A stretch of DNA of 32,480 nucleotides, taken from the NCBI GenBank assembly GCA_020428795.1, contig JAGQME010000007.1, positions 1-32,480 on the forward strand, read 5' to 3'. Numbering within the stretch: the first letter of the stretch is position 1; every line of letters starts with the position of its first letter. A model generated the notes under the pieces. That model was not told the origin of the DNA and ran no database searches. It saw only the letters and a program-made list of their open reading frames with translations. This DNA comes from Candidatus Kaiserbacteria bacterium. Lineage in GTDB: Bacteria; Patescibacteriota; Minisyncoccia; Phycocordibacterales; UBA918. Positions 1-32,480 of the stretch are shown here, one piece after another. A program made the translations under genes and the position numbers.

Positions 1-319
1 AGCTACAACAAATTGTGTATAACCTATTTTTGGTAAAAACATCCATCTAGCTAACCCCAGCTAACGCCAAAGGGTATTACACTGGCGGAATCTCTGTGTT
101 TTTGATGATAGTAGATTCGGCTCCGCCGACCTTACACCATTTGTCCATTCATCCCCACCCTAACGGGACGAGGTATTCTGGACGGACTAGTAAACCGCTT
201 AGGGTATAAGGTTATTTAGCGTTATTTTTAACACCTTAGTATGATATTATGTAATATCATACTATTTCTATTTGTTTGGTTTTGGTTAGTTTTGTCGTTT
301 TGTCTAATTAGCTTGTTTT
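1..319. other. Gene-less stretch with pairing segments
   Basis: No convincing coding frame is visible on either strand. It lies downstream of the minus-strand pilin-like gene that ends at 320. It holds the 28-bp palindrome listed separately, a possible stem GGCGGAATCT (85-94) with AGATT plus CCGCC (114-128), and ACCCTAA pairing with TTAGGGT near 160 and 200. These pairings could belong to a structured RNA cut by the window edge, but I recognise no known RNA family. Confidence 0.4.
237..264. repeat. 28-bp perfect-arm palindrome, copy 1
   Basis: Two 11-bp arms, TAGTATGATAT and ATATCATACTA, are exact reverse complements around a 6-bp centre TATGTA. The same arms (AGTATGATAT/ATATCATACT) recur at 23379-23406 with centre AATGTA. 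There is no T-run after it, so it does not look like an intrinsic terminator. The 11+6+11 geometry is that of Xer recombination sites, although the sequence is not a canonical dif; a protein-binding site is equally possible. Confidence 0.75.
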
Positions 320-580
320 TTAGAGACCAAAAACACCATTTCTCAACAACTGTATAATGGCCCAAAACCCAGACATAACCACCAAACCGATAATAGTAGC
401 CAGTAAGACCTGCTTCCCCTCTTTGACAGCTGTTTCGTCACCACCTCTTATAATCCAAGTTTTGATAATCTGCCAGACAAAAAACAAAAAAGTGATCGCA
501 AACACGAAATAAGTAAGCGAGGTTATTAGTCTTAAGAAAACATCAACTAATTCTATAAAAGTGCTCGGTGGATTTGTCAT
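320..580 (-). CDS. Small two-helix membrane protein, TrbC/VirB2 pilin-like
   Basis: An 86-residue membrane protein with two hydrophobic helices, at about residues 17-41 and 59-80. The segment between them, GGDETAVKEGKQVLL, resembles the RGNEQQ..ANRALLY loop of the neighbouring gene product. That layout (helix, short polar loop with Gly and charged residues, helix) is typical of the small TrbC/VirB2-type pilin-like proteins that CPR genomes carry in multiple copies. It is last in a four-gene minus-strand run, 9 bp downstream of the 125-residue paralogue. A pilin or conjugation-like role is inferred from family resemblance only; no VirB ATPase gene is in the window. Confidence 0.6.
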   Translation of the reverse strand: MTNPPSTFIELVDVFLRLITSLTYFVFAITFLFFVWQIIKTWIIRGGDETAVKEGKQVLLATIIGLVVMSGFWAIIQLLRNGVFGL

Positions 581-589
581 AGATATAAA

Positions 590-967
590 TTATTCGATGA
601 TGGCGGTAATCAGGTTGCTCACGATAGTGATCAGCACGTAGGCCCCCAATATTAATAAACCACCAACGATGGCGTAGAGCAGAGCACGGTTGGCTTGTTG
701 TAATTGTTGCTCGTTACCTCTGGCTGTCACATACAAGAAACCAGCGTAAATAATAAAGAAAATAATAATTGGTGTAGCAAAAGTCAGCACGATAGCAATC
801 AAAGAATGCAAAAGACCGGCTATGGTATCTACCTTGAGATAATTCTCGACTCTTGGTGCATTATTAGCTAGCACCTGATGAATAGCTAAAAGAGCGAATC
901 CTACTAAAGAAAACGAGAAGGTTGTAATGATACCTAGATATTTTTGCAACTTAGTGTCCGTTAACAT
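590..967 (-). CDS. TrbC/VirB2 pilin-like membrane protein
   Basis: A 125-residue protein with an N-terminal hydrophobic segment (about 10-31, possibly a signal sequence) and two further helices (about 55-78 and 92-117). The motif AGFLYVTARGNEQQ followed by ANRALLYAIVGGLL is a close match to what I know of the CPR T4SS-pilin-like (TrbC/VirB2) family. These proteins are thought to form pilin-like or secretion-associated assemblies in the cytoplasmic membrane. It sits 10 bp downstream of the solute-binding-like gene and 9 bp upstream of a shorter paralogue, so the three are probably co-transcribed. The exact function in CPR is not established. Confidence 0.7.
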   Translation of the reverse strand: MLTDTKLQKYLGIITTFSFSLVGFALLAIHQVLANNAPRVENYLKVDTIAGLLHSLIAIVLTFATPIIIFFIIYAGFLYVTARGNEQQLQQANRALLYAIVGGLLILGAYVLITIVSNLITAIIE

Positions 968-977
968 ATTTATATCT

Positions 978-2276
978 TTAATAACTTAAAGTTAATCTAC
1001 CAACCGCATCGGCGGCCGCTTCGTTGCTTCTGATTCGATTAGAGACAACGTCTTCAATCATGGTTGCAAAAATATCATCACTTACCGCATCTTTAGGATC
1101 AAGCCATGAACGAGCAAACAAAGCCGATTCATAAGCCACCCTCTGGAATGGACCCAAATCAGAACGACCAAATAGACTTCTTCTAACCGGAACCTGTCCC
1201 AAACCATCAGCCAACCCCTGAGTAAAAGCTGTCCCTGACAACTGTAGAGACACAGCGTAAGAACCAGCCTTGTTTCTCGAAGAACTCAAGATGGCTAAAC
1301 CATAAACATCGGCGTAGGTTCTCTTAATGGTGGCGCTTTTACCTTGCGGAACGATACTGGAATCGTAATTTAGGTTAGGATTCTTAGCTTCAATTTCAGA
1401 TTGTTCAGACGCAAAACCAAAGTAAGTAGCCAAGTCACCCGATGAGAAAGAGTTTAAATCAAGTGGTAGTGAACTGTTCCAAGTGTACAACGGACTGTTT
1501 GGGTTACTGAAGTCGGAGTAAAACTGTACCGTGGTACTGAGTGGTCTGTCTGATTTGTTATTCAAACTAGTATTTAACCCAACTATGTAGTTGCCAGACT
1601 CTTCTCGCACCATGGAACTACCAGACTGTAGAAGTAGGGTCAGGATGATCTCCTTAGCATTATTGATGTTTTTATAACCACCAAAGGCTAAAGAACTTTT
1701 TTGAATGGTACGGGTGCTGTCTCGTCTGGTTAGGGCTGGTACGACGTTATTGACGACCGACTCCCAAGTTTCAGGAGGTTGAACGAAATTTCCATTAGCG
1801 TAAATATCTCGATTCCAATACATTACAATCGGATCAACCGTCAAAGGCAAAGCATAGATTCCATCTGAAAACATCATTATGTCAGAGACATCTATGAATT
1901 GGTCTTTAAAATCCCTAACCGGGTACTGAGAATATGGTATTGGTTGAATCTTAGAGTGATGGACCACTAGTCTGTCTGTCCCGACAAAAATAATATCCGG
2001 ACCATTACCATTGGCGATGGCGTTGATGAGTTTGCTATCGAATTCACTATCATCTACCTGCACATACTTTACAACATCCAAGGCTTCGTCTTTTTCCCTT
2101 AACAAATCCAGCTGAGTCCTAAATTGTCTAGCCTCTAAAGTACCCCAGATAGTCACTGATTGTCCGTATTTGTATCTCTCTTCTTTATTTGACGACTCAT
2201 AATTGCTCAACATGACGAGCGCTATAAAGGCCAGAATACCAAACCCTAATAATAATCCTATTTGAAATGGTCTCAT
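978..2276 (-). CDS. Extracellular solute-binding protein-like, membrane-anchored
   Basis: A 432-residue protein of the ABC-transporter family 1 solute-binding fold. An uncleaved-looking N-terminal helix (about 6-23) has no lipobox cysteine, so it probably stays anchored by that helix. Family hallmarks are VTIWGTLE (41-48), GPDIIFV (92-98), YALPLTVDPIVMYWNRDIY (141-159) and PPETWESVV (167-175). This is the usual substrate-cleft region of carbohydrate-type binding proteins. No permease or ATPase gene is near. It is followed 10 bp later by two pilin-like genes and preceded within 6 bp by a methyltransferase gene. It may therefore serve the surface apparatus rather than a classical importer; that is inference. 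Confidence 0.75.
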   Translation of the reverse strand: MRPFQIGLLLGFGILAFIALVMLSNYESSNKEERYKYGQSVTIWGTLEARQFRTQLDLLREKDEALDVVKYVQVDDSEFDSKLINAIANGNGPDIIFVGTDRLVVHHSKIQPIPYSQYPVRDFKDQFIDVSDIMMFSDGIYALPLTVDPIVMYWNRDIYANGNFVQPPETWESVVNNVVPALTRRDSTRTIQKSSLAFGGYKNINNAKEIILTLLLQSGSSMVREESGNYIVGLNTSLNNKSDRPLSTTVQFYSDFSNPNSPLYTWNSSLPLDLNSFSSGDLATYFGFASEQSEIEAKNPNLNYDSSIVPQGKSATIKRTYADVYGLAILSSSRNKAGSYAVSLQLSGTAFTQGLADGLGQVPVRRSLFGRSDLGPFQRVAYESALFARSWLDPKDAVSDDIFATMIEDVVSNRIRSNEAAADAVGRLTLSY

Positions 2277-2282
2277 AAAATA

Positions 2283-2834
2283 TTATCCCTTACGAAAAGC
2301 TAATCCATAATGATGGTCGCCGGCATCAAATTCCCGCTCAAAAGTAAAGCCGACTCCTTCTGCCAACGCTCTGGCATCGTTTTTGTTTAAAACCTGATCA
2401 ATCTGTGGTCCAATACCACCAAAAGACTCCGACCAATCAATCAGGATGAATTTACCACCGGCGTGTAGGGTGCGTTCCACTTCTCTGAGGCCGGTTGGTT
2501 TGTCTTCAAACTGAAAGAGGGTATTCACCATAATAGCTACGTCTAGCGACTCATCAGGCAGACCAGTACCATTCAAAGACTCTATGTCGCACCATTTTGG
2601 GTTTACATTAGCTAGACCTTTTTGTCTGGCGATATCACCGATTTTTTCGACCAGCTCCTTTTGGATTTCAAGGGCATGAACCACACCTTGCGGTCCAACC
2701 GCTCTAGACAAAATTTCTACAAAAAAGCCACTACCGGCACCAAAATCAGCTACCACATCGCCTTCTCGCAGTAGAAAATGTGAAGTCACAACACTTGGCT
2801 CAACAAAACGACGAGTTGGGAGAACGTTATCCAT
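2283..2834 (-). CDS. Class I SAM-dependent methyltransferase
   Basis: A 183-residue Rossmann-fold methyltransferase. Motif I is VADFGAGSGFF (28-38), the acidic residue that would bind the SAM ribose is E56 in VVHALEIQ, and the post-motif strand LHAGGKFILIDW lies at 123-134. The fold resembles UbiE/PCMT-type enzymes, and the protein is shorter than most of them. The substrate cannot be read from sequence. It is the first gene of the minus-strand run 2834-320. A TATAAT box (2843-2848, minus) lies 8 nt from the start codon, predicting an almost leaderless transcript. Confidence 0.8.
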   Translation of the reverse strand: MDNVLPTRRFVEPSVVTSHFLLREGDVVADFGAGSGFFVEILSRAVGPQGVVHALEIQKELVEKIGDIARQKGLANVNPKWCDIESLNGTGLPDESLDVAIMVNTLFQFEDKPTGLREVERTLHAGGKFILIDWSESFGGIGPQIDQVLNKNDARALAEGVGFTFEREFDAGDHHYGLAFRKG

Positions 2835-2842
2835 TGTCTACC

Positions 2843-2848
2843 ATTATA
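2843..2848 (-). promoter_or_regulatory. -10 box of the methyltransferase gene
   Basis: TATAAT on the minus strand, 8 nt before the ATG at 2834. The predicted transcription start lies within 1-2 nt of the start codon. Confidence 0.6.
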
Positions 2849-2931
2849 CCCTGTATCAATAAAAAATTAGATACAAAGTGTGTACACAAGATTTTGTAAG
2901 TTTTTGTGAGTTTTAGATACTCCTATTTTTT

Positions 2932-5403
2932 CTAAAAGTAGACGATAGACGCAATAGAGTCCCCAGCTCTCATCTTCATAACTCTCACTCCCTGAGTATC
3001 CCTTCCTAATGATGGAACATCTTTAAGAGGTAGTTTTATCACCTGACCCTTCTTACTCATCACCACTAATTCGCCCTCTTCTTTTTCCTCTTTCAAAAGT
3101 ACCGCCGCCCCAATGAGTTTACCGGTTTTTGCAGTTACTTTGGCGGTTTTAATACCAGAACCACCTCGATTTTGAGTTTTATATTCCTTGGCTGGAGTAG
3201 TCTTTCCAAAACCATTTTCCATAACTACCAATATCTCTCGGTTTGAATTGCCACCGGACAAAATATCCGCCGCCACAATATGATCATCTTTCTTTAGTTT
3301 CATACCGGTCACACCACTGGCGGTCCTACCCATCTCTCTTACATCTGAAGCATTGAAGCGAATAGCTTGACCATTATGAGTCACTAGCGACACTTCGTCC
3401 TTAGCGCCTACAAACTTAGCCGAGATCAGTGAATCTTCGGTTTTCAGAGTAATAGCGATTAGACCACTTCGGCGCACATCCTTAAAGGCTGACGCATCAG
3501 ATTTTTTAACCACTCCGTTTTTGGTCACCATGAGCAAACTCCAATCACCGGACCACTCTTCTTTTCTAACTGACAACACTGAAGTTACCCTTTCTTCACT
3601 GGTCAGCGACAAGAAATTCATAATTGATTTACCCTTGGTGGCTCGTCGTCCCTCCGGAATTTCATACATTTTACACTGATAGACCTTACCCTTATCGGTA
3701 AAGAACAGCAGATCACTATGACTTGAGGTCGTTAGTAGCGTGGTCACAACATCCTCTTCTTTGGTATTTAAATCAACCACCCCAACCCCACCTCTTTTTT
3801 GGGTTTTGTATTCATTAGGATTGGTACGTTTAACATAACCCCCTTGAGTTAGCACCAGCACACTTTCCTCATCGGCTACCAAGTCCTCAGCGCTCATGTT
3901 TTTAACCCCACCTTTAACTATTTTTGTCCGACGATCATCACCAAACTTTTCAGCAGCTTCGGTTAATTCCTTCTTGACAATATTCATCATCTTCTTAGAA
4001 CTAGCCAAAATAGCTTCCAATTCTTTAATCAGACTTTGAATTTCTTTCAATTCATCCTCAATCTTCTTTCGTTCGAGACCAGCCAATTTCTGTAGCCTCA
4101 TATCAAGGATGGCCTGGGCTTGAATTGTGGAGAACTTAAACTCCTTCATCAAAGCAGCGTGAGCAGTTGGTACATCTTTAGCCGCTCGAATCAATTTAAT
4201 GATCTTATCAATGTGATCAAGCGCCTTCTTTAGACCCAGCAAGATATGCTCTCGATCTTTAGCCTTGGTTAGATCGTATTGTGTTCGACGTTTGATTACT
4301 TCGGCTCGGTGCTTTACGTACTCTTGTAGAATAGATTTTAGTGATAGTGTTTGGGGGACACCATCGACCAAGGCCACCATATTGTAATGAAAAGTGTCTT
4401 CTAGTTGAGTGTGTTTGTACAACTTATTTAAAACTGTTTGCGGGTTGGCTCCGCTCTTTAGTTCGATTACCACTCGAATATCAGAGGTTGACTCATCACG
4501 CATTTCTTTAATGCCTTCAATTTTTTTCTCACGAACTAAGTTGGCTATTTTTTCCTGCATGTCCGCCTTATTAACTCGAAACGGAACCGAAGTAATTACA
4601 ATCGAAAAATTACCCTTTTTATCTTCTGTGATTTCGGCTTCACCACGCACCACTACCCCACCCTTACCATTGGCGTAAGCGTGCGAAATAGCTTTTTTAT
4701 CAAAAGCGATACCACCCATTGGAAAATCTGGACCTTTCACAAACTCCAACAGATCATCAGTAGAAGCTTTAGGGTTATCAATCAGATGGTTAATAGCATC
4801 TACTAATTCCCGCAGATTGTGAGGTGGGATATTGGTAGCCATTCCTACGGCGATACCAAGAGTACCCATCAGTAGCAGATTGGGCAATCCGGCTGGCAAG
4901 ACTTCTGGCTCTTTTTTGGTACCATCGAAGTTTGGTCGCCAGTTGACAGTGTCTTTTTCTAAGTCTCTAAGTAGCTCTTCGGCAATCTTAGACATTTTAG
5001 CTTCGGTATACCTATAAGCGGCAGCGGAGTCACCGTCGATTGAACCGAAGTTTCCCTGCCCCATCACCAAAGGATAACGAGTGGAGAAATCCTGAGCTAG
5101 CTTAACCATTGATTCGTAAACCGCCATGTCACCATGAGGATGAAAACTACCCAACACATCTCCCACTACAGTCGCCGACTTCTTGAATTTTGCGTTCGAG
5201 GTCAAACCATTAAGACGCATGGAATACAAAATACGACGATGTACCGGCTTGAGACCATCTCTTACGTCTGGCAGGGCTCTCGATGTAATCACCGACATCG
5301 CATAATCGAGATAAGCGGTCTCCATCTCAGTCGTAATGTTTTGAGGAAGTATTTTGTTGCTTTCCGGTACCGGAGTTTCGGGAGAAATTGTCTTTTTCGG
5401 CAT
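2932..5403 (-). CDS. gyrA: DNA gyrase subunit A
   Basis: An 823-residue type IIA topoisomerase A subunit, which cuts and rejoins DNA together with GyrB to introduce negative supercoils. The breakage domain contains [18 protein letters not shown] (81-98), and the catalytic tyrosine is Y132 in [12 protein letters not shown] coiled-coil stretch near 440-500 precedes a C-terminal beta-propeller with a degenerate GyrA-box TQKRGGVG and a later TQNRGGSG repeat. These support GyrA over ParC. The quinolone-determining position equivalent to E. coli Ser83 is Met93, and Asp87 is Glu97. Length is close to the family norm. It lies 94 bp downstream of a membrane-anchored unknown gene; gyrB is not in the window. 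Confidence 0.95.
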
Positions 5404-5444
5404 ACAGTAATATTAGCTCGTTTACGAATTTAAAATTGATGTAC

Positions 5445-5453
5445 AGTATAACA
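5445..5453 (-). promoter_or_regulatory. Extended -10 box of gyrA
   Basis: TGT-TATACT on the minus strand. The predicted start is near 5438, giving a leader of about 35 nt before the gyrA ATG at 5403. Confidence 0.5.
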
Positions 5454-5497
5454 TACGAAGCTTGATTTCGCCCAGATAATAACTATTAAGAAAATAT

Positions 5498-6070
5498 CTA
5501 AGGAGTAGTGGTAGACTCTTGACTACTGCTAGTACCAATCAGTACCGTGCGGGGCTGATAAGAAGGAGTCGGAGCAATCTCTTCACTTTGGTAATTAAAC
5601 TCATTATCTTGATTGACAGTGGCTGAACCGATCTGTCCATCGTCCGTATCCCTATCCACAACATCGGTGCTAGTGGATTTATCAGACACAAAGAAACTCT
5701 CAAAGTCAATATTTTTGACTGGGGTGGTGGTGGAATTTTGCTCGGTAACAAACACTTCGGTATCAGTGACCTTATCTGGATTCATCTTATTTTCCAGACT
5801 GATTAGCTCCGCTTTAATCAATCCGGTCTTATCACTCAGGTTTACCCAAATGGAGTCCAACGCTCGTCCAAAACCACCCTCCGTATCATTATCAATTCCT
5901 CCTGATTTGTCTTGTAATCTGTCTAGTTTGCCCGGAATATAAGCTAACCAAGCCAAAGTGAGCAAGCCAGTAAAGGCGGCCGCCGTCCAAAAAGCGTACC
6001 GATTACGCTCTTTTTTTGGTTTCATCCTGATTTTTTCGTTTATATTCATAACTCTAGCTAGAAAACTCAA
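5498..6070 (-). CDS. Single-helix membrane-anchored protein of unknown function
   Basis: A 190-residue protein with a positively charged N-terminus (RMKPKKERNR), one transmembrane helix at about residues 26-45, and a long Ser/Thr/Asp-rich extracytoplasmic tail ending in a run of TSSSQESTTTP type. The tail looks disordered, as in linker or surface-exposed segments. It lies between the metallo-beta-lactamase-fold gene (47 bp upstream) and gyrA (94 bp downstream) on the same strand. I do not recognise a family. The other frames over this gene are shadows. Confidence 0.65.
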   Translation of the reverse strand: MSFLARVMNINEKIRMKPKKERNRYAFWTAAAFTGLLTLAWLAYIPGKLDRLQDKSGGIDNDTEGGFGRALDSIWVNLSDKTGLIKAELISLENKMNPDKVTDTEVFVTEQNSTTTPVKNIDFESFFVSDKSTSTDVVDRDTDDGQIGSATVNQDNEFNYQSEEIAPTPSYQPRTVLIGTSSSQESTTTP

Positions 6071-6117
6071 AACCCCACATCCAACTGATTGTGATCAGAA
6101 ACACAAAACTTGGCTGT

Positions 6118-6738
6118 CTAAGCCGCCAGAACCACAATCTCCCCCTCCATCGCCGATACTTCACGTTTTTTTATGGTGAGTTTATCAATTGGTTTTACAC
6201 TCTCAGCACTCTCTTCTTTTAAGAATTCTTTCAAAGCTTTGCTATCGTAATGCATTGGTATGATTAACTTAGCTTCAAGTTTGACCGCCAACTTAGAAGC
6301 CTGAGGTACCTCAAGCACCTCATCACCGCCAATCGGTACAAACAATATATCAACGTCTCCAAATTCACCCAGTATCTTCGGATCGATTTCTGGTTCAGAT
6401 AGAGCACCGAGAAAAATGATATTTATGTCCTCTAACCTAACTTGATAGATAGTGTTATATCTAACTTTTTTGTCGAAGGTAGTTTTCACCCCGAACCCTC
6501 TCACTGTCACCGTGCCAACCTCATATTCACCAGGGCCGGAAATTACAAATGGTTGTTTATTACCGTGTGCTACTTGCTCAACACCGTTGAAATCAGGGTG
6601 ATTCATCGTTACCAGAGCTACATCTGAACCAAATTTAGCTGGAGTTAATTTTGACTTTTTGGAAATCGGATTAAAAGCCAGCGTAACATCACCAAAACTT
6701 ATTTTAAAACACTCTCCTCCTTGATAAGTAATAACCAT
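6118..6738 (-). CDS. Metallo-beta-lactamase-fold protein with degenerate metal site
   Basis: A 206-residue member of the UlaG-like branch of the metallo-beta-lactamase fold (Lactamase_B_3 type). The fold is shown by the opening beta-strands MVITYQGGECFKI, the segment GPGEYEVG (68-75) and PMHYD (161-165). The zinc signature HxHxDH has become M45-N-H47-P-D49-F50: the first and last His are Met and Phe, while H47, D49 and H163 remain. Hydrolase activity is therefore doubtful, or uses a different metal set. It is the first gene of a run leading to gyrA. A TATACT box lies 9 nt from its start. Confidence 0.75.
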   Translation of the reverse strand: MVITYQGGECFKISFGDVTLAFNPISKKSKLTPAKFGSDVALVTMNHPDFNGVEQVAHGNKQPFVISGPGEYEVGTVTVRGFGVKTTFDKKVRYNTIYQVRLEDINIIFLGALSEPEIDPKILGEFGDVDILFVPIGGDEVLEVPQASKLAVKLEAKLIIPMHYDSKALKEFLKEESAESVKPIDKLTIKKREVSAMEGEIVVLAA

Positions 6739-6747
6739 AATGGCAGT

Positions 6748-6753
6748 AGTATA
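6748..6753 (-). promoter_or_regulatory. -10 box of the metallo-beta-lactamase-fold gene
   Basis: TATACT on the minus strand, 9 nt before the ATG at 6738; predicted leader 2-3 nt. Confidence 0.55.
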
Positions 6754-6793
6754 CCAGAGACAATCGAGCTTGCGTAGTGACCATTATGTCACC

Positions 6794-6821
6794 TTGGCAT
6801 TTTTCAAAAATCTGTTATAGT
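6794..6821 (+). promoter_or_regulatory. Promoter of rpsA
   Basis: TTGGCA (6794-6799), 16-nt spacer, TATAGT (6816-6821), with an extended TG at 6813-6814. The predicted start is about 6828. Confidence 0.65.
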
Positions 6822-6827
6822 TCCCAC

Positions 6828-6944
6828 ACCTATAAAAGGTATTAACAGCTTCTAGCGACACACGTTAACCCCGAACTCAAGCACACGGCTATGAGATACA
6901 GTTGTTCGGACGCGTGTCGTCGGAAATAAATACATATATTTAAT
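6828..6944 (+). promoter_or_regulatory. Long structured leader of rpsA
   Basis: About 115 nt separate the predicted transcription start from the rpsA ATG. GCGACACACG near 6854 can pair, with one mismatch, with CGCGTGTCG near 6911, closing a domain over the middle of the leader. Most other genes here have almost no leader, so this one stands out. Autoregulation by S1 is known in Enterobacteria; here it is inference. Confidence 0.45.
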
Positions 6945-8066
6945 ATGTCAGAAACATCAGTAGCTACTCCCGAAGTAGCTAAGAGTGGTAGTAGTGTTAT
7001 GCACAACTACCTAAGTAGTATCCAAAACGCCCCGATCGAGGGTGAATTGGTTGAGGGTGTAGTGAGCGCCATCGGTCGAGCTAGGGTCTATGTAGACCTA
7101 CATCCATTTGGTTCAGGACTAATATACGGTCGTGAATACATGAACGCCCGCGACATTCTGCGTAAGGTATCAATTGGTGACACCATCGCCGCCAAGGTCG
7201 TAGACAGTAGTAACGAAGATGGTTATATAGAATTATCTCTTAAAGAAGCTAGACAAGCTCTGATCTGGGCTGACGCTGAAGCCGCTGCTAAGAAGCAAAA
7301 TGTACTATCGCTTGAGGTTAAAGAAGCCAACAAAGGTGGTTTGATCATCGAGTGGCAGGGTATCCAAGGTTTCCTTCCAGCTTCACAGCTTTCAGCTGAA
7401 AATTATCCAAGAGTCTCAGATGGAGACAAGGATAAGATTTTGGGTGAACTAAATAACCTAATCGGTAAACACCTAAACGTTATTGTGATCACCGCCGATC
7501 CTAAAGAAGGCAAATTGATTTTCTCAGAGAAAGGACCACAAGAGAAAGAGGAAAAAGAAGAGAAAGTTAGCAAATACGAGGTGGGTGATGTCCTATCTGG
7601 TGAAGTAACCGGCGCTGTGGACTTTGGAGTCTTTGTTAAAATCGAAGACGGACTTGAGGGCTTGGTACATATTTCTGAACTAGATTGGGGGCTGGTTGAA
7701 GACACTCGTACCCTATTTAAAGTAGGTGACAAAGTAAAAGTGAAAGTAATCGAAGTTAAAGACGACAAAATATCACTATCTATCAAACAACTAAGAGACA
7801 ACCCTTGGAGCCTAGCTTCTTCTAAGTACAAGAAGGATGATGTGGTTAACGGAGTGGTTATTAAATACAACAAGCACGGCGCTCTAGTCTCGATTGAAGA
7901 AGGTGTGGCCGGTTTGGTACACATATCAGAGTTTGAGAGCGAAGAAGCTCTGAAGAATGCTCTACCACTAGGTAGCGTGCATAAGTTCAAGATTTCTATC
8001 TTTGAACCAAAAGAGCAAAGAATGACCCTTCTTTTCAAAGAGGCTCAGACTGAAGAGAAAAATTAG
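6945..8066 (+). CDS. rpsA: 30S ribosomal protein S1, four S1 domains
   Basis: A 373-residue RNA-binding protein with four S1 (OB-fold) repeats at about 33-100, 120-195, 213-282 and 297-366. The third (VLSGEVTGAVDFGVFVKIEDG, then LEGLVHISELDW) and fourth (GALVSIEEGVAGLVHISEF) are canonical; the first and second are more divergent, as in the ribosome-binding half of S1. A charged linker KEEKEEK joins halves two and three. Four repeats is usual for S1 of many non-proteobacteria (E. coli has six). S1 helps unwind and recruit mRNA to the 30S subunit. It is a single-gene unit with a strong promoter, a long leader and a terminator shared with convergent pth. Confidence 0.92.
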   Translation: MSETSVATPEVAKSGSSVMHNYLSSIQNAPIEGELVEGVVSAIGRARVYVDLHPFGSGLIYGREYMNARDILRKVSIGDTIAAKVVDSSNEDGYIELSLKEARQALIWADAEAAAKKQNVLSLEVKEANKGGLIIEWQGIQGFLPASQLSAENYPRVSDGDKDKILGELNNLIGKHLNVIVITADPKEGKLIFSEKGPQEKEEKEEKVSKYEVGDVLSGEVTGAVDFGVFVKIEDGLEGLVHISELDWGLVEDTRTLFKVGDKVKVKVIEVKDDKISLSIKQLRDNPWSLASSKYKKDDVVNGVVIKYNKHGALVSIEEGVAGLVHISEFESEEALKNALPLGSVHKFKISIFEPKEQRMTLLFKEAQTEEKN

Positions 8067-8085
8067 TTTAAGTTAAACTAATTTT
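8059..8085 (+). repeat. AT-rich hairpin over the rpsA stop codon
   Basis: AAAATTAGTTTA and TAAACTAATTTT are 12-nt perfect inverted arms (8059-8070 and 8074-8085) around AGT. The rpsA stop TAG (8064-8066) lies in the left arm. The hairpin precedes the GC-rich terminator and may shield the mRNA 3' end. Confidence 0.7.
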
Positions 8086-8091
8086 CATAAG

Positions 8092-8132
8092 ACACTAAAG
8101 CGCCGCAGGCAAAGCCTGCGGCGCTTTAGTGT
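8092..8132. terminator. Bidirectional terminator between rpsA and pth
   Basis: Perfect 19-bp arms (8092-8110 and 8114-8132) with loop AAA, a GC-rich core (GCGCCGCAGGC) and flanking A/T tracts on both sides. It lies between convergent genes. Confidence 0.85.
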
Positions 8133-8160
8133 TTTCAGTCCTACTTCTATCCAAAAAACC

Positions 8161-8742
8161 TTAATTAAATTGATTCATGGCATTTTCAACCCCAGAATCA
8201 ATTATGACCTTCACGATCTCAACCGTTCTATCCAAAACCTCAGTCAAAGTCTCCTCTTCTCTTTTTTTGAATTTAGCTAAGACAAACTTAGCCAATTTGT
8301 CACCGCTTGGCTTCTTTACCCCACCCCAAAAACTCTTTTCAGCCACCCCTATTCTCACTCGCACAAAATCCCGACTACCCAAACCATCAATAATCGACTT
8401 TATTCCATTATGTCCCCCGTCACCACGACCAAAAGAAATGCGCACACTACCAATTGGTAGATGAACATCATCATAAATTACAATCAACTTGTTGATTTCC
8501 GCTTTTGGTACTAATTTCTGGACGGCCGAACCAGACTTATTCATAAAAGTGTCTGGGTATAACAAAACAACCTCTTCACCATCAACAACTCCCTCGCCAA
8601 GACGGCCAACGAATTTACTAGATTTAACAGGTTCACCAATCGAAAAAGCAGACAGTAAAGCATCAAGGGCTTTAAAACCAACATTATGTCTGGTGTGTAA
8701 ATATTCCTCACCAGGATTACCTAATCCAACAATGTAATACAT
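8161..8742 (-). CDS. pth: Peptidyl-tRNA hydrolase
   Basis: A 193-residue Pth-family enzyme that releases peptides from prematurely dropped-off peptidyl-tRNA. Catalytic and binding residues are in place: N9 in GLGNPG, H19 in HTRHNVGF, N68 in FMNKSG, D91/D92 in VIYDDVHLPIG and N112 in GGHNGIKSI. Length matches the family (about 190). Convergent with rpsA. A minus-strand TACAAT box 7 nt before the ATG predicts a leaderless transcript, which supports this start. Confidence 0.95.
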   Translation of the reverse strand: MYYIVGLGNPGEEYLHTRHNVGFKALDALLSAFSIGEPVKSSKFVGRLGEGVVDGEEVVLLYPDTFMNKSGSAVQKLVPKAEINKLIVIYDDVHLPIGSVRISFGRGDGGHNGIKSIIDGLGSRDFVRVRIGVAEKSFWGGVKKPSGDKLAKFVLAKFKKREEETLTEVLDRTVEIVKVIIDSGVENAMNQFN

Positions 8743-8749
8743 CTATCTT

Positions 8750-8757
8750 ATTGTACA
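8750..8757 (-). promoter_or_regulatory. -10 box of pth
   Basis: TG-TACAAT on the minus strand, 7 nt before the pth ATG; predicted leaderless start. Confidence 0.55.
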
Positions 8758-8823
8758 CGAATATAAAAAATCTAGCTCAATAAAATTTACTCAATAATAA
8801 TTTTGCATAAAAAATCAGTCAGT

Positions 8824-8852
8824 TTGTTTTTATATCTTTATTCAATTATAAT
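8824..8852 (+). promoter_or_regulatory. Promoter of lepB
   Basis: TTGTTT (8824-8829), 17-nt spacer, TATAAT (8847-8852). The predicted leader is about 24 nt. Confidence 0.65.
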
Positions 8853-8882
8853 AGTGACGATTTAGATTACTTTCACCATTTT

Positions 8883-9527
8883 ATGCAAAATAATTCACCT
8901 GATATTTTCAAAAACAACGACCAAATCGAACCAGAAAAGCCAGCCGTTAAACAACTTCACCCAATATTAGAAATAATTCAATTTGCGGTTATTGCCTTAA
9001 TAATTGTGGTGCCGATTCGCATGTTTATCGCTCAACCTTTCATCGTTTCTGGAGCTTCGATGGTAGACACTTTTCATACTGGCGAATATCTGATAGTGGA
9101 TCAGATATCTTATCGTTTTCATAAACCAGAGCGAGGAGACATCATCATCTTTCGCTACCCTAGGGACCCGTCAAAATTTTTCATTAAAAGAGTGATCGCT
9201 ACCCCTGGTGACACTATTGATATCAATGGCAACGTAGTTACTATTTTTAACGACGAGTATCCGGACGGAAAGGTTTTGGATGAGACCTATGTCGAATCAA
9301 TGAAGCCTGACACCAATTTAAATGAAAAACTTGGTAGCCGTGAATACTTTGTGATGGGTGACAATCGTGACCAGAGCTCAGATTCCCGTATTTGGGGTGT
9401 TCTTCAAGAGGAAAATATCATCGGACGGGCTTTTGTGAGACTTTTCCCGATCAGCAAGCTAGGAGCCTTCCCGGGAGAACATAGATATAAAGACGAACCA
9501 CAAGCAGAAGACGTTATTAGTGAGTAA
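8883..9527 (+). CDS. lepB: Signal peptidase I
   Basis: A 214-residue type I signal peptidase, which cleaves signal peptides on the outer face of the cytoplasmic membrane. It has a charged N-terminus, one transmembrane helix (about 28-48), the Ser motif VSGASM with catalytic S59, the Lys motif FIKRVIATPGD with catalytic K102, and the C-terminal box VMGDNRDQSSDSR. The usual proline after the serine motif (SMxPT) is Asp here (SMVDT), an unusual change close to the active site. It is first in a likely operon with the HisRS-like gene (11 bp downstream) and bS21. Confidence 0.93.
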   Translation: MQNNSPDIFKNNDQIEPEKPAVKQLHPILEIIQFAVIALIIVVPIRMFIAQPFIVSGASMVDTFHTGEYLIVDQISYRFHKPERGDIIIFRYPRDPSKFFIKRVIATPGDTIDINGNVVTIFNDEYPDGKVLDETYVESMKPDTNLNEKLGSREYFVMGDNRDQSSDSRIWGVLQEENIIGRAFVRLFPISKLGAFPGEHRYKDEPQAEDVISE

Positions 9528-9538
9528 CCTCATTTCTT

Positions 9539-10711
9539 ATGGATATACAAGCCACTCAATTTCTAAAAAACGGAATTAAAACCGCTGAGTATTTTGGCTT
9601 TCGTCATATTGACACTTTCAAAAAAAACCCTCTCTGTCTTGATTGTGATAAAAAAATAGATTTATCAGTATCCGCCCAAAATAAAAAAATCGACGCTCTG
9701 CACGGCATTTTGTGTGGTGGAGCTCAAATGTTTTGTGACAACAAACTACAAGCCATCGAAGAGCCCATCCTTTTTTACAACATTGAGCAAGTTCCTCGTT
9801 CAAACGATGCTGTATTAGCTCTACATATATATAATGTCGAAAAAAGCATCGCCGAATCTATTTTGATACACGCCATGCGTGCGCTTACCTTAGACCTCGG
9901 CTTCTCTGACCATTCAGTGCGAATAAACTCTCTCGGTGACAGAGATTCTTCAATCCGATACGTGCGAGAATTGACAAATTATTTGCGCAAACGACTCGAT
10001 GATATGCCAGAGGCCGCTCGCGAACTTATGAAGGAGCACGTTCTCTACGCACTTATGTACCTGATAGAAAAAGAACACGAACTAGCCTTCCGCTCACCTA
10101 ACCCTCTAGAGTACCTAAGTGATCCTAGTCGAAAACACTTCCGAGAAATTATCGAGTATCTAGACATGACCGAAACACCATACGAAATCGATCCTAAGCT
10201 AATCGGTCATCATGAATGTTATTCAGATGCTTTGTTTGCTATTGATATTTTAGACAGTGAGGGTTCTCGTCTTGAAAACGCTCCCCTAACCATCAGAGGT
10301 GGTCGCTATAATGAATTTGTTCAACGAAACACCAAAAGAATAATTCCGGCCACTGGAGCAGTCGCCATACTAAAGAACAAGAAGACTCCGTCTCGAATCC
10401 CAGGTAAAGCCAACCTAAAGCCATCAGTATACATCGTACAACTAGGTTTTGGTCCTAAAATAAAATCTCTTCAACTAGTAGACACTCTAAGACAAGCCGG
10501 AATTCCGGTTTATCAAAACCTAGCCAGTGACTCACTTTCAGAACAACTAAGAAACGCCGAAGCGATTGGGGTTAAATACACCATTATTATTGGTCAAAAA
10601 GAATACGTGGAGAACTCCGTTATATTGAGAGATATGGAGGCCAGAAATCAGGAGCATGTACCGATCAATAACGTTGCTCAAAAACTCAAAAAGGCTTCGG
10701 TTGCAGTCTAA
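9539..10711 (+). CDS. Catalytically degenerate histidyl-tRNA synthetase-like protein
   Basis: A 390-residue class II HisRS paralogue. Recognisable parts are a motif-1-like helix (8-27), NSLGD (130-134), a block EIDPKLIGHHECYSDALFAI (217-236) that aligns with HisRS EIDPRLVRGLDYYTRTVFEI, motif-3-like GGRYNEF (254-260) and an HGTP anticodon-binding domain (about 296-390). The catalytic signature RGLDYY is replaced by GHHECY, and motif 2 with its arginine is missing. In its place is a Cys segment (C33, C36, C59, C66) that could bind a metal. True HisRS activity is unlikely. It sits between lepB and bS21, so a translation-linked regulatory role is possible. HisZ is an alternative name, but no his genes are nearby. 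Confidence 0.75.
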   Translation: MDIQATQFLKNGIKTAEYFGFRHIDTFKKNPLCLDCDKKIDLSVSAQNKKIDALHGILCGGAQMFCDNKLQAIEEPILFYNIEQVPRSNDAVLALHIYNVEKSIAESILIHAMRALTLDLGFSDHSVRINSLGDRDSSIRYVRELTNYLRKRLDDMPEAARELMKEHVLYALMYLIEKEHELAFRSPNPLEYLSDPSRKHFREIIEYLDMTETPYEIDPKLIGHHECYSDALFAIDILDSEGSRLENAPLTIRGGRYNEFVQRNTKRIIPATGAVAILKNKKTPSRIPGKANLKPSVYIVQLGFGPKIKSLQLVDTLRQAGIPVYQNLASDSLSEQLRNAEAIGVKYTIIIGQKEYVENSVILRDMEARNQEHVPINNVAQKLKKASVAV

Positions 10712-10719
10712 TAAGAGAA

Positions 10720-10772
10720 GGCCAGTCTTCTCCTTGCAGGCATAAGCACTACGTGTTATGCTTCTGGCCATT
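10720..10772 (+). promoter_or_regulatory. Two-level hairpin over the rpsU start region
   Basis: The outer arms GGCCAG and CTGGCC enclose an inner hairpin GCATAAGCAC/GTGTTATGC (one bulge). The first possible ATG (10758) lies in the inner 3' arm, and the second ATG (10773) follows the outer arm directly. Such a structure could control access to the start codon. Confidence 0.45.
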
Positions 10773-11018
10773 ATGGCAACAAACGTACAAGTCGAGAAAA
10801 ATCAGAATGAGAGTAGCGCTAACGTTATTCGTCGCTTTACTAAGCGAATGCAGAACGCTGGGATTATTCCTCGGATGCGTAAAATCCGTTACTACAGTCG
10901 AGTTAAGAGCGAAAACGTTCGTCGAGCATCTAGACTGAAGAAACTAGTAAAGAAGGAAAATTACGAAACCCAGTTAAAGTTGGGTAAAGTACAAGAAAGA
11001 ACTAGCCGACGACGCTAA
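10773..11018 (+). CDS. rpsU: 30S ribosomal protein bS21
   Basis: A small, very basic protein of about 81 residues from this start (86 from the upstream ATG at 10758). It shows the bS21 pattern: an N-terminal segment, NVIRRFTKRMQNAGIIPRMR, a YYSR turn and a Lys/Arg-rich helix KLVKKENY. bS21 binds the 30S platform and takes part in mRNA initiation. I prefer the ATG at 10773 (MATNVQVEK) because it gives a family-typical N-terminus. It follows the HisRS-like gene by about 60 bp and ends before a strong terminator. Confidence 0.85.
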   Translation: MATNVQVEKNQNESSANVIRRFTKRMQNAGIIPRMRKIRYYSRVKSENVRRASRLKKLVKKENYETQLKLGKVQERTSRRR

Positions 11019-11051
11019 CAAAAATCTCGCCCGAAGGGCGAGATTTTTGTT
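11017..11051 (+). terminator. Intrinsic terminator after rpsU
   Basis: Perfect 16-bp arms (11017-11032 and 11036-11051), loop GAA, core CTCGCCC/GGGCGAG, followed within the 3' arm by T5. Confidence 0.9.
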
Positions 11052-11070
11052 GTCTTCACCCTTCGTGATG

Positions 11071-11076
11071 TATACT
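11071..11076 (+). promoter_or_regulatory. -10 box of ybeY
   Basis: TATACT ends 7 nt before the ATG at 11084 and only 1 nt before the upstream ATG at 11078. TTGTTG at 11047-11052 may be the -35. The position favours a leaderless start at 11084. Confidence 0.6.
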
Positions 11077-11083
11077 AATGGCC

Positions 11084-11464
11084 ATGTCTAATTTCACCAT
11101 TTCACATACCACCAAAACTTATCCAAAATTAACCTACCAAGCTATTGCTGAAGACATCTTGGGTAAAAGTTACGTTCTGTCTCTAAATTTTGTCGGCGTC
11201 AAAAGAGCTAGGGACCTAAATCAAACCTATCGTCAAAAATCATACGTACCCAACGTACTCTCCTTTCCTCTCACCGAAAAAGACGGCGAGATATATATAA
11301 ACCCAAGCACGGCCAAAAAAGAGGCTCCTAAATTTTCTATGACATACGAGGGTTACGTCGGTTTTTTATTTATCCACGCCCTACTCCACCTTAAGGGATT
11401 TGACCACGGGACCAAGATGGAAAAACTGGAAAAAAAATACTGTGTTAAATACCACTTAAAATAA
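11084..11464 (+). CDS. ybeY: Endoribonuclease / rRNA maturation factor YbeY
   Basis: A protein of about 126 residues (128 from the ATG at 11078) with the UPF0054 zinc signature HALLHLKGFDH: three His at positions 100, 104 and 110, counted from 11078. YbeY matures the 16S rRNA 3' end and takes part in ribosome quality control. The central block NQTYRQKSYVPNVLSFPL is also typical of the family. The downstream start is chosen because the -10 box abuts the first ATG. The gene lies 23 bp before ftsA but has its own promoter and follows a terminator. Confidence 0.9.
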   Translation: MSNFTISHTTKTYPKLTYQAIAEDILGKSYVLSLNFVGVKRARDLNQTYRQKSYVPNVLSFPLTEKDGEIYINPSTAKKEAPKFSMTYEGYVGFLFIHALLHLKGFDHGTKMEKLEKKYCVKYHLK

Positions 11465-11472
11465 GTTGCGCA

Positions 11473-11481
11473 TGATATTAT
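11473..11481 (+). promoter_or_regulatory. Extended -10 box of ftsA
   Basis: TGA-TATTAT, with exactly 6 nt between the box and the ftsA ATG (11488). Transcription would start on the A of the start codon. Confidence 0.6.
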
Positions 11482-11487
11482 AAGTGT

Positions 11488-12657
11488 ATGACTGAGCGTA
11501 TTATCACAGGTATTGATGTTGGAACCTACCAAGTTAAGGTAGTGGTGGTACGCCTACCAAATAACAAAGACACCAGAGCCATGCCTCAAATAATCGGTAC
11601 TGGCTACGCTGAAAGTCGTGGGCTACGAAATGGATACATAGTGAATCGCAGTGACGTAGCCAAAAGCGTAAGAACCGCTGTCGCTCAAGCCGAAAAAGCT
11701 TCTGGTATAGAAGTCAAAAAAGCTTACCTTAGTATGGGTGGAGTTGGTATTGATGAAATAACTTCCAAAGGTGAAGTAATAACCTCAAGGGCCGACTCAG
11801 AAATAACCTACATTGATACCGAGAAAGCCGCCCAAGACAGCGAGGAAAGAATCCAAGAACATATTCCAAACCGTAAAGTTCTGCACGCCATACCGCTTGG
11901 CTACCAAATCGACAACACTCCCGTCTTAGGTAAACCGATTGGAATGCGTGGGACTAAGTTAGAAGTCGAGACTCTATTTATCACTACCATTGAACAACAT
12001 CTGACTGAGCTGATTACAGCCGTCGAAGAAGCTGGAATTGAGGTCGAAGATATTATGTCTTCCCCGATTGCCGCCAGTTTTGTAATTTTGTCCAAAGCTC
12101 AAAAGAGAGCGGGTTGCGTATTAGCCAACATCGGAGCCGAAACGGTATCAATTGCTGTTTTCGAAAATGGCACGCCGATTTCAGTTAAAGTATTTCCGAT
12201 TGGTTCTAATGATGTCACCAATGACATCGCTCTTGGCTTAAAAATACCACTCGAAGAAGCCGAAAAAATAAAACGAGGTGGTATGACCAGTGTTGTCTAT
12301 ACTAAGAAAAAATTAGACGAAATTATATCAGCTAGACTAACAGATATTTTTGAACTAATTGACAATCATCTTAAAAAAATCAGACGTGACGGTATGTTAC
12401 CAGCTGGCATAATAATTACTGGTGGAGGATCCGGTATGAGTGGTGTACAAGAAATAGCCAAAAACACCCTTAGTCTTCCAGCCAGAGTAACCACCCTAGA
12501 CCCTGGCCAAAACGGTAAGGTGCGAGACGCTTCTTGGGCGGTGGCTTACGGGCTTTGCATGTGGGGAGCCAGTGACGAAGTAGATGAATCTGCCATCGGT
12601 ATTGCCAAACAAACTAAGAACAGCATTTTAAAATGGTTTAGCCAATTTCTTCCTTAA
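11488..12657 (+). CDS. ftsA: Cell division protein FtsA
   Basis: A 389-residue actin-like ATPase that tethers FtsZ filaments to the membrane. Seen here are the phosphate-1 motif ITGIDVGTYQVKVVVV near the N-terminus, phosphate-2 NIGAETVSIAVF, the adenosine motif IIITGGGSGMSGV and a C-terminal amphipathic helix ILKWFSQFLP that would insert in the inner leaflet. The SHS2-type 1C region lies around residues 80-180. It sits 158 bp upstream of ftsZ, its partner, which has a separate promoter. Confidence 0.93.
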   Translation: MTERIITGIDVGTYQVKVVVVRLPNNKDTRAMPQIIGTGYAESRGLRNGYIVNRSDVAKSVRTAVAQAEKASGIEVKKAYLSMGGVGIDEITSKGEVITSRADSEITYIDTEKAAQDSEERIQEHIPNRKVLHAIPLGYQIDNTPVLGKPIGMRGTKLEVETLFITTIEQHLTELITAVEEAGIEVEDIMSSPIAASFVILSKAQKRAGCVLANIGAETVSIAVFENGTPISVKVFPIGSNDVTNDIALGLKIPLEEAEKIKRGGMTSVVYTKKKLDEIISARLTDIFELIDNHLKKIRRDGMLPAGIIITGGGSGMSGVQEIAKNTLSLPARVTTLDPGQNGKVRDASWAVAYGLCMWGASDEVDESAIGIAKQTKNSILKWFSQFLP

Positions 12658-12721
12658 TCTCTTATATTACAAAATAATTATCTATTATTTCAATCACACG
12701 AAAGAAAAATATGTCAATATC

Positions 12722-12750
12722 GTGACAGACTAGTGAAGCCCGTGTATGAT
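12722..12750 (+). promoter_or_regulatory. Promoter of ftsZ
   Basis: GTGACA (12722-12727), 17-nt spacer, TATGAT (12745-12750). It gives ftsZ its own leader of about 60 nt in the ftsA-ftsZ gap. Confidence 0.6.
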
Positions 12751-12815
12751 GTGTCTAATTATTAGTTTCCTTACCTAGGGATGGGTTTGAGAGTATTTAG
12801 TAGTATAGTCAATTT

Positions 12816-14072
12816 ATGGAACAAATTAAATCAGATGTAGAATCATTCGCTCGAATTAGAGTTATTGGTGTCGGTGGTTCTGGAAACAATGCGGTAAACC
12901 ACATGGTTTCTTCAAAAATTAAAGGGGTGGAATTTATTGCCATCAACAGTGACGCTCAGGATTTACACCACTCGCTTGCCAAAAAGAAGATTCATGTTGG
13001 TAAGAATCTAACCCGCGGACTAGGAGCCGGCGGTAATCCAGATATGGGCCGACGTGCCGCAGAAGAAACTCGGGAAGAGATTGCTAACTCTCTTAAGGGT
13101 TCCGATATGATCTTCATTACTGGTGGTATGGGTGGCGGAACTGGGACTGGTGCTGCTCCAGTGGTTGCTAAGATTGCCAGAGAAAGCGGTGCTCTAACCG
13201 TTGGTGTCGTTACCAAACCTTTCCTATTTGAAGGACAAGAAAGAATGAGACTGGCCCTTCAGGGTATTGAAGAACTCAAGAAAGAAGTTGACGCCCTAAT
13301 CACCATCCCTAATGACAGACTATTGGCTATCGTAGACAAGGAGACAACAGTCAAAAATGCTTTTGGTATGTGTGACGATATCCTAAAGCAAGCGGTAGAG
13401 GGGATCTCAGACCTTATAACCATGCCAGGTATTATTAACGTTGACTTCGCTGACATCAGAAGTGTCATGGAAAATGCCGGATCAGCCTTAATGGGTATCG
13501 GTATGTCTACCGGCGAGAAGCGATCCGAAGAAGCGGCTAGAAGTGCTATCAACTCTCCCCTCCTTGAAGTATCCATTACCGGAGCCAAAGGTGTACTTTT
13601 TGCAATTGCTGGTGGTGATGATCTTGGAATGCTGGAAATTCAAGATGCTGCCAGAGTAATAACTGAGACTATTGATCCACATGCCAAGGTTATCTTTGGA
13701 GCCATTCGTGATGAAAAACTTAAGAAGAATGAAGTAAAGGTAACTGTTATTGCCACCGGTTTCCCTGAACCACACAGCAACAACAGTGAAATTAGTTCAA
13801 CAGTAGTTAGAACTCCTTCCTCTTTCTCTCACACCACCATAAACAGCAATCCTGAAACCAAGAGTAATGAAGATGAAAACCGGGGTCGTATATTCAACTC
13901 ACTCGGAACACCACGAAAGAAAGAAGAGACTAAAGACCTTACCCCTAATCCAAGCCCAACTCCTAAATCAGATATAAAACCGGAACCAAGACCAGTGGAC
14001 CCTATCGACGAAGACGATGACGATGATTGGGGTGCAGTTCCTGCATTTCTTCGTCGTTCAAAGCTTAAATAA
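12816..14072 (+). CDS. ftsZ: Cell division protein FtsZ
   Basis: A 418-residue tubulin-like GTPase forming the division ring. The N-terminal Rossmann part has [17 protein letters not shown] (14-30), the tubulin signature [10 protein letters not shown] (103-112) and the synergy-loop motif [12 protein letters not shown] charged linker (about 320-400) leads to an acidic stretch and the conserved tail [14 protein letters not shown], the site that binds FtsA. Codons for that tail form the 5' arm of a 30-bp hairpin with the sequence just after the stop. The last 11 residues plus stop are encoded a second time at 14218-14253 with different codons. That suggests the tail was replaced by an inserted element. 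Confidence 0.96.
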
Positions 14073-14102
14073 GCTTTGAACTAGAAGAAATGCGGAACTG
14101 CA
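14033..14102 (+). repeat. Long hairpin joining the ftsZ tail codons to the downstream sequence
   Basis: Arms are 14033-14067 (the FtsZ tail codons up to the stop) and 14070-14102. About 30 bp pair as blocks of 9, 10 and 11 bp, with a 1-nt bulge and one 4x3 internal loop. There is no U-run after it, so it is not a plain terminator. Confidence 0.9.
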
Positions 14103-14217
14103 GGGCGGAGCGATACGAATCGCCTATTCCTAAGGTGATGAGACAGCGAGCCGAGTCCGCAAGCATTTAATAGATTTGGAGCCTTGGCGAACAAATATAA
14201 TTAGTGATTCGTGACCG
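14037..14217 (+). mobile_element. Small structured element inserted at the ftsZ 3' end (element A)
   Basis: 181 nt bounded on the left by the second-last block of ftsZ codons ([11 protein letters not shown] stop) and on the right by a second copy of the same codons. Inside are the long 5' hairpin, a small hairpin GCGAT-ACGA-ATCGC (14110-14123) and the 68-nt segment shared with the tRNA-Glu element, ending GTGACCG. Removing 14037-14217 from DNA or RNA would rebuild an identical FtsZ C-terminus in frame. It encodes no protein, so any enzyme must act in trans, or the RNA itself is active. The element nature is inferred from the duplication plus the shared segment. Confidence 0.6.
14150..14217 (+). 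ncRNA. Conserved 68-nt segment, copy A
   Basis: Aligns without gaps to 16479-16546 (about 50 of 68 identical by eye). The core is the hairpin ATTTG-GAGCCTTGGCGAA-CAAAT (14174-14196). The right end reads TTAGTGATTCGTGACCG. Differences in the hairpin keep pairing (ATTTG/CAAAT against AATTG/CAATT; GC/GC against AC/GT), which suggests an RNA or single-strand DNA fold. Confidence 0.65.
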
Positions 14218-14253
14218 GTGCCAGCCTTCCTACGTAGAAGCAAACTAAAATAA
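14218..14253 (+). pseudogene. Duplicate of the FtsZ C-terminal codons
   Basis: Translates as [11 protein letters not shown] followed by TAA, identical to the last 11 residues of FtsZ, but nine of the 11 codons differ (12 of 36 nt), including CGT to AGA and TCA to AGC. An in-frame TGA lies just before it, so it is not translated as part of ftsZ. It is probably the original gene end, displaced by element A. Confidence 0.85.
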
Positions 14254-14297
14254 GTCAATATTTGTTAATGAAGTCTGATACTGAGATGAGAAATATT

Positions 14298-14340
14298 TAG
14301 ATACACAAAAGGGCGCCAAAGGCGCCCTTTTGTGTATCTA
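14298..14340 (+). terminator. Terminator of the ftsZ unit
   Basis: Perfect 20-bp arms (14298-14317 and 14321-14340) with loop AAA and a GGGCGCC/GGCGCCC core followed by TTTTGTGT. The same 17-nt core hairpin recurs inside the ccdA coding region. Confidence 0.85.
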
Positions 14341-14358
14341 AGACAACTACGGTACAAT
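14330..14358 (+). promoter_or_regulatory. Promoter of the trxB-like gene
   Basis: TTGTGT (14330-14335), 17-nt spacer, TACAAT (14353-14358). The -35 lies in the 3' arm of the preceding terminator. Confidence 0.5.
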
Positions 14359-14400
14359 ATCCCCTGCTATTTACTTAAATTTTGATTTGTTATTTCCTTT

Positions 14401-15321
14401 ATGTACGATTTGACTATTATTGGAGGCGGGCCAGCTGGAGTGGCGGCCGGAGTTTACGCATCACGCAAACAGTTAAAGACCCTTTTTATAACCAGCGAAT
14501 GGGGTGGCCAAAGTGTGGTATCAACCGATATCCAAAACTGGATTGGCACTAAATCAATCGATGGACAAGAACTGGCCACCAACCTACGCCAACATCTTGA
14601 AGCTTACGCTGATGGTTTTGTTGATATTGTAGATAACACCTTGGTAGAAAAAATCGAAAAAAATGAATCCGGTTTCTCCATAACTACAAACAAGCAGACA
14701 AAATTTGAGACCAAGACAGTTTTGATTACCTCTGGCTCTAGACGCAGACAGCTGCCTGCTCAAGGAGCCAGTGAATTTGAACACAAAGGACTTACCTACT
14801 GTGCCAGCTGTGACGGTCCTCTATTTGCTGGACAAGACGTAGCCGTAATTGGTGGTGGAAACGCTGGTTTTGAAACAGCGGCTCAATTATTGGCGTACAC
14901 CAAAAGTGTTACCCTACTTCAACACGGAGACTCTTATAAAGCCGATCCAGTAACCGTCGAAAAAGTTCTCGCCCACCCCAACATGACTGGTATCCTAAAC
15001 GCCAACGTGACCAAAGTGTCTGGTGATAAGTTTGTTAATTCACTAACCTATCAGAATACTTCTGGTGAAGAGGTTGAACTAGCCGTAACTGGTATTTTTA
15101 TTGAGATTGGCATGATACCAAATACAGAATACTTGTCCGGAGTGATTAATTTAGACGAGTATAATCGTGTCAAAATCGACCCTTGGACCCAAAAAACAGA
15201 AACTCCGGGGATCTGGGCCGCTGGTGACTGTACCAATGTTCACTATCACCAAAACAATATTGCCGCCGGTGATGCGGTTCGGGCCCTCGAAGATATTTAC
15301 GTTACTCTCAAGACAAGGTAA
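14401..15321 (+). CDS. trxB: Thioredoxin reductase / AhpF-like flavoprotein
   Basis: A 306-residue FAD- and pyridine-nucleotide-dependent disulfide reductase. FAD motif IIGGGPAGVAAGVYASRK lies at the N-terminus, the redox-active CASC is in TYCASCDGPLFAGQ, the second nucleotide motif is VIGGGNAGFE, and the C-terminal FAD motif is WAAGDCT. The NADPH-binding HRR signature of classical TrxB is absent. The corresponding strand reads VTLLQHGDSYKAD, much closer to AhpF (VTLLEF..MKAD), which uses NADH. The ending AAGDCTNVHYHQNNIAAGDAVRA also resembles AhpF. It may reduce a thioredoxin, glutaredoxin or peroxiredoxin. Monocistronic between two terminators. Confidence 0.88.
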   Translation: MYDLTIIGGGPAGVAAGVYASRKQLKTLFITSEWGGQSVVSTDIQNWIGTKSIDGQELATNLRQHLEAYADGFVDIVDNTLVEKIEKNESGFSITTNKQTKFETKTVLITSGSRRRQLPAQGASEFEHKGLTYCASCDGPLFAGQDVAVIGGGNAGFETAAQLLAYTKSVTLLQHGDSYKADPVTVEKVLAHPNMTGILNANVTKVSGDKFVNSLTYQNTSGEEVELAVTGIFIEIGMIPNTEYLSGVINLDEYNRVKIDPWTQKTETPGIWAAGDCTNVHYHQNNIAAGDAVRALEDIYVTLKTR

Positions 15322-15384
15322 AACGTAAATAGCCAAGACTATCTAAATCGACAACATTTAGTACATTTGCGGATTTAGCGATTA

Positions 15385-15425
15385 CAAAGCGAAAACACAT
15401 CCCTCAGGGATGTGTTTTCGCTTTG
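15385..15425 (+). terminator. Terminator after the trxB-like gene
   Basis: CAAAGCGAAAACACATCCC and its exact complement form a 19-bp stem around TCA (15385-15425). T4 lies in the 3' arm. Confidence 0.8.
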
Positions 15426-15441
15426 CTCTTAGCTATAACAC

Positions 15442-15467
15442 AAATGCGCCGAGGTATCGGCGCATTT
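15442..15467. terminator. Second GC-rich hairpin after the trxB-like gene
   Basis: AAATGCGCCGA-GGTA-TCGGCGCATTT, 11 bp perfect, flanked by ACAC and GTGT that extend the pairing. No gene is convincing in 15470-15717, which is otherwise featureless apart from a weak frame. Confidence 0.55.
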
Positions 15468-15717
15468 GCGTGTTTGTACAACGTAGAGCTTTGGCTGACG
15501 GGCCTTTGTTGCCTACCACAGCAACTAAGTATTTAATTCACCACCCCGCCAACCTATCTATAAGGTTCTCATATCATGAAAAAGAGTCAATGAATTTAAT
15601 AAAACCATATTTTAAGCCGTTACTGTGTATAACTAGTGGATATCTCATGTATAACTCCGTACATAAGTCAGTATATAAGTATCGGTACAACCCCCTTGAC
15701 ACCACATCCTTGCAGTC

Positions 15718-16137
15718 TTATATATCCATCAAAAATAATCCGATTTCTTCATTATAGATTCTAGAAATATTTGTCTCTAAAATTTCAATACTTAGTTCCA
15801 AAACTACCCCCACTCTCATCTCCTCCACGTGTCCACCAAATGTGTGATTTTCAGTATCAGAAAAAATTGCGTGTAAGTGTACAAATGGTTTACCCTCTTT
15901 GAGACAGACATTACCAGTCATATTTAAAACCTCATACATTCCATCGTATTGCTTGAAATGATATTTTTTATCACTGAGTGAGTAGTAACCACAACTAACC
16001 CACTCTACGGCACCCAACCCAGAAATGCTAGCGTTCTTTATATTATTTGTTAGACAAAATTCTAACAATGAAGACAAAACCTCTTCCCCTTTTTCAATCT
16101 TGATTACAAATTTATTACCAGCCTTGATGGATTTCAT
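15718..16137 (-). CDS. PPC (DUF296) domain protein
   Basis: A 139-residue single-domain PPC/DUF296 protein. The pattern ISGLGAVEWVSCGYYSL, then HLHAIFSD and the end block FGGHVEEMRVGVVLELSI is characteristic; His residues in HLHA and GGH may bind metal in the trimer. In plants the domain accompanies AT-hooks, but bacterial single-domain forms have no settled role. The gene stands alone on the minus strand. An extended -10 box TGA-TAAAAT lies exactly 6 nt from its ATG, so the mRNA is predicted to be leaderless. Confidence 0.85.
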   Translation of the reverse strand: MKSIKAGNKFVIKIEKGEEVLSSLLEFCLTNNIKNASISGLGAVEWVSCGYYSLSDKKYHFKQYDGMYEVLNMTGNVCLKEGKPFVHLHAIFSDTENHTFGGHVEEMRVGVVLELSIEILETNISRIYNEEIGLFLMDI

Positions 16138-16143
16138 AATGTG

Positions 16144-16152
16144 ATTTTATCA
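16144..16152 (-). promoter_or_regulatory. Extended -10 box of the PPC gene
   Basis: TGA-TAAAAT on the minus strand with a 6-nt gap (CACATT) to the ATG at 16137. Confidence 0.6.
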
Positions 16153-16204
16153 CAAAATTATGACTAGCTTTTTCCTGTTTATTTGGTACTATATGCCCCA
16201 CATT

Positions 16205-16281
16205 GGTCCCATCGTCTAATGGTTAGGATAATAAACAGTCTGGGAGACTGTTTATCCGAAGGGAGGGTTTTCATCAATGAA
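16205..16281 (+). pseudogene. tRNA-Glu 5' fragment followed by snap-back hairpins
   Basis: The first 24 nt (16205-16228) equal positions 1-24 of the tRNA-Glu genes downstream (acceptor strand and D arm). After that the sequence departs: an 11-bp hairpin ATAAACAGTCT-GGG-AGACTGTTTAT, then GGTTTTCAT-CA-ATGAAAACC, in which the anticodon-arm-like AGGTTTTCAT is followed by its own complement. No T arm or acceptor 3' strand exists, so it cannot be a working tRNA. It may be a decayed copy or a tRNA-derived small RNA. Confidence 0.6.
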
Positions 16282-16330
16282 AACCGGCCATTATAAAATG
16301 TCCGATGTAAAGTAGTAGAAAATAAATTCT

Positions 16331-16382
16331 GGTCCCATCGTCTAATGGTTAGGACAGCAGGTTTTCATCCTGCAAATCGGGG
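16331..16382 (+). pseudogene. Split tRNA-Glu, 5' half (positions 1-52)
   Basis: Identical over 52 nt to the intact tRNA-Glu at 16589, running through acceptor, D arm, anticodon arm (TTC) and the 5' strand of the T stem, and ending exactly at the T-loop. Joined to 16805-16827 it would give a complete tRNA-Glu including an encoded CCA. Whether it is dead, or is spliced, is unknown. Confidence 0.8.
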
Positions 16383-16546
16383 CTGGTTGATGTACGGAGC
16401 AAAGCGAAGTAAGAAGCCAATGGCTTGGCTTCTGTACATCAGCCAGAGCCGGAGTCATGTTGCGTCAGCAACGGACGAGGCGGGGTCGCAAGCACTTGCT
16501 ATAATTGGAACGTTAGTGAACAATTTTAGTTAGTGACTTGTGACCG
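16383..16546 (+). mobile_element. Structured element at the T-loop of tRNA-Glu (element B)
   Basis: 164 nt starting right after the tRNA T-stem strand. It opens with a hairpin (CTGGTTGATGTAC, 16383-16395, with 16434-16446; inner 9-bp AGAAGCCAA/TTGGCTTCT), then GTTGC-GTCA-GCAAC (16459-16472), then the 68-nt segment shared with the ftsZ element, ending GTGACCG. The next bases GATTCC match the tRNA T-arm, then the sequence breaks into the palindrome GATTCCTAGGAATC (16546-16559). The order of parts equals element A. No protein is encoded. Confidence 0.6.
16479..16546 (+). ncRNA. Conserved 68-nt segment, copy B
   Basis: Partner of 14150-14217. The hairpin is AATTG-GAACGTTAGTGAA-CAATT (16503-16525). 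The right end reads TTAGTGACTTGTGACCG. Upstream the shared CGCAAGCA (16487-16494) is fully conserved. Confidence 0.65.
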
Positions 16547-16588
16547 ATTCCTAGGAATCGAACCGTCATTGTTTTGGTAGAGAAAGTT

Positions 16589-16660
16589 GGTCCCATCGTC
16601 TAATGGTTAGGACAGCAGGTTTTCATCCTGCAAATCGGGGTTCGATTCCCCGTGGGATCA
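16589..16660 (+). tRNA. tRNA-Glu (TTC), intact
   Basis: 72 nt fold as a normal cloverleaf: acceptor GGTCCCA with TGGGATC, discriminator A, anticodon arm GCAGG-TTTTCAT-CCTGC with anticodon TTC, and T arm CGGGG-TTCGATT-CCCCG. The genomic 3' end is followed by CAG, so CCA is not encoded, unlike the 3' half at 16805. It is followed at once by a terminator hairpin. Confidence 0.95.
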
Positions 16661-16804
16661 CAGTTTAAAGAAAAACACTCAGCAACTAGCTGGGTGTTTT
16701 TCTTTAGACTGCTTTGAGTGCCTAGTAGGCAGAATCGAAAAGCGGTTTGAGATATTTTGGAGCTTGCGAACAAAATATCCAAACGCTGCACAGAATTCGT
16801 AGAA
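16661..16804 (+). mobile_element. Partial relative of the structured elements (element C)
   Basis: 144 nt between the intact tRNA-Glu and the 3' half of the split tRNA-Glu. It includes the terminator and a stem of about 16 bp (16741-16758 with 16772-16787). The tip GATATTTTG-GAGCTTGCGAA-CAAAATATC keeps the GA(G/A)C...GAA loop seen in elements A and B. The GTGACCG end is missing. The arrangement intact gene, element, 3' remnant of the gene parallels ftsZ. Confidence 0.4.
16662..16710 (+). terminator. Terminator after the intact tRNA-Glu
   Basis: Arms 16662-16678 and 16694-16710 pair continuously (AGTTTAAAGAAAAACAC with GTGTTTTTCTTTAGACT, one G-T), with an inner CAGC/GCTG. The 3' arm carries T5. 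Confidence 0.8.
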
Positions 16805-16827
16805 TTCGATTCCCCGTGGGATCACCA
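16805..16827 (+). pseudogene. Split tRNA-Glu, 3' half with CCA
   Basis: TTCGATTCCCCGTGGGATCA plus CCA: T-loop, T-stem 3' strand, acceptor 3' strand and an encoded CCA. It continues exactly where the 5' half at 16382 stops. Confidence 0.85.
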
Positions 16828-16870
16828 ATTAGAGAGCTAGTTCGAGCACTCGAGAAGGCTTGAATCAAGC

Positions 16871-16905
16871 AAACAAAAACAGTCTCATTGAGACTGTTTT
16901 TGTTT
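16871..16905. terminator. Bidirectional terminator before the hydrolase operon end
   Basis: AAACAAAAACAGTCTCA and its complement pair around 16888 with A and T tracts on both sides. It separates the tRNA region (plus) from the minus-strand operon that ends at 16912. Confidence 0.85.
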
Positions 16906-16911
16906 ACTCAA

Positions 16912-17328
16912 CTAAATAGTCTCTAAGAAACTCTCTATATCTGGATATCGTTCATTAAACATCAGGTAGAGTGTTTCTGGTTTTTCTACTTCGCCGATTA
17001 GAATAATTTTCTTTCCTAGACCAAAAGACACCCCAGCCTCCATATGGGCGGCCATACCGGCTGGTAGTAACATAATAATCGTATCGGCGTTTTTAAGTCC
17101 ATCCATGTCATCATTAAAATGTCTATGGTAATTAGGATTGCTCCAGAAATCTTTATATGACTCTAAAATATCCATCTGCTCGTTCCAAGGTAAGTTTTTA
17201 GATTCAGGAGTACAAGGCTTACTTAGAAAGTTGTAGCAAGAATACCCCTTACTTTCGATGCCCTTAATCAACCTAAGTATGTTTTCAGAATTGCGGGTCC
17301 TACCGATTACCATGTAGTCAGTTTTCAT
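16912..17328 (-). CDS. Nucleoside 2-deoxyribosyltransferase-like protein
   Basis: A 138-residue protein with the fold signature of the nucleoside 2-deoxyribosyltransferase/DUF4406 group: an N-terminal strand MVIGRTR, D82 in NADTIIMLLPAGMAAHMEAG and the would-be catalytic E97 in AHMEAGVSFGLGKKIILIGE. Enzymes of this fold exchange bases on deoxyribosides or hydrolyse nucleotides. It overlaps the upstream Nudix gene by 4 nt (ATGA) and is last in the operon. The exact substrate is not readable from sequence. Confidence 0.75.
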   Translation of the reverse strand: MKTDYMVIGRTRNSENILRLIKGIESKGYSCYNFLSKPCTPESKNLPWNEQMDILESYKDFWSNPNYHRHFNDDMDGLKNADTIIMLLPAGMAAHMEAGVSFGLGKKIILIGEVEKPETLYLMFNERYPDIESFLETI

Positions 17329-17867
17329 ATATTTTTATCAATTTCTTTGAAAAGGGACAGACCATCTTCATCTAGTAATGTAGGTATGAATTTCTTGGCT
17401 TCCTGTTCGTCCAGATCTAGGAGTTTTGAAATTGGATACGAAACAAAGCCAAGTGCCTCACCGTCTTCTATAGTTAACTCTTCAATATTTACTTTTCTCT
17501 TAAGTAAATAGACGTTACGTCTTGGATGATTAGTCATTCCAGTTACTTCGTCGAAACTATTCTTAATTTCGGTTCGTAGAAAAATCAAATCACCAACTTC
17601 AGCATCAAGACCAGTCTCTTCCTTGAGTTCTTTGATGGCAGATTCATCGTATGTTTCTCCTAAATCCACATGGCCTCCGGCAGTGGCGTCTAGTAGGTCT
17701 GGGTATGTGTCTTTATCTTTAGCTCTATGTTGAAAGATCAATTCATCTTCTGGTGTAACACACCACACATGAACCTCACCATGTAGCAATCCTTTTTGGT
17801 GAATTACGTCTCGGTATTCCTGGTCAAGGATATTTCCTTGTTTATCTAATATATTTAATTTTTCCAT
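17325..17867 (-). CDS. Nudix hydrolase, IPP-isomerase-like subgroup
   Basis: A 180-residue Nudix-fold protein. The Nudix box spans G65 to L87, GHVDLGETYDESAIKELKEE and so on, with E71, E80, E83 and E84 in place; the usual Arg of REUxEE is Lys79. The N-terminal strands (HGEVHVWCVTPEDELIFQHRAKDK) resemble the IPP-isomerase-like Nudix branch, many of which hydrolyse nucleotide or sugar diphosphates. It lies 2 bp downstream of the YdcF-like gene and overlaps the next gene by 4 nt. Confidence 0.88.
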   Translation of the reverse strand: MEKLNILDKQGNILDQEYRDVIHQKGLLHGEVHVWCVTPEDELIFQHRAKDKDTYPDLLDATAGGHVDLGETYDESAIKELKEETGLDAEVGDLIFLRTEIKNSFDEVTGMTNHPRRNVYLLKRKVNIEELTIEDGEALGFVSYPISKLLDLDEQEAKKFIPTLLDEDGLSLFKEIDKNI

Positions 17868-17869
17868 AA

Positions 17870-18532
17870 CTAATCTTTGATTAATCTTTTATTATATCCT
17901 TGTTCGACCAAAAATTCGTATGCCTGCCATACATCATAAGGTATTTCTTGTTCAATCTGAAAACCTTTAGCCGGATACTCTTTGATTCGTTGAAGGTCTC
18001 CAACCATTGCGTTTAGCCAATGTTCGTCTTTGCTATTTGGTTCATTAGAATATTCCGCCACAGGGATAGGTGGTGAAGTTACGATTAGCTCTATATCGTC
18101 GGACAAGTGCACTTTTCCAGTCGCATAAGTTCGTCTTTCCATATACGGTTTTTGTACGGCTATAATTGTTTTCGGTCCTACACCCCTTTGTGCTAACAAG
18201 TTAAGAGCAAATTTGTAATTTTCACCAGTATTTTGAGACTTGTTCTCAACCAAAATCGCTTCATCAGGTACACCTAGTTTTCGTGCTATATTGGCAAAAA
18301 CTTCTGCTTCGGTACTTCCTATAAATTGCTCACGTCCCGGTTTGCTATTATGAATATTACCAGAACCAGAAAACAAAATAATTGGGGCTAATCCGTTAAA
18401 ATAAAGTTTTGTCGCATATTCCGCAACACGGATATCGCGATTTCCAAGCACAAAAATTACATCAGCTTTTTTGAGATTGTGATTTATGTGCATGTAGTCC
18501 CAGATTTTATTTATCGCTTCGTTTTTTGTCAT
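17870..18532 (-). CDS. YdcF/DUF218-family protein
   Basis: About 220 residues from the ATG at 18532; the frame is open to an ATG at 18583, which would add 17 residues (MGDRPLRSDDRYTPSYY) unlike the family N-terminus. The hallmarks are KADVIFVLGNRDIRVAEYA, IILFSGSG, GSTEAEVFANIARKLGVP with ILVENKSQNTGENYKFA, and IIAVQKPYMERRTY. YdcF/SanA/ElyC proteins bind nucleotides or act at the envelope in ways not well understood. It is the only junction in this operon with a sizeable gap upstream (78 bp with this start). Confidence 0.82.
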   Translation of the reverse strand: MTKNEAINKIWDYMHINHNLKKADVIFVLGNRDIRVAEYATKLYFNGLAPIILFSGSGNIHNSKPGREQFIGSTEAEVFANIARKLGVPDEAILVENKSQNTGENYKFALNLLAQRGVGPKTIIAVQKPYMERRTYATGKVHLSDDIELIVTSPPIPVAEYSNEPNSKDEHWLNAMVGDLQRIKEYPAKGFQIEQEIPYDVWQAYEFLVEQGYNKRLIKD

Positions 18533-18610
18533 ATAGTAAGAGGGAGTATATCTATCATCACTTCTTAACGGCCGGTCACCCATATTTTTACGTTTTCGCT
18601 AAATTCCATA

Positions 18611-19186
18611 CTAGCCTAAAATTTCCTCTAGTAGTTCTGGAAATGCTTCTGTACCTAAGTCACTTAGACAGAAGTGACCCTTTCCTTCAAATCCGACCAG
18701 TTTAATATTAGGAATTGTATCCATTATCTGCTTCACACTTTTATGGACAGCTTCCATGTCATCGTCACTATTGAATACAGTGACTCCTTGCGTGCGTGAC
18801 ACCAGTTCAGGGTCCATAATGAAATCAAAGAAATCATTATCTTCACCTTTTGTTTTGTTCGGATCCAGCCAAGGTGCTACAAGAACTACTTTACCAACCT
18901 TCTTGTCTTTATTTTCAGATAACCAACGAACGAGAAAGCCACCACCGCAACTATGTCCAACTAAAATAGTTTCGTTCGTAATATCAAATCGTTCAAACTC
19001 TCGTTTCCAAACTGTGTAGTCTGGCATATACCCGTGAGGCATCTCTGGTGTCACCGCATGAATATCTTTGATTAGCAGTTGTTTTACTAACCATGGCAAC
19101 CAGTGAAAATTACTCGCTGAGGGATATTCAGGTGAATAGTACTCTTCTTTATCACATGTACCGTGAATTATGATTGCATTTTTCAT
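18611..19186 (-). CDS. RBBP9/YdeN-type alpha/beta hydrolase
   Basis: A 191-residue small serine hydrolase of the RBBP9/YdeN family. The catalytic triad is visible as S79 in VGHSCGG, an Asp in NSDDDMEAV (141-143) and H171 in GKGHFCLSD. The opening AIIIHGTCD and FHWLPWLVKQL are typical. The substrate is unknown. It overlaps the SGNH hydrolase gene by 4 nt upstream. Confidence 0.88.
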   Translation of the reverse strand: MKNAIIIHGTCDKEEYYSPEYPSASNFHWLPWLVKQLLIKDIHAVTPEMPHGYMPDYTVWKREFERFDITNETILVGHSCGGGFLVRWLSENKDKKVGKVVLVAPWLDPNKTKGEDNDFFDFIMDPELVSRTQGVTVFNSDDDMEAVHKSVKQIMDTIPNIKLVGFEGKGHFCLSDLGTEAFPELLEEILG

Positions 19187-19758
19187 GACCAGTTTAATTC
19201 AGATTTAATCGCCTCAAACATTTTTTGGTATCCTTCGGTATTTGGATGTACGCCATCATCCAAATCAGTGGTAGGGTCTAGAACATCAAACATATCAATA
19301 AACTTTAGATTGTTCTTTTCGGCTATTTCTTTCAGCGCGTCTCTGAATTTAGTTATTTCTGCATCACGGAAAGTAGACACTCTAGGTGTTGTGTATTCTT
19401 CTCCCACAGCAGTAGGTCCTACTAACACTATTTCATTTACAGTCTCTTTGGCTCGATCAATAAGCTCTTGCATATTCTTTCTGTACTCATCTAGGGATAC
19501 CAAATGAGCGTCACTACCGTGTGGAAATTTTGAATCATTGATTCCCAGGGCAAAGATGACTTTTTCAGGTTCTATGGCATCAAATTCAACTTGAAACCGT
19601 TTAAGAACATCGGCAGAAGTTTCTCCGCAGATTCCAAAGTTATAGAAGTGATTATAGTCATCAGTTGGCATTGAGCGACGTAGACGACCAGCCCAACCTA
19701 ATGCTTCCTTATCGCAAGCTCCGAAAGTTATACTGTCTCCCCAAACGCCTATGTTCAT
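19183..19758 (-). CDS. SGNH/GDSL-family hydrolase
   Basis: A 191-residue lipase/esterase-fold protein. Block I is WGDSITFG with nucleophile S9, block III is LGINDS with N74, and block V is DDGVHPNTEGY with D168 and H171; the oxyanion Gly lies in FGICGETS. There is no signal peptide, so it should act in the cytoplasm, perhaps on acylated metabolites or nucleosides. It overlaps both neighbours by 4 nt. Confidence 0.9.
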   Translation of the reverse strand: MNIGVWGDSITFGACDKEALGWAGRLRRSMPTDDYNHFYNFGICGETSADVLKRFQVEFDAIEPEKVIFALGINDSKFPHGSDAHLVSLDEYRKNMQELIDRAKETVNEIVLVGPTAVGEEYTTPRVSTFRDAEITKFRDALKEIAEKNNLKFIDMFDVLDPTTDLDDGVHPNTEGYQKMFEAIKSELNWS

Positions 19759-20282
19759 ACTTCTATTTCAATTATGCCACCGTCAGCGATTGAGTCTGGC
19801 AATGGTTCATCTAGGTAAGACAAGATTCTTTTCAAAGAACCTCCGTGAGCAAGAATTGCAATCGTCTTATGTGGTTGTTTTCTAATTTCTTCAAAAGTCG
19901 TAACGATTCGATTATTAAAATCTTCAAAACTTTCTCCCTCAGGATCAGTGTTTATTGGGTCTTTATGTGCTTCAACCGCCTCAGGATATTTCTCTAGCGC
20001 TTCTTGTTTAGTTAGACCAGTAAGAACACCATAATGACGTTCTTCTAGGCCGTCCCGTTGCTCAATAGGGCAACCAATAGCGTCACTGATGATTTTAGCA
20101 CTTTCTTGAGCGCGAATCAGCGGACTATGGAAGATAATCTCAATACCTTTGTCAGCTACTTGTGTGGCAGTTTGAGCAAGTTGCTCTCGCCCCTTTTTGG
20201 TCAGGTGATCATCATAACTTCCGCCGTAACGGTCTTCCAAGTCCCCAGTGGTTTCACCATGTCGTATCAAAAGTATTTTCAT
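19755..20282 (-). CDS. Histidine phosphatase (phosphoglycerate mutase-like)
   Basis: A 175-residue histidine phosphatase. The phosphohistidine is H8 in LIRHGET, with R57 in SPLIRA, an acidic residue in GLEERHYG (80-81) and the second His H146 in ILAHGGSLKR. Length and motif fit cobC/GpmB-like phosphatases rather than glycolytic mutase. It is the first gene of the six-gene operon. An extended -10 TGT-TATACT lies 6 nt upstream of its ATG. Confidence 0.9.
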   Translation of the reverse strand: MKILLIRHGETTGDLEDRYGGSYDDHLTKKGREQLAQTATQVADKGIEIIFHSPLIRAQESAKIISDAIGCPIEQRDGLEERHYGVLTGLTKQEALEKYPEAVEAHKDPINTDPEGESFEDFNNRIVTTFEEIRKQPHKTIAILAHGGSLKRILSYLDEPLPDSIADGGIIEIEV

Positions 20283-20288
20283 AACCCC

Positions 20289-20297
20289 AGTATAACA
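20289..20297 (-). promoter_or_regulatory. Extended -10 box of the hydrolase operon
   Basis: TGT-TATACT on the minus strand with a 6-nt gap (GGGGTT) to the ATG at 20282; leaderless start predicted. Confidence 0.65.
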
Positions 20298-20453
20298 AAA
20301 AACGAAATTTAGTAACTAAATAAAGTTTGTCTTTAGCTAATTTAAATACTAATTATTACAGCAAACCATAAAAAACAAATATATAAAGATGGATGGTAGG
20401 GTAGAGAAGATTATTTGGTAAATTGATTAGAGTTGTATTTGTGACTAAAAATA

Positions 20454-20459
20454 TATAAT
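20454..20459 (+). promoter_or_regulatory. -10 box of the 20468 gene
   Basis: TATAAT, 8 nt before the ATG at 20468. It argues against the in-frame TTG at 20462 as start. Confidence 0.55.
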
Positions 20460-20467
20460 ATTTGAGT

Positions 20468-21052
20468 ATGGAAAACTTAAAAACTTTAAAGGCAGCCAAA
20501 CAAAGTGGCTATTACACTTTGGTAATAATATTATTAACTTTTGTTGTTCAAGGTTATTTAACAATTATATTGCCAGAAAAAACTCTATGGTTGGCTATAT
20601 TCACTACACTTGCGACACTGGTGGTTACTTATACTTATTGGATTATGTTGCTAGGTGTCGCTACTATAGCTGGTGAGACTAATAACCAGACTTTTATTGT
20701 TAGTGTAAAAAGTTTTATTAGGGCGGTGTTGGTCACTTGTTTTGTGGTGGCTTTTGTTGGCCTAATTGCAGAGCTACAGAATAATGAAATCATCTCATTA
20801 GTATTATCTATTGCGGTATTAGCTTCGCTTGTGTACTTGGGTATTGTGTCATTAAAAATAGCCAAGGGTTTTAAAGTGGTAGAAGCTAAGTATGGCAAGA
20901 CTGTAAAGCGAGCAATTTTTTGGCATAAAGTGAGTGGTTATCTGATGATTAGCGTTATTTTAGGTCTGTTTGGTATTCTTACTTCACTAATCGCAGATTA
21001 CTTTATGTGGCGTTTGGTTTGTATAAGACTTAAAGAATCAAACGTTGATTAG
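20468..21052 (+). CDS. Multi-pass membrane protein of unknown function
   Basis: About 194 residues with five or so hydrophobic helices (first at about 15-32, then 40-62, 77-97, 104-123 and 155-180). No conserved motif is recognised. The start is placed at ATG 20468 (MENLKTLK) because the frame's first codon at 20462 is TTG and lies inside the predicted promoter. It stands 73 bp upstream of the VIT1-like gene, which has its own promoter. Confidence 0.65.
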   Translation: MENLKTLKAAKQSGYYTLVIILLTFVVQGYLTIILPEKTLWLAIFTTLATLVVTYTYWIMLLGVATIAGETNNQTFIVSVKSFIRAVLVTCFVVAFVGLIAELQNNEIISLVLSIAVLASLVYLGIVSLKIAKGFKVVEAKYGKTVKRAIFWHKVSGYLMISVILGLFGILTSLIADYFMWRLVCIRLKESNVD

Positions 21053-21109
21053 GATAATCAAATCCATGAGTTGTTTGTTGTCTGACAAAAACATTTTCTA
21101 AACAGTATT

Positions 21110-21118
21110 TGCTATAAT
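21110..21118 (+). promoter_or_regulatory. Extended -10 box of the VIT1-like gene
   Basis: TGC-TATAAT followed by 6 nt and the ATG at 21125. Transcription would begin on the start codon. Confidence 0.65.
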
Positions 21119-21124
21119 TATTAG

Positions 21125-21880
21125 ATGAATGATTTAAATATTGAACGACCAGAGGGGAGTGTTGATCTAAAACAAAATAACACTCCGTTTGCTGATTATT
21201 TTAAGGAGATTATTTACGGAGGTATTGATGGTATTGTTACCACTTTTGCGGTGGTGGCGGGTTTCTCAGGAGCGGCTATCTCGACTGATTCGACTAGTCA
21301 GATGTCGTTTTTGATTGTCTTGCTTTTTGGTCTAGCAAATCTTTTTGCCGACGCTGCTTCGATGGGACTTGGTAATTTTTTGTCAGTTAGAAGTGAGAAA
21401 GATCTTTATAATGCCAAGCGTAAAGAGGAGATATACAAAGTTAAGACAGCGACCGCTGATGAAGAAGCGGAGACAGTGGCTATTATGAAGAACAAGGGTT
21501 TTACCGATGAACAAGCTAGAAGTCTGGCGCAGATTTACAAGACGAACGAAGAGTATTGGGTGGATTTTATGATGCAACATGAGTTGGAATTATCTGATCC
21601 GAGAGGGGAGAATGAGGTTTTTACCGGCCTGGCTACTTTTATTTCATTTATGGTCTTTGGAGCTATTCCGCTGTTGCCATTTATTTTACAAAGCGAGGGT
21701 GATGCTAATACTGCCTTCATACTTTCTTCTTTTGGAACACTCTTTGCCTTGGTGGCTTTAGGGTTATTGAAATGGAGGGTGATTGGAACCAAGTTTTTAC
21801 CGTCTTTGTTTGAGGTGGTGGCGGTTGGTAGTACAGCGGCTTTCTTGGCCTTTATGGTCGGTACCTTCTTTAGTTTGTAA
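21125..21880 (+). CDS. VIT1/CCC1-family Fe/Mn transporter
   Basis: A 251-residue membrane protein of the VIT1/CCC1 family, which moves Fe2+ or Mn2+ across membranes. The first helix block FKEIIYGGIDGIVTTFAVVAGFSGAA and the second LLFGLANLFADAASMGLGNFLSVRSEKD are diagnostic. A cytoplasmic, Glu-rich metal-binding helix pair follows (KRKEEIYKVKTATADEEAE to EEYWVDFMMQHELEL). Three more helices (about 165-190, 198-217 and 227-250) end the protein. Length is normal. It is followed 18 bp later by the CcdA frame. Confidence 0.93.
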   Translation: MNDLNIERPEGSVDLKQNNTPFADYFKEIIYGGIDGIVTTFAVVAGFSGAAISTDSTSQMSFLIVLLFGLANLFADAASMGLGNFLSVRSEKDLYNAKRKEEIYKVKTATADEEAETVAIMKNKGFTDEQARSLAQIYKTNEEYWVDFMMQHELELSDPRGENEVFTGLATFISFMVFGAIPLLPFILQSEGDANTAFILSSFGTLFALVALGLLKWRVIGTKFLPSLFEVVAVGSTAAFLAFMVGTFFSL

Positions 21881-21884
21881 TTTT

Positions 21885-21907
21885 AATTTGCAAATGAGTT
21901 GCAAATT
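21885..21907 (+). repeat. Hairpin between the VIT1-like gene and ccdA
   Basis: AATTTGCAA (21885-21893) and TTGCAAATT (21899-21907) are perfect 9-bp arms around ATGAG. The possible TTG start of ccdA lies in the right arm. There is no U-tract. Confidence 0.6.
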
Positions 21908-21934
21908 ACTAAGAAGGGTTTTAAAAGAACAATC

Positions 21935-22690
21935 ATGGAATACTCGCTTTTAATTTCAGCTTTCGTGGCTGGTATACTGACTTTTCTGGCTCCTTGTACT
22001 TTGCCGATTGTGCCGGCTTATCTTGGTTTCATCAGTGGGGTTGATATGAAGAGTTTGAAAGAGGTGACGGGCGCCAAAGGCGCCCGTCACAAAATCATCC
22101 AAAACGCCGTAGCTTTTGTGTTTGGTTTTTCGTTGATTTTTGTGCTAATGGGATTTTTATTCGGTTGGCTTGGCAGCCTTTTAGTTGTTTACCAAACTTG
22201 GCTATCAAGAATAGGAGGTGGACTGATAATCGTAGCCGGTCTGTCGATGTTAAAGGTCTTTGAATTTAACTTCTTAGCCATTGAACGAAAACCACAAATT
22301 TGGAAATGGCTACAATTAGGTCGTCCAATCTCGTCGTTTATTATTGGTGGAACTTTTGCAGTCGGGTGGTCACCCTGTGTGGGACCGATTTTGGCCAGTA
22401 TACTTTTGTTGGCTGGCACCAGTGGTACTGTTTTGGCTGGTACATTTTTATTGGCGGTATTTTCACTTGGTTTAGCGATTCCGTTTTTGTTAGTTGCTTT
22501 TTGGTACGCCAAAGCTACTCACTATATTGGCAAGTCAACAAAATACATAAAAGTAGCGTCGGTTATTAGTGGAGTCTTTTTGGTCGGTTTGGGTTTTTTA
22601 ATTATGACCAACAACTTCCAATTATTGATAATCTATGGTTATGCTATATTTGACTTTATTAACTATGACACACTTCTTGAATATCTCTAG
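21935..22690 (+). CDS. ccdA: CcdA-family thiol-disulfide membrane transporter
   Basis: About 251 residues (263 if the TTG at 21899 is used). A six-helix CcdA/DsbD-type protein that passes reducing equivalents across the membrane. The two redox Cys are in FLAPCTLPIVPAYLGF (first helix) and VGWSPCVGPILASILLL (fourth helix). The start MEYSLLISAF at 21935 is chosen because family members begin at the first helix. Between helices one and two the codons for VTGAKGARH form a perfect 12-bp hairpin (22064-22090). The redox partner may be the glutaredoxin-fused protein at 29254. Confidence 0.9.
   Translation: MEYSLLISAFVAGILTFLAPCTLPIVPAYLGFISGVDMKSLKEVTGAKGARHKIIQNAVAFVFGFSLIFVLMGFLFGWLGSLLVVYQTWLSRIGGGLIIVAGLSMLKVFEFNFLAIERKPQIWKWLQLGRPISSFIIGGTFAVGWSPCVGPILASILLLAGTSGTVLAGTFLLAVFSLGLAIPFLLVAFWYAKATHYIGKSTKYIKVASVISGVFLVGLGFLIMTNNFQLLIIYGYAIFDFINYDTLLEYL
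22064..22090. repeat. GC-rich palindrome inside the ccdA coding region
   Basis: GTGACGGGCGCC-AAA-GGCGCCCGTCAC, 12-bp perfect arms. The core GGGCGCC-AAA-GGCGCCC is identical to that of the ftsZ terminator (14311-14327). Confidence 0.85.
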
Positions 22691-22750
22691 AGTTAAACTC
22701 CGAGTGCGAGACTGATAAAATATTTGTATAGAAGATAATCCAATAAAAAT

Positions 22751-23302
22751 ATGGACATTCAACAATATACTTCTCCTGATAAACTAGAGCGTTATTCATT
22801 TTTGACACTATTGTCTGCCTTAGGCTTTTCAGCCATCGCTCTTTTTAACGGTGGGTATCCGATTATAACCATGATTCTTGGTTATAGTAATTCATATAGT
22901 CTTTTGAGTATCGCCTGGTTGGTATCAGGGGCGGCCGCTGTTTACTTAAGTTATCTGTACTGGAAAAATAATAAAAAAGTATTTGGTGGAGGAGATAAAA
23001 AATCAGAACTAGCTTTTTTGTTCGCCTTATTACTTGGCTACAACCTTGGTCTGACCGCTCTGATTCGTGAAAATATATTTTTTAACATTTTTCACGGTAC
23101 GATTTTGTTCGTTGCTTTTGGGGTGCTTTGTGTTGTGGTTGGATACATTTTATATACTAAGTGGAAAAGTAATGATGAAAAATTATTTGTTGTCAGTAGT
23201 CGGGTGGCTGTTGGTAATGAACCTACCAATGATGAGGTGACAAATACATCAAGCATGAATCAAGCACAAAATAATGACGATGTAGCAACTGATAATAACT
23301 AA
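22751..23302 (+). CDS. Four-helix membrane protein of unknown function
   Basis: A 183-residue protein with hydrophobic helices at about 17-45, 50-70, 87-103 and 114-137 and a polar, Asn/Asp-rich C-terminal tail. No family recognised. It lies 60 bp after ccdA on the same strand and ends in front of a cluster of hairpins. Being next to ccdA and the VIT1-like gene suggests a membrane or redox context, but nothing more can be said. Confidence 0.65.
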   Translation: MDIQQYTSPDKLERYSFLTLLSALGFSAIALFNGGYPIITMILGYSNSYSLLSIAWLVSGAAAVYLSYLYWKNNKKVFGGGDKKSELAFLFALLLGYNLGLTALIRENIFFNIFHGTILFVAFGVLCVVVGYILYTKWKSNDEKLFVVSSRVAVGNEPTNDEVTNTSSMNQAQNNDDVATDNN

Positions 23303-23305
23303 TTA

Positions 23306-23349
23306 TTGAGATAGTCTATGTATAATATGTGATACATAGACTATCTCAA
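23306..23349. repeat. 18-bp AT-rich hairpin
   Basis: TTGAGATAGTCTATGTAT (23306-23323) and its complement (23332-23349) flank AATATGTG. It follows the stop of the preceding gene by 3 nt. No U-run, so terminator function is uncertain. Confidence 0.75.
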
Positions 23350-23378
23350 ATCCAGACCCAAGAATGCCCCCAAACCAA

Positions 23379-23406
23379 CAGTATGATATAATGTAATATC
23401 ATACTG
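23379..23406. repeat. 28-bp perfect-arm palindrome, copy 2
   Basis: CAGTATGATAT, centre AATGTA, ATATCATACTG. The inner ten bases of each arm equal those of copy 1 at 237-264. It lies between convergent genes, so it is not a promoter operator in this place. Confidence 0.75.
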
Positions 23407-23423
23407 TGCGGGGGTTAAGGGGT

Positions 23424-23461
23424 TTAAAAGAATCACCGCTTTAAAGCGGTGATTCTTTTAA
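23424..23461. terminator. Bidirectional terminator before the FAD oxidase gene
   Basis: TTAAAAGAATCACCGCTTT and its exact complement meet at 23442/23443, with A4 and T4 tracts at the ends. It serves the convergent genes 22751 (plus) and 23480 (minus). Confidence 0.85.
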
Positions 23462-23479
23462 TTGAGGCAGTGGATATTG

Positions 23480-25399
23480 TTAATTGGTGTGTCGAATGTT
23501 GTCTTTGATATCAAAGCGAGGATGAACTTTCTTGCCGGGATTAAAAATATCGTCCGGATCAAAAATATTTTCAATTTGTTCAAATAATTCAATGATGTTT
23601 TTGCTAAACATCTTTGAAAGATGTGGAGTGCGGATGATGCCGTCGTTGTGTTCACCACAAATATTACCTTTAAGTTTTACGGCAGTGGCAAAAAACTCGT
23701 CAGCCATTTTTGTAATCAAGGCGGGGGTGGTTTGGTTGGTAAAATCTATTAGAGGATAGAAGTGTAGGTGTCCGTTACCGCCGTGTCCATGGACAGCGGC
23801 TGTTACATTAAATTTTTTGAGTAGCTTTTTAATCTCAACAAAGAACTTAGGTAGTTGCTCTGGTGGAACAGTGATGTCTTCGAGGAAGGCGGCGGGACGT
23901 TTCTTGGTATCTTGTAATTTAGAAAGAGTGTAACTAGCTCGTCTGATTTGCCAAAACATTTCTTTTTCAGTAGCACTTTCTACTAATCGAGCTTTTTTAC
24001 CGTGATTTTGTCTCAAGCTTTCAACCACTGTACGGATATTTTGATTATCTAGATTTTTGGGGTCAATCGTGATCAGTAAGATAAACTCCGGTAGTCGTCT
24101 CTTATATTTGATATGGTAGGTGGAATACATGGACAACATGACCCGATAATATTCCATCTTACCCAATCTGTTTCTAAAGAATTCAGGGTTTTTAAGGGCT
24201 AAATCAAAGGTGAATCCGTCAAATAATTCAACATTAACAGGGCTAAACTCTAAAGATTTCTGAATCACTTTGCCAGCGTCAGCCAAATCAAACACCGGTA
24301 CAACTAATAATTTAGTATGGTTGTTTATCGGTTCGGTGCGAAGAGTAATCGAGGTGATTATTCCAATGGTGCCCTGACTACCAGAAATGAGTTTGGTTAG
24401 GTCAATTACTCCGTGTCCACGTTTAAATTCAGTTACAGGAACATCTAACACATCCCATAATGAGTAACCAGCAGTATTTTTGGCTGTTTTTGGTTTGGCT
24501 TGCTTGATAGTTTTTTCATTTTTTTCAAGCAATTCAAACACTGATTTCAGTATTTGTCCGTAAGCGTCATCTTTTCGAGATCTGGCTTTGAACTCTTTGT
24601 AGGTCAAGGGAGCGATGGTGTAGGTTTGGCCATCGTATAGGGTTACGTTTAGTGATTTAACCCAATTGGCTGTGTGACCAAAATGTAGTGAGTCTGGGCC
24701 AGCAGCGTTGTTGGCGATTGATCCGCCGATAGAACAGATATCTTTAGAAGCCGGGTAGGAGGGTAGATAGACATTTTTGGTTTTTAAAATCTTTTCAACA
24801 TCACGCCACATCGCTCCTGGTTCAACAGTGATAGTTACAGCTCCTTTTTTGGTGATTGGTTCTTCGATTCGGTGCATGTGAGTTGAGACATCAATCATGA
24901 CTGAATCAGTCAGTGAACCACCGCCAAGTCCGGTACCAGCCGCTCTTGGGGTTAAAGACAATGAAGGGAAACGTTTGGTTTCTAAAGCCAGCAAAGATAC
25001 AGCTCGCTCAACATCTTTTTGATCTTTGGGTTGTATAACCACCTGTGGCTTGATACTGAAAATACTCTCATCGGTACTGTATTTTTTTAGGACATTTTTG
25101 TCGGTAGATATACCACCTCTGAAACCACCCTCCCGTAAAGTTTTTTCAATCAGGAGATGGCCAAGTGGGGAGCGAGGAATATTCATCACTTCTTTTTTGG
25201 TGATTGGTTTGGCGTTAGAGCTTGTTTTGGTTACTTTCTTTGCTTTAGGAGAGGTCTTTTTGACAGCTTGCTTGGTGACAGTCGCTCGCTTAACCGCTTT
25301 GCCTTTGGTCGGCTTTTTAGGGAAGCGGTTTTGGGAAGCGGTTTTTTTGGGAGTAATTTTTTTAACGGTGGTTTTGGTCACCAAAGAACTTTTTGCCAT
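23480..25399 (-). CDS. GlcD/D-lactate-dehydrogenase-like FAD oxidase with histone-like tail
   Basis: About 639 residues from MAKSSL (the frame opens with a TTG at 25417). Residues 1 to about 70 are Lys/Thr/Pro-rich (KKITPKK, KKTSPKAKK) like bacterial histone-H1-type tails. Then follows an FAD-binding type 4 domain (about 115-260; TPRAAGTGLGGGSLTDSVMID, SIGGSIANNAAGPDSLHFG) and the FAD-oxidase C domain (HGHGGNGHLHFYPLID, ending FDPDDIFNPGKK). These enzymes oxidise 2-hydroxy acids such as D-lactate or glycolate. No Fe-S cluster domain is present. A -10 box TATAAT lies 9 nt upstream of the chosen start. Confidence 0.88.
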   Translation of the reverse strand: MAKSSLVTKTTVKKITPKKTASQNRFPKKPTKGKAVKRATVTKQAVKKTSPKAKKVTKTSSNAKPITKKEVMNIPRSPLGHLLIEKTLREGGFRGGISTDKNVLKKYSTDESIFSIKPQVVIQPKDQKDVERAVSLLALETKRFPSLSLTPRAAGTGLGGGSLTDSVMIDVSTHMHRIEEPITKKGAVTITVEPGAMWRDVEKILKTKNVYLPSYPASKDICSIGGSIANNAAGPDSLHFGHTANWVKSLNVTLYDGQTYTIAPLTYKEFKARSRKDDAYGQILKSVFELLEKNEKTIKQAKPKTAKNTAGYSLWDVLDVPVTEFKRGHGVIDLTKLISGSQGTIGIITSITLRTEPINNHTKLLVVPVFDLADAGKVIQKSLEFSPVNVELFDGFTFDLALKNPEFFRNRLGKMEYYRVMLSMYSTYHIKYKRRLPEFILLITIDPKNLDNQNIRTVVESLRQNHGKKARLVESATEKEMFWQIRRASYTLSKLQDTKKRPAAFLEDITVPPEQLPKFFVEIKKLLKKFNVTAAVHGHGGNGHLHFYPLIDFTNQTTPALITKMADEFFATAVKLKGNICGEHNDGIIRTPHLSKMFSKNIIELFEQIENIFDPDDIFNPGKKVHPRFDIKDNIRHTN

Positions 25400-25408
25400 A
25401 ATTATTTC

Positions 25409-25414
25409 ATTATA
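25409..25414 (-). promoter_or_regulatory. -10 box of the FAD oxidase gene
   Basis: TATAAT on the minus strand, 9 nt before the ATG at 25399; excludes the upstream TTG start. Confidence 0.55.
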
Positions 25415-25431
25415 CAAAACTTTTTATTAAA

Positions 25432-25440
25432 TGTGATAGT
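25432..25440 (+). promoter_or_regulatory. Possible extended -10 of the helicase gene
   Basis: GTGT-type context with GATAGT 9 nt before the ATG at 25450, back to back with the FAD oxidase promoter. Confidence 0.35.
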
Positions 25441-25449
25441 CTTACTAAC

Positions 25450-27138
25450 ATGAATCAAGAGACGGCGTTAACTATTTTGAAAACCGGTGGTAATGTTTTT
25501 TTGACTGGTGAACCTGGTGCTGGTAAGACCTACGTTTTAAATAATTACATCGCTTGGCTTGAAGCCTGTGGTGTCAGTGTGGCGGTAACAGCCTCAACCG
25601 GAATTGCCGCCACTCATATTGGTGGAATGACCATTCACGCTTGGAGCGGAATCGGGGCCCGTGACACTCTGACAAATTATGATCTCGACCAGATTGCTAC
25701 GAGAGAGGTAGTGGTTAGAAGGGTTAAGAAAGCCAGTGTCTTGGTGATTGATGAGATATCAATGCTGGATGGAAAGATAATCGATATGGTTAATGCTGTC
25801 ACTCGGAAAATAAGAGCCAGCCAAGAACCATTCGGAGGTTTGCAGGTAGTATTGGTTGGTGATTTTTTTCAATTACCACCAGTAACCAGAAATGGTGATG
25901 CAATGCGCTACGCCTACGAATCAAGAGGGTGGGAAGAGGCTCGACTTTTGGTATGTTATTTGGGTGATCAGTATCGACAAGAGGATGAACAGTTACTTGG
26001 ACTTCTTCATTCGATAAGAAGAAATGAAGTTGATGAAGAACATTTTACTCTACTTCAAGAACAAACAGACATAACTTATGAGGGTGTTGAACCAACTAAA
26101 CTCTACACTCACAATGCCGATGTTGATACGGTCAACGCCGGTAAATTATCCGAGCTAAAAGGACAGAAATCGGTTTTTACCATGAGTAGTATGGGAAGGA
26201 AACCGGTGGTGGAAGCTCTGGTTAAGACATGTTTATCACCTTGGTCACTAGAATTAAAAATAGATGCCATGGTGATGTGTACCAAAAATAATTTTGAAGC
26301 GGGTTATGTAAATGGAACTCTCGGTCGAGTGGTGGCTTTTGAAGGTCTTGAAGGTTATCCGGTAATAGAGACAGCTGAGGGAAATCGAGTCACCATCAAG
26401 CCAGCTTCTTGGAGTATGTCGGAAGATAAAAAAGTTTTGGCGGAAATAACCCAGTTGCCGTTACGTTTGGCTTGGGCGATAACCATACACAAGAGTCAAG
26501 GTATGTCTTTGGATGCGGTTGAAATTGATTTATCCAAAGCGTTTGTATTTGGGCAGGGTTACGTGGCTCTGTCCAGAGTCAGGTCGTTAGCGGGTCTTAA
26601 AATGTTGGGTATGAATCCAACCGCTCTTAGAATTGATCCAAAGATTGTTAAGTCTGATGAAAAATTCAGAACGTTATCAGTCGAGGCTGAGACGGCTTTT
26701 GATGAGATGGATGAAAGTGAAGTGTCACTTATGCACGAACGGTTTGTAGGTAGTTGTGGTGGTAAGTTAGTAAAAGGAAAAGTAGAAGTGAAGACAAAAA
26801 AGTTTGAGCGGGTTAAGAAGGTTAGTACGTATGAAGAGACAAAAGAATTATTGTTGGCCGGAAAAGGTGTTAAAGAAATAGCTAAGGCCAGGGAAATGAC
26901 CGAATCGACAATCTGGAGTCATGTTGAAAAATTGGTAGAGATGAAGTCAATTAGTCTGACTGATATTGATCATATATTGGTAGCTAACGATTGGTCTGTG
27001 GTCAAAGACCCGTTACTTAAGGCCATAAGAAAAGTAGGACGTGAAAAATTAAAACCAATTTTTGAGGAAACTGGTGAAAAATATGACTATAATCTAATTC
27101 GTCTGGCTAGGATTGTACACGACTTAGGACAAAATTAA
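25450..27138 (+). CDS. Pif1/RecD-like SF1B helicase with C-terminal HTH
   Basis: A 562-residue SF1B DNA helicase. Walker A is GEPGAGKT (20-27), motif II is VLVIDEISML with D101 and E102, motif III is VGDFFQLPPV, and late motifs are AWAITIHKSQGMSLD and FGQGYVALSRVRSLAGL, which mark the Pif1 group. After about residue 480 a helix-turn-helix of the type found at the end of RecQ/Pif1-like proteins follows (LAGKGVKEIAKAREMTESTIWSHVEKLVEM). It probably unwinds DNA at forks, R-loops or quadruplexes. Divergent from the FAD oxidase gene. Confidence 0.93.
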   Translation: MNQETALTILKTGGNVFLTGEPGAGKTYVLNNYIAWLEACGVSVAVTASTGIAATHIGGMTIHAWSGIGARDTLTNYDLDQIATREVVVRRVKKASVLVIDEISMLDGKIIDMVNAVTRKIRASQEPFGGLQVVLVGDFFQLPPVTRNGDAMRYAYESRGWEEARLLVCYLGDQYRQEDEQLLGLLHSIRRNEVDEEHFTLLQEQTDITYEGVEPTKLYTHNADVDTVNAGKLSELKGQKSVFTMSSMGRKPVVEALVKTCLSPWSLELKIDAMVMCTKNNFEAGYVNGTLGRVVAFEGLEGYPVIETAEGNRVTIKPASWSMSEDKKVLAEITQLPLRLAWAITIHKSQGMSLDAVEIDLSKAFVFGQGYVALSRVRSLAGLKMLGMNPTALRIDPKIVKSDEKFRTLSVEAETAFDEMDESEVSLMHERFVGSCGGKLVKGKVEVKTKKFERVKKVSTYEETKELLLAGKGVKEIAKAREMTESTIWSHVEKLVEMKSISLTDIDHILVANDWSVVKDPLLKAIRKVGREKLKPIFEETGEKYDYNLIRLARIVHDLGQN

Positions 27139-27221
27139 CCAAACCGTAGATTGGTGTGGGGTATAATATACGTAAGCAATAGAATTGCTGTTTATAAATT
27201 ATATTTTGTTATTAAGTGCTT

Positions 27222-28109
27222 ATGAAAAAATACATAGCTGGATTATGTTTTGTTTTGGTAGCTACTTTTGTCTTACCAGTCACACCGGTAAGAGCCGAAA
27301 CTGATTCATCATCCACCGATGTCTCAGAATTACTAAAGGTCTTAAAGGGTTTGATGGAGCAGGTAGCTGAGTTGAAAGCCAAGTTGGCCGACGTTAGAGG
27401 TGAGATACGTGACGTTCTAAGAGATGGGTTAGAAGAGGGGGTTGAGAATGAAGATGTCCGAGAGATTCAGCGACTCTTAGCGGAGGATAAAACTCTTTAT
27501 CCGGAAGGTTTAGTAACCGGATACTACGGTCGTCTAACCACTGAAGCAATTAAGAAGTTTCAATTGCGTCATGATTTGACTGTAACCGGAAAAGTAGACG
27601 AAGAAACTAAAGATTTTCTTGAGGAATACCTGAAAGAAAGAAGAGACAATGCTTCATTAACTGGTGTGTTTAATCGAGTTGGAATCAAAGATAAGATAAA
27701 GGAGCGAGTAAAAGCTAGACATGAACAAATGAAGGATCGCCTTGAAGATCGTAAAGAAGAGATGAAGGATAAGATAAAAGACAAGAAAGCTGACGATGAT
27801 CTTTACGTTCGTCCGGGAAGTATCATTAGTAAGGCTTTGGCTGAAAGAGCTATCAACGTTGCCACTAATGACATAACTGACGCTGAGGAAGACGGAGCCG
27901 ACACTGAAGAAGCTGAAGATTATCTAGATAAGGCTGGTGAAGCTTTTAACGATAATCAATATCGCAAGGCCTATGATTATGCTATTAAATCAATCAAGTT
28001 AACTAAAGAGGCGGTCCATGACCTAGAAGATGATGACGATGATGATGGTGAAGATGACGACGAAGATGACGAGGATGATGAAGATGATGACGACGATGAT
28101 GAGTCTTAG
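27222..28109 (+). CDS. Exported peptidoglycan-binding-domain protein with acidic tail
   Basis: About 295 residues from MKKYIAG; the frame's first codon at 27216 is GTG. A signal peptide (to about VRAETD), a coiled-coil region (LKVLKGLMEQVAELKAKLADV), a PG_binding_1 domain (EDVREIQRLLAEDKTLYPEGLVTGYYGRLTTEAIKKFQ and so on), a highly charged helical stretch (KERVKARHEQMKDRLEDRKEE), a small helical repeat near 210-265 and a run of about 25 Asp/Glu at the C-terminus. Likely a cell-wall-associated protein; the acidic tail may bind cations. Confidence 0.8.
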   Translation: MKKYIAGLCFVLVATFVLPVTPVRAETDSSSTDVSELLKVLKGLMEQVAELKAKLADVRGEIRDVLRDGLEEGVENEDVREIQRLLAEDKTLYPEGLVTGYYGRLTTEAIKKFQLRHDLTVTGKVDEETKDFLEEYLKERRDNASLTGVFNRVGIKDKIKERVKARHEQMKDRLEDRKEEMKDKIKDKKADDDLYVRPGSIISKALAERAINVATNDITDAEEDGADTEEAEDYLDKAGEAFNDNQYRKAYDYAIKSIKLTKEAVHDLEDDDDDDGEDDDEDDEDDEDDDDDDES

Positions 28110-28124
28110 TTTTTAAGTCGATTT

Positions 28125-28169
28125 ATAACATAAAAGGTCGCCGGCCAAGCCGGCGACCTTTTATGTTAT
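28125..28169 (+). terminator. Terminator after the peptidoglycan-binding gene
   Basis: Perfect 21-bp arms (28125-28145 and 28149-28169), core GGTCGCCGGC, loop CAA, T4 in the 3' arm. Its last bases overlap the next promoter's -10 box. Confidence 0.85.
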
Positions 28170-28172
28170 ACT
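28164..28172 (+). promoter_or_regulatory. Extended -10 box of the YgjP-like gene
   Basis: TGT-TATACT, 11 nt before the ATG at 28184. It overlaps the foot of the terminator hairpin and shows that the ATG at 28163 cannot be the start. Confidence 0.55.
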
Positions 28173-28183
28173 GCCACATATTT

Positions 28184-28630
28184 ATGGCTGTCACCAAGAA
28201 AAAAACTAATAAAACAAGGCTATTTTGGTCTATTACTAGACGACGAAGACGTAGACCAAGTAGTGTAACCAAACACTATCTTCAACATCGGGATTTGGCC
28301 AAAGAAATGATCTTGGCCAGGTTGCATTATTGGAATCAGTTTTATGGATTTAGTTATAATCGGGTTACTATTAGAAACCAGAAGACTTGTTGGGGTAGTT
28401 GCACCTCTCTTCGCAATCTTAATTTTAGTTATAAAATAATTTTTCTACCGACTCACTTGCAGGATTATGTAGTCTTACATGAATTGTGTCATCTAAAAGA
28501 GTTGCATCACGGTCAAAGTTTTTGGGATGAGATGGGAAAGATGATGCCTGACTATGCCAAGCGTATGAATGAACTCCGTCAGCTAGAATCAAAATTATCA
28601 AATTCTCTTAGTGGTTTTTTGGTCCAATAA
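28184..28630 (+). CDS. YgjP-type (DUF45) metallopeptidase
   Basis: About 148 residues from MAVTKKKT. A very basic N-terminus (TRRRRRRPSS) leads into a DUF45/YgjP domain. CWGSCTSLRNLNFSYKIIFLP is the typical WGSC block, and VVLHELCHLKELHHGQSFW carries the HExxH zinc site plus a third His. The family is thought to be zinc peptidases related to SprT/WLM; substrates are unknown. The Arg-rich tail could bind nucleic acid. Confidence 0.88.
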   Translation: MAVTKKKTNKTRLFWSITRRRRRRPSSVTKHYLQHRDLAKEMILARLHYWNQFYGFSYNRVTIRNQKTCWGSCTSLRNLNFSYKIIFLPTHLQDYVVLHELCHLKELHHGQSFWDEMGKMMPDYAKRMNELRQLESKLSNSLSGFLVQ

Positions 28631-28657
28631 CAAATAATTGTCGATATATAAATTTAG

Positions 28658-28699
28658 CCGCACCCCGAAAATTGATCAATCAATTATGATGGGGTACGG
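28658..28699. terminator. Possible terminator between convergent genes
   Basis: CCGCACCCC and GGGGTACGG pair with one mismatch around an inner AATTGAT/ATCAATT. It sits between the YgjP-like gene (plus) and the 28742 gene (minus). No long U-run, so only moderately likely. Confidence 0.4.
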
Positions 28700-28741
28700 C
28701 GTGCCGGTCGGACTCTGGTTAAATAATTATCTCAAGGTCTT

Positions 28742-29098
28742 TTACTTCCGAAATACAAAATAGGCCAGTATTCCTAAGGCTCCCAAAACGATCAAGATTT
28801 TGACGGCCGTGTGTTCAATATACGGCTGAGTCAGAGCTCCTAATGTAAAGGTGAGGGCTATGGTCATCATCCCTTTGGCCAGTCGCCTATAGCCTTTTCT
28901 TCGTATGGGCAGGGTCACAAACTCATGGATGAAGTATATACATAAAATAATAACGAGACCAAGAAAAAAGACAAAATAATAGGCACTGTAGGACAGGCAT
29001 CGGTGGATAAATGTTGCGAGTAAAAATATGAGTCCACACGAAACTACATACGTAGCAATAGTATCAAAGAGCGTATAAACCTTGCCACGATGCTTCAT
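28742..29098 (-). CDS. Small four-helix membrane protein of unknown function
   Basis: 118 residues with helices at about 7-27, 33-55, 68-88 and 97-115 and a basic loop LPIRRKGYRRLAKG. No family recognised. Unusually for this window, the start has a Shine-Dalgarno-like GGAG 8 nt upstream and a predicted leader of a few tens of nt. It is divergent from the DsbD-like gene. Confidence 0.6.
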   Translation of the reverse strand: MKHRGKVYTLFDTIATYVVSCGLIFLLATFIHRCLSYSAYYFVFFLGLVIILCIYFIHEFVTLPIRRKGYRRLAKGMMTIALTFTLGALTQPYIEHTAVKILIVLGALGILAYFVFRK

Positions 29099-29194
29099 GG
29101 TAGTTCTCCATTATTTGGGGTCACTTTGTCCCCGTTACTTATACTGTAAAATAAAATTTACATCTAGTCAATAAAATGTTTTTAATTTAACGTA

Positions 29195-29239
29195 AGCAAA
29201 AGCGCTGATAATTGCTTCGCAATTATCAGCGCTTTTGCT
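29195..29239. repeat. 21-bp perfect palindrome over a promoter
   Basis: AGCAAAAGCGCTGATAATTGC and its exact complement surround TTC. It lies between divergent genes, so no transcript ends here by design. Its right end forms the TGC of the -10 box below. Confidence 0.85.
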
Positions 29240-29244
29240 ATAGT
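29236..29244 (+). promoter_or_regulatory. Extended -10 box of the glutaredoxin-DsbD-like gene
   Basis: TGC-TATAGT abuts the ATG at 29245 and lies 9 nt before the ATG at 29254, favouring the latter start. Confidence 0.55.
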
Positions 29245-29253
29245 ATGGCTGTT

Positions 29254-30678
29254 ATGCTAACAACTAAAACTAAAATTATCTGGACAGGGTGGCTGTGCTT
29301 GGGATTAATATTATTGGTATTTTATCCACCTTCTGGTGAGGCTCATGAGGGTGTTTTGCACAGTAGTGAGGAAGAGGCTGTCCTTCACGAAACAGAAATT
29401 GAAACTACCTACAAAACCAATCAGGAAATAATTGATTCTTTTCCAAAGCCAGAAATGCAGTCAGAGACACCAACCGCTAGTTTTGCCTCTGATAATTCAG
29501 TTATGGTTCAAGAGTCAGATAAGTCAGAGATAGGTGGGGAAGAATCAGCGGTGACGGTTTATATGTTTGGACGAGATGATTGTGGTTATTGTAAAGCTCA
29601 GTTTGAATATTTAAATCAAGAGGGGATCTCGTATGAGTATCTAAATGTAACCAAAGACGATGAGGCTTCTTCGTTGTTTAATGAAGTGGCTCAAAAACAT
29701 GATTTGTCTAAGGTGACACCACTAACTGTAATCGGCCCCACTGTTATTCAGGGTTTTAACGGAGCGGAGACGACTGGTGAGCGAATTAAGAACGCTATCT
29801 TGGCGGCTGAAAATAGTGACATCAAGACACTCGCTGATCATATCGAGAAGGCTTCAAAGCAGGAGGTCTTTGGAGGAGCGGGTTGTGATGAAGATGGAAT
29901 AGAGTGTGATACCGGTGATGAGAGTTACGTGTTTGATTTGCCATTTTTGGGTTTGGTTAATCTGAAGACGTTTTCATTATTCACGCTGTCAGCTATCTTG
30001 GGAGTGATTGATGGTTTTAATCCTTGTGCGATGTGGGTGTTGATCACTTTTCTAACCATTCTCTCTCAGGCCGGTAGTAAGAATAAGATGATCTTCTTGG
30101 CCGGACTCTTTATATTGGCCGAGGCGGTTATGTACAATTTGATCCTTAATATCTGGTATAAGACATGGGATTTTGTCGCCCTTGATCAAATAGTGACACC
30201 ATTGGTTGGATTTTTGGCTTTGGGTGGAGCTGGCTTCTTCTTGTGGCGCTGGTATAAAAACCGCCAAACTGCTTTGGTTTGCGATATTACCAGTCTTGAT
30301 TCACAGATGAAAACTATCGATAGGTTTAAAGAAATAGTCAATCAACCGGTCACGATTTTTTCCATTTTGGCTATTTTGGTAATTGCCTTTTCGGTTAATA
30401 TTATTGAGTTTGCTTGTTCAATTGGTATCCCACAAGCTTATACAAAAATTCTGGAATTGAACGCCTTAAACTGGCTGGAACGACAGTGGTATATTTTGAT
30501 TTATACGATTGGCTACATGGTTGATGATTTGATTGTCTTTGGTCTAGCTATTTGGGGTTATAGCAAACTTCAGTCTCATGGAGCTAAGTACGCCCAATTA
30601 TCACTTTTGATTGGAGGAATTTTGATGGCTACTTTAGGGTTGTTATTAATCTTGGACCCTAGTTTATTGGTTTTGTAG
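29254..30678 (+). CDS. Glutaredoxin domain fused to a DsbD/CcdA-like membrane protein
   Basis: About 474 residues from MLTTKTK. A signal-anchor helix (about 8-25), a polar stretch, a glutaredoxin domain with the active site CGYC (about 110-113) and the TPLTVIGPTVIQGFNG cis-Pro region, then six or so helices starting LFTLSAILGVIDGFNPCAMWVLITFL, with a second conserved Cys in INIIEFACSIGIPQAYT. That is the pairing of Cys in NPCA and FACS seen in membrane thiol carriers of the LysE/DsbD type. It likely relays electrons to an outward thiol domain. The frame's TTG at 29212 lies inside the upstream palindrome. Confidence 0.82.
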   Translation: MLTTKTKIIWTGWLCLGLILLVFYPPSGEAHEGVLHSSEEEAVLHETEIETTYKTNQEIIDSFPKPEMQSETPTASFASDNSVMVQESDKSEIGGEESAVTVYMFGRDDCGYCKAQFEYLNQEGISYEYLNVTKDDEASSLFNEVAQKHDLSKVTPLTVIGPTVIQGFNGAETTGERIKNAILAAENSDIKTLADHIEKASKQEVFGGAGCDEDGIECDTGDESYVFDLPFLGLVNLKTFSLFTLSAILGVIDGFNPCAMWVLITFLTILSQAGSKNKMIFLAGLFILAEAVMYNLILNIWYKTWDFVALDQIVTPLVGFLALGGAGFFLWRWYKNRQTALVCDITSLDSQMKTIDRFKEIVNQPVTIFSILAILVIAFSVNIIEFACSIGIPQAYTKILELNALNWLERQWYILIYTIGYMVDDLIVFGLAIWGYSKLQSHGAKYAQLSLLIGGILMATLGLLLILDPSLLVL

Positions 30679-30684
30679 TAAAAT
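30679..30684 (+). promoter_or_regulatory. -10 box of the antiporter gene
   Basis: TAAAAT, 6 nt before the ATG at 30691, directly after the stop of the preceding gene. Confidence 0.5.
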
Positions 30685-30690
30685 AATCGG

Positions 30691-31641
30691 ATGATGGAAA
30701 TTAGTATTTGGTTGGTGGTCTTAGTGGTGGCTATCTTTGCTTTAGTTAGAGGAGCTGACATGTTTGTGTTGGGAGCCAAGCAAATGGGGGCTAGTTTAGG
30801 AATGAGTTCGTTTGCGATTGGGGTGTTGATTGTTGGTTTTGGAACTTCATTACCAGAGTTGGCCTCTTCAGTGGCAGCTGCTCTCGAAGGCGCTACGGAA
30901 ATTGTGGTAGCTAATGCGGTTGGTTCCAATATTACCAACATTCTTTTGATTGTAGGGATTTTGGCTACTTTGGGCGGTCGGGTAGTCATCAAGCGTGATT
31001 TGATTAAGACAGAACTACCGATTTTCTTTATTGCCACTGCTCATTTCTTGGCAGTGGTTTACGATGGAATGGTTGATAGGCTAGAAGCTATTTTGCTCTT
31101 AGGAACTTTTTGCGCCTATATTTATTATCTTATGTATGAAGCCGAGACTGATGATCGGGTTGATTTGGTGAAAGAGAAGGGGCGACGACCAAGACTGGAG
31201 GTTAAGTCTTTGGTTTTTATAGTGATTGGTCTGTTATTGGTATTAGCGGGAGCCCATTACACTGTTGATATGGTCGTTAATTTAGCCACTAGTTTTAATG
31301 TACCACTTGGCTTAGTTTCGATTGCTGCTATTGCGATCGGGACATCGTTGCCGGAGTTGTCAGTAACTTTGCAAGCTATAAAAAACAACGAGTCGGAATT
31401 AGCCATCGGTAACATTTTCGGTTCAAATGCTTTTAATATTCTGGTGGTAATTGGTGTACCAGCCTTGATTGTACCTTTGGTGGCTGATGAAGTGGTGATG
31501 AAACTGGGTACCCAAGTTCTTTTAGCAGCCTCAGCGATATTTTTTGTTAATGGTTTAGCTAAACAAATTATGCGCTGGGAGGGGATGATGATGCTTTTAT
31601 TTTTTGGTTTTTTCTTAGCCAAACTGATGGTTTTTATATAG
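30691..31641 (+). CDS. CaCA-family Na+/Ca2+ antiporter (YrbG-like)
   Basis: A 316-residue ten-helix cation exchanger with two inverted alpha repeats: alpha-1 GFGTSLPELASSV with ATEIVVANAVGSNITNILL, and alpha-2 AIGTSLPELSVTLQ with ESELAIGNIFGSNAFNILV. Glu in both GTSLPE motifs binds the cations. Length is typical of prokaryotic members. 10 bp downstream starts truB, probably co-transcribed. Confidence 0.94.
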   Translation: MMEISIWLVVLVVAIFALVRGADMFVLGAKQMGASLGMSSFAIGVLIVGFGTSLPELASSVAAALEGATEIVVANAVGSNITNILLIVGILATLGGRVVIKRDLIKTELPIFFIATAHFLAVVYDGMVDRLEAILLLGTFCAYIYYLMYEAETDDRVDLVKEKGRRPRLEVKSLVFIVIGLLLVLAGAHYTVDMVVNLATSFNVPLGLVSIAAIAIGTSLPELSVTLQAIKNNESELAIGNIFGSNAFNILVVIGVPALIVPLVADEVVMKLGTQVLLAASAIFFVNGLAKQIMRWEGMMMLLFFGFFLAKLMVFI

Positions 31642-31650
31642 TTATATACG

Positions 31651-32340
31651 ATGTCTGAATTGCCAGAAATTCTTCTAGTTGATAAACCGAAAGGGATCAC
31701 TTCCTTTGATGTTATTAGGAAATTGAGAAGACAGACCGGTTTAAAAAAATTCGGTCACGCCGGAACTTTAGATCCTTTGGCTACTGGCTTGATGTTGGTG
31801 GGAGTTGGTAAGGGTACCAAGTTGTTAACTAATTTAATTAAGTTAGATAAAGAGTATATTGCCGAAATTTTATTGGGAGAAAGTAGAACGACCGGTGATA
31901 TGGAGGGTGAGGTGGTAGAAGCTAAGGTTATTAAAACCTTGCCTGATAATTTTGTCTTAGAAAGAGCGGTCTTAGGTTTGGTAGGAACTTTAAGTCTAAC
32001 GGTTTCAGCCTATTCAGCGATTAAGGTCGATGGTAAGGCTATGTACAAGAGAGCCAGAGAAGCTGAGGATCGTAAGGAGGTGATTTCTGAATTGCCGGTA
32101 AGAGAAATGAGGGTCTACGAAGCTGAGATTTTAAAACCAGTTAGTGAAATTATGGTTGAGGGTGAGAAACGAGGTCTCTTGGTGGTTAGATTTAAGGTGG
32201 CCAGCGGTACTTATATCAGGTCATTAGCCGAGGAGTTGGGAAAAATGATCGGATTACCAGCTACTCTTTATAACTTGAGACGAACTAAGGTAGGGGAATA
32301 CAATATCAAAGAAGCCTTGAGTCTTGAAGAGATTAAATGA
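31651..32340 (+). CDS. truB: tRNA pseudouridine-55 synthase TruB
   Basis: A 229-residue TruB that makes pseudouridine 55 in the tRNA T-loop. Motif I is KPKGITSFDV, motif II GHAGTLDPLATGLM with catalytic D41, then YSAIKVDGKAMYKRAR and VASGTYIRSLAEELG. It is shorter than E. coli TruB (314) and ends without a C-terminal PUA domain, as in other reduced genomes. The target of this enzyme, the T-loop, is exactly where the tRNA-Glu gene is split in this window. Confidence 0.95.
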   Translation: MSELPEILLVDKPKGITSFDVIRKLRRQTGLKKFGHAGTLDPLATGLMLVGVGKGTKLLTNLIKLDKEYIAEILLGESRTTGDMEGEVVEAKVIKTLPDNFVLERAVLGLVGTLSLTVSAYSAIKVDGKAMYKRAREAEDRKEVISELPVREMRVYEAEILKPVSEIMVEGEKRGLLVVRFKVASGTYIRSLAEELGKMIGLPATLYNLRRTKVGEYNIKEALSLEEIK

Positions 32341-32480
32341 AATAGGGAGTATAACGACCATATTAAATTTAGGTCCGAATTTACTTTAACCTTAAGCAAA
32401 TTCCTGGACCATACCCAAGGGTAGAGGAAATCGGGAACCAAGTTAGATATGTCACATCGAGTCTAACAGGCACTTAATCT
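32341..32480 (+). other. Non-coding end of the window
   Basis: No coding frame. GGTCCGAATTT (32372-32382) pairs with AAATTCCTGGACC (32398-32410) with a 2-nt bulge, and TTAGA pairs with TCTAA further on. It may be the start of a structured RNA that continues outside, or the leader of the next gene. Confidence 0.35.

Follow-up and report, generated by a model that had tools for sequence, protein, structure and literature searches.

An apparently undescribed, order-specific family of putatively mobile hairpin elements centred on tRNA genes in Kaiserbacteria and their relatives

Among described systems, Rickettsia palindromic elements (RPEs), which are selfish palindromes, are known from spacers (PMC1950309) and also, in frame, from the inside of proteins (PMC6649704). 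Short foldable elements likewise crowd the tRNA-Glu locus analyzed here, which lies in a 32,480-nt stretch of DNA (the window) from an 855-kb genome in 44 contigs (G000), belonging to a Kaiserbacteria-type genus of Patescibacteria. Integrases that target tRNA genes, for their part, usually leave a duplication of the tRNA tail at the T-loop and 3' end, and a sequence-only reading of the window had drawn attention to a 5' fragment of tRNA-Glu that is present here beside a 3' fragment. No earlier description of the elements was found in the literature searched, which largely left out subscription papers, and they apparently make up a family that has not been described before, is specific to one order and consists of putatively mobile hairpin elements with tRNA genes as their main sites.

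The split tRNA-Glu gene and its counterparts in relatives

Our recomputation bore out the architecture proposed in the sequence-only reading. The two split halves, 16331-16382 and 16805-16827, together give a perfect 75-nt tRNA-Glu(ttc) fold with an encoded CCA, the gap between them measures exactly 422 nt, and the break falls on the T-stem/T-loop border, where the 5' half stops. The second tRNA-Glu nested in the gap is complete but does not encode CCA (Rfam, 64.1 bits), and it is the only complete tRNA that the Rfam scan returned in the window. The 52 nt of the 5' half are identical to nt 1-52 of the intact gene, while the 3' half consists of the 21-nt 3' tail of that gene followed by CA, so that CCA is encoded; the joined tRNA-Glu(UUC) halves are identical to the nested gene. 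Elements B and C, which had been proposed from the letters, proved to be genuine structured repeats that fold far better than shuffled sequences and recur across the genus. In addition, a third, shorter 5' copy and the hairpin element following it, both absent from the earlier reading, were found upstream. The genome-wide extent of the pattern had likewise escaped that reading. The locus is thus made up of the following parts (L numbers denote loci in this and other genomes).

16205-16229, + strand: partial copy of the tRNA-Glu 5' end covering nt 1-25, as far as the D-arm (direct repeat family D2; equivalents in L010, L011 and L013)
16230-16330, + strand: upstream hairpin element of class E behind the D-arm copy, an 11-bp hairpin and a second hairpin (fold z = -3.2)
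16331-16382, + strand: tRNA-Glu 5' half, nt 1-52, up to the T-stem/T-loop border (identity to the intact gene)
16383-16446, + strand: hairpin module hp1 of element B, at the T-loop (fold z = -6.6)
16447-16545, + strand: core of element B with two hairpins, GCCGGAG..GAGGCGGGGTCG..TTGTGACC (many genus genomes; alignment A4)
16546-16564, + strand: T-loop piece GATTCC, then its own inverted copy GGAATCGAACC (from the sequence; L010 and L012 arranged alike)
16589-16661, + strand: intact tRNA-Glu(UUC), CCA not encoded (Rfam; sole UUC copy found in the assembly)
16661-16711, + strand: terminator-like hairpin right behind the intact gene and carried along with the proximal tail (inverted repeat I1)
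16712-16731, + strand: small hairpin in the hp1 position, ahead of the core of element C (fold; homologous position at other tRNAs)
16732-16812, + strand: element C (covariance model R1, 81.4 bits, E = 2e-18)
16805-16827, + strand: tRNA-Glu 3' tail with CCA, the distal, older copy (matches uninterrupted tails in L014 and L015)
16868-16908, + strand: older tRNA-Glu terminator behind the distal tail (inverted repeat I3; homologous flank in L014 and L015)

The nested stretch as a whole folds with z = -11.5 relative to shuffled sequences, and z-scores of -6.3 and -3.0 were obtained for the core of element B and for element C, respectively. Element C reads, in order, as an inverted T-loop copy GAATCGAA, the P2/P3 hairpin, GCACAG, the P4 hairpin and a direct T-loop copy. 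The position of hp1 is taken in L010 and L012 by a hairpin of different sequence with the same CTG...CAG ends, a class E-like sequence precedes tRNA-Glu in L013, and D-loop elements precede the tRNA-Ser(GCT) gene in L053. The segment 16661-16711 was also found behind tRNA-Glu(CUC), which sits on contig C13 of the same assembly. When the inserts were scanned with Rfam for known RNAs, only the tRNA and chance matches came up, and the phage records compared with the locus gave ordinary tRNA-Glu matches only.

Comparison with related genomes, proposed in the sequence-only reading as a check, revealed an uninterrupted tRNA-Glu gene in two of them (L014 and L015), whose flank matches that of the window's distal tail in 97 of 113 columns. 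Since these uninterrupted genes carry the same flank, the distal tail with its CCA represents the older of the two 3' ends, and the proximal tail, which lacks CCA, would have arrived with the C unit. Two further relatives, L010 and L012, share the layout of 5' half, hairpin, element B and intact tRNA-Glu, and each of their 5' halves matches the tRNA of its own genome, while their element B is only about 73% identical to that of the window; the 5' half in L010 is itself broken by a further insert in the D-loop. This pattern points to repeated homogenization or repeated duplication and away from misassembly. An assembly artefact in which repeats were collapsed or misjoined would be in line with the fact that contigs C13 and C7 of our genome end within the same tRNA-Glu repeat, but the recurrence of the layout with so divergent an element B, together with parallel layouts in unrelated assemblies, makes this explanation scarcely credible. 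Taken together, the parallels in L010, L012 and the tRNA-Gly locus L208 (described below) and the flank in L014 and L015 suggest that the 422-nt interruption was produced by an insertion of B, in which the 5' side was duplicated, and an insertion of C, in which the 3' side was duplicated.

Recurrence at other tRNA genes and at other targets

When the locus was used as a query, each of the 38 genus genomes gave partial matches, and many of these cover the inserts but not the tRNA. In four genus genomes, a direct copy of a tRNA gene's own 3' tail (at least 12 of 14 bases) was found again within 320 nt downstream for 52 of 126 tRNA genes, compared to 3 of 1260 controls, for which the tails of other tRNAs were used. 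Likewise, the own 5' end was found again upstream of 14 of these 126 genes (3 of 1260 controls). A clear inverted arm, in contrast, was restricted to a minority, with 5 of 126 genes at a threshold of at least 12 of 14 bases and 17 of 126 at a threshold of at least 11 of 14. In our own genome the pattern occurs at the genes for tRNA-Trp, both tRNA-Gly, tRNA-Gln, both tested tRNA-Ser, tRNA-Pro, tRNA-Asp, tRNA-Thr, tRNA-Val and others. Behind the tRNA come, in this order, a terminator, in many cases the gene's own 3' tail in inverted form, a conserved core and finally the same tail in direct orientation. The layout on the 5' side of the locus is repeated at a tRNA-Gly(CCC) gene (L208), where nt 1-49 are followed by an element at the T-loop, the T-stem piece TTCGATTCTCCC, a short filler and the intact gene; similar layouts at other tRNA positions are seen at tRNA-Val (L186) and tRNA-Asn (L196). 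The wider pattern is therefore one of repeated settling of short foldable elements in tRNA loops, with a complete copy of the tRNA kept alongside.

Several particular arrangements were encountered in the course of these comparisons. Behind the distal tRNA-Ser tails of our own genome (L053 and L052) a further repeat, TTAGAGCTAGCACGAGACAC, is present. The tRNA-Thr(UGU) gene is preceded by a 5' tRNA copy that was duplicated along with 23 nt of its 5' flank (L002:1500-1574), and the unit downstream of the same gene includes a run of N. A tRNA in the rRNA operon of G009 carries about 100 nt in its anticodon loop, including the 23S rRNA-matching fragment CCGTAACTATAACGGTCCT (L144:483-651). Contigs C13, C7, C20, C44 and C16 of our own genome end at or near tRNA genes.

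The elements fall into at least four core types, namely B (16447-16545), C (16732-16812), D, which was found at tRNA-Val and tRNA-Gly(UCC), and E, which lies upstream, after the D-loop. An alignment of class C from 16 loci supports 19 of 20 base pairs by double compensatory changes, and with the model derived for this class (R1) 55 copies were detected in four genomes. Of these, 36 follow a same-strand tRNA at a distance of 31-216 nt, where 0.5 would be expected by chance, and 14 are far from any tRNA. Copies away from tRNAs have the form GTGAG, hairpin, CGCAAG, P2/P3 hairpin, TGTACAG, P4 hairpin, and lack tRNA-matched arms. In one genome a single core of about 65 nt is found behind both tRNA-Leu(UAG) and tRNA-Lys(CUU), with arms that fit each tRNA, and the core at tRNA-Glu in the window is 94% identical over 85 nt to the core at tRNA-Trp of the same genome and 97% identical over 60 nt to a core at tRNA-Asn of another species. 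Cores shared between loci whose arms differ suggest a mobile core combined with arms of local origin. Direct repeats of at least 12 nt flank 14 of 30 copies near tRNAs (1 control) and 8 of 43 other copies (no control). In several copies the P4 stem possibly matches the first bases of the target.

Copies of class C were also found within genes of other kinds. In ileS a copy adds, in frame, about 30 residues between residues 303 and 336, another lies in frame inside tag, and in two species a copy is present in frame and in antisense orientation inside an ORF read as mnmA, a tRNA thiolation gene (L160:1997-3196 and L178:85-1296). An intact 5S rRNA lies between 5S fragments that are interrupted by hairpins and two class C elements (L144:770-1480), and the order, 5' piece, element, intact 5S and 3' pieces with elements, is like that at tRNA-Glu. 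In L140 an element is located within the duplicated start of a gene that reads as a beta-glucosidase. Finally, L184 contains a tandemly duplicated stretch with an element in one copy and the other copy intact, flanked by a 43-nt direct repeat.

These findings bear directly on the possibility of a functional split or intron-bearing tRNA-Glu whose halves would be joined in the RNA across the 422 nt. When joined, the halves do give a perfect tRNA ending in CCA, and the predicted fold allows the two parts of the T-stem to pair, but an intact tRNA occupies the gap, the 5' half of L010 is interrupted a second time in the D-loop, many tRNAs have a 3' tail copy but no 5' half, and copies inside proteins keep the reading frame, which would be needless under splicing. 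The in-frame copies thus argue against splicing that restores the host RNA, and no intron family, such as would be expected for group I or group II self-splicing introns, was among the Rfam matches for 16100-17000 even at E <= 5. We therefore regard this explanation as highly improbable; the split tRNA-Glu halves are probably remnants that are not spliced. The related proposal of the sequence-only reading, an intron-bearing tRNA invaded by a tRNA-carrying segment, is not supported either, since the same elements occur in unrelated tRNAs, in 5S fragments and in frame in proteins, and it is further opposed by the additional D-loop insert of L010.

A different role as RNA would be assigned to the units if they were functional tRNA-like RNAs processed by RNase P and RNase Z, with an acceptor arm formed by the inverted and direct tails, one hairpin standing for the D and anticodon arms and the core taking the position of the T-loop. 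The arms match the local tRNA, a hairpin lies at the acceptor/T-stem junction, and the strong covariation in the core is consistent with a conserved fold. Moreover, G.T combinations outnumber A.C combinations at the paired positions of the core (45 versus 12), which hints at some function or pairing as RNA rather than at a purely inert DNA palindrome, although this excess cannot settle the matter, given the preference of the aligner for G.U. The G.T share of paired cells is about 2.8% in the elements compared to 4.9% in the tRNA stems of the same genomes, and in class B an invariant G.U column pair, which would likewise suggest RNA pairing, is found in the weak consensus of the gappy alignment A4. 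However, the small number of tRNA genes with a clear inverted arm and the armless copies far from tRNAs render such tRNA-like RNAs quite unlikely. An analogy of the inverted tails with tRNA primers (retroviral PBS) was considered and rejected, as the tails exclude CCA and no reverse transcriptase was found.

The distribution of the elements is narrow. Of the genomes sampled, 10 of the 17 from the window's order contain class C and none of the 363 others in the phylum sample does, so that in this sample it was found only in one Patescibacteria order, Kaiserbacteria and relatives. The core pattern matches more than 80 contigs, and the matches listed bear the names of Patescibacteria (Kaiser-, Nomura-, Taylor-, Lloyd-, Vogel-, Zambryski-, Yonathbacteria and similar) or belong to MAGs; no match to it was obtained among IMG/VR viral contigs.

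Probable insertion with duplication of the target

The comparison of genomes supports a movement of the elements, and because flanking repeats accompany tRNA and non-tRNA sites alike we infer that duplication and insertion are coupled. Overall it seems probable that RPE-like mobile palindromic elements enter loops, part of the target being duplicated in tandem so that one gene stays intact. The single-copy, essential tRNA-Glu gene would have been struck several times by short non-coding, multi-hairpin elements of about 80-160 nt, with entry sites in a tRNA loop (the T-loop for B and C, the D-loop for the upstream element), in other structured RNA genes and in protein genes. Insertion would be accompanied by a tandem partial duplication of the target, and therefore one uninterrupted gene would survive, the outcome being either 5' part, element and whole tRNA, or whole tRNA, element and 3' tail. 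At tRNA genes the outer arms would become inverted and direct copies of the 3' tail of that tRNA, and gene conversion or hairpin template switching would probably keep them in agreement with the gene beside them; for the origin of the arms, the simplest guess would be hairpin template switching together with gene conversion. The duplication-coupled insertion itself may be pictured as a replicative, homology-assisted event involving a folded single strand. Because this best reading has elements inserting into loops with partial duplication of the target, it supports the idea of nested insertions put forward in the sequence-only reading, which stands in essence, in the form of two short hairpin elements, B and C, in partial copies that flank the intact gene.

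The search for an enzyme that mobilizes the elements identified none; the single tyrosine recombinase of our genome, a PF00589 protein, is Xer-like and encoded beside an rpsO-like ORF. No integrase ORF is present in the ORF list of the window, and the insert is non-coding. No Y1 transposase was detected in our genome, in G002 or in the element-rich genomes G003 and G008, and no reverse transcriptase in our genome, G003 or G008. A Y1 protein is encoded in 23 of the 38 genus genomes, with our genome, G003 and G008 among those without it. Y1 transposases and reverse transcriptases seem unlikely as movers, since their presence is uncorrelated with that of the elements.

That the only tyrosine recombinase is Xer-like is compatible with a scheme in which folded hairpins similar to attC or to the attP of CTX phage are recombined by the host Xer with the tRNA T-loop, each unit being a tiny cassette of tail, terminator and hairpin. 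In agreement with this, the 21 nt shared by the proximal and distal tails, at the T-loop and 3' end, resemble an att identity block, the unit brings a new tail and terminator without CCA, and the inverted arms mirror the T-loop. However, the inner arm has GAA and then AAA in place of the conserved GTT/AAC core triplets of attC, T-loop sequence is missing from the copies within proteins and 5S fragments, and the 5' duplications in L208 and in the window's 5' half do not fit the insertion of a cassette, which makes this scheme unlikely.

The same 21-nt repeat fits the usual footprint of a tRNA integrase, as would be expected if remnants of prophages or integrative elements had been left by successive insertions in tRNA-Glu. 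Such classical integrase scars are nevertheless very unlikely, given that one core of about 80 nt is shared by many different tRNA genes and by sites outside them, that the IMG/VR viral contigs lack the core pattern, that the genome's sole tyrosine recombinase is of the Xer type and that a 5' half with a T-loop element recurs at tRNA-Gly (L208). An origin by classical integrase insertion, against which the sequence-only reading had set the locus, was thus abandoned for elements that are so short, non-coding and not confined to tRNA genes.

About 40% of the tRNA genes examined in the genus carry these structures, despite the very small genomes of Patescibacteria. This prompts the questions by what means a non-coding element some 100 nt long can move when no enzyme for it is apparent, and what makes its arms fit each individual tRNA. 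We know of no transposition pathway that yields inverted arms consisting of the reverse complement of a tRNA tail. A more far-reaching and doubtful, if still conceivable, suggestion is that the elements belong to a new class of mobile nucleic acid, which targets the loops of structured-RNA genes, has arms matched to its target and inserts harmlessly because it duplicates that target. Such a class may act at the level of RNA or of a folded single strand with the help of a host enzyme, and, if true, this would explain how so many tRNA genes could be colonized in a tiny genome. The repeats at tRNA genes probably break the assembly of our own genome, and tRNA annotation, the joining of contigs and claims of split or intron-bearing tRNAs based on fragments need to allow for such elements in these bacteria.

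Comparison with known systems

Four groups of known systems share features with the elements. REP/BIME sequences and the palindromes derived from IS200/IS605, which are mobilized by Y1 transposases, are similarly short, non-autonomous hairpins, in contrast to which the elements are present in genomes without a Y1 protein (our own, G002, G003 and G008). To our knowledge, the Y1/REP pathway produces neither arms matched to the target nor duplications of it. Phages, ICEs and IMEs that target tRNA genes by means of a tyrosine recombinase resemble the present case in the duplication from T-loop to 3' end and in the resulting combination of one intact tRNA with a 3' fragment. They differ from the elements described here, which comprise only about 80-160 nt, are non-coding, occur several per tRNA, are accompanied by 5' fragments and have targets other than tRNAs.

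Integron attC sites and the folded attP of CTX-type phages are likewise imperfect palindromes with extra hairpins, which could be recombined as folded single strands, and the tail duplication seen here resembles attL and attR. However, no cassette genes are associated with the elements, copies of which lie in ORFs, and no integron integrase was found in our genome, where the single PF00589 protein is Xer-like. Membership in attC was considered because the first cut point falls at G|TT, and was rejected because the core triplets are not kept; neither AAC nor GTT is present in the inner arm TCGAAAAG or the outer arm GAATTCGATTC.

The RPE, whose hosts belong to a different phylum, is the closest functional analogue. 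Similar to RPEs, the elements are short palindromes located in spacers and in frame in protein genes, here ileS, tag and, in two species, mnmA, and one palindrome is repeated at many unrelated loci, as illustrated by the 55 class C matches in four genomes, with covariation at 19 of 20 pairs. In contrast to RPEs, they cluster strongly at the 3' ends of tRNAs, possess tRNA-matched arms and the modules hp1, P2/P3 and P4, and are found together with an intact copy of the target. Since RPEs and the elements were compared by description and not by sequence, the relation between them is one of likeness and not of membership.
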